Shown: positions 1 to 64,000 of the stretch, piece after piece
Numbering within the stretch: position 1 is the stretch's first letter
Layout of the letters: each line of letters starts with the position of its first letter
Source of the DNA: Arsukibacterium sp. UBA5043
GTDB lineage: Bacteria > Pseudomonadota > Gammaproteobacteria > Enterobacterales > Alteromonadaceae
Assembly: GCA_002415085.1 (NCBI GenBank)
Contig: DIBV01000003.1
Location: 1 to 64,000 of the forward strand
Direction: 5' to 3'
Length of the DNA stretch: 64,000 bases
The notes under the pieces: generated by a model
Seen by the model: only the letters and a program-made list of their open reading frames with translations
Told to the model about the DNA's origin: nothing
Database searches by the model: none
Position numbers and translations under genes: made by a program

Positions 1-851
<851 letters not shown>

Positions 852-863
852 AAAAAGCCAGGG

Positions 864-926
864 GTGGGTCAAATTTAGATTACCGTTTTAAGCGGTAAGT
901 GGGTCAAAATTGGATTGCCGTTGACA
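864..926 (+). repeat. IS21 terminal repeats and right inverted end
   Basis: Two imperfect direct copies, GTGGGTCAAATTTAGATTACCG at 864-885 (18 of 22 or more positions shared with the next) and a sister copy at 899-920, are followed by TTGACA ending at 926. IS21-family ends carry several such repeats that IstA binds. A small hairpin (TTACCG/CGGTAA) sits between the copies. Confidence 0.7.
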
Positions 927-1589
927 TCTTTTGCGGTCTCTTATTGACCGTTCAGATGATTTCAGTGACGCGTTGTTTCATACAGTCGCTCCTTTGGAGA
1001 CGATATTTAAGAACAATGCCTTCCTTCATGATCAGATTGTTCCTGATTTCTTAGGGTAGCTTCATGAACTCTAACATAAGCGTATTTCGGCTATTTCAAA
1101 CAGTGATTTCAGAGTTGCTCGAGCACCGCTAATTGTTTTCTCTAATGACGACTTTGTCACAAACAGATTTGTATTTCGATTTCATCTTTGAAATAAGGTC
1201 TCGGCTATCTTGGGGCGCATGTGTCCCTACTTTTTTAGCAGGGGCGACTCGACCAGAATCTGCTCATAAAAAAAGCTATGGAAATTTCACCATAGCTTTT
1301 TCAAGCGAACGGTATTGCTCATCGATTATTATGGCTTTGACAGCGCATGCCGCGATTCGTCACCGATAGTGGCGGCCCACACCTGGGTGCTGAAATAGAG
1401 CTATGGTGCATCTGGGTGCGACCCAGGAGGCGCGTTATCCATCGGACGTTAGGGTTTATCGTCTGAAGCCTTCGAGGATAGTCGTGCGTTCCGCGTACGC
1501 GCAGCTCATGAAATTGAGCTGTAAATCAGCTTTTGAGAACTGGTTTCTTAATTCAAATAAGAAGTCAGCTAACTTGGGAGCTGATTTTC
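927..1589. other. Gene-poor stretch, possible decayed coding remnant
   Basis: No credible intact gene is seen in these 660 bases. From 928 on the plus strand one frame reads about 43 residues (LLRSLIDRSDDFSD...) before a TAG, and continues in the same frame after a second stop with a protein-like composition until about 1195. This could be a decayed gene cut by the IS insertion. The short open frames at 1133-1369 and 1403-1618 have no convincing composition or ribosome binding site. A strong hairpin lies at 1270-1301. Confidence 0.4.
1270..1301. terminator. Intrinsic terminator-like hairpin
   Basis: AAAAAGCTATGG (1270-1281) and CCATAGCTTTTT (1290-1301) form a perfect 12-base stem with an 8-base loop. 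The flanking A and T runs make it usable in either direction. It has no clear gene upstream on either strand, so it probably belonged to a gene now lost or outside the remnant. Confidence 0.55.
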
Positions 1590-2453
1590 TTAAGAACTGG
1601 CATGCGCTGTCGCCTTAGACACTTCAGAGCTTTCTATGCTCTCCTCTTCTTCATCGCCTTGTTCAGGTTGAGCTGGTTTCGAAATGCAGTACTGCTCGCC
1701 AACTGAGTAGATAGTATTGCTATCAACACGAATATACGTCACCGAGTTTTGGTCACTATATTTGCGCACATAAATGTAGTCTGGTGAAGCGAGTATTAGC
1801 CTGCCATCAATTTTATAAGAGTTGGCTGAATCTGACACCGTTACGCACTGAAAGCCACCAATCCCGAAGTTAATCAAAGCTGAGTTAACTCCCCTTGCAA
1901 CTGATTCCCTAAGCATGAAAGTCATTATCGAAAAAAGTATTGCAACTGACACTAAAGATAAAAATTGAAATGGTGGTTTGGCATAGCAAAGAGCAACAAT
2001 GTGGCACATGACTAAAAAGGAGACTGCTAGCAGATAGAAAACGTCTGCTTGGTTATTTATTCCGTTTTTATACCAATATAACAACAACGATGCTATTCCA
2101 GTTGCTGACCAGGTGACAAAAACCAAGACGTTCCAAAAATCAGGTTTTTTCTTGGCTATATAACGCTCTCCCAACGGAAGTAAAAAGCCAAAAAAGAACA
2201 AGGCGATAATGACAATTGCAAAAACCATGAGTGCAAAAAATGCTTTCAGGCCAAACAGGCCTTTATCAAAAAAGTCGTAGGAGAAATATTCATAGTGATG
2301 CATGTGAACGATAAAAAGTGTGACTGGCAGTAACGACAGAAATGTAGATGAGAGAATGAACGACAGTACCCGCCAAAAAGCTTCCTTTATCAACGCAGGT
2401 GTAAGCTTTCCGCCGTAGTCTACCAGCTGCTCTTTTAATCCTTCATTCTTCAT
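1590..2453 (-). CDS. Unrecognised multi-pass membrane protein
   Basis: I do not recognise this 287-residue protein. It has about five hydrophobic segments (roughly residues 28-51, 70-95, 108-126, 137-156, 161-180), with a charged PLGERYIAKKKPDFW loop after the second. A soluble C-terminal part of about 100 residues follows, rich in beta-type sequence and with two cysteines, and it ends in an acidic, low-complexity tail (EQGDEEEESIESS). The region is more A+T rich than the core genes to the right. It stands alone between IS remains and a tRNA gene, which suggests cargo of an integrated element. A weak AGGGA lies about 10 bases before the ATG. Confidence 0.6.
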   Translation of the reverse strand: MKNEGLKEQLVDYGGKLTPALIKEAFWRVLSFILSSTFLSLLPVTLFIVHMHHYEYFSYDFFDKGLFGLKAFFALMVFAIVIIALFFFGFLLPLGERYIAKKKPDFWNVLVFVTWSATGIASLLLYWYKNGINNQADVFYLLAVSFLVMCHIVALCYAKPPFQFLSLVSVAILFSIMTFMLRESVARGVNSALINFGIGGFQCVTVSDSANSYKIDGRLILASPDYIYVRKYSDQNSVTYIRVDSNTIYSVGEQYCISKPAQPEQGDEEEESIESSEVSKATAHASS

Positions 2454-2645
2454 ATTTGATATATCCCTGATCTACAAATCGTTTTTTGCTTGCGAGCAAT
2501 ATGCGGATTATTTCTGGTATACCGAATTTAATCAAATAGAAATATGGTTGAAAAACAAAGTGCGGAGGTTGTACGATGTCGGTAGCACAGAGGTAGCACC
2601 GAGTTATTTTCAGGAAGTAGGGTAAAACGACAAGCCTTTAAAAAT
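2454..2645. other. Spacer between accessory gene and tRNA, with a short tandem repeat
   Basis: No gene is seen. GGTAGCAC occurs twice (2581-2588 and 2592-2599) three bases apart, about 50 bases from the tRNA 3' end. Short repeats beside the 3' end of a tRNA are sometimes integrase arm sites, but no integrase gene is present in the window, so this reading is only a suggestion. Confidence 0.35.
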
Positions 2646-2722
2646 GGTGGCCCCAGCTGGACTCGAACCAGCGACCGATCGATTATGAGTCGAGCGCTCT
2701 AACCAACTGAGCTATGGGGCCA
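2646..2722 (-). tRNA. tRNA-Ile2 (anticodon CAU, lysidine type)
   Basis: The minus strand folds as a 77-base tRNA with encoded CCA. The acceptor GGCCCCA pairs with TGGGGCC, the D arm is GCTC/GAGC, and the anticodon loop CTCATAA holds CAT. The T arm is GCTGG/CCAGC with TTCGAGT. The CAT anticodon could mean Met, but the acceptor GGCCCC, the CGACTCATAATCG anticodon arm and the T arm match from memory the E. coli ileX/ileY genes, whose C34 is modified to lysidine to read AUA. The closing pair of the anticodon stem (C-T) is a mismatch. Confidence 0.85.
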
Positions 2723-2860
2723 CGTTAAACTAACCTTTCGAGTGCGGTGTTAACACATCCATGATGATCGGCACTCAGCTTGGCCATCCACGGCCTCGCG
2801 TTCATCGTTCTCGAAGTGATGTTAAATCACTTCTTGTCACTTACAGTGACCACTCTTTAC

Positions 2861-2884
2861 CTAAGCTATGGGGCCACTTTAAAC
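2861..2884 (-). repeat. Partial copy of the tRNA-Ile2 5' end
   Basis: CTAAGCTATGGGGCCAC followed by TTTAAAC repeats the tRNA 5' end plus seven upstream bases (2708-2731) with 22 of 24 positions identical, in the same orientation and 153 bases away. The rest of a second tRNA is missing. This looks like a remnant of a tandem tRNA-Ile2 pair whose first copy was disrupted. Confidence 0.6.
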
Positions 2885-2908
2885 TTCTTTCGCGTTAAAG
2901 CGGCGTGC

Positions 2909-2937
2909 AGTATAAAAACTTTTACGTGCTTTGTCAT
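2909..2937 (-). promoter_or_regulatory. Sigma-70 promoter for the tRNA-Ile2 unit
   Basis: On the minus strand ATGACA (2932-2937) and TATACT (2909-2914) are separated by 17 bases, close to the sigma-70 consensus. A G+C-rich GCACGCC follows, like the discriminator of stable-RNA promoters. It lies directly before the truncated tRNA copy, so transcription would cross that remnant to reach the intact tRNA. Confidence 0.55.
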
Positions 2938-3000
2938 CCGGCTTATTAGGCTAAGTGCAGTTAATTGCTGCTTTTTTAGGCTTTATGCCGGTTTAAATAA

Positions 3001-3024
3001 TAAAGGCGCCGTCTGGCGCCTTTA
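3001..3024 (-). terminator. Terminator of the rpsU-dnaG-rpoD operon
   Basis: TAAAGGCGCC (3001-3010) and GGCGCCTTTA (3015-3024) form a perfect 10-base stem with a 4-base loop. It lies 26 bases past the rpoD stop, with T-rich sequence on the minus strand after it. Confidence 0.75.
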
Positions 3025-3049
3025 TCTGAGTGGTCGATGAAGCAGAAGT

Positions 3050-4891
3050 TTACTCGTCCAGGAAGCTTTTTAATACTTCTGAACGGGAAGGGTGGCGCAG
3101 TTTACGCAGTGCCTTGGCTTCAATTTGTCGGATCCGCTCGCGGGTTACGTCAAATTGTTTACCTACTTCTTCCAGTGTATGGTCAGTATTCATATCAATA
3201 CCGAAGCGCATCCGCAGTACTTTAGCTTCGCGGGCGGTTAAACCGGCTAGCACTTCATTGGTAGCGTTTTTCAGGCTTTCCATGGTGGCAGAATCGAGCG
3301 GTGACTCACCGCCGGCATCTTCAATAAAGTCGCCTAAGTGCGAGTCTTCATCATCGCCAATCGGGGTTTCCATTGAAATAGGCTCTTTGGCGATTTTCAA
3401 CACCTTACGAATTTTGTCTTCTGGCATTTGCATCCGTTCAGACAATTCTTCCGGAGTGGGCTCACGACCCATTTCCTGCAACATCTGACGCGAAATACGG
3501 TTCAGCTTGTTGATGGTTTCAATCATGTGCACCGGAATACGGATGGTGCGGGCCTGGTCGGCGATTGAACGGGTAATGGCCTGACGGATCCACCAGGTGG
3601 CGTAAGTTGAAAACTTATAACCACGACGGTATTCGAACTTGTCGACCGCTTTCATCAAACCGATATTGCCTTCCTGAATTAAATCAAGGAACTGCAAGCC
3701 ACGGTTGGTATACTTTTTGGCAATAGAGATTACCAGTCGTAAGTTAGCCTCAACCATTTCTTTCTTGGCGCGACGGGCTTTCGCTTCGCCAATCGACATC
3801 CGGCGGTTGATGTCTTTAATTTTAAAGATGCTTAAGCCGGTTTCTTCTTCAACTTTTTTCAGTTTTTCAACGCTGCGAACTAAATCTTCCTGCATATCCT
3901 GCAGGCGCACCGAGTAGCCTTTACCTGCTTTAATTTCAGCATCGATCCAGGCGGTTGATGTTTCATGGCCCGTAAAGGCTTTAACGAAAGTTTTCTTCGG
4001 CATTTTGGCGTATTCAACGCAATGCTTCATTAACAGCCGTTCCTGGATCCGTACCCGGTCCATCATTTCGCGCATGTTTTTAACTAAGCGATCGAATTGC
4101 TTGGGAACCAGCCGGAAACAGCGGAATACTTCGCTGAGTTTTTCAATTTCGGTTTTGGTGGTCGCATGTTCGCGGCCATTCTTTTCGATAGAATTGCGGG
4201 TAACGTCATATTGGGCGCGTAATTCGCCAAATTTTATCCGCGCTTCTTCCGGATCCGGACCGGTGTCCGCTTCAGAATCATCGTCACTGTCATCGTCGTC
4301 GTTGTCGTCGTTGTCATCGTCCTGTTTATCTTCCGGTACGTCTGAACCGATGTGGCTGGCAATAACCGGCGCTTCATCAATTTCATTCGGGTCAATAAAG
4401 GCCGAGACAATGTCGCTTAAGCGAATTTCTTCCGCTTCAAACTTATCCCATTGTTCCAGCAGGTAGGTAATGGCTTCCGGGTATTCGGCAACCGACGTTT
4501 GCACCTGATTAATGCCGTCTTCAATCCGCTTGGCAATGTCAATTTCGCCTTCGCGGGTTAACAGCTCAACGGTACCCATTTCCCGCATGTACATCCGTAC
4601 CGGGTCGGTAGTGCGGCCGAGTTCTTTATCGACACTGACTAAAGCCTGAGCGGCTTCTTCTGCGGCGTCTTCATCTGTTGAGGCATCAGCCATTATCAAG
4701 TCATCGGCATCGGGCGCGTTTTCAAACACCTGAATACCCATATCGTTGATCATTCGAATAATATCTTCGATCTGATCAGAGTCGATAATGTCTTGTGGAA
4801 GGTGATCGTTAACTTCGGCAAAAGTAAGATACCCTTGCTCTTTACCTTTAATGATCAGGAGTTTTAACTGCGACTGAGGACTTTGCTCCAT
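3050..4891 (-). CDS. rpoD: RNA polymerase sigma-70 factor RpoD
   Basis: This is the 613-residue primary sigma factor, the usual length for gammaproteobacteria. Region 1.1 is N-terminal. The sigma-70 non-conserved insert includes a very acidic Asp-rich run (about residues 195-215). Region 2 contains [14 protein letters not shown], which melts the -10 element. Region 4.2 has the helix-turn-helix [20 protein letters not shown] that reads the -35 element. It is the last gene of the macromolecular synthesis operon, 86 bases after dnaG, and is followed by a strong terminator. Confidence 0.98.
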
Positions 4892-4977
4892 AGAGACTTA
4901 TCTTCCACCAATGTTGATTAATATAAAAATGCGAACTAGCGATTATAACAAACCGAAGCTTTTCTAGCCAGTCGGAG

Positions 4978-6735
4978 TTAGCCTGCTGGTCGCGGTTTTT
5001 TGCTTTTCAGTGCTTTTAGCAACAGCACATATTCATGTTGTTCGGCCTGGGTCAGCTGTTTTAGTTTATCTTTTCGTTCCAGAGCTTCCAGTCGTTGTTG
5101 CAGATATTGGTCTTCAATAGAGTGGAACGTATCCAGAAATTCAGCCGAAAGCTGCTCAGGTTCAATCTGGTGTTGCCAGGCTGCCAGTTTTAACAGAATG
5201 GCATGCTCTGGCAGATCCCGCCAGTATTCGAGTAATTGCGCGGTGGTAAGCCCAGGCTTATCCACTAAATGCTGCTGCACGGCCAGTAACAAACTAATGC
5301 CCGGAATATCGGCACTGGCCAGTTCCGGAGTATACGGCATAACGTTGACCAGTTCGGGAGTTTGCAGCAATAAGGCAATGGCCCGGCGCATTGGCGTCAT
5401 TTTAATCGTGGCCGGGGCAGGCCGTGCTTGCGGCCGTTTGCTGGCCGGTTTTAAACGTTCGCTGGAGCGCCCCAGTAAATTATCCAGCTTTTGTTGCAGG
5501 GTTTCCTGATAAAAACTACTGGGGATTTGTTTAATCAGTTCACTGCCTTTGGCCATTAGTGCGGATTTACCGCCGTCGGTATTGGCGTCAAATTCCTGCA
5601 ACAGATGTTCGAACAAATACTGGCTTAATGGCAGGGCTTTATCCAATCTTGCCATAAAAGCGGCTTTGCCTTCTTTCTGGACTAACGAATCGGGGTCTTC
5701 GCCATCGGGCAGGAATACAAAATTCAGTTCTACCCCATCTTTTAACTGTGGCAGGGCATTTTGCAGTGCCCGCCAGGCTGCATCACGACCAGCGCGGTCA
5801 CCGTCGTAACAGCAAATCACTTTCGGGCTGTAACGAAACAGGGTGTGCATCTGATCTGAGGTGGTCGCGGTACCCAGGCAAGCAACGGCAAAGCGAATAT
5901 CATGTTCGGCCAGTGCCACGACATCCATATAGCCCTCTACCACCAGCAGCTGTTTTAAGTGGCCCGGTTGCTGACGCACCTGATACAAACCATACAGCTC
6001 ACGACCTTTATGAAACAGCCGGGTTTCCGGCGAGTTCAGGTATTTCGGCTGGCCATCGTTTAAAATACGGCCACCAAATGCAATAACCCGGCCACGCTTA
6101 TCGTGGATCGGAAACATTAAGCGGTCGCGGAAAAAGTCATATTCGCGGCCGTTGTCATTGCGGTTAACCAGCTTCAACTCAATTAACTGTTCACGCACAG
6201 CTCGGGGTTTACCGGTACCGAGCTGTTTTAGCACGCCATCCCAGCCATCCGCAGCATAGCCCAGCTGAAAATCACTGATAGTTTGCGCCGACAGACCCCG
6301 CTTTTGCAGGTATTGTTGCACTGCCGGGCCATTAGTATGTTGTTGCAGTTGTTGCTGGTAATAGTCGGCTGCTTGCTGCATTAAGCTGTAGTCGTCGGCC
6401 TGAGCAGCCGGGCGGCTTGGCCCTTTGCCTTGCTCGCGCGGTACGTCCATATGCAGTTGTTTGGCCAGTTCTTCAATGGCTTCAACAAACTCCAGCTGCT
6501 CAAATTCCATCATAAAGCTAATCGCATTGCCATGGGCGCCACAACCAAAACAATGATAAAACTGTTTATCAGGGCTGACGGTAAACGACGGGCTTTTTTC
6601 GTTATGGAACGGGCAACAGGCAGAGTAGTTTTTACTACCTGCTTTTTTCAGGGGTACGCGCTGGTCAATCAGTTCTACAATGTCTGTTCTGGCGAGCAGA
6701 TCATCAATAAACTGACGGGGGATTTGTCCTGCCAC
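4978..6735 (-). CDS. dnaG: DNA primase DnaG
   Basis: DnaG makes RNA primers for replication. The 585-residue protein shows the N-terminal zinc ribbon (C41, H44, C62, C65). The TOPRIM domain has EGYMD (E267) and CYDGDRAG (D311, D313), the metal-binding acidic residues. A C-terminal helicase-binding domain of about 150 residues contacts DnaB. A QQQ-rich linker lies after the zinc domain. The gene sits between rpsU and rpoD as in E. coli, and a hairpin upstream probably lowers its expression relative to rpsU. Confidence 0.98.
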   Translation of the reverse strand: MAGQIPRQFIDDLLARTDIVELIDQRVPLKKAGSKNYSACCPFHNEKSPSFTVSPDKQFYHCFGCGAHGNAISFMMEFEQLEFVEAIEELAKQLHMDVPREQGKGPSRPAAQADDYSLMQQAADYYQQQLQQHTNGPAVQQYLQKRGLSAQTISDFQLGYAADGWDGVLKQLGTGKPRAVREQLIELKLVNRNDNGREYDFFRDRLMFPIHDKRGRVIAFGGRILNDGQPKYLNSPETRLFHKGRELYGLYQVRQQPGHLKQLLVVEGYMDVVALAEHDIRFAVACLGTATTSDQMHTLFRYSPKVICCYDGDRAGRDAAWRALQNALPQLKDGVELNFVFLPDGEDPDSLVQKEGKAAFMARLDKALPLSQYLFEHLLQEFDANTDGGKSALMAKGSELIKQIPSSFYQETLQQKLDNLLGRSSERLKPASKRPQARPAPATIKMTPMRRAIALLLQTPELVNVMPYTPELASADIPGISLLLAVQQHLVDKPGLTTAQLLEYWRDLPEHAILLKLAAWQHQIEPEQLSAEFLDTFHSIEDQYLQQRLEALERKDKLKQLTQAEQHEYVLLLKALKSKKPRPAG

Positions 6736-6756
6736 TGATGTCCTTTATATGCTTTC

Positions 6757-6789
6757 AGAAAAAGACAAACCGTGCTCAAAGAACACGGT
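6757..6789 (-). terminator. Attenuator between rpsU and dnaG
   Basis: On the minus strand ACCGTGTTC and GAGCACGGT form a 9-base stem (6769-6789) with a TTT loop, followed by TTGTCTTTTT. This is a typical intrinsic terminator placed between rpsU and dnaG, where E. coli also has a partial terminator. It would let ribosomal protein S21 be made in excess of primase. Confidence 0.75.
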
Positions 6790-6877
6790 GTGCAGATATT
6801 GGCCTGACGCCTGAGTGCGAACCTGCTGCAGGAACCGCTTAAACGCGGCTGGGCAGGTTAACGCCGGTTGACTGTAA

Positions 6878-7093
6878 TTAGTACAGGCGGATCCGACGTG
6901 CATTCTCGCGAGAAAGCTTTTTAGCATGACGTTTTACCGCTGCAGCTTTCTTACGCTTACGAACCCAGGTAGGCTTCTCGTAAAATTCTTTTGCGCGAAC
7001 ATCAGCTAACACGCCAGCTTTTTCACAAGAGCGCTTAAAACGACGTAATGCTACGTCAAACGGTTCGTTTTCTTTTACTTTAACAACAGGCAT
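6878..7093 (-). CDS. rpsU: 30S ribosomal protein S21
   Basis: This 71-residue basic protein is S21, a late-joining small-subunit protein near the anti-Shine-Dalgarno region. Its start [21 protein letters not shown] and the Arg/Lys-rich tail match the family over its full length. It is the first gene of the rpsU-dnaG-rpoD operon and is preceded by a good sigma-70 promoter. Confidence 0.97.
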
Positions 7094-7155
7094 TAAATTC
7101 TCACCTCGGTCAAACTTGGTTATCGGTAACCAATTACGATTAAAAATGGTGCGGC

Positions 7156-7185
7156 ATTTTACGCAAAAACCCCTACCAATGTAAA
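7156..7185 (-). promoter_or_regulatory. Sigma-70 promoter of the rpsU operon
   Basis: On the minus strand TTTACA (7180-7185) and TAAAAT (7156-7161) are separated by 18 bases, about 60 bases before the rpsU start. It lies in the divergent gap between rpsU and tsaD. Confidence 0.6.
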
Positions 7186-7331
7186 GCGAATAAGTGATCT
7201 TAAATCAGATCTTCTGGCTCTGACACGGTGAAGCCGATACAATGCGCGCGTTAAAGGCCGGCAAGTGTACCTGAACTTTCTTGCCAGATCCTACTATTTG
7301 CTGATTTTTTAACACGATTTCTGGGAAGACG

Positions 7332-8345
7332 ATGCGCGTACTAGGTATAGAAACATCCTGCGATGAAACTGCTATTGCTATTTATGATAGTGAACAAGGT
7401 CTGCTAAGCCATGTGCTGTACAGTCAGATCCCGTTGCATGCTGATTACGGCGGAGTTGTGCCTGAACTGGCGTCGCGCGATCATGTTAAAAAAACCTTGC
7501 CGCTAATTAAGCAGGCAATCCAGCAGGCGGGCCTCAATGCCACTGATATTGATGGCGTCGCCTACACCGCAGGTCCCGGTTTAGCCGGCGCATTGTTAGT
7601 AGGCGCCACTATTGGTCGCAGTCTGGCCTACGCCTGGCAAAAGCCGGCTTTGGCTGTGCACCATATGGAAGGCCATTTATTAGCGCCGATGCTGGAAGAT
7701 AATCCGCCGCCGTTTCCTTTTTTAGCGTTGCTGGTATCCGGCGGCCACACTCAGCTGGTTGGGGTAGAGGGTATTGGTCGTTATGAGCTGTTGGGTGAGT
7801 CGATAGACGATGCGGCTGGCGAAGCCTTTGATAAAACGGCTAAGTTAATGGGCCTGGCTTATCCAGGCGGTCCGTTGCTGGCAAAGCTGGCCTTAACGGG
7901 TGACAGTAAAAAATATAAGTTTCCCCGGCCAATGACGGACCGGCCCGGGCTGGATTTTAGCTTTAGTGGTCTGAAAACTTCGGCGGCCAATGTCATTGCC
8001 AAAGAAGGCAGCAGCGAGCAGGTGCAGGCCGATATTGCAGCATCGTTTCAACAGGCGGTGGTGGATACCCTGGTGATAAAATGTGAGCGGGCGCTGGAGC
8101 AAACGGGTTATCAGCGGTTGGTCATTGCCGGTGGCGTCAGTGCCAACTTGTCGCTGCGGGAGCAGCTGGCGGTGTTATTAAAACGCCGGGGTGGTGCAGT
8201 CTATTATCCGCGTAAAGAGTTTTGCACGGATAATGGGGCAATGATTGCCTATGCAGGCTGCCAGCGTTTACAGGTCGGCCAGCAGCAAGACTTAACCATT
8301 GGCGTAACGCCACGTTGGCCCATGCAGGAATTAGCACCGGTATAA
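7332..8345 (+). CDS. tsaD: tRNA N6-adenosine threonylcarbamoyltransferase TsaD
   Basis: TsaD transfers the threonylcarbamoyl group to A37 of tRNAs that read ANN codons, working with TsaB, TsaC and TsaE. The 337-residue protein has the family length. It shows the N-terminal ATPase motif [10 protein letters not shown] and the metal ligands H111 and H115 in HHMEGH. It is divergent from rpsU, as in E. coli. Its stop abuts the end of plsY with no spacer. Confidence 0.98.
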
Positions 8346-8951
8346 TTATTCGCGAATGCGCTTAGATTTATCCCACACTTTGCTCTCTTTGCCCTGATAC
8401 AGCCGGACAATATTCTGGCGATGACGGGCGATAATCAAAATACTCAGCATTAATACCGGGATGGTATATAAGGGCTTTATCCACCAGGTAAACAGCGGTG
8501 CCAGTGCGACGGTAATAATAGCGGCTAACGATGAGTAGCCACTTATTGCGACCAGTAAAATCCAGCTGGCAATTAACAGACCAGCGAGATCCAGGCCTAT
8601 TGGCATCATGGCACCAAACGCGGTAGCGACAGCCTTGCCCCCTTTAAAACCAAAAAATATAGGGTAAATATGGCCTAAACAGGCGCAAATGGCGATGGCA
8701 CCAAGCCAGACCGGTTCAATTTGTAAAAAGTACGAGCCCCAGACCGGAATAGTGCCTTTTAAGATATCAAACACCAACACCAGCACCGCAGGGAAGGCAC
8801 CGCCGAGGCGCAACACGTTAGTAGCACCGGGGTTGCCTGAACCGTGAAAGCGGGGATCGGGCAGGCGAAAAAGCTGGCATACCAGCACTGCTGATGACAC
8901 CGAGCCTAACAAATAGGCGGCAAACATCATAATAACAATCAGCAGGGTCAT
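8346..8951 (-). CDS. plsY: Glycerol-3-phosphate acyltransferase PlsY
   Basis: PlsY acylates glycerol-3-phosphate from acyl-phosphate in the inner membrane, the first step of phospholipid synthesis. The 201-residue protein has several membrane segments and the family signatures [12 protein letters not shown] and [12 protein letters not shown]. It converges with tsaD and is divergent from folB across a 137-base gap that should hold both promoters. Confidence 0.96.
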
Positions 8952-9088
8952 TTCGACGGTTCCTCAGCACCAGTTTTTACGATAAGATTGCCGCTCGCTT
9001 TACAGCAGCAGGATAAGGGCTTGGTGGCTATTTACCTATCCGACCAGCCTACCTTAAACGAAAAATAACGCAATCCGGATTTAACTGA

Positions 9089-9481
9089 ATGGACATAGTT
9101 TTTATAAAACAGCTACAAGTCGATACCGTAATCGGGGTTTACGACTGGGAGAAATCCATTCAACAACGGTTGTTGCTAGATTTAGCCTTAACCTCTGACC
9201 AGCGCACTGCGGCTGCCAGAGACGATATTACGCTGACCCTGGATTATGCTGTTATTGCCGAAAAAGTGACGGCATTGATAACGGCTCAGCCGATTGAGTT
9301 GATTGAAACCGTAGCCGAACGCGTCGCCAGTATGTTACTGACTGAGTTTGCCACCAGCAAAGTGGAAGTCACCGTCAGTAAACCGGGCGCGGTTGCTCAG
9401 GCGCAAACAGTTGGTGTGCATATTGTCCGCACAACTTCGGGGGCCAGTGAGCCGGTAGTCACACCGCGGGAGCAAGCCTGA
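9089..9481 (+). CDS. folB: Dihydroneopterin aldolase
   Basis: FolB cleaves dihydroneopterin to hydroxymethyl-dihydropterin and glycolaldehyde in folate synthesis. The 130 residues match the family from MDIVFIKQLQVDTVIGVYDWEK (read in part) through the VTVSKPGAV core. The C-terminal extension of about 15 residues is unremarkable. Its TGA overlaps the folK ATG by one base, so the next pathway step is translationally coupled. Confidence 0.95.
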   Translation: MDIVFIKQLQVDTVIGVYDWEKSIQQRLLLDLALTSDQRTAAARDDITLTLDYAVIAEKVTALITAQPIELIETVAERVASMLLTEFATSKVEVTVSKPGAVAQAQTVGVHIVRTTSGASEPVVTPREQA

Positions 9482-9978
9482 TGGCCCGTATTTTTATCAG
9501 TATTGGTAGCAATACTGAGCGCGAGCACTATGTAAGAGCCGGTGTATTGTCATTGCAACAGTATTTTGGTCAGTTGCAATTATCCAGGGTATATGAAAGC
9601 GAAGCGGTCGGCTTTAATGGTGATGCGTTTTACAATTTGGTCGCCGTCACCGATACCGAACTAAGTATCGCTGATTGTGTGCTGGTACTTAAGAAAATTG
9701 AAGACAGCCATGGTCGGATCCGTGGCGCAGAAAAGTTTTGTGGTCGTACTCTGGATTTAGATTTACTGACCTATGATCAGGTTATTTGTCGGCAACCCAT
9801 AGTGCTGCCACGCGGCGAAATTACTGAAAATGCGTTTGTATTGTGGCCGATGGCGGAGTTGGCGCCGAATGAAATTCATCCGCAAAACGGGTTAAGCTAT
9901 GCCAGGCTGTGGCAGGATTATCCAAAAAACAAACAGAAAATCTGGCCAGTGCCGTTTAATTGGAGTGAAAGTAATTGA
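9481..9978 (+). CDS. folK: Hydroxymethyl-dihydropterin pyrophosphokinase FolK
   Basis: FolK transfers pyrophosphate from ATP to the folB product. The 165-residue protein begins with the strand-loop MARIFISIGSNTERE and carries the RTLDLDLL motif whose two aspartates bind magnesium. It lies between folB and uppP with overlaps at both ends. E. coli keeps folK elsewhere (with pcnB), so folB-folK coupling here is a lineage difference. Confidence 0.93.
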   Translation: MARIFISIGSNTEREHYVRAGVLSLQQYFGQLQLSRVYESEAVGFNGDAFYNLVAVTDTELSIADCVLVLKKIEDSHGRIRGAEKFCGRTLDLDLLTYDQVICRQPIVLPRGEITENAFVLWPMAELAPNEIHPQNGLSYARLWQDYPKNKQKIWPVPFNWSESN

Positions 9979-10781
9979 GTACAGTGGAAGTTATTATTTT
10001 AGCTATTCTGCAGGGCTTTACTGAGTTTTTACCTATTTCATCTTCAGCGCACCTTATTTTACCGTCGGCCATTCTGGGCTGGCAGGATCAGGGTATCGCT
10101 TTTGATGTGGCAGTACATGTGGGGACGTTACTGGCGGTAATTCTGTATTTCAGACATGACATAGGCCGCTTAACGGTGGGCTGGGTGCAAAGCCTTGGCG
10201 GGCAGCATAGTACCGATGGCAAACTGGCCTGGTGGGTTATTCTGGCCACTATTCCGGCGGGATTGGCTGGCTTACTGGCAGCAGACTATATTGAAACCTA
10301 TTTGCGTTCGCCCTGGGTATTGGCAGCCACCACTATTATATTTGGTTTGGCATTATGGTGGGCTGATGCCACGGCGAAACAACAGCAAAGTATGGAACAG
10401 CTAAACTGGCGTCAGGCGCTGTTTATTGGTGTTGCCCAGGCTATCTCGTTAATCCCCGGCACGTCGCGTTCTGGCATCACCATGACTGCTGCCATGTTGC
10501 TCGGCTTAGATAAAGTTAGCGCTGCCCGGTTTTCTTTTTTATTATCTATTCCGATTATTATGTTAAGTGGTGGTTATCAGGCCAGTAAATTACTGGCCGA
10601 ACCGACGAGCTTTGACTTAAATGCGATATTTTTGGGGATGGGCCTGGCGTTTATCAGCGCACTAATTTGTATACATTTTTTCCTAAAAATTATCAGCCGG
10701 ATGGGTATGCTGCCCTTTGTAATTTACCGGCTGTTACTCGGGATAGGCCTGATTATTTTCCTGGGTTGGTTTGCCGGTTGA
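9975..10781 (+). CDS. uppP: Undecaprenyl-diphosphatase UppP
   Basis: UppP (BacA) recycles undecaprenyl diphosphate to the monophosphate carrier used for peptidoglycan and O-antigen. The 268-residue membrane protein has the two active-site signatures: LQGFTEFLPISSSAH near the N-terminus and PGTSRSGITM in the middle. Translation starts at TTG (9975), whose last two bases begin the folK stop TGA. This gives tight coupling to folK. Confidence 0.97.
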   Translation: MSTVEVIILAILQGFTEFLPISSSAHLILPSAILGWQDQGIAFDVAVHVGTLLAVILYFRHDIGRLTVGWVQSLGGQHSTDGKLAWWVILATIPAGLAGLLAADYIETYLRSPWVLAATTIIFGLALWWADATAKQQQSMEQLNWRQALFIGVAQAISLIPGTSRSGITMTAAMLLGLDKVSAARFSFLLSIPIIMLSGGYQASKLLAEPTSFDLNAIFLGMGLAFISALICIHFFLKIISRMGMLPFVIYRLLLGIGLIIFLGWFAG

Positions 10782-10792
10782 GTCTGTTAAAC

Positions 10793-12025
10793 CTAACTAT
10801 CCTGCCAGGCCCGCTTTGCCGTGCTTATTGCGTCTAAGCGGGCTTGTTGCAACGCAGCGCCAATGGCTGCTCCCTGAATACCCGTGGCGACAATATCGCG
10901 CACATTAACCGCATTTGCGGCGTGCGCCAGCTGCTGTAAATAACGGGCTTGCGGGTAGTCGGCCTGTTCAAACCCTGTGCGGCCACGCAAATCAGCCTGA
11001 CAGCAGCACAAAATGTCCTCCAGCCGCTGTGGTTTGCGCCATAAATCAATACCATTAAAGAGCTTAAGTATCGTTGCCGGTTTTAATTCGCGTGCTTTAT
11101 GCACCAGCTGATGAAATTCACATACCAGCAGCGCCAGCTCACGACATTCATTTGGTACCCGTAACCGCTGACAAAGCTGCTCAATTAATTTAAGACCGGT
11201 ATATTCGTGGCCATGGTGAGAAGGTAACAGCTCGGCTTTGGTTACACCTTTGCCTAAGTCGTGTACCAAGGACGCAAACCGGATATCCAGCCGATCAGAC
11301 ATTGCGGCGGCCTGCCCAAGTACCAGCAGGGTATGGATCCCGGTATCAACTTCCGGATGCCACTTTGCTGGCTGCGGTACGCCCCATAGTGCTGCCAGCT
11401 CCGGCATTAACGCTTGTAGCGCACCGCATTGGTACAGCAGCTTAAAATAAGCGGCCGGGCTGTGGCTGTTTAAGGCTTTGGCGGTTTCCTGCCAAACCCG
11501 CTCAGGGCTTAATGTTTGCAATTCACCGCTGTTGCTTAGCTGGCGCAGCAACACCATCGTGTCGTCTGCTACGCTAAAGCCCAGATGGAAGTAGCGAGCA
11601 TAAAAACGAGCCACCCGTAACACCCGCAGTGGATCTTCAGCAAACGCATCTGAGACATGCCGCAGAATTCTCTGGTCGATATCATGCCGGCCATTGTAGG
11701 GATCGATATAGTTGCCGCTGGTGTCTTTGGCAATTGCGTTAATGGTTAAATCACGCCGCTGTAAATCCTGCTCCAGGGTAACATCAGGGGCGGCATAGAC
11801 CCTAAAGCCGGTATAGCCCTTACCATCTTTACGCTCGGTCCGCGCTAAGGCATGTTCTTCTTTGGTTACAGGGTGTAAAAATACCGGGAAGTCTTTGCCA
11901 ACCTGCTGATAGCCTGCTGCCAGCATTTGCTCAGGGGTGGCGCCTACGACCACCCAGTCATGTTCATCAAAGGGATAGCCCAGCAGCTCATCCCGCACTG
12001 CACCGCCTACAAGATATCTCTGCAC
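10793..12025 (-). CDS. cca: CCA-adding enzyme (tRNA nucleotidyltransferase)
   Basis: Cca adds or repairs the 3' CCA of tRNAs. The protein has the head motif [13 protein letters not shown], the catalytic-acid region [10 protein letters not shown] and an HD phosphohydrolase domain with [12 protein letters not shown], as in the E. coli enzyme. I chose the GTG at 12023-12025 (410 residues, against 412 in E. coli). It has AGGAAAG just upstream and places the YLVGG motif at residue 4. An ATG at 12055 would add ten residues. Longer forms would run into the divergent ATPase gene. Confidence 0.94.
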
Positions 12026-12104
12026 ATGCTTTCCTGATTGCTTATTTTTTGCCATTATAGCGCCGTCAGTCGAATTTGCAGCGCTAAAAACGCAGGATGC
12101 TTTG

Positions 12105-13037
12105 ATGTATACCGATTTTTTCGGTTTAACCAGCCCCCCCTTTTCCATTGCCCCTAATCCGGACTTTATGTATCTGGGCGCCCGGCATACCGAGGCACTG
12201 GCGCATTTGCGTTATGGTCTGGGCGATGCTGGCGGTTTTGTGCTGTTAACCGGTGAAGTTGGTACCGGTAAAACTACCGTCTCTCGTACTTTGTTGCAGG
12301 AACTGGATAGCAATACTGACGTTGCCTTTATTTTGAATCCAACCTTATCTGAATTAGAACTGTTGGCGGCAATTTGCGATGAGCTGAAAATTCGCTATAA
12401 AAAGGCCGATGCCAGTTTAAAACTGCTGGGTGATAAAATTACCCAGCGGCTGCAGAAAAATCATCAGGCGGATAAAAAAACGATTCTGATTATTGATGAA
12501 GCCCAGCATTTGCAGCCGGCAGTACTGGAGCAGTTAAGGCTGTTAACCAACCTTGAGACCAATACCAAAAAATTGCTGCAGGTTATATTAATTGGCCAGC
12601 CGGAATTACAGCAATTACTGCAACGAAATGACTTACGCCAGTTAGCGCAGCGAATAACGGCCCGCTATCATTTACTACCGCTGGATTTAAACGAAGTACA
12701 GCATTACTTAAAATACCGGCTGCAGGTCGCAGGCTGCAGCCGGCCGGTGTTCAGCCCAAAAGCAGTAACCGCGCTTTATCAGCAAAGCGGCGGTATTCCA
12801 CGACTGCTCAATTTGCTGGCCGATCGGGCGATGCTGGCGGCATATAGCCAGCAGCAAGCAACGGTACAGCTGGCACAGGTGCAGCGGGCGGCCACTGAAG
12901 TATTGCCGCTGAGGCAGCAAAGTGCTGGTGCTGCCAGGCAGGCTTTACCGGGTTGGTTCTGGCCGTTCTTAACCGGCACTGGTATAGTTGTCGGGTTTTT
13001 ACTGGCGATGGTGTTATTGCCAGTGCTGCGAGGTTAA
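12105..13037 (+). CDS. ExeA/GspA-type AAA ATPase
   Basis: This 310-residue ATPase resembles ExeA/GspA, which acts with GspB to insert the type II secretion secretin through the peptidoglycan. It opens with [18 protein letters not shown], typical of the family. Walker A is GEVGTGKTT and Walker B is [11 protein letters not shown] single membrane segment near the C-terminus anchors it. The ATG at 12105 with AGGATG upstream is preferred to the TTG one codon earlier. The gspB-like gene starts three bases after the stop. No peptidoglycan-binding domain is seen after the ATPase domain, so this is the short form. Confidence 0.88.
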
Positions 13038-13039
13038 TT

Positions 13040-13825
13040 TTGTCTATTTTAATGGATGCACTGAAACAACAGGTAGAGCCACAAGCGCCGAAGACAGCGC
13101 CGCAAGCTGCTAATGGCTGGCGTAATCTGGCGTTGCTACTTGGTTTTTGTCTGGCGCTGCTGCTGGGTTTCGCCCTGGCCAGCTGGTGGCAAAACGTGAA
13201 GCCAGCTGAGTCAATAGTAATCTCTGTGCAACCTCAGCCGGTAGAACCTGAACTTGCTAGCAGTGCCAGTATAGTGGCTGCGCTGGTAAGCGCAGAACAA
13301 GAGCTTGCGTTGAACAATGCATCAGACGTGGTGGCTACACAGCAACAGCCCGAGCTGGAACAGTTGCCACCAGAGCAGCGCGTTGTCAGCGTTACCGCGC
13401 CCACAGCAGACTCCGGCCCCACGACCAGGCAGGCTGAGCCGTCAGGTATTGAACCAGCCGCATCGGCAGCGCTGCCTGAGGTAGAAGTATCAGATGAACT
13501 GCGCCAGCGCTTTGCTTCGGCCATGGCTGCAAGTGAAGCTAACTTACGACCGCCCCGGCCGGCGCTTCGCGGACCAGGCGCACCCGCTAAGGATATCAGT
13601 GAACTGGCACCGCAGTTACAGCGACAAATCCCGTCACTGCGTTTTGAAGCCCATGTCTATGCAACGCAGAGCCCTCAGCGCTGGGTTAAGGTTAATGGTA
13701 AGAGTTTACAGGAAGGACAATGGGTAACGGCGGATATCCGCTTAAAAGAAATTACTCCTCAGTTTGTGTTGCTGGAAATGGGCAGCGAGTTATTTAGTAT
13801 GCCAGCGCTTACTGACTTCAACTAA
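13040..13825 (+). CDS. gspB: GspB-like type II secretion assembly protein
   Basis: The 261-residue protein starts MSILMDALKQQ, like the GspB family start, from a TTG at 13040. GAGG lies eight bases before it, directly after the ATPase stop. A membrane segment (about residues 26-46) is followed by a long Pro/Ala/Gln-rich periplasmic stretch. The C-terminal T2SSB domain reads PSLRFEAHVYATQSPQRWVK and ends near FSMPALTDF. It is probably the periplasmic partner of the upstream ATPase. The main gsp operon is not in the window. Confidence 0.85.
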   Translation: MSILMDALKQQVEPQAPKTAPQAANGWRNLALLLGFCLALLLGFALASWWQNVKPAESIVISVQPQPVEPELASSASIVAALVSAEQELALNNASDVVATQQQPELEQLPPEQRVVSVTAPTADSGPTTRQAEPSGIEPAASAALPEVEVSDELRQRFASAMAASEANLRPPRPALRGPGAPAKDISELAPQLQRQIPSLRFEAHVYATQSPQRWVKVNGKSLQEGQWVTADIRLKEITPQFVLLEMGSELFSMPALTDFN

Positions 13826-13860
13826 ATTACTTACCGACAATGTAATGATAAGTGGCTTAG

Positions 13861-15003
13861 TTATAAATAGTTACGCACATCCAGGCCATATTTTTTTAAA
13901 TCAACGCAGCCTTCAATATGTTCTTCCTGCTGACGGGATAAATCCATAATTTTCGGAATAATGTGGTGTTGATGAACACTGTGATAAAACAATTTTACTT
14001 TGGGTTGGGTAGGCTTTTTCGGATTGTTTTCCAGTACCAGGGCTAACTTGCCGGTGGTCAGTTTTACCACGGTGCCTGGTGGATACACGCCAATACATTT
14101 AATAAACAACTGCAGTAATTCGGTATCCAGCTGCAATGGCGTCAGGCTCAGCAAATAACGCGACGCGGCTAACGGGCTTTGATTACTATTGGCCGGGTTA
14201 GTCAGTTTTTCGTACTGATTCACAATCGCCAGCATCTGACTACCTTTGGCAATCTGGTTACCTTTGATCGACGGGGAGCCACTACCATCGAGAAACGCAC
14301 AGTGCTGACTGATCCAAAGCGACACCTGGCCTGCTAAGTCTTTATTGCGTTGTAGTGCCGCCAGGCTGGTGCCGATAGCAGCCGCGTCGGGTTGATGGAT
14401 CAACTCTGGTTTCAGCGCTTTACCGACATCATGCAGCAACGCCGCAGTAATTAGGGTTTTACTGCGATCGATGGGCAGATTGATAAATTTAGCGTAGGCG
14501 GCAATATAAATGGCGCAATTAATACTGTGCTGCAACAAACTATCACTTTGCTCGGCAATCCGGGTTAAACATAACAAAACATCCTGATTACGACTTACCG
14601 AGTCAGATAAACCAGCACTAACCTCATGTACCATTGATAAGTCGATAGGTTGCTGATTGCGGGTTGCATCCAGTACCAGTTGTTGCACGCGCTGGCTTTG
14701 TAACAGGACTTTTTCGGCCCGCGGCCACTCGTCAGCAAATAAATGGCGTACCACAGGCGCATCGGGTTCTGCGGTGTCAGCTGATGTTTTTTCGGCGGGC
14801 GTTACGGCAGGTTGTTCTGTTACTAAAAAGCGGCTGGGGTCAACCAGTACAGTAAGCACCCCTTTGCTCTGCAATTGGGCAATAGCCTGCGGACTGCGGA
14901 CCCAGCCGGCATGCTTAACGATAATATCACCGCGTTGTTCAACCACTTCAACAACATAGCTGCCAGGCTGCAGCTCAGTGACAGAGACTTTTTGATATGC
15001 CAT
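13861..15003 (-). CDS. DUF3391 and degenerate HD-GYP domain protein
   Basis: The N-terminal 65 residues (VSVTELQPGSYVVEV...) match the DUF3391 domain often fused to HD-GYP cyclic-di-GMP phosphodiesterases. The HD pair is present (H191, D192 in LLHDVGKA). The signature HHExxDGxGYP is altered: here it reads QHCAFLDGSGSP (residues 234-244), losing one His, the Glu and the Tyr. Activity on cyclic-di-GMP is therefore doubtful, and a binding or regulatory role is possible. It stands alone, convergent with gspB. Confidence 0.85.
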   Translation of the reverse strand: MAYQKVSVTELQPGSYVVEVVEQRGDIIVKHAGWVRSPQAIAQLQSKGVLTVLVDPSRFLVTEQPAVTPAEKTSADTAEPDAPVVRHLFADEWPRAEKVLLQSQRVQQLVLDATRNQQPIDLSMVHEVSAGLSDSVSRNQDVLLCLTRIAEQSDSLLQHSINCAIYIAAYAKFINLPIDRSKTLITAALLHDVGKALKPELIHQPDAAAIGTSLAALQRNKDLAGQVSLWISQHCAFLDGSGSPSIKGNQIAKGSQMLAIVNQYEKLTNPANSNQSPLAASRYLLSLTPLQLDTELLQLFIKCIGVYPPGTVVKLTTGKLALVLENNPKKPTQPKVKLFYHSVHQHHIIPKIMDLSRQQEEHIEGCVDLKKYGLDVRNYL

Positions 15004-15125
15004 CCAATTGCCAGCTTAAACCTATGCCAAAATAAAACGTTGATTATACGCTAAATCTCTTAACCTGACGTTAACGCGTCGACTAACAGCGGTGTTCCTG
15101 CGGTTAAGCGGGATAGTTCAGCGGT

Positions 15126-15141
15126 GTGTAATTTATTACAC
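15126..15141. promoter_or_regulatory. Palindrome, possible operator upstream of the Lrp-type gene
   Basis: GTGTAATTTATTACAC is a perfect 7-base inverted repeat around TT in the 269-base divergent gap between the HD protein and the Lrp-type gene. A TATAAT at 15232-15237 lies between it and the regulator start. It could be an autoregulatory site, but the bound protein is unknown. Confidence 0.35.
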
Positions 15142-15272
15142 CTAAGCATAGCAAAAGTTAGCAGTTTAGTAGTTTTTGTTTGTGAACCGCTATCCGCCAG
15201 CCAGACAGGTTATTTTTAATAATGATCAGTATATAATCGGCTAATGAGTACTCTAGCCTGATAGCCATTATC

Positions 15273-15770
15273 ATGACGTTACCGTTAAAACCGAAAAGTC
15301 TCGATCGGATAGATCTGAATATTCTGGACACCCTGCAAAAAGAAGGGCGGATTGCTAATGTGGATTTGGCAAAAAAAGTGAATTTAAGTGCCAGCCCCTG
15401 TATCGATCGGGTGAAAAGACTTGAAAAAGCCGGCTACATAGAGGGGTACGGCGCTCGGTTAAATGCCGCTATGCTGGGGTTTGGTACCACCGTGTTTATA
15501 GAAATCACGCTGGATAACACCACCAGCGCAGTATTTGACCGTTTCAAGGATGAAGTTCTGAAAGTACCGCACGTGGTCGAATGCCATATGGTAGCAGGGG
15601 GTTTTGATTATTTACTGAAACTACGGCTACCGAATATGGATGCATACCGGATTATTCTGGAGCAAATTGTGGATTTACCCGGCGTAGTAAAAAACCATAC
15701 CTATGTGGTGATTGAACAGGTTAAACGGGACACCGGGCTGCCGCTGAAAGCGAACGACAGCCTCGGGTAA
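15273..15770 (+). CDS. Lrp/AsnC-family transcriptional regulator
   Basis: The 165-residue protein has the family layout. An N-terminal helix-turn-helix covers LDRIDLNILDTLQKEGRI...NVDLAKKVNLSASPCIDRVKRLEKAGYI in shape. A RAM domain follows, with VECHMVAGGFDYLLKLRLPNMDAY and NHTYVVIEQVK. It is close to leucine-responsive Lrp, but several Lrp-like paralogues (for example proline- or branched-amino-acid-catabolism regulators) share these features. The neighbours do not reveal a target, so I leave the symbol blank. Confidence 0.9.
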   Translation: MTLPLKPKSLDRIDLNILDTLQKEGRIANVDLAKKVNLSASPCIDRVKRLEKAGYIEGYGARLNAAMLGFGTTVFIEITLDNTTSAVFDRFKDEVLKVPHVVECHMVAGGFDYLLKLRLPNMDAYRIILEQIVDLPGVVKNHTYVVIEQVKRDTGLPLKANDSLG

Positions 15771-15779
15771 ATAGCCGCT

Positions 15780-16397
15780 TTACATCCAGCGTTCACTGTC
15801 GCGCCGTTTAGGCCATAGTGCCGGAAGCACTAAACCAAAAATCAGGCCAATTAATAAAATAGCTGAACCGATAACCATCGGGTTTTGCCAGATACTGGTT
15901 TGAGTAGCTTCCAGTTGCGTCTTAAGTTGCTCGTACGAACGGTTGCCCTGAGCTAACTGCTCCAGGGCTTTCTCTCGTTCAACAATCGCGCTGTTTAGCT
16001 GGCTACTTAACTCATTTCGCTCTTGCTCTAATTGCTGGATCTGGTCGCGCTGGCTGTTAAAGCTTTCGGTCAGCGTCTCCAACTGCGTCACCAGACCCGG
16101 CGTGTAGCTGACATATTCTTTGGGTAACCAGCCGGTTTTATTGTCTTCATAGCGTATTTGCGCATAGCCGCTGTCAGTGTCTTCACTGAGGTAGGTTACC
16201 GGCTGGCCTGCATTGATAGTGCCGACAATCCGGTATTGATTGCCCGGGCCAGAGTGCAAATAAACAAACAACGCATCGCTGATAAACGCTTCTTTTTCAA
16301 TACTTTCTTGCTGGGCTGCTACAGGCAGGCTGACGACCATCAATAATATTGGCAGGAAAAATATCCGGGAAACAGAGCTGCGAAATAATCTAAACAT
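15780..16397 (-). CDS. SH3-domain membrane protein, YgiM type (TIGR04211)
   Basis: The 205-residue protein starts with a signal sequence ending near VAAQQ. It then has a bacterial SH3 domain (about residues 37-98, with YLHSGPGNQYRIVGTI and GWLPKEYVS), a coiled coil (about 105-165) and a C-terminal membrane segment followed by a short basic tail. This is the YgiM architecture, and the ygiM-ygiF-glnE neighbourhood is the same as in E. coli. A cell-envelope or peptidoglycan role is likely but not established. Confidence 0.88.
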   Translation of the reverse strand: MFRLFRSSVSRIFFLPILLMVVSLPVAAQQESIEKEAFISDALFVYLHSGPGNQYRIVGTINAGQPVTYLSEDTDSGYAQIRYEDNKTGWLPKEYVSYTPGLVTQLETLTESFNSQRDQIQQLEQERNELSSQLNSAIVEREKALEQLAQGNRSYEQLKTQLEATQTSIWQNPMVIGSAILLIGLIFGLVLPALWPKRRDSERWM

Positions 16398-16539
16398 AGG
16401 TATCCTAACTAATTGTAAGCAATGATTACGCTTGAGCTGGGCTTAGCACGATACCCGGATGATAGGGAGTTGTCAGCAAATTGACAAGTGTAAAAGTTGG
16501 CTGAACAGGCCAGGGCCTGATAACAGAGGAAAGCCTGAG

Positions 16540-17487
16540 ATGAGTATGGAGCTGGAATTAAAGTTTTTACTGGCGGTAGCCGACAGCCAAAAGCTGCCCA
16601 CGCTACTGACCTCGTTTGGCACGCTGACTGAAAATGGTCCGGCGACGCTACTCAATGCATACTTTGATACGCCGGACAATTGGTTTCGCCGTCACGATAT
16701 CGGGCTGCGCACCCGTCAGAAAAACGGCAGTTTTGAACAGACCATCAAACTGGCCGGGCAGCAACATGGTGCATTGCAAGCCCGGCCCGAATTTAATCTG
16801 CCCGCTACTGGAATCGTACCTCAACTGGCAGCGTTTCCGGCTGAAATCTGGCCAGAGAATACCGATTTAAATATGTTGCAACAGCAGCTTACTGAGGTTT
16901 TTCGCACCGACTTTATCCGCCAAAGTTGGCAGCTGACCGCTGATGAAACCGTGATCGATGTGGTTTTCGATAACGGAGAAGTGATGGCTGGCGACAAGTC
17001 AGAAGCCATAGCCGAACTCGAACTGGAGCTGCTCAATGGAAGCGTCAATCCGCTTTTTACCCTGGCAGAGTACCTTATTGACCAGTTACCGCTGCGCACG
17101 GGCTGGCTGAGCAAAGCCGCCCGGGGCTATCTGCTGGCTGAAAAACAACAACTGAGCCAACCAGTACCAGATCAGCAGGGATTAATCGCCAACCTGAAGG
17201 CATTGCAATGCACCGAAGCGCTGTTTTACCGAAGCTCGACCTCGTCGCCAGAGCAGCAAGGCTTTTTGGCTATGCCTGAACAAGCTGCTTATTTTTTGTT
17301 AGCCCTGAGTGAAGAGCTGACAACATTGCAATATGACAACTACAGCGCACAAGCGAAGCTGCTGGCCAGCCAGTTGCACCAAGGTGTGCTGGTGTTTGAA
17401 CACGCCGCCTACAACCGACTGCTGCTGGCCCTGGCAGCATTACTGTTACAACCCGCTGTCGTAACACAGGGTGTACAGCCGTCATGA
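16540..17487 (+). CDS. CYTH-domain inorganic triphosphatase, YgiF-like, short C-terminus
   Basis: The CYTH signature ExExK is at residues 4-8 (ELELK), and Arg/Lys/Glu strands typical of triphosphate tunnel enzymes follow to about residue 205. YgiF of E. coli hydrolyses tripolyphosphate and has a CHAD domain after CYTH (433 residues from memory). Here only about 110 residues follow, so CHAD is much reduced. I chose the ATG at 16540 with AGAGGA upstream. Its stop overlaps glnE by ATGA, so the two are coupled, as in the E. coli ygiF-glnE pair. Confidence 0.88.
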   Translation: MSMELELKFLLAVADSQKLPTLLTSFGTLTENGPATLLNAYFDTPDNWFRRHDIGLRTRQKNGSFEQTIKLAGQQHGALQARPEFNLPATGIVPQLAAFPAEIWPENTDLNMLQQQLTEVFRTDFIRQSWQLTADETVIDVVFDNGEVMAGDKSEAIAELELELLNGSVNPLFTLAEYLIDQLPLRTGWLSKAARGYLLAEKQQLSQPVPDQQGLIANLKALQCTEALFYRSSTSSPEQQGFLAMPEQAAYFLLALSEELTTLQYDNYSAQAKLLASQLHQGVLVFEHAAYNRLLLALAALLLQPAVVTQGVQPS

Positions 17488-20279
17488 CGCAGACCAATAA
17501 TTACTGGCAGGAAGCGTTTGAGCAACTGCAGGGTACAAGGCTTGCCACTGGCCGTCAGCAACAACTCATAACCTTGCTAAAAGCCAGCCTGTTTTTAGGC
17601 CGAACGCTTTGCCAGCAGCCAGAATTACTGCAGCTGGTGCTGGATAAAAGCATGCTGGTGCAAGCCATCAGTCAACCCTGGCTCGATCCTCTGAGCGGCA
17701 TTGAGCTGACTGATGAGGCTGCCGTATTCAGTAGTTTAAGACGATACCGGAACCGGGCACTGGCATTGTTGCTAACGGCTGATATTTATCAGTTGCAAAA
17801 TACAGAACAGGGGCTGGCCCGGGTATCATCGCTGGCAGATTGTTTAATTAATAGTGCTTACCAGTGGGCGTATCAGCTGCAACAACAGCAAAATGGCACC
17901 CCCTATGATGAGCATGACAAGCCAATGCCGATGCTGATATTGGGCATGGGCAAACTGGGTGGCGCAGAGCTTAACTTCTCCTCTGATATCGACCTTATTT
18001 TTACCTACCCAGGCCATGGTGAAACGCGCGGCGGCCGCCGCGCGCTTGAGCACCAACAGTTTTTTACCAAAGTCGGCCAGAAACTGATAGCGGCGCTACA
18101 TCAGGCGACAGCCGATGGATTTGTCTACCGGGTAGATATGCGGTTACGGCCCTTTGGTGACAGTGGTCCTCTGGTGCTGAGTTTTGCGGCATTAGAAGAT
18201 TATTATCAGGAACAGGGCCGCGATTGGGAACGTTATGCGTTATTAAAGGCGCGGGTGCTAAACCCTGATCAGCAACATGCTGCAGAATTACAGCAACTGC
18301 TAAAGCCGTTTATTTACCGGCGATATATCGATTTTTCGGCGATTGAATCGCTACGACGGATGAAACAGCTGATTGAGCAGGAAAACCGGCGCCGTAACCG
18401 GGTAGACAACATAAAGCTGGGCGCTGGCGGTATCCGTGAAGTAGAGTTTGTGGTTCAGACGTTGCAATTAATTCGTGGCGGGCGTATACCGCAGCTGCAG
18501 CAACAAAGCTTGCTAAAAGCCCTGCAAGGGCTGGTTGAGCACGAGATGTTAACGCCGGATCAGGCAGCAGAATTAAAGACTGACTACTTATTTTTGCGCC
18601 GGGTTGAGCAGGCACTGCAGGGGATAGACGATAAGCAAACTCAAACTCTGCCAGCAGATACCAATGGCAGAGCCCAGTTACTGGCATCCCTGAATATCGC
18701 GGACTGGGATACGCTACATCAGCAGATTGCGGATGCCATGGCCAGGGTGCATCATCAGTTTAAGCTGGTTATTGATCACGAAGAAAGCCCGGAGCAGCAA
18801 GAACTTGGGGTGGGGCGTTTGTTATGGGGTAGCCAGTTACCAGCCACCGATTTGGCTGAACAGCTGGACTGGTTGGATACGGCTGCCGCTATCACGTTGA
18901 TCACCGATTTACAGGCCTTTCGGCAGGATTGTCAGAAACGAAGTGTCGGCCCGCGTGGTCATGAGTTTCTCAGTAAATTAATTCCTATTTTATTACACTT
19001 AATTCAGACAGAGCAGGCTGACAGCCTGGTGCTTGGCCGGGTGCTGGGGGTCTTCCGGCAAATTATGACCCGCACCGCTTACCTTGAACTGTTGTATGAG
19101 AATCCACCAGCATTGCAGCAGCTGGTAAAATTATGCACCCAAAGCGGCTGGTTGGCTGAGCAATTGGCACGTTACCCAATGTTGCTCGATGAGCTGATTG
19201 ATCCGGAGCAGTTGTATCGGGTGGCTGATAAGACAGATTATCAGGACCGCTTGCGCCAATATTTATTAAGAGTGCCTGAAGATGACTTAGAGCTGCTAAT
19301 GGAAATATTACGCCAGTATAAGCAAGCTCAGCAATTGCGGATCGCTGCTGCCGATATTAGTGGTGCCCTGCCATTAATGCAGGTAAGTGACCATTTAACC
19401 TGGTTAGCCGAAGTCGTGTTAGAACAGGTCGTGGCGCTGGCCTGGCAACAAATGACAGCGCGTTACGGATTACCGGTGGGGGCCAGCGACAATGATCGCG
19501 GTTTTGCCGTGGTTGCCTACGGCAAAATGGGCGGGTTTGAGCTGGGCTATGGTTCAGATCTTGATCTGGTGTTTTTGCACCATTGTGACAGCCTGGACAG
19601 CACCAGCGGTGATAAGCCGATAGATTCGCGCCAGTTTTATCTGAAATTAGCACAGCGGGTATTGCATCTGGCAACGACACGCACCAACAGCGGGGTGCTA
19701 TACGAAATTGATACCAGGCTCAGACCCTCAGGTAACTCCGGATTGCTGGCTATTCATATCGATACTTATTTTCAATATTTACAGGAGGAGGCCTGGACCT
19801 GGGAACACCAGGCGTTGGTCAGAACCCGTTTGATCATCGGCTCTGAGCGCATGGCGGCCTGTTTCCGGAAAATACGGGCTGATATTATTCAGCAACAGCG
19901 TGACCCGTTGCAATTACGTAATGATGTTACTGCAATGCGCCAAAAACTGCGCAGCCATCATGGTAGTGCCGATGATGATGTAAAATACAGTGCTGGTGGC
20001 ATTGTAGACCTTGAATTTATAAGTCAGTACCTGGTGCTGGCACATGGTAAAGATTATCCGGCGCTATACCGGTACAGTGATAATATCAGGATCCTTGATG
20101 CCGCAGGTGAAGCCGGTTTACTTCGCGCGGACCAGGTTATTGCACTGCAACAGGCTTATCAGTTATTGCGTGGCTGGGGCCACCGGTTGACACTCGCACC
20201 AGCCCGGGTGCCCACTGAAAGCAGGCTGGCAGAAGCGAGGAATGCGGTGCATCAGGTATGGCAGATATTATTTCCGTAG
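17484..20279 (+). CDS. glnE: Glutamine synthetase adenylyltransferase/deadenylase GlnE
   Basis: GlnE adds and removes AMP on glutamine synthetase according to the PII/glutamine signal. The 931-residue protein has both nucleotidyltransferase halves: GMGKLGGAELNFSSDIDL (N-terminal, deadenylylation) and AYGKMGGFELGYGSDLDL (C-terminal, adenylylation), separated by the helical regulatory region. Length is close to the E. coli protein. It starts within the stop of the CYTH gene. Confidence 0.97.
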   Translation: MTQTNNYWQEAFEQLQGTRLATGRQQQLITLLKASLFLGRTLCQQPELLQLVLDKSMLVQAISQPWLDPLSGIELTDEAAVFSSLRRYRNRALALLLTADIYQLQNTEQGLARVSSLADCLINSAYQWAYQLQQQQNGTPYDEHDKPMPMLILGMGKLGGAELNFSSDIDLIFTYPGHGETRGGRRALEHQQFFTKVGQKLIAALHQATADGFVYRVDMRLRPFGDSGPLVLSFAALEDYYQEQGRDWERYALLKARVLNPDQQHAAELQQLLKPFIYRRYIDFSAIESLRRMKQLIEQENRRRNRVDNIKLGAGGIREVEFVVQTLQLIRGGRIPQLQQQSLLKALQGLVEHEMLTPDQAAELKTDYLFLRRVEQALQGIDDKQTQTLPADTNGRAQLLASLNIADWDTLHQQIADAMARVHHQFKLVIDHEESPEQQELGVGRLLWGSQLPATDLAEQLDWLDTAAAITLITDLQAFRQDCQKRSVGPRGHEFLSKLIPILLHLIQTEQADSLVLGRVLGVFRQIMTRTAYLELLYENPPALQQLVKLCTQSGWLAEQLARYPMLLDELIDPEQLYRVADKTDYQDRLRQYLLRVPEDDLELLMEILRQYKQAQQLRIAAADISGALPLMQVSDHLTWLAEVVLEQVVALAWQQMTARYGLPVGASDNDRGFAVVAYGKMGGFELGYGSDLDLVFLHHCDSLDSTSGDKPIDSRQFYLKLAQRVLHLATTRTNSGVLYEIDTRLRPSGNSGLLAIHIDTYFQYLQEEAWTWEHQALVRTRLIIGSERMAACFRKIRADIIQQQRDPLQLRNDVTAMRQKLRSHHGSADDDVKYSAGGIVDLEFISQYLVLAHGKDYPALYRYSDNIRILDAAGEAGLLRADQVIALQQAYQLLRGWGHRLTLAPARVPTESRLAEARNAVHQVWQILFP

Positions 20280-20315
20280 CACCGGCTTTGGGCTTAGTCT
20301 GGCTAAGTTGCGTTC

Positions 20316-20888
20316 TCAGCTATTACTGATCGGCTGACAATGCTGCTTCAGATAGGGAGTAAGCCGGTTAGTGATTACTGCCGCACGCTCGTTAGGGCAA
20401 AAATAAGTGAGCACCGGTTCGGCAAAGTCCGGTGCTATCGCCTTACCAATACTATATACCGTGCCAAGCAGCGTGGTGTCGGTTTGAAAATACTGCTTTA
20501 TCACGTAATCACGTGGTAGCGTCCAATACAAGGCGATACCTTCGCGCTGCGCATAATTAGTCAGTGTGGTTTTTAACGTTTCACCGACACGGAAACGACG
20601 ATCAGTAACCAGCCCCTGCCAATTTGCTTCTGCCGGCAGTACTTCTCTGCCACGTTGTGCCAGATTGCGGCTTAACTGCCCGCTGGTATCGGGCAGCGTA
20701 ATATGAAAGTCGCTCTGCTGGTTATTGCCAGCCTGATTGCCGCGAATTTTACTGTAAAACTCGCTTAGGCCACGGGCTGCCTGGTTCATGGTTTCTTTTT
20801 CAAAAACCAGTTCTGACTTTACAATTAAAAAATAACCGCCAACCACCAGCAACGTCAGAATCAATAAGGTGCGAACCCAGTACCACAT
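20316..20888 (-). CDS. TcpQ/PilL-type C-terminal domain protein
   Basis: The 190-residue protein has one N-terminal membrane segment (residues 4-24). Its C-terminal 90 residues resemble the TcpQ/PilL domain: a tryptophan-led FRVGETLKTTLTNYAQREG followed by LYWTLPRDY. That domain is found in toxin-coregulated and type IV pilus accessory proteins and in stand-alone periplasmic proteins. No pilus genes are nearby. It follows lpxL after two bases, so it is probably co-transcribed with it. Function is unknown. Confidence 0.7.
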   Translation of the reverse strand: MWYWVRTLLILTLLVVGGYFLIVKSELVFEKETMNQAARGLSEFYSKIRGNQAGNNQQSDFHITLPDTSGQLSRNLAQRGREVLPAEANWQGLVTDRRFRVGETLKTTLTNYAQREGIALYWTLPRDYVIKQYFQTDTTLLGTVYSIGKAIAPDFAEPVLTYFCPNERAAVITNRLTPYLKQHCQPISNS

Positions 20889-20890
20889 TG

Positions 20891-21850
20891 TTATTGCTCC
20901 CTGCCAGCGCCAGCTGTTGCCTCTGGTTTGTATAGTGACGGATCGTCGGATTGCGGCCGGGTTTTAAAGCGGCGATGCAACCACATATATTGTTCAGGAT
21001 TTTTTAACACAGCTTGCTCAACCCATTGATTAACTGTTGTTACGTCTGCTTTGTCGTCGCCGCTCGGGAAGTTAGTGAAGGCCGGTAGTACCTCGACCTG
21101 ATAGCCCTGATATCCTGGTAAGCGATAAGTATAGACCGGGATCACCACACAGTTGGCCGCATTAGCAAATAGTAATGTACCGGTGGTGGTAGCTGTTTCT
21201 GCTACAGCAAAAAACGGCACAAATTCGGCGCGGTTGCGGCCATAATCCTGATCCGGCAGGTAAAAACACACCTCTTGCTGATTAAGCGCCTGAATTAATC
21301 CTTTAACGTCGCGTTTGCCTACCATATATTTGTTAGCACGATTACGGCCATGGTATTGCAGGTAATCCATTAACGAATTATTGTGCGGCCGGTAAAAACC
21401 CACACTGGGGTGGGTTAAACCAAATACCCGGCATGCTGCTTCCAGATGTAAAAAATGGGCCGCCAGCAGCAACACACCTTTTCCCTGTGCCAGTGCGGCT
21501 TCAACATGCTCGTAGCCTGAAAAGTGGGCCAGTTTCCGAACCCGCCAGTTGGGCCACCACCAGCCAATAATTGTTTCAAAAAGTGCTTTACCTGATTCGG
21601 CAAAGTTTGCTTTTAGCAACGCGTGTTGTTCAGTTGCGGGCATCTCTGGAAAACATAACGCAATATTACGGGCCGCGACTTTACGCCTGGAACTCATAAA
21701 TTTATAAAGCAGGGCGCCGACGCCACTGCCCATAAGCATTAACACCCGGTAGGGTAACCAGCTTATCAGCCACATCAGGGCAACACCCAGCCACAACAGC
21801 CAGTATTGAGGAAGTAAAAAACGCCAGCTAAATTGGGGAGCATTAACCAC
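20891..21850 (-). CDS. lpxL: Lipid A late acyltransferase (LpxL/HtrB family)
   Basis: The 319-residue inner-membrane enzyme adds a secondary acyl chain, usually laurate, to the lipid A precursor. It shows an N-terminal membrane segment, the catalytic HxxxxE motif in AAHFLHLE and PDQDYGRNRAEFVPFF, typical of LpxL/LpxP. The exact acyl specificity cannot be read from sequence, so LpxM or LpxP type activity remains possible. It leads a two-gene unit with the TcpQ-like protein. Confidence 0.9.
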   Translation of the reverse strand: MVNAPQFSWRFLLPQYWLLWLGVALMWLISWLPYRVLMLMGSGVGALLYKFMSSRRKVAARNIALCFPEMPATEQHALLKANFAESGKALFETIIGWWWPNWRVRKLAHFSGYEHVEAALAQGKGVLLLAAHFLHLEAACRVFGLTHPSVGFYRPHNNSLMDYLQYHGRNRANKYMVGKRDVKGLIQALNQQEVCFYLPDQDYGRNRAEFVPFFAVAETATTTGTLLFANAANCVVIPVYTYRLPGYQGYQVEVLPAFTNFPSGDDKADVTTVNQWVEQAVLKNPEQYMWLHRRFKTRPQSDDPSLYKPEATAGAGREQ

Positions 21851-21925
21851 AGTGGCTGTCTCAAAAGTAAGTAATGTGGCTATTGTAACGAAAAAAACCG
21901 GTCAGAACAGACCAAACTGGTAAGA

Positions 21926-21949
21926 GGTTCACCGCAAGTGCGGTGAACC
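21926..21949. terminator. Hairpin between lpxL and tolC
   Basis: GGTTCACCGC (21926-21935) and GCGGTGAACC (21940-21949) form a perfect 10-base stem with an AAGT loop just past the tolC stop. The T run on the minus strand is weak, so it may end tolC transcription poorly or protect the mRNA 3' end. Confidence 0.55.
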
Positions 21950-21959
21950 CTAAGTAATA

Positions 21960-23318
21960 TTACTCGACTAACGCCTGATTAATTGCCAGCAAATCTTGTT
22001 CAGACAAGTTACCCGCCGCTTGTTTTAGTGACAGAATAGCGATGACATAGTTGTAGCGGGCAGCAGATAAATTGCGGCGGGCTTCAAACAGGTTGCGGGT
22101 ACTTTGCAACACGTCAACAATGGTGCGGGTGCCCACTTCAAAGCCAGCATCTGTGGCGTTTAAAGCACTGTCGGCAGAAATAACTGCTTGCTCCAGAGCA
22201 CGGATAGTAGCGATATTGGCGTTAATATCGTTAAATGACACCCGTACCTGACGTACTGCTGTGCGGTAGCTTTGCTCTAAATCCTGACTGGCGGCGACAT
22301 AGTTGGCGCGGGCTACTTCTGTTGCGGCCACAGTTGCTCCGCCACTATATAACGGTACCCGCAAATTTAAACCAATACTGTTATTATCAAATCGCGGTGG
22401 ATTACTACTTTGCACCATGCCAGCAAATTTTCTATCTGCCTCACCATCCTCTGTGCCATAGCTTGCTTCGAGGTTCAGAGTGGGGTAGTGACCGGCCTTG
22501 GCATTCTCTATATCATTCTGCGCCACTTCCAATGCCAGTTTATTAGCTTTGATATTCAGATTCAGCTCTTCAGCCAAGGCGACCCAGGCATCGGCGGTAG
22601 CCGGCGATGGCAGCTGGGTATCAAACTTGTCAGTGTCTAAACTGGCCAGTTCGCTATGGTACTGGCCGGTAATTTCACGCAGCGTTTCGCGGGCCGTTTC
22701 CAGTAAGTTCTGGGCGGCAATTTCGCGGGCGACCGCACTGTCAAACTGGGCTTGTGCTTCGTGTACATCAGTAATGGCGGTTAAGCCTACCGCAAAACGT
22801 TGCTTGGTTTGCTCTAACTGGCGTTCTATGGCCCGTTTTTCTGCTTCAGCGAAACTTAAACCGTCTACTGCTTCGAGTACGTTAAAATATGCTTGCGACA
22901 CCCGGACAATAAGAGCCTGAATCTCTGCATCCAGAATGGTCTGGCTTTGCATCGCCAGTTTTTCGGCGGTATTCAGATTTTTCCAGTTGGTCCAGTCAAA
23001 AATTGACTGACTCAGGCCAACTTGCGCATTCCAGCCAGTTGATTCTATTTCCAGGTTAACCAGGTCATCACCAATAAAAGCCTGACTTTCTCGCATGCTT
23101 TTACTGTATCCCGCGGTTAAATTTACCTGCGGCAGCAAGCGGGCTTTAGACACATCAATCCGCTCTCTGGCTGCATTGCGAACGGCTTCTGCTCGTAGTA
23201 GTTGCGGATCTTTCTGGGTGGCCAGCCGATAAACAGTGGTTAAATCTTCTGCTAGGGCGCTAACGCTGAATACGGTTAACGAAGACAAAATTAAAGTACT
23301 TAAAAACGATTTTTTCAT
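21960..23318 (-). CDS. tolC: TolC-family outer membrane channel
   Basis: TolC is the trimeric outer-membrane tunnel used by RND and ABC exporters. The protein of 452 residues has a signal sequence (MKKSFLSTLILSS...ALAEDL). Two repeats of the outer membrane efflux domain follow, and the alpha-helical repeats and GGATVAATEVARANY-type segment are typical. I chose the ATG at 23318, which leaves a clean signal peptide, over the upstream alternative at 23408. It is divergent from nudF, as in E. coli, and is the only outer-membrane channel in the window for the CusBA pump. Confidence 0.95.
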   Translation of the reverse strand: MKKSFLSTLILSSLTVFSVSALAEDLTTVYRLATQKDPQLLRAEAVRNAARERIDVSKARLLPQVNLTAGYSKSMRESQAFIGDDLVNLEIESTGWNAQVGLSQSIFDWTNWKNLNTAEKLAMQSQTILDAEIQALIVRVSQAYFNVLEAVDGLSFAEAEKRAIERQLEQTKQRFAVGLTAITDVHEAQAQFDSAVAREIAAQNLLETARETLREITGQYHSELASLDTDKFDTQLPSPATADAWVALAEELNLNIKANKLALEVAQNDIENAKAGHYPTLNLEASYGTEDGEADRKFAGMVQSSNPPRFDNNSIGLNLRVPLYSGGATVAATEVARANYVAASQDLEQSYRTAVRQVRVSFNDINANIATIRALEQAVISADSALNATDAGFEVGTRTIVDVLQSTRNLFEARRNLSAARYNYVIAILSLKQAAGNLSEQDLLAINQALVE

Positions 23319-23434
23319 AATCACCAAGTCCTGGCTTAAAGGAAACTGCACAAATGATAACCTGTTACGGTAAACTAAGTCAGGATTAAACCGTAAAGTT
23401 ACCGTCAAGAGTGTAACAAAATGTGAGGGCAGAC

Positions 23435-24082
23435 ATGTCTGAAGTCAATAACGGCGATTATCCATCATTTGCCGCGCAAGATGTAGAGATAATCGATAAA
23501 AGCACGGTTTTTCAGGGTTTTTTTCAGATTGAGCGCTGTCAACTTCGCCATAAGCTTTATGCCGGTGGCTGGAGTAGCCCAATGGTGCGGGAGATATTTG
23601 AACGGGGCCATGCGGCCGCTGTGCTACCATACAATCCGCAAACCGATGAGCTGGTATTAATAGAGCAGTTTCGACCCGGTGCCATGATCGAAAACCGCAG
23701 CCCCTGGTTGCTGGAAACGATTGCCGGTATGATAGACCACAATCAGACCGGCGAGCAGACTGCCCGGCGAGAAGCATTGGAAGAGGCAGGGCTTGAGCTT
23801 GGCAAACTTTGGCCTATGCTTAGTTATTTTTCCAGCCCCGGCGGCAGCACCGAGCGGGTACAGTTGTTTCTTGGCCAGTTAACCGGGCCGGTTGTGCCGG
23901 GTATTTATGGGCTTGAGCAGGAGCATGAAGATATCAAAGTGCAGCTGTTACCACGCGTTGATGCCATGCACTTGCTGGCTGAGGGGAAGATTGACAATGC
24001 TGCTACGGTAATAGCACTGCAGTGGCTGACTTTACATTTAACCGAGGTGCGCCGCGCCTGGAGTAGTGATGCTGTTGACTAA
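23435..24082 (+). CDS. nudF: ADP-ribose pyrophosphatase NudF
   Basis: NudF hydrolyses ADP-ribose to AMP and ribose-5-phosphate. The 215-residue protein carries a Nudix box, GMIDHNQTGEQTARREALEEAG in outline, with the REALEEAG core that binds magnesium. The ATG at 23435 with GAGGG five bases before it is preferred to the GTG at 23423. The next gene overlaps its end by 14 bases. The order nudF-yqiB-cpdA-yqiA-parE is the E. coli order. Confidence 0.95.
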   Translation: MSEVNNGDYPSFAAQDVEIIDKSTVFQGFFQIERCQLRHKLYAGGWSSPMVREIFERGHAAAVLPYNPQTDELVLIEQFRPGAMIENRSPWLLETIAGMIDHNQTGEQTARREALEEAGLELGKLWPMLSYFSSPGGSTERVQLFLGQLTGPVVPGIYGLEQEHEDIKVQLLPRVDAMHLLAEGKIDNAATVIALQWLTLHLTEVRRAWSSDAVD

Positions 24083-24527
24083 TGCGCGGCAATATCAGCC
24101 GCAGTTGCCAGACTTTCTGAGTTTATGCGAGCGAAATTATGCCCGCTTAAACCGCCTGTTACCGCCCAAATTTGCGCCGGGGTCGCAGTGGTCTATTGCC
24201 ATCAGTTCGCAGCAGCACTATCAGCTTAGCGTGCTGGAATGCGGGCCCTTTACTACCCGGTTGCAAATTGAGTTGTTAAGTACATCCCAGTCAGTATCCG
24301 GGATCAGCTTGCTCAGTCCCAGTTTTGATGTCCAGCTTTACCATGATGCCCAGTTGGCCGAAGTGGTGCGGATGGCCCGCCACCGCAAGTTCGCCGCGCG
24401 CTACCCATATCCAAACCCGCAGATGATGCAGCCGGACGAAAAGCGGCAGATAAACCTGTTACTGGCAGACTGGCTGAAATTATGTGTGGCACAGGGCTAT
24501 AATGCGACCACCGTGGACCTTAAGTAA
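24069..24527 (+). CDS. yqiB: DUF1249 protein YqiB
   Basis: This 152-residue protein is the DUF1249 family member always found between nudF and cpdA in gammaproteobacteria. It shows FLSLCERNYARLNRLLP near the start and a conserved HDAQLAEVVRMARHR segment. Function is unknown. It overlaps nudF by 14 bases and cpdA by one base, so it is translationally coupled on both sides. I prefer the ATG at 24069 to the GTG one codon earlier. Confidence 0.9.
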   Translation: MLLTNARQYQPQLPDFLSLCERNYARLNRLLPPKFAPGSQWSIAISSQQHYQLSVLECGPFTTRLQIELLSTSQSVSGISLLSPSFDVQLYHDAQLAEVVRMARHRKFAARYPYPNPQMMQPDEKRQINLLLADWLKLCVAQGYNATTVDLK

Positions 24528-25294
24528 TGGCCGTATTGCAGTTAAAGGCCAAAGCGCAGTATCAGATCGTTCAGTTAAGCGATTGTCATTTATTGGCGGA
24601 TATTGATGGCGAATATCAGGGGGTGAAATCAGGTCGGTATTTACAACAGGTTATTGCGGCCATCGTGGGCAGTCCCTGCCTGCCCGATGCCATAATCCTC
24701 AGTGGTGATTTAAGTCAGGATCACAGCCGTGCGTCGTATCAGTTACTGGCGAGGTTACTGGCACCACTGACCTGCCCGGTGCTGGTGTTACCGGGTAATC
24801 ATGATGATTATGAACAGCTAAGCTGGATAACCGGACAAGCACCGCTGGTTGCTGCCAGCAGCCTGCAACTGGGCAGCTGGCAGTTGCTGCTGCTTGATAC
24901 CAAAGGCGAGACGCCAGCGGGTTATTTTGATGCTGAGCGCCGCAGACAGCTGGCCAGACAATTTGCCGCCAGCAATGCTGAACACCTCTGGCTGTTCAGT
25001 CATCACCACCCTTTGCCTTTGGGTAGCGCTATCGATAAACATGGCTGGCAGGATCCAGAACCTTTCTGGCAGTTGCTGGCGACTGAGCCACGGCTAAAAG
25101 GCCTGGCGCATGGTCATTGTCATCATGCTTATGCGAAACAGCATCAACAGATTCAGCTGGTAGGTTGCCCGGCAAGTTCTGTACAATTTTGTCAGGATGA
25201 TGCCTGGCAGACGCATGATAAAGGTCCGATGTATTGTCATTGGCAGTTTGCAGCCAAGGGTCAGGTAAGCTGGCAGTTTATTACAATAAGTTAG
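24527..25294 (+). CDS. cpdA: 3',5'-cyclic-AMP phosphodiesterase CpdA
   Basis: CpdA lowers cyclic AMP and so tunes CRP control. The 255-residue calcineurin-like enzyme shows the metal-binding series SDCHLLAD, SGDLSQD, PGNHDDY, FSHHHPLP and HGHCHHAY in the right order. The start ATG overlaps the yqiB stop (TAATG). Confidence 0.95.
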   Translation: MAVLQLKAKAQYQIVQLSDCHLLADIDGEYQGVKSGRYLQQVIAAIVGSPCLPDAIILSGDLSQDHSRASYQLLARLLAPLTCPVLVLPGNHDDYEQLSWITGQAPLVAASSLQLGSWQLLLLDTKGETPAGYFDAERRRQLARQFAASNAEHLWLFSHHHPLPLGSAIDKHGWQDPEPFWQLLATEPRLKGLAHGHCHHAYAKQHQQIQLVGCPASSVQFCQDDAWQTHDKGPMYCHWQFAAKGQVSWQFITIS

Positions 25295-25319
25295 TCCCGC
25301 CGAAAACAGGAGACAGCGC

Positions 25320-25922
25320 TTGACGCTTTATTATTTACACGGTTTTGCCAGCTCATCGCAGTCAGTTAAAGCCGTGCAGGCCCGGCAGTTTTTCGCCAGC
25401 CATTATCCGCAGCAGTCCTTTGTTGCCCTGGATTTAGCCTATACCCCAGCGGACGCGATGGCCCAGTTAACAGCTGTAATGAACACAGCGCCGCCCCACG
25501 CTATTATTGGCAGTTCGCTCGGTGGCTTTCTGGCCACCGTGATGGCCGAGCGTTATCAGTGCCGGGCCTGTTTAATTAACCCGGCAGTGGCACCGCATCA
25601 GGTACTCTCAGAGTATCTGGGGGAATACCACCATCCGGTGCTGCAACAAAAATTTACAGTACAAGCCAGCCACATGGCGGAGCTGGAACAACTGATGCCC
25701 GTGCGGTTGCGCCAGCCAGCAAACTATTTAGTACTGTTGCAAAGCGGCGATGAAGTGTTAGATTACCGCAAAGCCGTTAGCTATTATCAGGGCGCCCGGT
25801 TGCAGGTGATTAGTGGTGGCGATCACAGTTTTCAAGGTTTTGCCGGATATTTGCCGGCGATTGCCGATTTTTGCCAGCTTAGTACCGCAAGTCACCCCCA
25901 CGGCCCCATGAGCAGAAAGTAA
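25320..25922 (+). CDS. yqiA: Esterase YqiA
   Basis: A 200-residue alpha/beta hydrolase of the UPF0227 type. It begins LYYLHGFASSSQSVKA and has the nucleophile elbow GSSLGGF and a C-terminal GGDHSFQGF histidine loop, giving a complete Ser-Asp-His set. The E. coli protein has carboxylesterase activity on short acyl chains. Translation starts at TTG with AGGAGA upstream. It lies eight bases before parE. Confidence 0.93.
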   Translation: MTLYYLHGFASSSQSVKAVQARQFFASHYPQQSFVALDLAYTPADAMAQLTAVMNTAPPHAIIGSSLGGFLATVMAERYQCRACLINPAVAPHQVLSEYLGEYHHPVLQQKFTVQASHMAELEQLMPVRLRQPANYLVLLQSGDEVLDYRKAVSYYQGARLQVISGGDHSFQGFAGYLPAIADFCQLSTASHPHGPMSRK

Positions 25923-25929
25923 CCAGACA

Positions 25930-27834
25930 GTGACGAAAACTATGACAGAGCAACTGTATAACGCCGAATCGATTGAAGTATTAACCGGGCTTGAGCCAGT
26001 GCAGCGTCGTCCCGGAATGTATACCGATACAACCCGCCCGAACCACCTTGCACAAGAAGTTATTGATAACAGTGTGGATGAAGCACTGGCGGGACATGCA
26101 GATCTGGTGCAGGTAATCTTGCATGACGATCAGTCACTGGAGGTCATCGATAATGGCCGGGGCATGCCGGTTGATATTCACCCGGAAGAAGGGGTGTCAG
26201 GTGTTGAGCTTATTATGTGCCGCCTGCATGCCGGCGGTAAATTCTCCAATAAAAACTACCAGTTCTCCGGCGGTTTGCACGGGGTAGGCATTTCTGTGGT
26301 TAATGCGTTATCAAGCCGGGTAGATGTGAGTATTCGCCGTGATGGTAACGTATACGATATTGCCTTTGAACATGGCAATAAAGTCAGTGAACTGGCCATT
26401 AGCGGTACGGTGGGGAAACGTAATACCGGTACCCGGCTGCGCTTCTGGCCGACCCCAAGTTATTTTGACTCTCCAAAATTTTCGGTCAGCCGGCTGTTAC
26501 ATGTTTTAAAAGCCAAAGCGGTGCTGTGTCCGGGTCTAACGGTTAAATTTGATGACAAGGTAAACCAGCAACAATACAGCTGGTGTTATCAGGCAGGGAT
26601 CCGCGATTACTTGGCTGAAGCTGTCCAAAACTACATTGCGTTGCCTGAGCAACCCTTTGTCGGTAATTTCAGTGGCTCGCAGGAAGCGGTGGAATGGGCC
26701 TTACTTTGGCTGCCGGAGGGCGGCGAGCTGGTGACCGAAAGTTATGTTAACTTAATTCCGACGGCCCAGGGCGGTACCCACGTTAATGGTTTACGCCAGG
26801 GCTTACTGGAAGCGCTGCGCGAGTTTTGTGAGTTTCGAACCTTATTGCCCCGCGGCATAAAACTGTCGCCGGAAGATGTCTGGGACCGCTGCAGTTATGT
26901 GCTCAGCGTCAAAATGCAGGATCCGCAATTTGCCGGTCAGACCAAAGAGCGCTTGTCTTCGCGCCAGTGCGCCGCTTTTGTCTCGGGCATTGTAAAAGAT
27001 GCCTTTAGCCTGTGGTTAAACGAGCATACCGATATTGCTCTGGCGCTGGCCGATTTTTGTATCAATAACGCTCAGAAGCGATTAAAAGCGGCTAAAAAAG
27101 TTATCCGCAAAAAAGTAACCTCGGGCCCGGCCTTACCGGGTAAGTTAACCGATTGCTCCGCCCAGGATCTGAGTCAGACCGAATTATTTTTTGTTGAGGG
27201 TGATTCAGCTGGTGGCAGTGCCAAACAGGCCCGCGATAGGGAGTTTCAGGCGGTAATGCCGTTGCGCGGCAAAATACTCAACACCTGGGAGGTTGATTCC
27301 GGCCAAATTCTGGCCTCGCAAGAAGTGCATGATATTTCAGTGGCTATTGGCATCGACCCTGACAGTCAGGACTTATCGGGGCTACGCTACGGCAAAATAT
27401 GTATTCTGGCCGATGCCGACTCTGATGGTTTACACATTGCCACCTTGCTCTGCGCCTTATTTATGCGTCACTTCAGCGCGCTGGTAGCTGCAGGCCACAT
27501 TTATGTCGCGATGCCGCCGCTGTATCGGATTGATATTGGTAAAGACGTATATTATGCGCTGGATGAGGATGAAAAAAACGGTGTGCTGGACCGGATAGAA
27601 GCCGAGAAGAAGCGTGGCAAAGTAAATGTGCAGCGTTTCAAAGGCTTGGGCGAGATGAACCCGCTGCAGCTACGCGAAACGACGATGGACCCTAACACCC
27701 GTCGTTTAGTCCAGTTAACCATTGACGATGTTGCTCAGACCATGGAACTGATGGATATGTTACTGGCAAAAAAACGGGCGACCGATCGGCGCGACTGGCT
27801 GGAATTAAAAGGTGACCGGGCATTGATTGCCTAG
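25930..27834 (+). CDS. parE: DNA topoisomerase IV subunit B ParE
   Basis: ParE is the ATPase subunit of topoisomerase IV, which unlinks daughter chromosomes. The 634-residue protein has the GHKL ATP site (EVIDNSVDEALAGHA, IDNGRGMPVDIHPEEG) and the TOPRIM motifs EGDSAGGSAKQARDRE and DADSDGLHI. It closely follows the E. coli sequence throughout. Two starts are possible, GTG at 25930 or ATG at 25942; neither has a strong ribosome binding site. It is separated from parC by a TPR gene. Confidence 0.97.
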   Translation: MTKTMTEQLYNAESIEVLTGLEPVQRRPGMYTDTTRPNHLAQEVIDNSVDEALAGHADLVQVILHDDQSLEVIDNGRGMPVDIHPEEGVSGVELIMCRLHAGGKFSNKNYQFSGGLHGVGISVVNALSSRVDVSIRRDGNVYDIAFEHGNKVSELAISGTVGKRNTGTRLRFWPTPSYFDSPKFSVSRLLHVLKAKAVLCPGLTVKFDDKVNQQQYSWCYQAGIRDYLAEAVQNYIALPEQPFVGNFSGSQEAVEWALLWLPEGGELVTESYVNLIPTAQGGTHVNGLRQGLLEALREFCEFRTLLPRGIKLSPEDVWDRCSYVLSVKMQDPQFAGQTKERLSSRQCAAFVSGIVKDAFSLWLNEHTDIALALADFCINNAQKRLKAAKKVIRKKVTSGPALPGKLTDCSAQDLSQTELFFVEGDSAGGSAKQARDREFQAVMPLRGKILNTWEVDSGQILASQEVHDISVAIGIDPDSQDLSGLRYGKICILADADSDGLHIATLLCALFMRHFSALVAAGHIYVAMPPLYRIDIGKDVYYALDEDEKNGVLDRIEAEKKRGKVNVQRFKGLGEMNPLQLRETTMDPNTRRLVQLTIDDVAQTMELMDMLLAKKRATDRRDWLELKGDRALIA

Positions 27835-27885
27835 CCAACAGGCGGGTTTGGCCAAACAACTGATTAAGGATGTGAAACTGTTTTG

Positions 27886-29277
27886 ATGAAGATCTGCCAC
27901 TACTTGTGCGTGCTGTTATCGCTGTGCCTGGCTTTCAGCGTACAGGCTCAGCCCATCCCGGGCTGGCTGCTGCAGCTGGATGACTTGAAACATCAGCAGC
28001 CTGAACAAAGTTTGACCATACTTAACGAACACCAGTCCGAGTTTGCCAGTCAGCCCTTGCCGGTTCAAGCTTACTGGTTGCATCAGCAAGCAGCAGTTTA
28101 CAGTGCGCTGGGTCGTCATCAACAGCAACAGCAGGCCGCCCGTCAGGCGCTTGAATTACTTGCAGATACCCAGTCAGCGTTAAAAGTGGAAGTGTGGTAT
28201 GAACTGGGCTATGCCCTGGAAATGCAGGTACAATTAGCTGAAGCCCTGACGCATTATCAGCAGGGCACAGCCCTGGCCACCTTGCTGGATGACGAGAAGC
28301 TGATTTTACGGGGGCAGATTAATCAGGCCGCTATTTTAAGTGAACAGAATGATGACAAGCAGGCCTTATCATTGCTTAAAACCGTGTATCAACGAGCTGA
28401 GTTGCTGCAAGACACGGAAATTCTGGCAGAGGTAAATGCCCAGCTTGGTCTGATGTATTCGTCATTGGCGTTTGAAGAAGATGCGGTGAACTTTTTGCGC
28501 CGGGCACTGGTGTTATATCAACAATTAGGCTGGGTTAAAAATGAAATCGCCGTATTGTTTAACCTGGCCCGTACCTACAGTTACCAGCAGAAATATCAGC
28601 AGGCGTTGGATCATTTTAACCAAATGCTGCAGCGCAGTTTGAGTGCCGATGACGTTGTTAATCTGTATCACGCTTATCTGGGGCTGGCGATTACCAGCGC
28701 CGAAATGAGCCGTACCGAAGCGGCACTGGGGTATATTGAGAAAGCGGAACAATATTTGCCGCGTTTGCAATCGAGCTACCATGTGCAGTCGCATCATTAC
28801 GAAAAAGCACTAATATATCGAGATTTAGAGCAGACATCGCTGGCTATGCAGCAAGTGATACTGGCGGAACAGGCGGCAGAGCAGCCAGCTGAGCAAGCTG
28901 AGCACGTGATATTGGCAATTAAATTGCTGCGGGCCGAGTTACTGGCTCAGCAAGATCAATATCAGAAAGCTTACCTGGTGTTGCAAGAGTTTGTAGATGG
29001 TTTTCAGGAGTTGCGTAACAAAGAGAATGAACTGGCGCTGGAGCGGATCCGACTGGAGTTTGATAGCGAGCGACATCAGGTGCGTAGTAACCTGCTCGAA
29101 GCGGAAAACGAATTAAAAGCCCTGCGGTTGCAGCAGGTAGAGCGTAAGCGGCAGATTCAGCTGATGTGGCTGGGGATCCTTGGTTGCACCACACTGATTT
29201 TGCTTGGTATCGTTTTGTGGCAATTCAGTCGCCGTGCCAGTAAAACCAGGCGAAATAGCAACTCCGTACCTTTGTGA
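27886..29277 (+). CDS. TPR-repeat periplasmic/membrane protein between parE and parC
   Basis: The 463-residue protein starts with a signal sequence (LCVLLSLCLAFSVQAQ). It contains about six to eight TPR-like helical repeats (residues 35-345), then a coiled coil (about 360-425) and a membrane segment (LGILGCTTLILLGIVLWQF) close to the C-terminus. The layout equals the sensory half of Alteromonadales TPR diguanylate cyclases or histidine kinases, but no output domain follows. It lies between the two topoisomerase IV genes without overlaps. Function is unknown. Confidence 0.8.
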   Translation: MKICHYLCVLLSLCLAFSVQAQPIPGWLLQLDDLKHQQPEQSLTILNEHQSEFASQPLPVQAYWLHQQAAVYSALGRHQQQQQAARQALELLADTQSALKVEVWYELGYALEMQVQLAEALTHYQQGTALATLLDDEKLILRGQINQAAILSEQNDDKQALSLLKTVYQRAELLQDTEILAEVNAQLGLMYSSLAFEEDAVNFLRRALVLYQQLGWVKNEIAVLFNLARTYSYQQKYQQALDHFNQMLQRSLSADDVVNLYHAYLGLAITSAEMSRTEAALGYIEKAEQYLPRLQSSYHVQSHHYEKALIYRDLEQTSLAMQQVILAEQAAEQPAEQAEHVILAIKLLRAELLAQQDQYQKAYLVLQEFVDGFQELRNKENELALERIRLEFDSERHQVRSNLLEAENELKALRLQQVERKRQIQLMWLGILGCTTLILLGIVLWQFSRRASKTRRNSNSVPL

Positions 29278-29335
29278 TAGCGAATATCATAATTAAATTT
29301 GACCACGACTTAGCTAAATAATAACAGGAACCGGC

Positions 29336-31645
29336 ATGACAGAAACGGTGTTATCCCACGACGGTGTAGAGCAGTTACCGCTGCGCCGCTTTACTGAAGA
29401 AGCCTACTTAAATTATTCGATGTACGTCATTATGGATCGGGCATTGCCCCATATTGGCGATGGCTTAAAGCCTGTACAGCGACGGATAGTGTATGCCATG
29501 TCAGAACTGGGGCTTTCGCATCTGGCTAAATATAAAAAATCAGCCCGAACGGTCGGTGATGTGCTGGGTAAGTTTCATCCGCACGGAGACAGTGCCTGTT
29601 ATGAAGCCATGGTATTGATGGCGCAACCGTTTTCCTATCGTTATCCGCTGGTGGATGGTCAGGGGAACTGGGGGGCGCCGGATGATCCGAAATCCTTTGC
29701 CGCCATGCGTTACACTGAAGCTAAATTATCCCGTTTCAGCGAGGTGTTGCTATCGGAGTTGGGCTCTGGGACTACCGACTGGGCACCCAATTTCGATGGT
29801 ACCCTGGAAGAGCCAAAAGTGTTGCCGGCGCGCTTGCCGCATATTTTGCTTAACGGTATTACCGGCATCGCCGTTGGCATGGCAACCGATATTCCACCGC
29901 ATAATGTGCGCGAAGTGGCTAATGCCTGCGCTGCCTTACTGGACAATCCGCAAAGCTCTATTACCGATTTAATGCAGTATGTTCAGGGTCCTGATTACCC
30001 GACAGACGCGGAAATTATCAGCTCAGCCAGCGACATTGCGGCGATTTATCAAAGTGGCCGCGGCAGCATTAAAATGCGCGCGGTGTATCAGCTTGAAGAT
30101 GGCGAAATAGTGCTGACCGCGCTGCCGCACCAAACTTCTGGTGCAAAAATTCTGGAACAAATTGCCGGCCAGATGCAGGCAAAAAAGTTGCCGATGGTCA
30201 GTGATCTGCGTGATGAGTCTGATCATGAAAACCCGACCCGCATTGTGATTATGCCGCGTTCAAACCGGGTGGATATCGATCAGCTGATGCAGCATTTATT
30301 TGCTACTACCGATTTAGAACGCAGTTACCGGGTTAACTTAAATATTCTGGGGCTGGATCAGCGGCCACGGGTTAAAAATTTGCTGGAAATCCTCAGCGAG
30401 TGGCTCAGTTTCCGGCGGGATACGGTTCGCCGGCGCCTGCAATATCGTTTAGACAAAGTACTTGACCGCTTACATGTGTTAGAAGGTTTATTAATCGCCT
30501 TTTTAAACATTGATGATGTTATTCGGATTATCCGCACCTTTGATGAGCCCAAACCTGAGCTGATCGCTTTTTTCGGGATTACCGAGCGCCAGGCTGAAGC
30601 CATTTTAGAGTTAAAGCTTCGTCATCTGGCAAAACTGGAAGAAATGAAGATCCGCTCCGAGCAGGATGCATTGGCCAAAGAGCGCGACAAGCTGCAAAGT
30701 ATTTTAGGCTCAGAGAAAAAACTGACTAAACTTATCCGTGATGAATTGCTGGCCGATGCTGAAAAGTATGGCGACGAGCGGCGCAGCCCGCTGGTTACCC
30801 GAAGTGAAGCCAAGGCCCTGAGTGAAAAAGAGTTACTCCCTAGTGAGCCGGTTAGCGTGGTGTTATCGGAAAAAGGCTGGGTGCGCTGTGCCAAAGGCCA
30901 CGATGTGGACGGTAATGCCCTGAGTTATAAAGCCGGTGATGCCTTTAAAGCGATGGCCAGCGGCCGCTCTAATCAGCAGGCAGTGTTTATCGACTCCAGT
31001 GGTCGAAGTTATGCCACTGAAGCCCACGAGTTGCCTTCAGCCCGCGGTCAGGGCGAGCCATTAAGCGGCCGCTTTACCATCGTGGCCGGTGAAACAGTTG
31101 ACCATGTGCTGTTGGGCGATGAGAAACAAGCACTCTTGCTGGCCAGTGATGCCGGCTATGGTTTTGTCGCGGAATATAGTGATTTACTCAGCCGTAATAA
31201 AGCTGGTAAAGCGGTGCTCAGTTTACCGGTTGGCGCTAAGGTTCTGCCGCCACTGGTGGTCAGGCATCCCGACACTGATCTGTTGCTGTGTATTTCAAAC
31301 GAAGGTCGGATGCTGGTATTTCCGGTCAGTGAGTTACCTAAGCTTAGTAAAGGCAAGGGTAATAAACTGATGTCGATACCCACTGCTCGTGCTGCCAGCC
31401 GCGAAGAGTATGTCTGTCAGTTGGCAGTAGTACCCGCCGATGGTGGGGTAACGCTGGTCGCAGGTAAGCGCAAACTTACCCTGAAAATGGCTGATTTAGC
31501 GCATTATGTAGGCGAGCGCGGCCGACGGGGTAATAAATTACCCCGTGGGTTGCAGCGTATCGATGAGGTGCAGTTGCAGCTGAGCAGTGCGCTAACCCCG
31601 ACAACCAATGACGCCGGCAGTGATCCAACCAGCAGTGACAGTTAA
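29336..31645 (+). CDS. parC: DNA topoisomerase IV subunit A ParC
   Basis: ParC cuts and rejoins the gate DNA segment. The 769-residue protein has the catalytic tyrosine Y126 in AAMRYTEA and the helix around [14 protein letters not shown]86 and E90, the counterparts of E. coli S80 and E84, are both of the quinolone-sensitive type. The C-terminal beta-pinwheel is present (about residues 500-745), followed by a Ser/Thr/Asp tail. Confidence 0.97.
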
Positions 31646-31656
31646 ACCCGCTATAC

Positions 31657-31684
31657 TATGCCCCTTTTCTGCAGAAGGGGCATA
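31657..31684 (+). promoter_or_regulatory. Hairpin covering the plsC ribosome binding site
   Basis: TATGCCCCTT (31657-31666) and AAGGGGCATA (31675-31684) form a perfect 10-base stem with an 8-base loop. The right arm contains AAGGGG, the best Shine-Dalgarno sequence for a TTG start at 31688. There is no T run, so it is not a good terminator. It may instead hold back plsC translation. Confidence 0.5.
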
Positions 31685-31687
31685 AAA

Positions 31688-32431
31688 TTGATTGCTGTAG
31701 TTCGGATCATTTTGCTGGCATTGTTTTTTATCGTCAGTACCATCGCGGGGCTACTAGTATGTCTGGTACGGCCTTTTCACCGTAATAATGTCGCGTTATT
31801 TTCACACTGGTATGGCCGCGTTTCGTGGATTTTAGGTATTAGTGTCGAGATCCGGCGCGACCCGGCGATCAAAGCGAACACGCCTTATGTATTTATTGCC
31901 AATCATCAGAATAATCTCGACCTGTTTACCCTCAGTGGCTCAGTGCTGCCAGGTACGGTGACCCTGGGCAAAAAAAGCCTGAAGTATATCCCGTTTTTTG
32001 GGCAGCTATACTGGCTTAGCGGTAATCTGATGATTGACCGCAATAATAAAGAAAAAGCCCTGAGTACCATGCTGGCGGCTGCCGAGCGGATTACCCAGCA
32101 AAACCTGTCGGTTTGGATGTTTCCGGAAGGGACCCGCAGTTATGGCCGGGGATTATTACCCTTTAAAATGGGCGCGTTTCATATTGCGCTGGAGGCGAAT
32201 GTGCAAATGGTGCCGGTGTGTATGAGTACTACCCATCAGCAAATTAAGTTAAACCGCTGGAATAACGGCAAGGTGATTATCCAGATGCTGGCGCCGGTTA
32301 CCCTGTCAAAAGAGGACAGTATTCGTCAGTTTGCCAAAAATACCCGCCAGTTGATGGCTGAGCAAATCCGGCTGCTTGATACTGAACTTGGCAACGACTA
32401 CACTGCCAGCAAAACCCCCTTAGAAGAGTAA
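31688..32431 (+). CDS. plsC: 1-acylglycerol-3-phosphate O-acyltransferase PlsC
   Basis: PlsC makes phosphatidic acid by acylating the 2-position of lysophosphatidic acid at the inner membrane. The protein shows an N-terminal membrane segment, the catalytic HxxxxD motif in NHQNNLD, VGKKSL-like TLGKKSLKYIPFFGQLYWL and FPEGTRS. I chose TTG at 31688 (247 residues), which aligns with the E. coli start and has AAGGGG seven bases before it. An ATG at 31658 would add ten residues but lies inside a hairpin. parC-plsC adjacency is as in E. coli. Confidence 0.92.
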   Translation: MIAVVRIILLALFFIVSTIAGLLVCLVRPFHRNNVALFSHWYGRVSWILGISVEIRRDPAIKANTPYVFIANHQNNLDLFTLSGSVLPGTVTLGKKSLKYIPFFGQLYWLSGNLMIDRNNKEKALSTMLAAAERITQQNLSVWMFPEGTRSYGRGLLPFKMGAFHIALEANVQMVPVCMSTTHQQIKLNRWNNGKVIIQMLAPVTLSKEDSIRQFAKNTRQLMAEQIRLLDTELGNDYTASKTPLEE

Positions 32432-32435
32432 AAAA

Positions 32436-32807
32436 ATGGAAAACTGGCAGGAATTTACTGAAGATACCGTTAGTGCGTTATTAGAAGATGGCAGCGATCC
32501 GGATGCCCTTTATACTGTTGAACATCATTTCTACGATAAAGACTTTAACAAGCTGGAAAAACTGGCGGTAGAGTTGTTTAAGATGGGCTATGAAGTGACC
32601 GACGCTGAAGAGGTCGAGTTCGAAGATGGCGCCAGTGCCTGGGTGTTCGATGCTATTCGTGAACAATCATTGGAAGTTGCCCCGATTGTCGCCGATGCGA
32701 TGAAGCTGGAACAACTGGCGCACAAGCACGGCGTGGAATACGACGGCTGGGGCACCTACTTTGAAGGCGACGAAGAAGACTTCGAGCTGGACGACGACGA
32801 AGAGTAA
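32436..32807 (+). CDS. rraB: Ribonuclease E inhibitor RraB
   Basis: RraB binds RNase E and changes its mRNA targets. The 123-residue acidic protein has the family core (YTVEHHFYDKDFNKLEKLA, YEVTDAEEVE, HGVEYDGWGTYFE) and a poly-acidic tail. It starts four bases after plsC and ends at a strong terminator, so it closes this operon. Confidence 0.93.
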   Translation: MENWQEFTEDTVSALLEDGSDPDALYTVEHHFYDKDFNKLEKLAVELFKMGYEVTDAEEVEFEDGASAWVFDAIREQSLEVAPIVADAMKLEQLAHKHGVEYDGWGTYFEGDEEDFELDDDEE

Positions 32808-32823
32808 GGCATTGTTTAGCAAT

Positions 32824-32850
32824 AAAAAAACCGCTTGCAGCGGTTTTTTT
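32824..32850 (+). terminator. Terminator after rraB
   Basis: A run of A, then ACCGCT TGC AGCGGT and seven T form a classic intrinsic terminator 17 bases past the rraB stop. Confidence 0.85.
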
Positions 32851-32974
32851 ATTTGTGCTTCGGGCTAGCGGATATTAACGGGTCTGATTTTGTCGTAACT
32901 GAACAAGACTTGCAGGGCAACCGCGCGCTTTAATGCGGTAAGGATAACCGGCAATGCCGCTATGGAGGCCACCG

Positions 32975-34342
32975 ATGCACTTACGACTTTTTTGGTTTGC
33001 TTTGCTGCTTTACTCCGGGCTGGTCAGTGCCTTTACTGCTAACGTGATGGCCCCGCTGCAGGTAAATGATCGGGCTGAATTTCAACGACAGCTGGCGATA
33101 GCCAGGCAAATCGGCGTTGATGGCGTGTCAGTTGATATCTGGTGGGGGCTGGTGGAGAAAGCAGGCGATCAGCAATTTGACTGGCGCTACTATGACGCTA
33201 TTTTCAGCGATATCCGGGCAGCGGAATTAAAAATCATACCAATAATGGCGTTTCATCAATGTGGTGGCAATGTCGGTGATGATTGCGATATTCCGCTGCC
33301 ACCGTGGCTTTGGCAGCATTTTCGCCAGCAGGGTGTTGCCGCTGCAGATCTGCAGTATCAGAGCGAATTTGGCAACCGTTCCGTTGAAACCATAGCGCTG
33401 TGGGCCGACCAATGGATATTGCCGCAGTATCTGGAGTTTATGCAGGCGTTCGCTGCCCGGTATGCCGCTCTGGCGCCTGCTATCAGTGAGATTAATATTT
33501 CAATGGGGCCGGCCGGCGAGTTGCGCTACCCGTCTTATAACAGCCACGATGGTGGCAGAACCGCTTACCCCAGTCGTGGTGGATTTCAGGCATACTCCGC
33601 ATTGGCCGTGGCCGACTTTCGTCGCGCAATGCAGCAAAAATATCAGAGCATAGCGGCACTTAATCTGGCATGGCAAACCAGTTATAACCAGTTTACGCAG
33701 CTGATGCCGCCAGTTGATGGTGATAATTTTATCAACAGTGGTGCGGCCCTGAACACTGGCTATGGCCGCGATTTTACCGGTTGGTACCAACAGGCATTGC
33801 TGGCACATGGCCAGCGAATGCTGGATACCGCGCTGACAGCTTTCAGCCAGCAACTGGCAGCCATTGAGATCGGTTTTAAAATTCCCGGTATCCACTGGAA
33901 AATGGCGGCGGCTGACGCCAGCGCGCGAAGTGCTGAACTGGCTGCGGGGCTTATCAGTACAGCAAGCCCTTTTAGCAAGGCAAACGGTTTCGGCTACAGC
34001 GATATTGTGGGGCTGGCGGCACGTTATGCCTCAGAGCCACGCGGCATTGTATTGCACTTTACTGCGCTGGAAATGGACGATTTACCAGATAACAGCAGTC
34101 AGTCGCTGGCAAAGACGCTGGTGCAGTGGCTGGGTGCTGAAGCCGCCCGCCAGCAGGTAGTGGTAAAAGGAGAAAACGCGCTGGCCGGTGGAGTAACCAC
34201 CCGCCAGGGTTGGGATAATATTGAAGCGGTGTTTCGGCGTGGCCATTACCAGGGTATGACCGTATTGCGACTGGCTCAGGTTACGGATGGCGGCATCGGC
34301 CAGCGCCGTTATCAGCAGTTAATCCGCCGGATGCGCCATTAG
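32975..34342 (+). CDS. Secreted beta-amylase, glycoside hydrolase family 14
   Basis: Beta-amylase releases maltose from the non-reducing ends of starch-type glucans. The 455-residue protein shows GH14 hallmarks: DGVSVDIWWGLVE (residues 49-61), AFHQCGGNVGD (92-102), the acid Glu E182 in GPAGELRYPSY and the base Glu E366 in FTALEMDD. GENAL near 395 also matches the plant enzymes. A signal peptide (LRLFWFALLLYSGLVSAF) indicates export. The ATG at 32975 with GGAGG six bases ahead is preferred to the one at 32954. No starch-binding domain follows, and no transporter or maltose gene is adjacent. Confidence 0.9.
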   Translation: MHLRLFWFALLLYSGLVSAFTANVMAPLQVNDRAEFQRQLAIARQIGVDGVSVDIWWGLVEKAGDQQFDWRYYDAIFSDIRAAELKIIPIMAFHQCGGNVGDDCDIPLPPWLWQHFRQQGVAAADLQYQSEFGNRSVETIALWADQWILPQYLEFMQAFAARYAALAPAISEINISMGPAGELRYPSYNSHDGGRTAYPSRGGFQAYSALAVADFRRAMQQKYQSIAALNLAWQTSYNQFTQLMPPVDGDNFINSGAALNTGYGRDFTGWYQQALLAHGQRMLDTALTAFSQQLAAIEIGFKIPGIHWKMAAADASARSAELAAGLISTASPFSKANGFGYSDIVGLAARYASEPRGIVLHFTALEMDDLPDNSSQSLAKTLVQWLGAEAARQQVVVKGENALAGGVTTRQGWDNIEAVFRRGHYQGMTVLRLAQVTDGGIGQRRYQQLIRRMRH

Positions 34343-34355
34343 TACGTTAAATGCG

Positions 34356-36107
34356 TTAGCCGCCACCGCCAAGCTGTTTGCGCAGTTTGTCTTTTAATTT
34401 ATCAGCGGCCTGCTCTTTCACATCGGCCAGTTTAGCGTTCAGCATTTGCTCAATGTTACTCTCGATTGATTCGGCAGCACTGTCCTGCTGATCCAGCATC
34501 GACAGCCATTCGCTCTGGCCACCCAGTTGCTGCTGCAGTTTGCTGTCGAGTTTATTGCGTAACTCGGTTTGCAGTTCTGCAATTTTCGCTTTGGCTTCAC
34601 CCAGTATCGCATCGGCCAGCAACTTATCGAGCGGTGAGCGAATACTCACTTGTGGTGCACTGATTAAGCCACTGGCGTTTAAGTTAAGCGGAATTTCTGC
34701 TTGCTGATTCAATAGTGCGGCCAGCTGCTGTACATATTTATTATCACTGGCGCCAAACTCAGCTTGCTGCAGTACTACCCTGGCTTGCTGCTCTACATTA
34801 TTGTCGACCAGATTAAGCTTGCCACTGGTATTTAACGTGGCACTGGCCAGCTTAAGCAGAATATCATCACGGCCAATATCCATACTGTCGACCTGAATGC
34901 CCTGCAGCTGCCAGTTTACATTGGTGACCATTTGCTCCAGTACGGCAAAGTCACCATCCAGCTTTAACAAAGACAGCTGTGGCAGGCCAGTTACCTCGGC
35001 ATTAAAGCGGGTTGCGGCATTTATAATCTGATGTTGCGCAGTAATATCCTGCAATTCTATTAATGCTTCGCCGCCCCCGATCAGCCAGTTAACCCGGGCA
35101 TTTTTAATCCAGAAATCCGGATAAGGCTGGCTCGGCAGGGGCAAAATCCGGTTAGCCAGAGTGATTTCAGGCTCAACTGTTTGCCCTGCTTCAGCCGATT
35201 TTTCCGGAATATAAGGCGCTGCCAGCCGGTATACCGCCTCTAACTGGCCAATCCGCTCACCCCAGAAATCACCCAGTAAAATCTGGCTGATTGGCGCCAG
35301 GCCACCATCGCCGATATTGGCCAGATCCTGCAGTTTCTGCCAGTCACTGCTGCTGGCCTCACGTATGGCGGTTACCGCCTGTTGCAATTGCTGCCGGCTC
35401 TGGCTCAGGGTTTGCTGTACGTTTTTTAATTTTTGCTGTTCAATCCGCAGGGTATCCTGCAAATTTTTCAGCTGCGCCGCCTTGGCCGTTAAATCGGCGG
35501 CATTTTCGATTTTACTGGCGGTAAGCGCTTTAATCTCTGCCTGAATTTGCTCAAGCTTTTCTCTGTCCGGTAGCTGTGATTTTAGATCGCGCAGCACCTG
35601 CTGCTGGCTTTTGGCAAGTTGTGTTAATTCTTCACCGCGCTCGACGGTTTTTAAATCAGCCCGGGCTAGTAGCTCGTCAGCATCGGGTAAGTCAAGCCGC
35701 AGCAATTGCTGAAAATCAACTTTATCGGCAGGGTCGGCATTAGGGCCGCGAAATACTTTGCCCGGACTGCTGCGCAAAGTGCCGTAGGCTAAGCCATCAA
35801 CGGATAAGTCGTTGACAACATAGTAGCCAAGTAACGCCGGCCACACTTCAAGCGCAGCCCGTGCATTGCTAAAGCTGATACTGTTATGGCTCGGGTTGGC
35901 GTTATCGGTAATCTGTAATTCACTGACATTAAGGGTAAGCGGGGCCAGGCTGACCGAGACATTGCTGATATTGACTTCGGCACCCGCTGCTTTTTCCAGG
36001 GTGTAGACCATGCCAAGCCGGATAGCGGTGCCAAGAAACAGATAAACCAGTGCCAACACGACAGCGAGCAGGGTGAGAAAAATTAACCAACCGGATTTAC
36101 GGATCAT
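34356..36107 (-). CDS. TIGR03545-family membrane-anchored protein
   Basis: The 583-residue protein has an N-terminal membrane anchor (LIFLTLLAVVLALVYLFLG) and an AsmA-like start (VNISNVSVSLAPLTLNVSELQI). A long coiled coil follows (about residues 145-255, rich in Leu, Gln, Lys), then a beta-rich domain resembling AsmA repeats and a helical tail. From memory this is the family named TIGR03545, always paired with TIGR03546, which lies just upstream here. An envelope lipid or outer-membrane role is plausible but not shown. Confidence 0.75.
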   Translation of the reverse strand: MIRKSGWLIFLTLLAVVLALVYLFLGTAIRLGMVYTLEKAAGAEVNISNVSVSLAPLTLNVSELQITDNANPSHNSISFSNARAALEVWPALLGYYVVNDLSVDGLAYGTLRSSPGKVFRGPNADPADKVDFQQLLRLDLPDADELLARADLKTVERGEELTQLAKSQQQVLRDLKSQLPDREKLEQIQAEIKALTASKIENAADLTAKAAQLKNLQDTLRIEQQKLKNVQQTLSQSRQQLQQAVTAIREASSSDWQKLQDLANIGDGGLAPISQILLGDFWGERIGQLEAVYRLAAPYIPEKSAEAGQTVEPEITLANRILPLPSQPYPDFWIKNARVNWLIGGGEALIELQDITAQHQIINAATRFNAEVTGLPQLSLLKLDGDFAVLEQMVTNVNWQLQGIQVDSMDIGRDDILLKLASATLNTSGKLNLVDNNVEQQARVVLQQAEFGASDNKYVQQLAALLNQQAEIPLNLNASGLISAPQVSIRSPLDKLLADAILGEAKAKIAELQTELRNKLDSKLQQQLGGQSEWLSMLDQQDSAAESIESNIEQMLNAKLADVKEQAADKLKDKLRKQLGGGG

Positions 36108-36117
36108 TGCTCGCTCC

Positions 36118-36609
36118 TTAATTTAATTTTTCATACAGCTGAACCAGCTTGCTGGCTTTTAACATCTGCACCACTTTCCATTGCTGCAGTTTGCTCATCA
36201 CCCGGCCACGATATTGGCTGACCAGCACGGTGCCAAGCCAGGCAACCGGCAACAATAACAGCAGGCCCAGCACAAAGGCACCCAGCACCAGGGTGTGATG
36301 CAGATGAAATAATTGCAGCGTTTCGCTTTTGGCCAGCAACTGCAACAGCGCAGGATGTTGCGCATATTGCCAGGTAAGGCTTTCCAGCGCGTCACCGAAA
36401 ATAAACATCAGGCCACTGCACAGGCCCCATACCAACAGAAAGGTCGCCAGATTGACGGTGAGCAGGCACACCAGCAGCAAAATCAGCAGGGTCAGCAGGC
36501 CAAATGGCAGTAAACCGGCCAGCAACCCCAAACCAATGCCCCAGCCTATTTGCCAGGGTGAAGCTTCAGAGTTCAGTACTTTCAGAATTCGGGCAAGCAG
36601 GGTTAGCAT
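36118..36609 (-). CDS. TIGR03546-family (DUF2062-like) membrane protein
   Basis: A 163-residue protein with about three hydrophobic helices and the start LLARILKVLNSEASPWQI, typical of the TIGR03546 family, related to DUF2062. I chose ATG at 36609, with AAGGA six bases upstream; the longer frame from 36660 lacks support. It lies ten bases ahead of the TIGR03545 gene and is certainly one unit with it. Function is unknown. Confidence 0.78.
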   Translation of the reverse strand: MLTLLARILKVLNSEASPWQIGWGIGLGLLAGLLPFGLLTLLILLLVCLLTVNLATFLLVWGLCSGLMFIFGDALESLTWQYAQHPALLQLLAKSETLQLFHLHHTLVLGAFVLGLLLLLPVAWLGTVLVSQYRGRVMSKLQQWKVVQMLKASKLVQLYEKLN

Positions 36610-36720
36610 GGGACATCCTTTATCGACACAATGGTTGCTGTTATATAAGGTAACAGCCACACCGACGTTTGTCAGCCGCCGGTGTGTAAAACAAGGATCT
36701 ATCTGAAGATTTTAGCCACG

Positions 36721-37839
36721 CTATGATTGCAGCTGATGACGCAGCCGGCGTTGGTTAAGCTGGCGCCAGATAATTCGTAGAATTAAGCCTGCCAACAACA
36801 GGGCTGCCGCCAGTTCCAGCCAGCCGGGTAATACCGAGTGCTGGTGTTGCATTGCGCCCTGCACAGAGATATCAAAATAGGCCAGGCCCTGATCCAGCAA
36901 CCAGCCAAACAGCACTGACATGACGATAACCCCGAACAAATAGGCGGCCAGCGCTCTGCTACCGAGCTCTTTATACACCACACTGATAGTAGCAATATTA
37001 GTTGCCGGACCAGCCTGCATAAACACCAGTGCCGCACCGGGCGAGATACCTACCAGCATCATCGCTGCGGCAATAGGGGTTGATGCGGTGGCACAGACAT
37101 ACATGGGCACTGAAATCAGCACCATTAACAACATGGTCCAGATGCTGCTGCCGTACTGCGTTAAATAATCCATCGGTACCAGGGTTTGCACCAGCGCCGC
37201 AAAGAATAAGCCCAGCAGCAGCCACAGGTAAAAGTCGCTGAGCAGTTTGCCGCTGCTGTACTCAAGGCCTTGTTTTGCCTGCTGCCACAGCGTTAATTTT
37301 GCCGCTTTGGTTTGATTAGTGGCACAGCATGACGCTTTAACCGGTTCGCTGGTTACCGCTGCGGCTTTGCCGGCACAGCAGCTTTTTGCTGTTGGCAGAG
37401 CAGGGGCTGGCGCTGGCTCTGTGACCGGGGTTGCTGGTTCACTGGCCTTACCGACTAATAAACCCGAGACAATGGCGCTTATTATCGCCGCAACCGGCCG
37501 CACTATCGCCATTACCGGCCCAAGCAACACATAGGATACAGAAATCGAGTCGACCCCGGTTTCCGGGGTGGCACTTAAAAAAGCAACGGTTGCCCCTTTG
37601 CCGGCACCGCCGCGACGTAACTGCATCGCGGCCGGGATCACGCCGCAACTGCACAGCGGCAGTGGCGCACCCAGCAAGGCACCCTTTATCACTGGTTTTA
37701 TGCCATTCCCGCCCAGTTGCTGCTGCAGCCAGCTCATTGGGATCCAGACTTTCATTATTGCTGCCACCACTAACCCGACCAGCAGCCACGGGGCTGACAG
37801 TACAAACAGCTGCCAGAAATTATCGATAAAACTTAGCAT
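36721..37839 (-). CDS. Metal-efflux permease with cysteine-rich insert (SO_0444 type)
   Basis: The 372-residue protein belongs to the DUF318/ArsP-like permeases. It has about eight membrane segments and the conserved LPLCSCGVIPAA motif, whose cysteines are thought to handle metal or arsenic. A cytoplasmic insert between the halves carries two CC pairs (KSCCAG and ASCCAT), probable metal-binding sites. I recall this subfamily being annotated as the SO_0444 Cu/Zn efflux transporter. It overlaps the upstream merR-type gene by one base (TAATG), and that regulator looks zinc-type. Confidence 0.82.
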   Translation of the reverse strand: MLSFIDNFWQLFVLSAPWLLVGLVVAAIMKVWIPMSWLQQQLGGNGIKPVIKGALLGAPLPLCSCGVIPAAMQLRRGGAGKGATVAFLSATPETGVDSISVSYVLLGPVMAIVRPVAAIISAIVSGLLVGKASEPATPVTEPAPAPALPTAKSCCAGKAAAVTSEPVKASCCATNQTKAAKLTLWQQAKQGLEYSSGKLLSDFYLWLLLGLFFAALVQTLVPMDYLTQYGSSIWTMLLMVLISVPMYVCATASTPIAAAMMLVGISPGAALVFMQAGPATNIATISVVYKELGSRALAAYLFGVIVMSVLFGWLLDQGLAYFDISVQGAMQHQHSVLPGWLELAAALLLAGLILRIIWRQLNQRRLRHQLQS

Positions 37840-38291
37840 TAGTTAGGCTCCTTATTATGTTGCTCACCAGCATGCTGTTCGGGTTTAACCGTGCTGCCTT
37901 GCTCCAGCGCTGTCAGAATGGAGCATTCAGTGGCACTGATGCTGCCACCACAACAGGCCTCGTCGAGCTGTTGCAGTGCCTGCTGAAACTGGCTGAGTTC
38001 CGCCAGCTGCCTGGCAATTTCCGTAAGCTTTTGTTGTACCTTGTCTTTCACATCACTGCATTGCCACTGGTTTTTGTTATCTTCAATTTGCAGCAGTTCG
38101 TTAATTTGCTGCAAACTGAAACCGACACTTTTCGCGCGCAGAATAAAAGCCAGACGCTGGCTATCCGCTTCGCTGTACAGGCGGTAGCCTGCATCAGAGC
38201 GGGCGCTTGGCCTTAACAGCTGCTGTTTTTCATAAAAGCGAATGGTATCCACACTGATGCCATGGCGTTTCACTAACTCACCAATTTTCAT
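37839..38291 (-). CDS. MerR-family regulator, ZntR-like
   Basis: The 150-residue regulator has an N-terminal winged helix (MKIGELVKRHGISVDTIRFYE) and a long dimer helix. Its metal site has C78, C113, C114 and C123, each one residue before C79, C114, C115 and C124 of E. coli ZntR as I recall them; the ZntR His119 position is Ser here. This points to Zn, Cd or Pb rather than copper. A His-containing tail follows. The ATG at 38291 with GGAG upstream is preferred to the longer frame from 38309. It controls itself and the permease. Confidence 0.88.
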   Translation of the reverse strand: MKIGELVKRHGISVDTIRFYEKQQLLRPSARSDAGYRLYSEADSQRLAFILRAKSVGFSLQQINELLQIEDNKNQWQCSDVKDKVQQKLTEIARQLAELSQFQQALQQLDEACCGGSISATECSILTALEQGSTVKPEQHAGEQHNKEPN

Positions 38292-38324
38292 TCGGTACTC
38301 CGATAACACATGTTTTGAATAAAC

Positions 38325-38356
38325 AGTATAAACCCTTGAGCTTACTCCAGAGTCAA
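38325..38356 (-). promoter_or_regulatory. MerR/ZntR-type promoter with 20-base spacer
   Basis: On the minus strand TTGACT (38351-38356) and TATACT (38325-38330) are 20 bases apart. The spacer holds the imperfect dyad ACTCTGGAGT-AA-GCTCAAGGGT. The overlong spacer with a central dyad is the signature of MerR-family promoters, and TTGACTCTGGAGT equals the left half of the E. coli zntA operator as I recall it. Confidence 0.8.
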
Positions 38357-38468
38357 GGGGCTGTACTCAATGTTTTGCGAACAATTGCCTGTGCTTTGAG
38401 ATAAACGGTAGCAGTGAATTGGCTTAATGGGGTTACGATGAGTGCTTGCTGATATAGAAGGAAAACTG

Positions 38469-40046
38469 ATGCGTCATTTTGTGTTACATCTTAGCTTGAG
38501 TGTGCTCCTAACTTTAACTGCCTGTTCCGGTGAAAACACGGTTATCAGCGATGATGCGTTGCCGCAACGTCAGGTTAGCCCTGCCTGGCTATCAGCTCAG
38601 GCCGCCAGCCAGGCGCTGGCTCAGGGTGAGCTTAGCAGTGAGCAACTGGTAAGCCACTATTTGCAACAAATTGACACCCATAATAAAACCGGTCATGAGT
38701 TAGCGGCTATCAGCGATATTAATTCAGATGCGCTTGCCCAGGCGCGAATGCTGGATCAGGAGCGATCTGAGGGAAAGGTGCGCTCAGCATTGCATGGTTT
38801 GCCCGTGGTGTTAAAAGCCAATATTTCAACACTGGACAGTATGCCCACTACAGCAGGGGCCCTGGCATTAAAAGGGCACCTGACCCCGGCAGATGCAGCA
38901 CTGGTCAGTCAGCTACGCGCAGCCGGCGCGATTATTCTGGCAAAAGCTAATTTGTCGGAATGGGCCAATTTTCGTGGTGAAAATTCAGCCAGCGGCTGGT
39001 CTGCGCTTGGTGGCCAGGTCCGCAACCCGCACTTACTTAGCCACAGCCCTTGTGGCTCCAGCTCCGGCTCTGCCGTGGCGGTGGCTGCGGATTTCACCTT
39101 ACTGGCCGTGGGCACCGAAACTGACGGCTCTATTATGTGCCCTTCGGCAATTAATGGCATTGTCGGTATAAAACCAACCCGCAGTGCAGTGTCCGGCGAG
39201 GGTATTATACCTATTGCCGCGGCACAGGACATTGCCGGGCCGATGGCCAGAACCGTTTTTGGCGCAGCACTGTTGCTGGATCAGATGCTAAGTTCCGAAG
39301 CAAAAAGCCGCTTCAACAGTCCGTTGCACGAGACCGCTTTAAAGAATACCTCGGCAAAAAAAGTGTTGCTGGTTCGCGCGTACGACGATCAGGATAAGGC
39401 ACTGAAGCCAATGCTGGATAAGCTGACCGCAGAGCTTAAAAATGCAGGAATAGAAGTGATTAGTGCTACTAAGTGGCAACTGCCACCGGAATTGTACCGA
39501 GCGGAGTTAGAAGTACTGGTTTATGAATTTAAACGTGATTTAGAAGCATGGCTACAGGCATATCAGGCACCAGCAGAGCGGGACACTATTGCTGAAATAG
39601 TGGCATTCAACCGCCAGCAAGGCGAGAAGGCATTGGCTTTTTTTGGTCAGGAGTATTTAGAACAAGCCGACGCCATTGATCTGGATGCCGATAAAGCCAG
39701 CTATCAGCAAGCATTGACTGAAAGTCGTAAACTGGCTGAGGAAGCGTTAGATCAGTATTTGCGAGCACAAGGTTTTGATGCCATTATTTTGCCTTCATAT
39801 GGTCCGGCCTGGCCGATTGATCATGTTAAGGGCGATGCCTTTAACTTTGGCACGTCAACGGCGGCGGCCGTAGCAGGCTATCCGTCGGTGACAATTCCGG
39901 CTGGCTTCAGCGGCATCCTGCCTTTAGGTATCAGTCTGGTTGGTTTACCCTGGTCAGAGCCTGAGTTATTAGCGCTGGCCAGCATGCTGGAACAGCAACT
40001 GGCAGCCTATCAGCAGCCGGGCTTCGTTCAGCAATTGCCAAACTGA
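38469..40046 (+). CDS. Amidase-signature lipoprotein
   Basis: The 525-residue enzyme has a lipoprotein signal (LLTLTACSG) and then an amidase-signature domain. The Ser-cisSer-Lys triad is visible as VVLKANIS, GSSSGSAVAVA and GTETDGSI, followed by GIVGIKPTRSAVSG. The substrate is unknown; relatives act on amino-acid amides or small aryl amides. I chose ATG at 38469 with AAGGA upstream, which gives the clean lipobox. It is divergent from the merR-permease unit and single. Confidence 0.9.
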   Translation: MRHFVLHLSLSVLLTLTACSGENTVISDDALPQRQVSPAWLSAQAASQALAQGELSSEQLVSHYLQQIDTHNKTGHELAAISDINSDALAQARMLDQERSEGKVRSALHGLPVVLKANISTLDSMPTTAGALALKGHLTPADAALVSQLRAAGAIILAKANLSEWANFRGENSASGWSALGGQVRNPHLLSHSPCGSSSGSAVAVAADFTLLAVGTETDGSIMCPSAINGIVGIKPTRSAVSGEGIIPIAAAQDIAGPMARTVFGAALLLDQMLSSEAKSRFNSPLHETALKNTSAKKVLLVRAYDDQDKALKPMLDKLTAELKNAGIEVISATKWQLPPELYRAELEVLVYEFKRDLEAWLQAYQAPAERDTIAEIVAFNRQQGEKALAFFGQEYLEQADAIDLDADKASYQQALTESRKLAEEALDQYLRAQGFDAIILPSYGPAWPIDHVKGDAFNFGTSTAAAVAGYPSVTIPAGFSGILPLGISLVGLPWSEPELLALASMLEQQLAAYQQPGFVQQLPN

Positions 40047-40054
40047 ACCAGCTT

Positions 40055-40105
40055 GGCAATTTTGACTTATTAGCCGCTAAGGCGTACTCTTAGCGGCAAA
40101 TTGCC
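40055..40105. terminator. Nested hairpin after the amidase gene
   Basis: GCCGCTAAG (40073-40081) and CTTAGCGGC (40089-40097) form a perfect 9-base stem. A second pair of arms outside it, GGCAATTT (40055-40062) and AAATTGCC (40098-40105), is also perfect. The bulge on one side makes a two-tier hairpin. It has no long T run and lies nine bases past the amidase stop. Confidence 0.55.
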
Positions 40106-40182
40106 TCTGGCATTTTTAAGCTAAACTCACTGACTAATACGGCAGCTAATCCAAACATTATGTTAAGCAACTTATGTAACTT

Positions 40183-40608
40183 ATGTTAAGTACTTTAGTA
40201 CAACAGCAAAAGCACTGGACTATCCCGTTGATGGTCAGCTTAGCGCTGTCCTGGTGTTTGCTGCTATGTAATGGTCTGGTTAATCAGGCTTATGCTGTCG
40301 CTGACTCCCCGCAACATGCAGCCGTTGCGACAACAACGCCGCCTTGTCATGGTGTTACCAGCTTAAATGATGCCCCAGAAAACAGCTCACCGCCCCTTAG
40401 CAGCACCCACGATAATTGTTCCGGCTGCGATAGCCAGGCAACCCAGCTCGATCCATTGTCGCTGCCGGCAGTGGTATTATCAGTAAGCTGGCTGCAGGTT
40501 ACTGAGCTGTGGCCCGGCACTGTCCATGCTGTGGACAACTTTGCCCTGGCGCCCCCGCCCCGACCCTCTGTTCCGCTGTATTTACGTAAAAATCTGCTGC
40601 TGATTTGA
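40183..40608 (+). CDS. Small Cys/His-containing exported protein, DUF2946-like
   Basis: The 141-residue protein has a hydrophobic leader (about residues 14-36). An exported part with PPCHGV and HDNCSGC follows, possible metal ligands, and a Pro-rich tail (APPPRPSVPLYLRK). This layout is typical of the small DUF2946-type proteins that precede copper or heavy-metal efflux operons. It lies 55 bases before the cusB-like gene and is probably in its operon. A metal-related periplasmic role is inferred from position. Confidence 0.65.
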   Translation: MLSTLVQQQKHWTIPLMVSLALSWCLLLCNGLVNQAYAVADSPQHAAVATTTPPCHGVTSLNDAPENSSPPLSSTHDNCSGCDSQATQLDPLSLPAVVLSVSWLQVTELWPGTVHAVDNFALAPPPRPSVPLYLRKNLLLI

Positions 40609-40663
40609 TACCGGCCGTGTTACCTACGGTTATTTTCGGTATGTCTAAAGCAGAGGTTTTACT

Positions 40664-42574
40664 ATGTTTATCCCGGTTAAAAGCAGCTTGCTGGCCAGTG
40701 TGCCAGTGTTACTTTTCGTTAGCAGTGCGGTGCTGGCCGAGCCTGCTCAGCAGCATCAGCATGATCATGCCCAACATGACCACGCCCAACATGAAAAAGC
40801 CCTGCAAAGCCCGCAGTCAGGTCAAAGCCCGCAGGCAAGTCAAAGCACGCTGCGGCAGCTGATAACGGGTGATAAACCCGCCACTGTCTATACCTGCTCA
40901 ATGCACCCGCATGTCCGCTCCACTGATCCGGATGATCGCTGCCCGATTTGCGGTATGGCGCTTATTCCGGTAATCACAGATGAAGTTCCGGTAACAACTG
41001 ATGAAGCAAAAAATCACTCTGACCCTTTTTTTAATGCAGCAGGTGCAGTGCAGCTAAGCCCGCGGGCTCAGGCATTGTTGCAGCCTGAGTTAACACCGGT
41101 GCGGCGACAGCAAGCGGAGCATAGTGTGGCGCTGGTAGGCAAGCTGGCTGCCGATCAGAGCCGGCTTAAAACCATCAGTGCCTGGACTTCCGGCCGGATC
41201 GACAAGTTTTATCTGGATAGCAGCGGGGTCGATGTCACGGCCGGCCAGCCAATGGTGGAGATTTTCAATCCGGACCTTATTGTTATTCAGCAGGAACTGG
41301 TGCAGGCCAAGCAGCTTGGCACAGCTAAGGGCACCAGCCTTAGCGCCGATACTACGCTGGCAGCGGCACGCAGGCGCTTGCGTTTGCTGGGGGTGCCAGC
41401 TACTCAGATTGACACTATTTTCCAAAGCGAAACATTACAAGATACGGTAACGATTAGTGCCCCGGTATCGGGCCGGGTACTGGATAAAATGGTCAATGAA
41501 GGTGCCTATGTCAGTGCCGGCCAGCCATTATTCAGCGTGCTGGCGCTGGATAAGCTCTGGCTGGAACTGGAAGCCTTTGAGCATCAGCTTGGCGCCATTT
41601 CGCCGGGCCAGACTATCAGCGTAGAACTGCTGGCCCTGCCGGGAGAAACATTCAGCAGCACAGTATTGCTGCTGGAACCCCAGGTTGCCAGCAACCAGCG
41701 CACCGTAACCGTCCGGGCCGTGCTGGATAACCCGGATGGCCGGTTGTTACCCGGTATGCTGGCCAGGGGCAGACTGCTGGACAGTCAGGATAATGTGTTG
41801 CTTATACCGGCATCAGCGGTACTGCATACCGGCAAGCGATCCTTGGTATATGTGCAGCAGGCCGGCCAGCCGGCTAGCTATGTTGGCCGCGAAGTGGTGC
41901 TGGGCCGGCGCTTTGCTGATCAGTATCAGGTGTTGGAAGGGCTGAGCGAAGGCGAGCTGGTCGTTAGTAAAGGCGCATTTCGCCTAGACAGCGAGCTGCA
42001 AATCCGCGGTCTGCCCAGTATGCTCTCTGCCGACGGTCAAAGCGGCAATCCTCATGCTGGGCATGGTCATCAGCAAATGACCAGCCAGACAGCAGTAGTG
42101 GCGCCGGTCGTGCTGGCGCAGCAAGCCAGTTTTAGTCTGACGGCCGCTCAACAAAACGCCATTCTGGAACCCTATCAGCAGTTATATCTGGCGTTAACAG
42201 AAGACGATCTGAGCAGCTGGCAGCAGGCTACTGCTGTCTTTGAGCAAGCGATTGCCACAATTAACTGGCCAGCAGCTTTGCAGCAGCAAGTAGCGCAGTT
42301 ACTGACGAGCGCCGGCCACAGCGAGCATTTCAGTGATCTTGAGCAGGCCCGCGAGCAATACTATTTGCAAACGCAGGCCCTGTTAACCCTGGCAGAGCAG
42401 GGCATACTGGCTGCCGGCTGGTACCGGGCATATTGCCCGATGGCACGCGGCGGTGAGGGAGCCAGCTGGTTGCAGCAGCAATCCGCCATTTTAAACCCGT
42501 ATTTTGGCCCTCAGATGCAAGGCTGTGGCGACATTGAGCAGCAGTACAGCGATGGAGGCCGTCATGTCCACTGA
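40664..42574 (+). CDS. cusB: Heavy-metal efflux RND periplasmic adaptor (CusB-like)
   Basis: The 636-residue membrane-fusion protein links the inner-membrane pump to an outer-membrane channel. After a signal peptide and a His-rich stretch (residues 24-45) comes a heavy-metal-binding domain (YTCSMHPHVRS...CPICGMAL). Lipoyl/barrel-sandwich and beta-barrel domains follow. The C-terminal 140 residues match DUF3347 (ending near YCPMARGGEGASW and NPYFG). AGAGG precedes the ATG. It overlaps cusA by 11 bases. Copper or silver is the likely substrate, but other divalent metals are possible. Confidence 0.9.
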   Translation: MFIPVKSSLLASVPVLLFVSSAVLAEPAQQHQHDHAQHDHAQHEKALQSPQSGQSPQASQSTLRQLITGDKPATVYTCSMHPHVRSTDPDDRCPICGMALIPVITDEVPVTTDEAKNHSDPFFNAAGAVQLSPRAQALLQPELTPVRRQQAEHSVALVGKLAADQSRLKTISAWTSGRIDKFYLDSSGVDVTAGQPMVEIFNPDLIVIQQELVQAKQLGTAKGTSLSADTTLAAARRRLRLLGVPATQIDTIFQSETLQDTVTISAPVSGRVLDKMVNEGAYVSAGQPLFSVLALDKLWLELEAFEHQLGAISPGQTISVELLALPGETFSSTVLLLEPQVASNQRTVTVRAVLDNPDGRLLPGMLARGRLLDSQDNVLLIPASAVLHTGKRSLVYVQQAGQPASYVGREVVLGRRFADQYQVLEGLSEGELVVSKGAFRLDSELQIRGLPSMLSADGQSGNPHAGHGHQQMTSQTAVVAPVVLAQQASFSLTAAQQNAILEPYQQLYLALTEDDLSSWQQATAVFEQAIATINWPAALQQQVAQLLTSAGHSEHFSDLEQAREQYYLQTQALLTLAEQGILAAGWYRAYCPMARGGEGASWLQQQSAILNPYFGPQMQGCGDIEQQYSDGGRHVH

Positions 42575-45500
42575 ATCTGCAAGACAACAAACAACGTTAT
42601 TCTCACAGCTGATTAGTGCCTGTCTGCGCCAGAAACTGCTGGTGCTACTGATCAGTGCTTTACTGGTCGTGGTTGGCGTTGGCTACGCGCCTTTTGGCTG
42701 GCAGACCGGCATACCGCTTAAACCGGTGGCGGTGGATGCCATTCCAAACCTGGGTGAAAATCAGCAAATTGTGTTTACCGAGTGGCCGGGGCGCTCACCC
42801 CAGGATGTCGAAGATCAGCTCAGTTACCCGCTCAGTGTCGCCCTGATGGGCGTAGCCGGGGTTAAGGATGTCCGCACCCTGTCGATGTTTGGTTTTTCCA
42901 GCATTGCCGTTATTTTTGATGACAGTGTGGAGTTTTACTGGTCACGCAGCCGCCTGCTGGAGAAACTGGCCAGTCTGCCGGCTGATACATTGCCGGCCGG
43001 GGTGCAACCCAGCCTGGGGCCCGATGCGACGGCATTAGGCCAGGTGTTCTGGTATACCTTGGAAGGCCGTGATCCATCAGGTAACACCACCTCAGGCTGG
43101 GATCTGGACGAGCTGCGCAGCATTCAGGACTGGTATTTACGCAGCGGTTTACTGGCTGCGGAAGGGATCAGTGAAGTCGCATCGATTGGTGGCTATCAGC
43201 GCGAGTATCAGATAGAGGTTGATCCGGACTTACTGCGGATTTATCAGGTTAGCCTGGCCGATGTCACTAATGCTGTGATGGCGGCAAATCTGGATGTCAG
43301 CGCCGGCAGCCGCGAGCTTAATGGTGTCGAGTACCTGCTGCGTGGTGTTGGTTTAGTCAAAAACCTTAGCGATATTGAACAGGCGGTGGTGCGTTTAGCA
43401 CCAGATAATACCCCGATAACGGTAGCTGATGTGGCAAAAGTCAGTACCGGTCCGGCGCAGCGTCGCGGTGCGCTGGATGTGGCTGGAGCAGAAGCAGTGG
43501 GTGGTGTGGTAACGGTGCGCCAGGGTTATAATCCGCGCCAGGCTATTGATAATATTTATGCTAAGCTCAACCAGGTTAGCCGCGGTTTGCCTGTCAAAGC
43601 GGTTATTGACTGGCAACACAACAGCGCATCACAAGTAGCAGACTTTGCAAAGGCCAATGGCTTACCCGCCTGGGGCAGCGAAAACGGCCAATGGACTACC
43701 TTTTTACAACAACAACCGGCTGATAGCTGGCCACAGTGGCTGACCTTAAGTCAGCTGACCGTGGTGCCGTTTTATGATCGCTCTGAGCTGATTAACGAAA
43801 CCCTGGGTACGCTTGAGCAGGCACTGAGCCTGCAAATTCTGATTACCATCATCGTGGTGCTGGTGCTGTTATGGCACCTGCGGGCAGTATTTGCCGTCAG
43901 TATTATGTTGCCATTAGCGGTGCTGCTGAGCTTTATCGGCATGAAACTGTTTGCGGTAGAAGCCAATATCGTGGCACTGGCGGGTATTGCCATCGCTATC
44001 GGTACCATTGTTGATATGGCAATCATTGTCAGTGAGAACCTGATCCGGCAGCGGCAGCTGCAACCTGCTCTTAGCGCTTATGCTGCAGTGCAGCGGGCGA
44101 TGCAGGAGGTAGGGCCGGCAATCGTAACGGCAATCAGCACCACTATCGTCAGCTTTTTACCGGTATTCAGTATGACAGGGGCCGAAGGTAAGCTGTTTGG
44201 TCCGCTGGCGTACAGTAAAACCCTGGTATTACTGGCGGCAGCCTCGCTGGCGTTAACATTATTACCGGTAATGCTGTTTTTGCTGTTCTCACCGCGGCTG
44301 CAGCGGCTTAAGAACACCTTGCAGGGGCTAACTGGCCGCTGGCCCCGCTTAACCTTGCCGGACAATCTCAATAACCGGCTGCGGGCATTACTGTTATTAG
44401 TGTTGTTACTAACAGTCACCGGCTTGCTGGCTTATTTCTGGCAGCCGCTGGGTCCGGCTGCAGGCTTGCTGAGCAATATTCTGCTGGTTGCTACCCTGCT
44501 TGGCACAGTACTCGTGTGTTTCTGGCTGTTTTTAGTCTGCTATCTGCCGTTACTGCGACTGATTCTAAAGGTGAAGCTGCTGTTTATGCTGCTGCCGCTG
44601 TTGCTGGTATTGCACGGGCTTAGTATCTGGTTGGGTGCTGAGCGGGTATTGCCCTGGGTAGAGGCCGACAGCGCGACAGCCCAGCGTTACCCCGGCATGG
44701 GGCGGGAGTTTATGCCGGCTCTGGATGAAGGGGCGTTTTTATTAATGCCCAGCCTGATGCCGCATGCCTCCATAGCCGAAGCCCTGGCTGTGCTGCAACA
44801 GCAGGACAGGGCTATTGCTGCTATTCCTGAAGTGCGCTCGGTAGTCGGTAAAGTTGGCAGGGCCGACACCGCACTTGACCCGGCACCGCTTGGGATGATT
44901 GAAACCCTTATTCAGTACCATAGTGAGTATAAAACTGACACCGCCGGTAACCGGCAGTATTTTCGCTATGACAGTGCCGACGAGCAATTTGTCAGAGACA
45001 GTAGCGGCGAGCTTATCGCTGATGCCGAAGGCCGGCCATACCGGCAATGGCGGAATCATATTAACAGCCCGGACGATATCTGGCAGGAGATTATTCAGGC
45101 CGCACAGTTGCCCGGGGTTACGTCAGCGCCAAAATTACAACCGATCGAAACCCGTCAGCTGATGCTGCAAACCGGAATGCGCGCAGCAATGGGCATCAAA
45201 CTGGCGGCACCTGACCTGGCTACCTTGGGGCAAACTGCATTACAACTTGAGCAGATACTGCGACAGGCGCCTGCTGTATTGGCAACAACAGTTAATGCCG
45301 AGCGGGTTGTCGGCCAGCCTTATCTGGAAATTCATCCGGACCGGGCTGAAATCGCCAGACATGGCCTGAGTATGCAGCAGGTGCAACAGGCCATTGCCAC
45401 CGCGATTGGCGGCATGGATGCCGGCCGGATCATTGATGGCCGTGAACGTTATCCCATCCGGGTGCGTTATCTGCGCGAGCAGCGCGATACTCTGGAGCAG

Positions 45501-46358
45501 CTGGCTGACGTATTAGTCGACACCCCGGCTGGTTATCCGCTGCCGTTAACCCAGCTAGCGGAAATCCGCTATCAGCGCGGGCCGCAGATGATCCGCTCGG
45601 AAAATACCTTTTTAACCGCCTATGTCACTTTTGGCGGTAAGCCGGGCATGGCTGAAGTTGAGGTGGTGGATGCTGTTGCGGCTTATCTGGATCAACAGCG
45701 TAGCAGTGGTGCCTGGCAGTTGCCTGCCGGGGTCAGTTACAGCTTTGCCGGCAGTTTTGAGCAGCAGCAGCGGGCAGCAACAACCCTGCTGTGGGTGGTG
45801 CCGCTGGCACTTATCATTATTTTTATGTTGCTGTACCTGCAATTTCGGCGGGTTAGTACCACAATGATGATCTTCAGCAGTATTGCTGTCGCCTGGGCCG
45901 GCGGCTTTATTATGCTCGACTGGTTTGGGCAGAGCGGCTTTTTAAATATCAGCCTGTTTGGTACCAATTTGCGCGAGCTGTTTCAGCTGCAGCCGTATAA
46001 TCTGAGTATTGCCGTCTGGGTAGGGTTTCTGGCGTTATTTGGTATCGCAGTCGATGACGGTATTGTGATGGCCAGTTACTTAAAGCAGGCCTTTACCAAC
46101 AGCAAACCGGGCAGTACAGCAGAGGTGCGGGCGCTGGTGCTTTCAGCCGCAGCAAAGCGGATCCGGCCCTGTCTGATGACCTCGGCCACCACTATTCTGG
46201 CATTAATGCCGGTGTTAAGTGCCACCGGCCGCGGTGCTGATTTAATGATCCCTATGGCCATCCCGACCTTTGGCGGGATGGTATTTGTACTGCTAAGCGT
46301 ATTTATGGTGCCGGTGTTGTATTGTGCGGTGGAGGAAAGGAAATTGCGGAGTAAGTAA
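42564..46358 (+). CDS. cusA: Heavy-metal efflux RND pump (CusA-like)
   Basis: The 1264-residue inner-membrane pump belongs to the HME class of RND transporters. It is some 200 residues longer than E. coli CusA, with inserts in the first periplasmic part, the central cytoplasmic/membrane stretch and the second porter domain. Counterparts of the three substrate methionines of CusA are present in LLMPSLMP, APLGMIETL and LMLQTGM. The ATG at 42564 follows GGAGG and lies within the cusB end. No cusC-type channel gene adjoins; the tolC gene at 21960 is the only candidate here. Confidence 0.92.
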   Translation: MSTESARQQTTLFSQLISACLRQKLLVLLISALLVVVGVGYAPFGWQTGIPLKPVAVDAIPNLGENQQIVFTEWPGRSPQDVEDQLSYPLSVALMGVAGVKDVRTLSMFGFSSIAVIFDDSVEFYWSRSRLLEKLASLPADTLPAGVQPSLGPDATALGQVFWYTLEGRDPSGNTTSGWDLDELRSIQDWYLRSGLLAAEGISEVASIGGYQREYQIEVDPDLLRIYQVSLADVTNAVMAANLDVSAGSRELNGVEYLLRGVGLVKNLSDIEQAVVRLAPDNTPITVADVAKVSTGPAQRRGALDVAGAEAVGGVVTVRQGYNPRQAIDNIYAKLNQVSRGLPVKAVIDWQHNSASQVADFAKANGLPAWGSENGQWTTFLQQQPADSWPQWLTLSQLTVVPFYDRSELINETLGTLEQALSLQILITIIVVLVLLWHLRAVFAVSIMLPLAVLLSFIGMKLFAVEANIVALAGIAIAIGTIVDMAIIVSENLIRQRQLQPALSAYAAVQRAMQEVGPAIVTAISTTIVSFLPVFSMTGAEGKLFGPLAYSKTLVLLAAASLALTLLPVMLFLLFSPRLQRLKNTLQGLTGRWPRLTLPDNLNNRLRALLLLVLLLTVTGLLAYFWQPLGPAAGLLSNILLVATLLGTVLVCFWLFLVCYLPLLRLILKVKLLFMLLPLLLVLHGLSIWLGAERVLPWVEADSATAQRYPGMGREFMPALDEGAFLLMPSLMPHASIAEALAVLQQQDRAIAAIPEVRSVVGKVGRADTALDPAPLGMIETLIQYHSEYKTDTAGNRQYFRYDSADEQFVRDSSGELIADAEGRPYRQWRNHINSPDDIWQEIIQAAQLPGVTSAPKLQPIETRQLMLQTGMRAAMGIKLAAPDLATLGQTALQLEQILRQAPAVLATTVNAERVVGQPYLEIHPDRAEIARHGLSMQQVQQAIATAIGGMDAGRIIDGRERYPIRVRYLREQRDTLEQLADVLVDTPAGYPLPLTQLAEIRYQRGPQMIRSENTFLTAYVTFGGKPGMAEVEVVDAVAAYLDQQRSSGAWQLPAGVSYSFAGSFEQQQRAATTLLWVVPLALIIIFMLLYLQFRRVSTTMMIFSSIAVAWAGGFIMLDWFGQSGFLNISLFGTNLRELFQLQPYNLSIAVWVGFLALFGIAVDDGIVMASYLKQAFTNSKPGSTAEVRALVLSAAAKRIRPCLMTSATTILALMPVLSATGRGADLMIPMAIPTFGGMVFVLLSVFMVPVLYCAVEERKLRSK

Positions 46359-46387
46359 ATGCGATCGACTGAAACTTTAAGGGTAAG

Positions 46388-46691
46388 ACTGGAACCCCGA
46401 TTTGGTTGCCACAGAGTGTCTGAGCCGCAGGCGACAAATTCGTCAGGAACGAATTTGAACAGCTTCAGCTGGCCAAGGGTACTGGGCAGGACAGCCCAGT
46501 ATAGTTGCTGTGGCAAGCCAAATTGGGTGTTGTAGTCGTTCCCAGTGTCGAAAGCGAAAACCGCATCACCCACGCCGACACGCCGTAAACCCTTCCATGG
46601 GGGCTCGTTTCCGCCCGTCCGGGGCTTCAACGGTCAGCTTAGGGTAATCCGGTTCTCGCTAGTTAGGTTTCGTAAACCGGTTTGAAGCCCC
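46388..46691. repeat. Structured intergenic element with nested hairpins
   Basis: Perfect or near-perfect inverted repeats fill this gap. TTTGGTTGCCACAG (46401-46414) pairs with CTGTGGCAAGCCAAA (46508-46522) with one bulged base. Inside it lie hairpins AAATTCGT/ACGAATTT (46436-46456) and TACTGGGC/GCCCAGTA (46480-46501). Further on, GGGGCTTCAA (46621-46630) pairs with TTGAAGCCCC (46682-46691) around CCGGTT/AACCGG. The sequence CACGCCGTAAACCCTTCCAT resembles dispersed intergenic repeats I remember from Alteromonadales genomes. A long open frame on the minus strand here is a by-product. Confidence 0.6.
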
Positions 46692-46711
46692 CTGCCAAAT
46701 AGCTTCAAGTA

Positions 46712-48217
46712 TCAAGCCAGCGCAATAAAGCCAAAAAAGGCTATTATGGCGGCGATTAAGGCATAGGGGAACTGGGTTAAGGCATGGCTCATCAGGTTAC
46801 AACCTGAGCCTTGTGCCGCCAATACTGTCGAGTCACTGTAAAAGCAGGCCTGGCTGCCAAATGAGCTGGCCGAGAGCAGCGCGCCTATTACCAGTGGAAT
46901 ATTAGCATCCACTGCAAAGGCCAGTGGCATAACAATCGGGATCGACACGGCAAAAATACCCCAGCTGGAGCCGGTGGCAAAGGCCAGCAGCGCCATGGCT
47001 AAAAATACCAGGGCGGGCAGCATTTGCGCGCTCATATAGGGCGCCAGGTTTTCGATAATATACAGTGGTAAGCCAAGTTTATCGCAGACATCTTTAAAGA
47101 TAAAAGCGGCAATAACAATACTGATCGCCGGCAGCATTGTTTTAAAGCCATTCATCATAACGTCCATCATTTCTGATAACGACATCAGTCGTTGCACGCC
47201 ATAATACACAAATGAAAATACCAGGGCGGCTATCACGCCTTTTAGAATATCCGGCTCACTTAGTGACTCGCCAAGCAGCATGGTAAAGGCAATAAGTGCC
47301 AGCATCGGCATCACAAAGTTGTGCACTTTACCGTGCTTGTTGCTGGTTTCAAATTCTTCTTCAATACTGCTGACGGCATACTCATCACTGGTATGATACG
47401 GCATTTCATCAACAGCATGATTTTGCATCCGTACCCCTGCCTGGGGGCTGTCGGCTAATTCACATTCAACAGGTGTGCCCTGTTGTGTTGCCAGCTCGGC
47501 TTTTTTCATCGGCCCGATATCCGGCATCAGTTTTAACGTAACCAGCATAACCACAATAATAGCCACAATTGGGTACAGCATATAAGGAATGGCCTCAATA
47601 TAAACGGCGACCCCTTTGCCCTGTTCAGCAACATTATTGTCTTCAAGCAAACCACCAAAGAATACAGCCCAGGTAGAAATAGGCACCAGCACACAAACAG
47701 GCGCTGCAGTGGAGTCGACGATATAAGCCAGTTTTTGTCTGGATACATTGAATTTGTCGGTCACCCGCTTCATTGCTTCGCCAACCGATAATGCGTTCAG
47801 ATAGTCATCAACAAAAATGACGCAGCCCAGCAAAAAAGTCATAAACATCGACGAGCGGGGGCCACTGGCCTTTCTGGCGCCAAAACGGCCAAAGGCAACG
47901 GCACCGCCGGTATGGATCAGCAAACCAATCAGCGCACCAAAGCCGGCACAAACCAGAATTAACCAGCCAATGGTTTCGTCCTGCATCACATTAACGGAGA
48001 TATCTGAAAAGTTAGCTAAGGCATCTAACGGATTGATCAGCAGTAAGCCAACAACAGCCCCAAGGATCAGTGCCAGAATAGGTCGTTTTAACCAGACAGC
48101 AAAGGTCAGCACAACTAATGGCGGTATTAAACTTAGTGCGGAAGGGGAAACAGCGGCCGCTTCGATGGCGGCAGCAACAGGTTCGGCAAGATTTCCTACA
48201 GTGCTATCTGCTGACAT
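46712..48217 (-). CDS. NhaC-family Na+/H+ antiporter
   Basis: The 501-residue protein has about twelve membrane helices and NhaC-family motifs such as GALIGLLIHTGGAVAF, FVDDYLNALSVGEAMK and STAAPVCVLVPISTWAVFFGG. A hydrophilic loop of about 80 residues lies in the middle (around 245-305). The exchanged ions are probably Na+ and H+, but some relatives swap organic acids. It is preceded by a 386-base gap shared with the first PEP-CTERM gene. Confidence 0.88.
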   Translation of the reverse strand: MSADSTVGNLAEPVAAAIEAAAVSPSALSLIPPLVVLTFAVWLKRPILALILGAVVGLLLINPLDALANFSDISVNVMQDETIGWLILVCAGFGALIGLLIHTGGAVAFGRFGARKASGPRSSMFMTFLLGCVIFVDDYLNALSVGEAMKRVTDKFNVSRQKLAYIVDSTAAPVCVLVPISTWAVFFGGLLEDNNVAEQGKGVAVYIEAIPYMLYPIVAIIVVMLVTLKLMPDIGPMKKAELATQQGTPVECELADSPQAGVRMQNHAVDEMPYHTSDEYAVSSIEEEFETSNKHGKVHNFVMPMLALIAFTMLLGESLSEPDILKGVIAALVFSFVYYGVQRLMSLSEMMDVMMNGFKTMLPAISIVIAAFIFKDVCDKLGLPLYIIENLAPYMSAQMLPALVFLAMALLAFATGSSWGIFAVSIPIVMPLAFAVDANIPLVIGALLSASSFGSQACFYSDSTVLAAQGSGCNLMSHALTQFPYALIAAIIAFFGFIALA

Positions 48218-48399
48218 TGTGTATTCTCAAATATAAAGCTCTGTTATCAGAGACCGGTTGATAAACCGCTGCAGCAGATAAGACATCGCAACGGAACGCA
48301 CTTTTATAATATTGAACTCGTTATCATTCGTTTAGACATCATGGTTTCAATTAGCCCAAAACCACGGCGCAATAATATCAAAAAAATATTTTTCCACCA

Positions 48400-48460
48400 G
48401 AGAATTGTCTGGCTGCGGCTAAAACCGCCGCATGCCATTGTTAATGGTCGGAGAATTGTC
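48400..48460 (+). promoter_or_regulatory. Repeated GAGAATTGTC, candidate activator site
   Basis: The decamer GAGAATTGTC occurs twice, at 48400-48409 and 48451-48460, 51 bases apart and 65 to 125 bases before the sigma-54-like promoter. That spacing suits binding sites for an enhancer-binding protein. The second PEP-CTERM gene has no exact copy, only GAGAAATTC at 49622. Confidence 0.35.
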
Positions 48461-48524
48461 ATGAAAATTTACACCAATAAGATTATTAAATGTTAAATGT
48501 AAGCTAAAACAGTTGGTTAAAATG

Positions 48525-48540
48525 TGGCCTGATTAATGCT
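48525..48540 (+). promoter_or_regulatory. Sigma-54-like promoter of the first PEP-CTERM gene
   Basis: TGGCCTGATTAATGCT has the GG-N10-GC core of sigma-54 promoters (GG at 48526-48527, GC at 48538-48539), 64 bases before the start codon. The matching element occurs at almost the same distance before the sister gene. Confidence 0.55.
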
Positions 48541-48603
48541 TTATTTATAAGGAATGCGAATATTAGCGGTTATTCGTCCTTTTGTTCCAGCAAGGAGATA
48601 CAT

Positions 48604-49407
48604 ATGAACAAATTAACGAAGGGTATGTTGGCAGGTGCCGCACTGCTCGTTGCGCCATTTACTCAGGCGGCAGTCATTGAGTGGTCTTATAACGTAACAA
48701 CAGAATGGCTTGATGCTGAATTTAGCGCTGGTAATGGTACTCAGATTGAAAACCCCTCGCTGATTAGTTGGGGAGCAGACGGTGGTGACCATACTGATCC
48801 AACTCAAGGTTCTTTAGATTCACGCAGTGGTCTGGAAATTACTAACTCACCAGCGATGGGTAACGTGTTTACCAATAACATGATGCCTGCGCCGACAAAT
48901 ACCATTACTCATTTTAATAATGTACTGTCCAGTAACTTCGCTACCCTGCTCAGCGCAGAGGTAAGAACTACGCTGACGTTAACACCAGTTGATCCCGTTG
49001 GGCCTGCGGCACCAGCGTTTATGACTGATTTCTTTGTCGACTTTATTGAAACGCCAAACACCAGCCCTTGTGATTTTCCAAGTGACACTGTGTGTGACGA
49101 TATCTTTGTCATTCAGTTTGGTTCGTTAAACAGCGAGTTTGAATATGATGGTGTAACGTATTTCATCAGCATTGTTGAACTGACAGGTAATTTGAATCCA
49201 CTTCCTAATGCTACCTGTGCAGAAGCGGGAGTTGCTAACGGTTGTTTAGGTTTTACCACAGAAGAGAGTACTTTTACTCCGGCGCAATTTGGTTTTCTTA
49301 TCACCAGCCGCCCGGTAAATGTGCCTGAGCCAGCCATGTTAGGTTTGTTCGGTCTGGGTCTGTTAGGGTTAAGAGCTTTCGGTCGTCGCCGTTCAGCTAA
49401 AAAATAA
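48604..49407 (+). CDS. THxN-type PEP-CTERM protein, first copy
   Basis: The 267-residue exported protein has a signal peptide (KGMLAGAALLVAPFTQA) and a beta-rich middle with four cysteines in two pairs (PCDFPSDTVCDD and ATCAEAGVANGC). The C-terminal sorting signal is VPEPAMLGLFGLGLLGLRAF followed by GRRR. THFN at ITHFNNVLSS fits the family I recall as the THxN PEP-CTERM proteins. Exosortase cuts such tails and the proteins are linked to exopolysaccharide or floc formation. A close tandem copy follows. Confidence 0.9.
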   Translation: MNKLTKGMLAGAALLVAPFTQAAVIEWSYNVTTEWLDAEFSAGNGTQIENPSLISWGADGGDHTDPTQGSLDSRSGLEITNSPAMGNVFTNNMMPAPTNTITHFNNVLSSNFATLLSAEVRTTLTLTPVDPVGPAAPAFMTDFFVDFIETPNTSPCDFPSDTVCDDIFVIQFGSLNSEFEYDGVTYFISIVELTGNLNPLPNATCAEAGVANGCLGFTTEESTFTPAQFGFLITSRPVNVPEPAMLGLFGLGLLGLRAFGRRRSAKK

Positions 49408-49432
49408 ATGATGCGGTAACGTACTTCAAACT

Positions 49433-49463
49433 AAAAAAAACCGGAGCTTGCTCCGGTTTTTTT
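49433..49463 (+). terminator. Terminator of the first PEP-CTERM gene
   Basis: An A run, CCGGAGC, GCTCCGG and eight T form a strong intrinsic terminator 25 bases past the stop. The same hairpin with the same loop follows the second copy, so it was probably duplicated with the gene. Confidence 0.85.
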
Positions 49464-49663
49464 ATGCCGAAATAAAATATTAAATTGTTGGCCTGCTTTG
49501 CGTGCTGGCAAGACTAAGGCCTTTAGCGAAGTCAGTACCTCAATCTTTTGTTACCGTTTGCCTGGCTAATGACGCTAAATTCACACATTTGAAGTGTCAC
49601 GATTGTTTACATAATTAGCACGAGAAATTCAATAATTCCTTTAGAAGCATTATCTTAATTAAG

Positions 49664-49679
49664 TGGCACGTAAAGTGCT
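49664..49679 (+). promoter_or_regulatory. Sigma-54-like promoter of the second PEP-CTERM gene
   Basis: TGGCACGTAAAGTGCT is close to the sigma-54 consensus TGGCACG-N4-TTGCW, with GG at 49665-49666 and GC at 49677-49678 separated by exactly ten bases. It lies 62 bases before the start codon. The surrounding gap (49408-49741) otherwise holds only the terminator of the first gene. Confidence 0.68.
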
Positions 49680-49741
49680 GTAGAGGGTTGGAAGCAAATA
49701 ATAATGGTTGTTTGCTCATTTGTTCCATCATGGAGATTAAT

Positions 49742-50545
49742 ATGAACAAATTAAGTAAGGGGCTGCTGGCGGGCGCTGCATTACTGGTTGCGCCGTTTAC
49801 CCAGGCTGCAGTAGTAGAGTGGTCTTACAATGTTACAACGGAATGGTTGGGTGCAACATTTAGCGGTACAAATGCTAATCAAATAGTAAATGATTCATTG
49901 ATAAGCTGGGGCAGAGCAGGCGGTGATCATACTAATCCAACTCTAAGTGCTATTAATTCACGTAGTGGCATAGAAATTAGTAATTCGCCGGCAACGGGTA
50001 ATGTGTTTACCAACGGTATGCTGCCAGCACCTACTAATATTATTACTCATTACAATAACACGCTTTCCAGCACTTATAGTACCTTGACCAGTACCAGTAT
50101 CTTAACCACATTGGATTTGACGCCAGTGGATCCGGTTGGTCCTGCGGTTCCTCAGTTTACTACCAGTTTTCTTGTTGATTTTATTGAAACGCCAAACACC
50201 ACACCGTGTAATTTCCCATCAGTGACAGTGTGTGATGACATTTTTGTTATTCAGTTTGGAGCATTGAATACTGAATTTGTTTATGGCGGCCTGACATATT
50301 TTCTGAGCATTGTGGAATTATCAGGCAATTTAACACCCTTACCTGATGCAACGTGCGCTAGAGCAAGTAAAGCCAACGGTTGTTTAGGTTTTACTACCCG
50401 AGAAAAAATGTTTACTCCTGCTCAGTTTGGTTTCTTTATCACTACCCGTCCGCTAAATGTGCCAGAGCCAGCGATGTTAGGGTTATTTGGTTTAGGTTTA
50501 TTAGGTTTACGGGCCTTTGGTCGCCGCCGTTCAGTGAAAAAATAA
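49742..50545 (+). CDS. THxN-type PEP-CTERM protein, second copy
   Basis: This 267-residue paralogue has the same length and layout as its neighbour: signal peptide, ITHYNNTLSS, four cysteines in the same places and an identical sorting tail VPEPAMLGLFGLGLLGLRAF with GRRR. The middle is clearly diverged, so the duplication is not recent. I chose the ATG at 49742 because it matches the first copy; the frame is open back to 49688. It has its own promoter and terminator, so the two can be controlled separately. Confidence 0.9.
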   Translation: MNKLSKGLLAGAALLVAPFTQAAVVEWSYNVTTEWLGATFSGTNANQIVNDSLISWGRAGGDHTNPTLSAINSRSGIEISNSPATGNVFTNGMLPAPTNIITHYNNTLSSTYSTLTSTSILTTLDLTPVDPVGPAVPQFTTSFLVDFIETPNTTPCNFPSVTVCDDIFVIQFGALNTEFVYGGLTYFLSIVELSGNLTPLPDATCARASKANGCLGFTTREKMFTPAQFGFFITTRPLNVPEPAMLGLFGLGLLGLRAFGRRRSVKK

Positions 50546-50574
50546 GCGAAGCGGTGCTTTGCTGCTGAGATGAT

Positions 50575-50603
50575 AAAAAACCGGAGCTTGCTCCGGTTTT
50601 TTT
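50575..50603 (+). terminator. Terminator of the second PEP-CTERM gene
   Basis: An A run, CCGGAGC, GCTCCGG and seven T form the same intrinsic terminator as after the first copy, 30 bases past the stop. Confidence 0.85.
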
Positions 50604-50642
50604 AGTGTAAAAGTTGGGATTGATGGAATATCTTAACAATAA

Positions 50643-50668
50643 AAAAGGCGACCAACATGTCGCCTTTT
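50643..50668 (-). terminator. Terminator of the pepA-holC-valS operon
   Basis: AAAAGGCGAC (50643-50652) and GTCGCCTTTT (50659-50668) form a perfect 10-base stem with a 6-base loop. The minus strand continues in T, 20 bases past the valS stop. Confidence 0.8.
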
Positions 50669-50687
50669 GCTATACAGCCTAACCAGC

Positions 50688-53543
50688 TTACAGCGCGTTG
50701 ATTTCAGCTTGTTGGGCATCCAGCTTGCTAATCGCCTGCTGAAGTTCGGCCTGTTTGGCTCGCTCTTTTGCCAGCACGGCTTCAGGTGCTTTAGCCACAA
50801 AGCCCGGGTTATTTAATTTTCCACTAACCCGGCCAAGTTCCTGGTTAGTTTTTTCCAGTTGTTTGCTTATCCGGTTCAGTTCGGCTTCTTTATCAATTAA
50901 TCCCGCCATCGGGATCAGTAAGTCCATATTGCCAACTAACTGAGTTGCGCTGGCCGGGGCTTTTTCATCTGTTGCTAACACCGTAACGCTTTCAAGTTTA
51001 GCCATAACCATTAAAAAGTTCTGGTTTTGCTGTAGACGGCGTTGCTCTTCGTTATTCAGATTGCGCAGCAATACGTTAAGGGGTTTGCTTGGCGCAATAT
51101 TCATTTCGCCGCGTATATTGCGAATGGCGGTAATGACGGCCTTTAACCACTCTAAATCGGCCATTGCTGTGTCATCAGCCAGGCTCTCATTAAACTGGGG
51201 ATAAGCCTGTAACATGATGCTGTCACCGTCAATGAGACAAAGCGGTTTGACAGATTGCCAGATAGTTTCCGTAATAAAGGGCATTATCGGGTGCATTAAA
51301 CGCAATAAACTTTCCAGTACGGTAAGCAGAGTATGCAGGGTACCGCGTTGCTCTGCTTCGGTGCCTTTAAATAATACTGGCTTAGTCAGCTCTAAGTACC
51401 AATCGCAGAATTGGTTCCAGGTAAATTCGTACAATGCGGTTGCGGCTAAATCGAAACGGTAGTTGTCGATATGCTGGGTCACCTGTTTTACCGTCTGCTG
51501 GTATTGCGCCAGGATCCATTTATCGGCCAGCGACAACACCTTAGTCTCACTGCCAAAACCACAGTCTTTTTCTTCGGTATTCATCAGCACATAGCGGCTG
51601 GCATTCCAAAGCTTATTACAGAAATTGCGATAACCTTCTAAGCGTTTCATATCCCAGTTGATATCACGGCCGGTCGATGCCAGTGACGCCAGGGTAAACC
51701 GCACCGCGTCGGTGCCACTGGCGGTAATACCGTCCGGAAACTGTTGCTCGGTCTGCTTAGCTATTTTCTCAGCCAGTTTTGGCTGCATTAAATTACTGGT
51801 TCGTTTGGCCAGCAAATCGGGCAGGCTGATGCCGTCAATCATATCCAGCGGGTCAACGACGTTGCCCTTGGACTTGGACATTTTGTCGCCATTCTCATCG
51901 CGGATTAAGCCGGTCACATACACGGTTTTAAACGGTACCTGCGGCTTGCCCTCATCATCTTTGATAAAATGCATGGTCATCATGATCATCCGGGCTACCC
52001 AGAAGAAGATGATGTCAAAACCGGTTACCAGGACATCGGTCGGATGAAAGGTTTTTAAATCGTCCGTCTGCTGCGGCCAGCCCAGGGTGGAGAAAGTCCA
52101 CAGTGCTGAGCTGAACCAGGTATCAAGCACGTCGTCATCCTGACGCAATACCAGATCAGGGGCCAGCTGATAGCTGCTGCGAACTTCCTGCTCGGTACGA
52201 CCGACATAGACCTTGCCGTCGTTATCGTACCAGGCCGGAATGCGGTGGCCCCACCACAGCTGACGGGAGATACACCAGTCCTGAATGTCTCGCATCCAGC
52301 TGAAATACATGTTTTCGTATTGTTTTGGCACAAACTCGATCTGGCCGCTTTCCACTGCTTCCACAGCTGTTTTGGCCAGCGGTGCTACCCGCACATACCA
52401 TTGATCAGTCAGTAACGGTTCAATGACCACGCCACTGCGATCGCCATAGGGCAGGGTATTGGTTAAATTGTCGACTTTTTCTAATAAACCGGCCTCATCG
52501 AAGGCCGCGACAATCGCTTTACGTGCGTCATAGCGGTCCAGTCCCTGGTATTCTTCAGGAATAGCAGCTGTTATTGCCGGGTTAAGTTCACCATTGCTGT
52601 GAAAACATTCGCCGTCACTGCGGATAGTGGCATCCTGGGTCAGAATGTTGATCATCGGCAGCTGATTACGTTTACCGACTTCGTAATCGTTAAAATCATG
52701 CGCCGGGGTAATTTTCACGCAACCGGTGCCCTTGTCTTTGTCGGCATGCTCATCACTGATAATGGGAATGCGTCGGTTAACCAAAGGCAGCATTACTTCT
52801 TTGCCAATCAGTGCCTGATAGCGCTCATCGGCCGGGTTTACAGCAACGGCAGTATCACCCAACATCGTTTCCGGCCGGGTGGTGGCGACCACCAGATAAT
52901 TTTTGCCATCGATGGTTTGCGCGCCATCGGCCAGCGGATAGCGCAGATGCCACATATGGCCCTGCTGCTCTTTATTCTCGACTTCCAAGTCAGAAATAGC
53001 GGTGTGCAGCTTAGGATCCCAGTTTACCAGGCGTTTACCGCGGTAAATTAAGTCGTCCTGATACAGCCGGACAAACACTTCCTGCACCGCCTCAGATAAG
53101 CCTGCATCCATAGTAAAGCGTTCACGGTCCCAGTCGACGGAGTTGCCAAGGCGGCGCATCTGCGCGGTAATAGTGCCACCTGATTCAGCTTTCCAGTCCC
53201 AGACTTTCTCGATAAAAGCTTCCCGCCCCAGCTCGTGCCGGCCCGGTAAGCCGGCCGCAGCCAGCTGCCGCTCAACGACCATCTGGGTAGCGATACCTGC
53301 ATGGTCGCTACCAACCTGCCATAAAGTATTTTTGCCGCGCATCCGCTGATAGCGGGTCATCGCATCCATAATGGTTTGCTGAAAAGCATGGCCCATATGC
53401 AGGCTGCCGGTCACATTTGGCGGTGGGATCATAATGCAGTAACTACCTGCACCAGTATCGCCGGCGGGTTTAAAATAACCTTTACTTTCCCATGCGCTGT
53501 ACATGGCTTGTTCTATCTGACTGGGGTTGAATGTTTTTTCCAT
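50688..53543 (-). CDS. valS: Valyl-tRNA synthetase
   Basis: ValS charges tRNA-Val and edits mischarged threonine. The 951-residue protein has the class I HIGH motif ([13 protein letters not shown], about residues 38-50) and KMSKS ([13 protein letters not shown]). An editing domain lies between them, and a C-terminal coiled coil of about 65 residues ends it. Length equals the E. coli enzyme. It ends the pepA-holC-valS order that is usual in gammaproteobacteria, 15 bases after holC. Confidence 0.97.
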
Positions 53544-53558
53544 GAGAGTACCTGTTGT

Positions 53559-54008
53559 TCAGTCGGCGTTGACGGTAGCAGGGGTAATACCCGACTGACG
53601 ATATTGCTTATAACGTTCCCGGGCTTGCGCTTTGGCAGCGGCCTGCGAGGGAACAAACTCGATAATGTCGGTAAACCGGCTGGCAAAGGCGGGTATTTCA
53701 TTTGCCAGATTAATCAGTATCTGTCGGCTTTGTCTGGGTGGCTGCCAGCTTATTTCAACCGGCGCACCACGGGCAGGACCTTCACCAGATAAGTTATGCG
53801 GCACAAAACTATCGGCATCAAACTGCCATAGCAGCTGATCGATGAGCTCGGCATCTTGCTGGCTGGCAGTATAAACAAAAACCCGCTGGTTGGCGCGGTA
53901 AAAGTTGGCGCAAAGCTGACATGCCAAAGCAAAATGAGCTGGCGAATCGCTCAGCTCATTTTCAATTGACTGCTGGTTTTCAGCCAGCACATAAAAGGTA
54001 ACCGCCAT
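53559..54008 (-). CDS. holC: DNA polymerase III chi subunit HolC
   Basis: Chi links the clamp loader to single-stranded DNA-binding protein during replication. The 149-residue protein shows the family start VTFYVLAENQQ and HFALACQLCANFYRANQRVFVYT. The conserved end is near DIIEFVPSQAAAKAQARERYKQYR. Its ATG overlaps the pepA stop by one base (TGATG). Confidence 0.93.
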   Translation of the reverse strand: MAVTFYVLAENQQSIENELSDSPAHFALACQLCANFYRANQRVFVYTASQQDAELIDQLLWQFDADSFVPHNLSGEGPARGAPVEISWQPPRQSRQILINLANEIPAFASRFTDIIEFVPSQAAAKAQARERYKQYRQSGITPATVNAD

Positions 54009-55516
54009 CAGTGATCCTGGTTTTGGCCAGCCCGGTTAATTAAAAACTGGGTTAACAGCGCTACTGGCCGGCCGGTAGAGCCTTTGTCTTTGCCACCGCT
54101 GCGCCAGGCAGTGCCAGCAATATCGAGGTGCGCCCAGTTATATTTGCGGGTAAAGCGCGATAAAAAGCAGGCAGCAGTAATAGTACCAGCGGCGCGGCCA
54201 CCTAAGTTGCTGAAGTCAGCAAAGGGGCTTTCCAGCTGCTCCTGATAATCATCCCATAACGGCAGGCGCCAGGCGCGGTCACCACTTTGCTCTGACGCAT
54301 TGAGAATTTCATGTGCCAGCGGGTTATGATTACTTAATAAGCCTGAAGCATGTTTACCTAATGCAATAACGCAAGCGCCGGTTAGGGTGGCAACATCAAT
54401 AACCAGTTCCGGGTCAAAGCGCTCGGCATAGGTCAGCGCATCACACAGTACTAAGCGGCCTTCGGCATCGGTGTTTAGTACTTCTACCGTTTGGCCAGAC
54501 ATGGTGGTTAAAATATCGCCAGGGCGGTAAGCGTTGGCATCGGGCATATTTTCAGCGGCCGCCAGAATAGCAACCATATTGACTGGCAGTCCCAGGGCAA
54601 TAACAGCATGCATAGTACCCAGCACCGAAGCGGCGCCGCACATGTCGTATTTCATTTCGTCCATGCCATCGCCCGGTTTTAAACTGATACCGCCCGAATC
54701 AAAGGTCAGGCCCTTACCAATTAATACCATAGGCGCACTATCGTTGCCGGCACCGTTATATTTAATTACTGACATTTTCGGGCCATTTACCGAGCCCCTG
54801 CCAACAGCCAGATAAGAATTCATGCCATGGCTGGCCAACTCTTCTGCACCCAGCACTTCGACGCTGATTTTATCAGATAATTCCACCAACGCCTGCGCCT
54901 GCTCGGCCAGGTAAGCCGGGGTGCAGATGTTGGGCGGCATATTGCCCACGTCTTTACATTGCTTAATACCTGCAGCAATAGCCAGACCTTGTTCTACCGC
55001 ACGCTCGCCAATGGTTAAATCGCGCCGGGTTGGCACGTTAAAGACAATTTTGCGTAAGGGGCGGCGGGTTTCATCTTTTTTGCTTTTTAAGCGATCAAAT
55101 ACATACAGGCAGTCCTGGGTAGTTTCCACCGCATGGCGTACTTTCCAGTAGGTATCACGGCTTTTTACATGCAGTTCAGATAAAAAGCAGACCGCTTCCA
55201 TCGAACCGGTTTCGTTCAGGGTGCTGATGGTTTTGGCGATGATCTGGCGGTACTGCCGCTCATCCAATTCCCGCTCTTTGCCACAACCAACCAGCAGTAC
55301 CCGCTCGCTAAGCACATTAGGTACGTGATGTAACAACAACACCTGACCGGGTTTACCTTCTAAATCGCCGCGGCGTAATAAGTTGCTGATATAACCTTCG
55401 CTGATTTTATCCAGTTGCTCTGCTACTGCGGAAAGACGACGTGGCTCGTACACGCCGACAACAATACATGCGCTGCGTTGTTTTTCCGGACTTCCGCTTT
55501 TAACGCTGAACTCCAT
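54008..55516 (-). CDS. pepA: Leucyl aminopeptidase PepA
   Basis: PepA is a cytosolic two-metal aminopeptidase that in E. coli also binds DNA in XerCD recombination and carAB control. The 502-residue protein has the M17 signature [14 protein letters not shown] and the metal and catalytic residues in [15 protein letters not shown] and [12 protein letters not shown]. It is divergent from lptF over a 227-base gap, the standard arrangement. Confidence 0.97.
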
Positions 55517-55743
55517 ACTTACTCCTGATTCTAAGAGACTGTGCTACTATAGCCATTAACAAATAGTTGTTAACAATTTCGATTGTACTAAAGCGCCAGC
55601 TGATGACATGGCTGAATTCTACCGTGAATTGAGAAAAAAGCTCGGCTTTCCCGGTACTTTGCCTGATAATAATTGTATTAAATAACAAGTTTACTTAAAA
55701 ATTGCCAGGTTTCCAGCAAAAAGACAGGTTTTAGGGGGCATTT

Positions 55744-56850
55744 TTGATTATTTTTCGCTATCTGATTGGGGAGGTGTTTCGTGCCCAATTGGCTGTCTTT
55801 GTTATTCTGACCAGTATTATCATCAGCCAACGCTTTGTAAAAATTCTTGCTGATGCTTCCGAAGGCGATTTGCCAGGACAATTGGTGGTCGGGATTGTCG
55901 CATTGAAATTACCGCAGCTGGCGGTGATCATTCTGCCATTAAGTGCTTTTCTGGGCATTCTGGTGGCGTATGGCCGGATATATGCTGACAGTGAAATGAC
56001 CGTATTACATTCTACCGGCGTCAGCGAGTGGTATGTTACCCGCTTAACCTTATTATTATCCGTGTTTATGGCTATTTTAGCTGGTAGCGTCACCCTTTAT
56101 CTAAGCCCGTGGGCGACCGAGCGTGAATATCAGTTGCTGGAAAAAGCTGATAGCAACGTGGGTTTATTCTCATTGGTGCCTGGCCGTTTTCAGCACACCG
56201 CTAATGAAAAGGCGGTAATTTTTGTTCAGGATATCAGCCGTTCAGGCAATACGTTATCCCGGGTATTTGTGGCACAAACCGAATTACATGGTGAGCAGGC
56301 ACAACACGCCATTGTTTATGCCGAAACCGGTGCCGTTACTGAAGATGTGGCTACTGGCGCTCAAATGCTGGAATTGCAGCGCGGCAGGCGTTACGCTGGT
56401 GATGGCCGTTCACCGGCTTACGAAGTGACTGAGTTTGGCCGTTACCAGATCCAGTTGCGGGAGCAGCAGGTCGAGCAGCGCAGGCGCAAGCTTAGTAGTT
56501 TAAGTACACCATTATTATTGCAGGAGCAAAGCGCTGAAGCCGCAGCCGAATGGCACTGGCGGATCGCTATTCCGCTGTCTATCCCTATCCTTACTCTAAT
56601 TGCTGTGCCGCTGAGCCGGGTAAACCCACGACAGGGAAAATTCGGCCGCTTACTCCCGGCGTTACTATTGTATCTGGGCTATTATGCGTTGTTAATTATT
56701 GGCCGCTCAGCTCTTGAAGACGGTAAAGTTCCGCCAGAGCTTGGACTATGGTGGTTGCATGGCGGCGCGTTATTGCTGGGACTGTTTTTGATTATGCGCA
56801 ACCGATCTGGCGCTCAGCGGTTTCGTGGCTGGTTAGCGGGGCGCAGTTGA
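55744..56850 (+). CDS. lptF: LPS export permease LptF
   Basis: LptF pairs with LptG and the LptB ATPase to extract LPS from the inner membrane. The 368-residue protein has three membrane helices at each end around a periplasmic jellyroll domain (about residues 130-260). It starts at TTG (55744) with AGGGGG six bases upstream. lptG follows after one base. Confidence 0.96.
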   Translation: MIIFRYLIGEVFRAQLAVFVILTSIIISQRFVKILADASEGDLPGQLVVGIVALKLPQLAVIILPLSAFLGILVAYGRIYADSEMTVLHSTGVSEWYVTRLTLLLSVFMAILAGSVTLYLSPWATEREYQLLEKADSNVGLFSLVPGRFQHTANEKAVIFVQDISRSGNTLSRVFVAQTELHGEQAQHAIVYAETGAVTEDVATGAQMLELQRGRRYAGDGRSPAYEVTEFGRYQIQLREQQVEQRRRKLSSLSTPLLLQEQSAEAAAEWHWRIAIPLSIPILTLIAVPLSRVNPRQGKFGRLLPALLLYLGYYALLIIGRSALEDGKVPPELGLWWLHGGALLLGLFLIMRNRSGAQRFRGWLAGRS

Positions 56851-56851
56851 T

Positions 56852-57919
56852 ATGTTGAAAATTCTCGATTTATACATAGGCCGCACCATTCTGGCGACGT
56901 CGGCCTTAACCCTGAGTGTGTTAATTGTGTTATCCGCATTGTTCCGGTTTATAGATCAAATGCGTTCAATAGGTCGTGGCTACTATGACATGGTGCATGC
57001 GGCACTGTTTACCCTGTACAGCATGCCTGGTGATTTAGTACTGTTTTTTCCAATGGCAGCATTAATTGGCGGCTTAATTGGTATGGGCATGCTGGCCAGC
57101 AGCAGTGAGTTAGTTGTCATGCAGGCAGCCGGTATGTCCCGCTTAAATATTATCAGCTCAGTCATGAAGTCAGCTATTGTCATGGTGCTGGTGGTGATGG
57201 CCGTGGCAGAATGGGGCGCGCCGGTAAGTGACCGGGCGGCGCGTGAGCTTAGAATAAAAGCCATTTCAGATGGTAATTTATTTGCCGCCAGACAAGGTGT
57301 CTGGGCAAAGGATGGTGTCAGCTTTGTTAATATTAAAGAGGTTGACGATGTCGGTAATTTGACCGGTTTAACTATCTATAAATTTAATAACGACTTACAG
57401 CTGGACACCGTCGTCACCGCAGACAGCGCAGTGTACCGCACAGACCGTTGGCGCTTGCAGAACGTCACGGAACTTACTTTTACTGCCGACCGTGTTGTGC
57501 GAAATAATTTGCAACAGCAACAATGGCGCTCCAGTTTAAGCCCCGATAAGTTAGGGGTGGTCACGATCAAACCCGAAATGCTGTCGCTGACTGGTCTGGC
57601 ACAGTATGTTGATTACCTTGAACAAAATGATCAGGAAGCCAGCCGTTATGAGCTGGCCTTTTGGCGAAAGGTACTGCAACCGTTGTCCGTTGCCGCTATG
57701 TTATTACTGGCACTTAGCTTTATTTTCGGGCCGCTGCGCAGTGTCACTATGGCAGCCAGGGTGCTGCTTGGTATTCTCACCGGCTTTGGTTTTTTTATGA
57801 GCAACGAGTTATTTGGCCCACTGGCACTGGTGTATCAGCTGCCGCCGTTAGCCGGTGCCATGTTACCTAGCCTGCTGTTTATGGGGCTGGCGCTCTATTT
57901 TATGCGCAAGAAGGTGTAG
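56852..57919 (+). CDS. lptG: LPS export permease LptG
   Basis: LptG is the second transmembrane subunit of the LptB2FG exporter. The 355-residue protein has the same six-helix and jellyroll layout as LptF; it begins LKILDLYIGRTILATS and ends FMRKKV. It lies one base after lptF and closes the pair, convergent with an RDD gene. Confidence 0.96.
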   Translation: MLKILDLYIGRTILATSALTLSVLIVLSALFRFIDQMRSIGRGYYDMVHAALFTLYSMPGDLVLFFPMAALIGGLIGMGMLASSSELVVMQAAGMSRLNIISSVMKSAIVMVLVVMAVAEWGAPVSDRAARELRIKAISDGNLFAARQGVWAKDGVSFVNIKEVDDVGNLTGLTIYKFNNDLQLDTVVTADSAVYRTDRWRLQNVTELTFTADRVVRNNLQQQQWRSSLSPDKLGVVTIKPEMLSLTGLAQYVDYLEQNDQEASRYELAFWRKVLQPLSVAAMLLLALSFIFGPLRSVTMAARVLLGILTGFGFFMSNELFGPLALVYQLPPLAGAMLPSLLFMGLALYFMRKKV

Positions 57920-57946
57920 TCAGCGCTCTTTATTAAAAATGCTGCA

Positions 57947-58462
57947 TCAGCGTGCTTGCTGATGCACATTCAGGCTTTTACTGTGCTCTTTACTAATAAC
58001 CACCATCTGGCTGGCGGTAAGCTGATCCTGCAACGCCAGGCCTTTACCCCAGCGCAGCCATAACCAAAAGTTGCCTACACCAAAAAGCGCCAGCAATGCC
58101 CGGGCGAGTGCTTGCAGTGGAACCAGCGGCAAGCCATTTTGCTTTACCACCACAATACGCCAGGCCCGCATGCCAAGGGTTTGGCCGGCCTTGCACCAGA
58201 AGTAAACATAAAAACTCAGAATTACCGCCACCAGATAAGCAAAATACAGCCAGCGACGCAGCCCGGTATTCAGGTAATCAGCAATGTCACTGTAACCGCT
58301 CAGGTTTACCATTCCGCCCCAAGCCAACATTTGTACCAGCAACATGGCAATACCGGCCGCCAGCATTACCAAAGCAGCCAGTACCAGAATATCGTAGATC
58401 ATTGCTGCTAAACGCCGGGCAAAACCGGCACGGGGGGCAGTGGCTAGCGCATGGGAAAGCAT
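57947..58462 (-). CDS. RDD-family membrane protein
   Basis: The 171-residue protein has an RDD-type start (AGFARRLAAMIYDILVLAAL with the Arg and Asp residues that give the family its name). It has about three membrane segments and the conserved GQTLGMRAWRIVVVKQNG. A possible transport or ion role has been suggested for some relatives, but function is unknown. It lies beside lptFG, as in many gammaproteobacteria. Confidence 0.88.
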   Translation of the reverse strand: MLSHALATAPRAGFARRLAAMIYDILVLAALVMLAAGIAMLLVQMLAWGGMVNLSGYSDIADYLNTGLRRWLYFAYLVAVILSFYVYFWCKAGQTLGMRAWRIVVVKQNGLPLVPLQALARALLALFGVGNFWLWLRWGKGLALQDQLTASQMVVISKEHSKSLNVHQQAR

Positions 58463-58597
58463 AGTAAAGTCCTGTCAGTAATCTGCGGCAAGTTTAACAC
58501 GGCCGAATTTTTTTACGATGCCAGGCCCGGCTTTTTTCCGCATTGCTGTAATTTTGCGCAATTAAAAGCGAATTAAAACAAAGTGTCATAAAAGCAC

Positions 58598-58625
58598 TTG
58601 CCAAGCTTTAGCAGCACCGTATAAT
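58598..58625 (+). promoter_or_regulatory. Sigma-70 promoter of tRNA-Leu
   Basis: TTGCCA (58598-58603) and a perfect TATAAT (58620-58625) are 16 bases apart, 30 bases before the tRNA. Confidence 0.65.
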
Positions 58626-58655
58626 GCAGGCGTTTACTTCAAAATATCCCTCAGT

Positions 58656-58742
58656 GCCTGGGTGGCGAAATCGGTAGACGCAGCGGATTCAAAATCCGCC
58701 GGGGGAAACTCCGTGTCGGTTCGAGTCCGACCCTAGGCACCA
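58656..58742 (+). tRNA. tRNA-Leu (anticodon CAA)
   Basis: An 87-base class II tRNA with encoded CCA. The acceptor GCCTGGG pairs with CCTAGGC (one G-U), and the anticodon arm GCGGA-TTCAAAA-TCCGC holds CAA. The long variable arm is CGGGGGAAACTCCG, and the T arm is GTCGG/CCGAC. It resembles E. coli leuX, a common integration site. Confidence 0.93.
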
Positions 58743-58940
58743 ATTATCTTTCATATCACTGAACGTGATTTTCTGATTAATTAAACCAACTGTAATTATC
58801 ACGCTGCTGTACCCTGCTATTAAGTGTTTTATACCAGCAATATACTTGTTGAGCGCGATAGTGTTGCTAAACGGTCTGTTCCCCTGCAGTAGAATATCCC
58901 GGGGTTTTAGCATGTCTTTATTCGATAACTTAATAATTCA
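58743..58940. other. A+T-rich spacer between tRNA-Leu and a pump fragment
   Basis: No gene is seen. In-frame stops close the reading frame of the downstream fragment just upstream of its ATG. The junction between tRNA and fragment is probably a scar of deletion or excision. Confidence 0.4.
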
Positions 58941-59657
58941 ATGTCCAGACTGAGCCGTTTGAACGGCCAGTCGGTTACGGCGTTAAGAGCCGATGTGGAT
59001 AACCGCATTACCACCGGAGGTCAGGTTACCCGGAAAGTATTGAATGAGAGTTGGGCCGCTATGAGCAGTCAGTACCCGGATGTGCAGGTTACGGTCGGCG
59101 GCGATCAGGCTGAGCAGGAGCGGGTTAAGCCGTCAATGGCCCGGAATTTTCTGTTGTCGTTGTTTGCCGTATACGCCCTGCTGGCGCTGGTATTTTCCAG
59201 TTATAGTCAGCCTCTGGTAATTATGGCTATTATTCCGTTTGGTCTGACCGGCGCAGTGTTGGGGCATGTTATGCTCGGTTTGGATCTGACCCTGTTGTCA
59301 TTGTTTGGCCTGATTGGCCTGTCCGGAGTGGTGATTAACGACAGTCTGCTGCTGATGGAGTTTATTAACCGTTTTCGCGAAGAAGGTCAGGAAATTGAAC
59401 AAGCGGTGCTCAAAGCTACCCTGCAACGGTTTCGGGCCATTGTACTGACATCGTTGACAACCTTTTTAGGCGTTACCCCAATTATTCTGGAAACCAGTGT
59501 TCAGGCAAAATTCCTCAAACCCACCGCTGTTTCATTGGGCATTGGCATCTTGTTTGCCACCATTATTTTGCTGTTTTTACTGCCTGCGCTGGCGGTGTTA
59601 CAGTTAAAACTTAAAGCCAGGCTGAGTAATGACAAATCTGCTCCGACGTCTGAATAA
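58941..59657 (+). pseudogene. C-terminal fragment of an RND efflux pump
   Basis: The 238 residues match the last quarter of an AcrB-type pump of about 1030 residues. They comprise part of the last porter domain (VTVGGDQAEQERVKPSMARN) and the final membrane helices (FGLIGLSGVVINDSLLLMEFINR, VLTSLTTFLGVTPIILETS). The N-terminal three quarters are missing, and a stop lies five codons before the ATG. A pump this short cannot work, so I call it a remnant. It sits 200 bases past tRNA-Leu. Confidence 0.85.
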
Positions 59658-59660
59658 TTT

Positions 59661-60368
59661 CTAAGGCCAATTATTTAATATGGCCTGATAACCACCAGAC
59701 TGTTGCAGCTTTTCCAGCTCTTGATCAAACTGCTGCTGTAACAGTTGGTCTTTGAAAATGGCACCATAAGGTTTAGTGATAAATATGGGGTGAATGGTTA
59801 ACCTTTCGCCCGGGTGATTTTTTTGCATGATGTAGGTTAACAGCCGTCGCTCACCGATAACAACGTCGGTTCTGGCATTAACCAGCAATTTTAGCTGAAG
59901 CTCGCGTTCTGCGATTTCTAAATAGTTTTCATCTTTTACCACATCCGCAAATTCCTGACCCAGTACAGAGGTAGCAAACTGATAGGCAATAATATTTTTG
60001 CCTTTTAAATCAGCCAGAGTATTAATGTTGTATTTATTATACTCAAGCGAAACGACAACATCTGCAAAGGGCAAATATGGTGTGGTTAGATAACCGTTGT
60101 CTGGCGGAAATGCCGCAGGACTGGCAACATCAAATTTTCCTTCATTAAACTCTTTGATCAGACGATTATAGGCCAGCAGATGAAACTCACTGTCATAGCC
60201 CATGTTCGTTAAAATATGCCGGATAATTTCAACATCTATGCCAGTAATACCCTTTTCTTCCTGATAAAACGCCCATGGCGGACCGATATTAACGGCCACC
60301 TTGAGCGTTGTCGGCGTTGCACACAGCTGCCAGGAAAAAGTAAATATGAACAGCAAGATCAGGCGCAT
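59661..60368 (-). CDS. Solute-binding protein, family 3
   Basis: The 235-residue exported protein has a signal peptide (LILLFIFTFSWQLCATP) and a bacterial family 3 solute-binding fold: LKVAVNIGPPWAFYQEEKGITGIDVEII near the start and a hinge DLKGKNIIAYQF. Such proteins bind amino acids or feed sensory systems. There is no ABC permease nearby, so it is a lone binder and may act as a sensor partner. The ATG at 60368 was chosen over the TTG at 60380. It is 173 bases after the diguanylate cyclase gene. Confidence 0.82.
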   Translation of the reverse strand: MRLILLFIFTFSWQLCATPTTLKVAVNIGPPWAFYQEEKGITGIDVEIIRHILTNMGYDSEFHLLAYNRLIKEFNEGKFDVASPAAFPPDNGYLTTPYLPFADVVVSLEYNKYNINTLADLKGKNIIAYQFATSVLGQEFADVVKDENYLEIAERELQLKLLVNARTDVVIGERRLLTYIMQKNHPGERLTIHPIFITKPYGAIFKDQLLQQQFDQELEKLQQSGGYQAILNNWP

Positions 60369-60541
60369 TGTCAAAACCAAAAAAAGCTGATGAATTGGAA
60401 ACCAGCGTAATACTGTTGTTATTTGCCCTTTAGTGTACAGGTTGAGGTCTGAAATTGCTCCCAGTATTGCCGGATTTCTGAAATCATAAGCTTATTTCAC
60501 ACGCACTTTATTAAGACCGTTATTGGCTCTGCCATAGTGCT

Positions 60542-61513
60542 TCATGATTCGGCCAGGCAAACCCGGTTGCGGCCTGTTGCTTTAGCCCGGTATAACGCTT
60601 CATCTGCAAGTTGGATCAGGCTTGCCGGAGTATCAGTGCGCCGACATTGCGCCACCCCAATACTTACCGTAAATAACGGCAGGCTGCTTTGAGCCGAGGT
60701 CTGCTGCTCCAGCGCATGCCGGATCCGCTCTGCAAGTTCACTGGCACTGACAATAGCGGTATCGGGTAAAATAACCAGAAACTCCTCGCCGCCAATTCTG
60801 CCGATAAAGTCTGTTTTTCTAAGCTGTGCATTGCAGCATTCAGCGACGGTCTTTAACGTTTGATCACCGCTCAGGTGACCGAAATTGTCGTTAATAGCTT
60901 TAAAATCGTCTAAATCTAACATCATAATAGTCAAAGGTGTTTGCTGGCGGATGGTGCGTGATATTTCAATATCAAGAATACGCATGGTTTCGCGGCGGTT
61001 AATTAGGCTGGTCAGTTCATCGGTGGTCGCCATTTTTTCCAGCTGCGCCGTGCGTTTTTTTACCTCGGTTTCTAATCGCTGATTTGATTCGGCAAGTTGC
61101 TTTTCAGCTTGGGTAAGTTCGGTAATTTTCTGCAGCATGTTGCGTTTACTTGGTAAGCTAATAATTTGCGGCATCAGATACCAAAGTAACAAGGCGGTAG
61201 CGATAGAGATAAATCCTGTTAAGGTCTTAACCATGCCATGAATATAGTAATAACCATGCCAGATATTAATGACCCCAAGTAAATGGGTGGCACCACAGAA
61301 AAAAATGAACCCGGCAAACATTAAAAACATCCAGTTAAAGCGTAAATCATCTCTTGCTTTTACCAGCCGCACCAGTCCAAAAGGGATCAGCATATAGGCG
61401 ATAAACGTGAGTAAATCACCACCAACATGCAGGATCAGTAAATCGGTGCGCCACAGCAGACAATGGCCGTGTGGCATAAAATCGCCATTAAGTAGTTCCT
61501 GAATAAATTCCAA
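60542..61513 (-). CDS. Diguanylate cyclase with ethylene-receptor-like membrane domain
   Basis: The 323-residue protein has three membrane helices, a coiled coil (about residues 122-160) and a GGDEF domain. The helices resemble the plant ETR1 ethylene site. D33, Y40, I43, P44, I70, C73 and H77 lie at exactly eight positions past ETR1 D25, Y32, I35, P36, I62, C65 and H69 as I recall them. C65 and H69 of ETR1 bind copper. The cyclase domain keeps GGEEF (240-244) and the RxxD inhibitory site (R231, D234), so it should make cyclic-di-GMP. The start is TTG at 61513; its N-terminus FMPHGHC is typical of bacterial relatives. Confidence 0.88.
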   Translation of the reverse strand: MEFIQELLNGDFMPHGHCLLWRTDLLILHVGGDLLTFIAYMLIPFGLVRLVKARDDLRFNWMFLMFAGFIFFCGATHLLGVINIWHGYYYIHGMVKTLTGFISIATALLLWYLMPQIISLPSKRNMLQKITELTQAEKQLAESNQRLETEVKKRTAQLEKMATTDELTSLINRRETMRILDIEISRTIRQQTPLTIMMLDLDDFKAINDNFGHLSGDQTLKTVAECCNAQLRKTDFIGRIGGEEFLVILPDTAIVSASELAERIRHALEQQTSAQSSLPLFTVSIGVAQCRRTDTPASLIQLADEALYRAKATGRNRVCLAES

Positions 61514-61516
61514 TTT

Positions 61517-61550
61517 CTAAGCTTGTCCTTAATATTTCCATTAAGCTTAG
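61517..61550. promoter_or_regulatory. Inverted repeat just upstream of the diguanylate cyclase gene
   Basis: CTAAGCTT (61517-61524) and AAGCTTAG (61543-61550) are perfect arms around 18 bases, directly before the TTG start on the minus strand. The right arm starts 30 bases from the start codon. It could be an operator or a leader hairpin that affects access to the ribosome binding site AAGGA, which lies within the loop. Confidence 0.4.
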
Positions 61551-61617
61551 TTGACATTAGCAGACAATGTTCTCGAAAAAGGAAAAAATGGACAGATTAT
61601 GAGTTTTTCCCGCGGGC

Positions 61618-62112
61618 TTAATGAATTTCTTTAGCGAGCTTCAACATCTGCGCGCTTAGATGAAAGCCCTGTTGCCGTGCTAATGTCAGATTAACCCGAA
61701 ACGATATCCGGTGTGGTTCAGCAATCAGGCCAAACATGGCGCCCTGACGAAATAACTCTGCACCTTCTACGACGGTAAGCCGACCAGTGGTTTGCAGTAA
61801 TTGTGACCATTCTGGTTTTGAGGCGAGCTCTGCGCTTAAATATAAAACAGTGCATGTTGCTGCCTGATTAGCTGCAGTTATCAATGAAACCTGGGTCTGG
61901 GCCGGCAGAATGCTGGTGAGCGCATTAAACACCCCGGCATCTTGGGCGATGCAATAGTTTTGCTGTGCCGGTGGATTAGTTGCCCACTCACTGTACTGAA
62001 CAAACCGAAATAGCAATGCCGCTTTTAATGATGCCTGCGCCGGCTGAGCCCGCACCGGCGACACAACGAAAAATAGGGTCGCCCCGATAAGTACCGCCAG
62101 CAACCTACGCAT
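61618..62112 (-). CDS. YfiR-family periplasmic protein (DUF4154)
   Basis: The 164-residue protein has a signal peptide (VLIGATLFFVVSPVRAQP) and a DUF4154 domain that begins with KAALLFRFVQYSEW, the family signature. It contains two cysteines (about residues 54 and 87) that could form a disulphide. In Pseudomonas, YfiR is a redox-controlled repressor of the cyclase YfiN. It overlaps the TonB receptor stop by one base, and a cyclase gene follows 104 bases later. The target may be that cyclase, but it lacks a periplasmic sensor domain like that of YfiN. Confidence 0.86.
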   Translation of the reverse strand: MRRLLAVLIGATLFFVVSPVRAQPAQASLKAALLFRFVQYSEWATNPPAQQNYCIAQDAGVFNALTSILPAQTQVSLITAANQAATCTVLYLSAELASKPEWSQLLQTTGRLTVVEGAELFRQGAMFGLIAEPHRISFRVNLTLARQQGFHLSAQMLKLAKEIH

Positions 62113-64000
62113 TACAGGAAATTCCAGTTAATGGATAATTCAGCGCTGCGTTCGGGTTGTTGCAGCGGCACTCCTGTTGGTAGCGGGGCGTCAACGTATG
62201 CTTTGTCGAATACATTTTTCAAACCCAGCACAATATGTAATTTAGGGTTGAGTTGCCAGGACAGCAAAATATCGTGCCGGGCATAGCCGGGCATTTGGCC
62301 GCGGGGGCTGGTTCGTGCTGATGTTGCAAACATATGCCAGTTCAGATGCAGATCGTCACGCCAGAGCGGCTGGCTGTACTGTGTTTTAAACAGATGCTCC
62401 GGCGAGTTGGTTAAACCCATTTGGTCATTTTTATAACGGGCTCGCTGGGTGCTGGCAGAAAGTTGCAGCGTAGCACCGCTTTGCCAGGTTTTCGTCGCCG
62501 TTGTTTCCAGACCGTAGGCTTCGACGGCGCGGTCATTAAAAAACTGCACTATGGCGCTTGCACCATAATTACCGGTGATCAAATTGCGCACCTGAGAATG
62601 ATAAACGGTGGCACTGACAGACCAGCTATGCGCAAGCTGAGCTTGCCAGTTCGCCTCCAGCGTGTTGATTAACTCAGACTCAGGCACCGGCAGCTCATTG
62701 TATAAATTGCTGTTCTGCTCATATTCATTCGGCGCTCGAAACGCCGTACCATAACTTACTCTGACGCTTTGCTGGTTCGTCAGCTGCCATATCCAACCAA
62801 ACTTAGGGCTGAACTCACGAACATTCTGTTCGGTATAGTCGTAGCGGAAACCGCTGATAAATTTATGATTATCAGTAATTTGCCAGCCATGCTGCAGATA
62901 CAGCCCAATTCTGTTGTTTTTGCTGCTGACGGCAAGCACCGGAATAATATCATCAATACTGAACTGATAACTCTGATGCTGATCGTGCTGGCCATCAATC
63001 CCAAACAGTAAATGATGCGACGGTTCTGGCGTATAGCTTAAGCGTAAATCGAGGTTGGTCCATCTGCCGGTGACATCAAAGTGGTAGCGGCGTATCTCGC
63101 CGGTTGGAACAATAAAGGGCGTAAAAGTAGTAAGGTCGAAGCCATTGGTTGATAAATGGGTGTAAAGCTCAGCCTGATCGCTCAGGCTGTGGCTATGCTG
63201 CAGCGAAATAAAATAATTGCGGTTTTTTATTTTAAAAATATCGCTTCTGCTTGGGTCTGCCATCAGCGCCCCTGGCTCTTCCCGGGTACGTGACACCCCG
63301 GCCATTTGTAATTGCAGTCGGCGATAGCGGTAACTTGCAGCCAGTTTATGGTTAAGGTCGTTATTCAGCGTTTGTTGGGCAAGCACCGGCTCAGGTGCAT
63401 TGATATCGGCAAAAGCAATATCGTCCTGCTGGCTGCGGCTGAGCGACACCCAGCCCTCATGGCCACTGGCATGGCGAATACCATAGGACAGTGAAAGATC
63501 AAGCTGATCGCGTTGGTTGGCAGCCAGAGCTAACTGACCTCCCTGCAGCTTATTACCTCGTTTCGTTATAACGTTTACCACGCCCAGAAACGCATTATTG
63601 CCATAAAGTGCTGAACCGCTGCCCGGGCTGTATTCCACCCGGTCAATCAGTTGCGGATCAATATAAAAATTATTACCGATCATGCCGGCATCATAAATAT
63701 TATCATTGACTCTGGTGCCATCGACCAGCAGCAGGATCCGCGAATTATAGTCGCCCGGCCGGCCAATGCCGCGTGCGCTCAGATAGCCGTAGCTCGTGTC
63801 AGAGCTGACGTATAACCCCGGGAAAAAACTGAGGATCTCAATCAAATTTCTCAGGTTGAAGCGGCGTATTTCTTCATCAGTTACAATATGGGTGACTTGT
63901 GCCGATTTACCCGCACTCTGGGCATGACGTGCTGAGGTCGACACTTCAATCCGGGCCGGATCGGTTGCGGTTGGCTGTTGCAGTAACTCCTCCAGGCTTG
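62112..64000 (-). CDS. TonB-dependent outer membrane receptor (partial, runs off the right edge)
   Basis: The frame is open to the window end, so the N-terminus is missing. The visible 629 residues include the plug domain (IVTDEEIRRFNLRNLIEILSF, VEYSPGSGSALYGNNAFLGVVNV) and a 22-strand barrel. Its last strand ends in NWNFL. Family resemblance is to BtuB/colicin-type receptors; the ligand is unknown. An apparent start at 63944 is a GTG inside the plug region and not the real start. Receptor-YfiR-cyclase clusters recur in gammaproteobacteria. Confidence 0.88.
   Translation of the reverse strand, partial: SLEELLQQPTATDPARIEVSTSARHAQSAGKSAQVTHIVTDEEIRRFNLRNLIEILSFFPGLYVSSDTSYGYLSARGIGRPGDYNSRILLLVDGTRVNDNIYDAGMIGNNFYIDPQLIDRVEYSPGSGSALYGNNAFLGVVNVITKRGNKLQGGQLALAANQRDQLDLSLSYGIRHASGHEGWVSLSRSQQDDIAFADINAPEPVLAQQTLNNDLNHKLAASYRYRRLQLQMAGVSRTREEPGALMADPSRSDIFKIKNRNYFISLQHSHSLSDQAELYTHLSTNGFDLTTFTPFIVPTGEIRRYHFDVTGRWTNLDLRLSYTPEPSHHLLFGIDGQHDQHQSYQFSIDDIIPVLAVSSKNNRIGLYLQHGWQITDNHKFISGFRYDYTEQNVREFSPKFGWIWQLTNQQSVRVSYGTAFRAPNEYEQNSNLYNELPVPESELINTLEANWQAQLAHSWSVSATVYHSQVRNLITGNYGASAIVQFFNDRAVEAYGLETTATKTWQSGATLQLSASTQRARYKNDQMGLTNSPEHLFKTQYSQPLWRDDLHLNWHMFATSARTSPRGQMPGYARHDILLSWQLNPKLHIVLGLKNVFDKAYVDAPLPTGVPLQQPERSAELSINWNFL

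Follow-up and report, generated by a model that had tools for sequence, protein, structure and literature searches.

A predicted one-component diguanylate cyclase with an ethylene/copper-binding membrane domain in Arsukibacterium

The window, which is the whole stretch of 64,000 nucleotides of Arsukibacterium sp. UBA5043 DNA analysed here, encodes a protein composed of an ethylene-binding domain (EBD), a helical linker and a GGDEF domain. On balance, this protein is probably a diguanylate cyclase of the inner membrane that works as a one-component system under the control of Cu(I)/ethylene. Its relatives keep the two domains at a constant distance, so that biofilm signalling may respond in a single step to a gas known as a plant hormone, or to copper. 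The retention of the copper/ethylene site and the constancy of the linker make ligand control of the cyclase probable.

Sensor domain and copper/ethylene site

To identify the domains, we searched the protein against Pfam profiles. ETR1_N (PF25487) matched residues 25-120 (E 1.2e-31; 109.3 bits against a cut-off of 27) and GGDEF (PF00990) matched residues 162-317 (E 6.4e-44; 150 bits), in agreement with an earlier note that had assigned both domains from the DNA letters. The ETR1_N score excludes a chance likeness. The output domain is GGDEF, with no histidine-kinase-type output in the Pfam results, and no PAS or GAF domain was detected in the 323 residues up to E 0.01, as the note had also held. 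The TTG start is supported by its position, which is common to 14/14 genus orthologues (13 ATG; 1 TTG, in L016). The nearest named relatives, from Arsukibacterium and Rheinheimera, showed 70-82% identity. The genome (3.88 Mb, 18 contigs) contains one EBD, one DUF4154/YfiR protein and 53 GGDEF matches. The features are listed in Table 1.

Table 1. Coordinates of the EBD-GGDEF gene, its parts and its neighbours in the window
Feature	Position	Strand	Basis or remark
EBD-GGDEF diguanylate cyclase, predicted	60542..61513	(-)	323 aa, TTG start; ORF, Pfam, orthologue starts
Ethylene/copper-binding transmembrane domain, residues 25-120	61154..61441	(-)	Pfam, residues, AlphaFold2 model of 1-135
Helical coiled-coil-like linker, residues 121-163	61025..61153	(-)	Constant length in 40/40 two-domain proteins
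GGDEF diguanylate cyclase domain, residues 162-317	60563..61030	(-)	Pfam 150 bits; catalytic residues identical throughout the 28-protein alignment
I-site RKTD, residues 232-235	60809..60820	(-)	Read from sequence and alignment
GGEEF signature, residues 241-245	60779..60793	(-)	Read from sequence and alignment
Solute-binding protein family 3, downstream	59661..60380	(-)	Pfam SBP_bac_3
YfiR/HmsC-like periplasmic protein (DUF4154)	61618..62112	(-)	Pfam 86 bits
TonB-dependent receptor, runs past window end	62112..63998	(-)	Pfam Plug and barrel; not a conserved partner

The site residues D33, Y40, I43, P44, I70, C73 and H77 were read directly from the protein and lie at a constant offset of 8 from D25, Y32, I35, P36, I62, C65 and H69 of ETR1, so that the complete seven-residue site described in the earlier note is present. 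We take Y32 to be the ETR1 site residue that matches Y40. The numbers D25, I35, P36, I62, C65 and H69 are given in the available text of PMC6586836. We added an eighth site residue, K96, whose counterparts are K98 in AzoEtr1 and K91 in ETR1 (PMC11819568, in part). We regard the domain and site assignments as certain, and by analogy with homologues the domain likely binds copper and ethylene.

To assess conservation, we aligned 28 two-domain (EBD-GGDEF) proteins. The results showed 31/98 invariant EBD columns, with all eight site columns among them (hypergeometric chance 5e-5, a value that ignores shared ancestry), and the eight residues occurred at identical spacing in 40/40 two-domain proteins after repeats of one genome had been removed. 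Mean identity to the window protein was 73% over residues 23-120, 65% over the linker and 60% over the GGDEF domain in the 28 aligned proteins, and the sensor half is better conserved than the enzyme half. Among 57 EBD proteins from wider samples (L168-L232; 11 two-domain and 46 other), all eight residues were kept in 11/11 two-domain proteins, compared with 28/46 of the others. Retention of the site is therefore not automatic, since 18/46 other EBDs have lost site residues.

Site changes outside the two-domain group varied in kind. A PAS-bearing cyclase (L172) carried D33N and K96D, an EBD-GGDEF-EAL protein (L017) carried I43V and P44A, and P44T was present in 4/6 stand-alone EBDs. Four members of the EBD family lacked one or both copper ligands (the C65/H69 equivalents): L176 (C to S and H to Y), L177 (C to A), and L205 and L206 (H to R); some members must therefore work without the classical site. 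These loci, together with L204 and L207, were excluded as divergent from an 87-row EBD alignment that was hand-picked from 127 candidates, and its invariant columns overstate conservation for that reason; the sets of 40 and 57 proteins were used to judge conservation instead.

We used this 87-row alignment to model residues 1-135 with AlphaFold2. The model had a mean pLDDT of 93.4 and helices at 23-53, 60-85, 89-119 and 123-134, which gives the three-helix sensor that the earlier note had proposed to model. A model separating C73 from H77 had been named there as evidence against the site; in the prediction both residues lie in helix 2 (60-85), one turn apart. On an ideal helical wheel, C73 and H77 each fall within 60 degrees of I70 on helix 2, and D33, Y40, I43 and P44 within 100 degrees on helix 1. 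The full-length model had a mean pLDDT of 81, with helix 123-163 and the GGDEF domain well built and values of 58-75 over most of the membrane part. Judging from the charges in loop 49-58 and the abundance of K and R where the linker begins, the topology would be N-out, C-in. The search for solved relatives by sequence returned none covering the EBD (58 matches at E <= 1, all beginning at residue 114 or later), and the fold search gave 0 matches to the EBD at E <= 0.001. The best structural matches of the full-length model were a WspR-zipper fusion and IsPadC.

Cyclase domain and linker

In the 28 aligned two-domain proteins, D200, N208, D217, R232, D235, the GGEEF motif and K311 were invariant, and the I-site pair R232/D235 lay five residues ahead of GGEEF. 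The pattern RxxD-x5-GG[DE]EF was found in 38/40 two-domain proteins; of the two exceptions, L159 is cut by its contig and L223 has RATD followed by GGEEY. The GGEEF signature and intact RxxD site named in the earlier note are thus present, and we place them at 241 (GGEEF) and 232-235 (RKTD).

C73 and the T of TDxxT, the motif at which the cyclase starts, were 91 residues apart in 40/40 two-domain proteins, and 98 residues, or one heptad more, in the EBD-GGDEF-EAL relative L017. The hydrophobic fraction of the linker (LIVMFA, 28 proteins) was highest at phases 119+7n (0.70), 123+7n (0.49) and 120+7n (0.44), with the remaining four phases at 0.34, 0.23, 0.21 and 0.13. We read the three hydrophobic phases as probable d, a and e positions. 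Linkers of Rec-GGDEF proteins vary in steps of seven and have a conserved axxdexx end, a pattern attributed to a switch between two registers; the same switch may also act in cyclases with transmembrane helices (PMC8041772, in part). The linker described here shows the features of register-switch cyclases, namely a length that is fixed or changes in steps of seven (91 and 98 were the two lengths seen) and hydrophobic a/d/e phases; by analogy, its hydrophobicity fits a putative coiled-coil register switch of the DgcR type. The single length within one related group may in part be caused by shared ancestry. In phytochrome cyclases, 54% of linkers follow steps of seven, 38% lie at -4 and a few at +2 (PMC9587094, in part). 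Among 19 EBD-kinases with a recognisable H-box, linker remainders modulo 7 were 3 (9 proteins), 6 (7), 1 (2) and 0 (1), and we drew no support from these values.

Distribution and gene neighbourhood

The 40 loci of the two-domain group come from the genus of the window, from six further genera in the same family, and from the order to which a Methylophaga genome belongs. In the genus, 17/31 genomes, including that of the window, contained an EBD over the cut-off. The other 14/31 did not, and one of these (G002) carried what is left of a decayed EBD, interrupted by four TGA stops, at G002:C26:277555-277758 (L100, L147); the function is therefore dispensable. EBDs are common in the family (over the cut-off in 91/395 sampled genomes), whose members are mostly aquatic bacteria. 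The 17 genus loci and 12 further family loci (frames up to 357 aa) were all EBD-GGDEF and came from seven genera, with L159 cut by its contig; EBD-GGDEF is thus present in at least 29/395 family genomes, a count that covers longer frames only in part.

In wider samples, an EBD above the cut-off was found in 12/369 genomes across the class (own genome included) and in 28/398 across the phylum (family members included). At least two of the new loci from these samples, which cover the longer genes only in part, contained GGDEF, as EBD-PAS-PAS-GGDEF-EAL (L169) and EBD-PAS-PAS-GGDEF (L172). In the order of the Methylophaga genome, 17/63 genomes carried an EBD scoring above the cut-off, and the two-domain EBD-GGDEF form was present at 11 loci. 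The EBD-GGDEF-EAL gene of Methylophaga sp. 42_25_T18 lies at L017:5953-7791. The earlier note held that most bacterial EBD proteins are kinases; kinase domains occurred in 6/16 EBD proteins outside the two-domain group, a set of odd-length picks, not a fair sample, of which some are cut by their locus. Plasmid records gave 2795 matches, all below 60% identity, the best of which (H1, Variovorax) was a dCache-like plus GGDEF protein without an EBD.

Trees were built for both halves. The EBD tree was reduced from 166 rows to 130 by taking out redundant rows and, by hand, 4 divergent ones. In it, all 34 two-domain rows that remained after removal of redundancy grouped together (SH-aLRT 96 by a quick method on 113 columns); this grouping suggests, rather than shows, a single fusion event. 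In the cyclase-half tree (85 rows), two-domain proteins did not form one clade (6 changes for 40 labelled rows).

Two other arrangements were observed. A conserved Alteromonadaceae cluster (L160-L165; e.g. L162:1147-7970) carries a stand-alone EBD of 182-184 aa, flanked by a GAF-histidine kinase on one side and a second histidine kinase on the other. A REC-GGDEF-EAL gene is present in 5/6 of these clusters (L161-L165), with REC-HATPase and REC genes nearby (assigned by Pfam in L162 only), and the cluster may represent a split EBD/cyclic-di-GMP system. In Methylophilus sp. Leaf416 (L036:5980-8223), 72 bases lie between an EBD-PAS ORF and the next one, GGDEF-EAL, whose start falls within GGDEF, and the pair looks like one interrupted gene.

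Around the EBD gene, no neighbour pointing to ethylene or copper was recognised in the 17 genus loci. The SBP_bac_3 gene was directly downstream in 4/17 (L082, L132, L134, L141) and nearby in L142 and L144. The YfiR block was directly upstream in 4/17 (L082, L132, L134, L135), four genes off in L142 and absent among the compared neighbours of the other 12/17; with no constant neighbour across the genus, the YfiR association looks local. Just past the window, after the TonB receptor, lies a CHASE8-HAMP-GGDEF gene of YfiN architecture (G000:C5 64051-65334). The YfiR-TonB receptor-YfiN cluster resembles the TOL_0243/TOL_0244 families (NCBIfam), below their cut-offs, and is possibly a YfiBNR-type system with the TonB receptor replacing YfiB.

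An RND pump with its adaptor was near the EBD gene in 7/17 genus loci; in some of these, L138 and L139 included, it lay immediately upstream. It scored 670 bits as multidrug type and 349 bits as CusA/CzcA, both under their cut-offs. A two-component pair near the gene in 4 loci matched heavy-metal regulators only below cut-offs. No conserved neighbour was found that would identify the ligand, the pump being multidrug-like and the pair falling below its cut-offs. Cu P-type ATPase matches occurred in two frames of the window genome and in 14/14 control genomes, and weigh little for that reason. A promoter and terminator scan gave chance-level results only, which were set aside.

Proposed mechanism, alternatives and known systems

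By analogy with homologues, the protein would span the inner membrane with three helices, its N-terminus outside and, under the positive-inside rule, its C-terminus inside. One Cu(I) would be held between C73 and H77 of helix 2 and positioned by D33 of helix 1 and K96 of helix 3, and ethylene or a similar small alkene would bind Cu(I) from the membrane side. The altered helix packing would pass along the continuous helical linker 121-163, whose coiled coil would switch between two heptad registers and so allow or prevent the meeting of the two GGDEF domains of a dimer, and with it the formation of cyclic-di-GMP; RKTD would provide product feedback. The earlier note had proposed that ethylene, or copper alone, may set cyclic-di-GMP levels. 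This proposal is strengthened by the site and linker length, both unchanged in 40/40 two-domain proteins, and we consider it plausible, not proven. More tentatively, and with rather less confidence than for the protein itself, ethylene could be a dedicated cyclic-di-GMP input for aquatic Gammaproteobacteria. A subfamily in Alteromonadaceae and the Methylophaga order, with receptor and cyclase in one protein, no phosphorelay and a fixed 91-residue coupling from copper ligand to enzyme, would then act as a gas-to-biofilm switch.

The EBD could instead sense Cu(I) itself, or the membrane redox state via Cu(I)/cysteine, so that the cyclase would report copper availability. The two strongest ligands of the site are ligands for copper, and exposure to ethylene may presumably be low for an organism living in water. 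Nevertheless, the ethylene-lining residues that are not ligands (Y40, I43, P44 and I70) are kept as strictly as C73/H77 in 40/40 proteins, and no copper gene was recognised adjoining the EBD gene; we therefore consider copper sensing unlikely. Less likely again is that the three helices are a mere membrane anchor or dimeriser inherited from a receptor, with a cyclase that is constitutive or regulated only through its I-site. Membrane anchors with no identified input are widespread among cyclases, but here the eight site residues are unchanged throughout the 40 proteins and the sensor is more conserved than the enzyme, whereas site loss, including that of copper ligands (L176, L177, L205, L206), does occur among the other EBD proteins.

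The YfiR-like and TonB-receptor genes directly upstream on the same strand would fit a cyclase repressed by periplasmic YfiR under the control of an outer-membrane receptor. This is very improbable for the EBD protein, which has no periplasmic domain and, by Pfam, neither CHASE8 nor HAMP, and which adjoins YfiR in 4/17 genus loci. The CHASE8-HAMP-GGDEF gene next upstream means that YfiR already has a likely partner. We therefore rejected the YfiR/TonB genes as its signalling partner; most likely they serve the YfiN-type cyclase beyond the window. The resemblance to YfiBNR or TOL_0243-TOL_0244 systems thus lies in the genes directly upstream, and in all likelihood the cyclase of that type here is the CHASE8-HAMP-GGDEF protein rather than EBD-GGDEF.

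If ethylene is indeed such a dedicated input, bacteria could adjust how they attach according to the ethylene that algae, plants or photolysed organic matter release. The protein would also let ethylene act directly on biofilm control, and could be used as a compact ethylene reporter. Ethylene occurs naturally in seawater. Prokaryotic EBD proteins carry a wide range of output domains (PMC7700396, in part), and GeiEtr2 of Geitlerinema has a neighbouring gene for a diguanylate cyclase domain (PMC6682694, in part), which is an earlier hint of an EBD/cyclase link. The word "ethylene" is absent from a review of cyclic-di-GMP stimuli (PMC8846402), and the matches listed in our literature search, as far as their text was available, included no bench description of an EBD-cyclase. 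The EBD-GGDEF architecture itself may be noted in Lacey and Binder 2016, Papon and Binder 2019 or Carlew 2019. The route from copper-ethylene binding to output is called an open question in the available part of a 2026 review (PMC13012798). This protein would make the output question directly testable, since its 323 residues combine a sensor and a single helical linker with an enzyme whose product is easy to measure.

Compared with known systems, the sensor is closest in kind to bacterial ethylene receptors with binding tests, AzoEtr1 and SynEtr1, which in the available accounts are both histidine kinases. AzoEtr1 of Azospirillum brasilense (EBD-PAS-histidine kinase) has a proteobacterial EBD like that of the window protein, with D35, C75, H79 and K98 corresponding to D33, C73, H77 and K96, and it binds ethylene and affects biofilm (PMC11819568, in part). 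Its output is a two-component kinase with PAS, whereas the window protein is a predicted cyclase without PAS that would need no response regulator. SynEtr1/UirS of Synechocystis (EBD-GAF-histidine kinase) also has a bacterial EBD of this kind and binds ethylene (PMC5812497, in part), but combines light sensing with kinase output. On the enzyme side, IsPadC (sequence match E 7.2e-35) and DgcR, which are phytochrome- and Rec-linked GGDEF proteins, have a length-constrained coiled-coil linker with a/d/e positions before GGDEF, according to the parts of the sources consulted, as does the window protein. Their inputs are soluble and sense light or phosphorylation, whereas that of the window protein is a predicted membrane gas/metal sensor.
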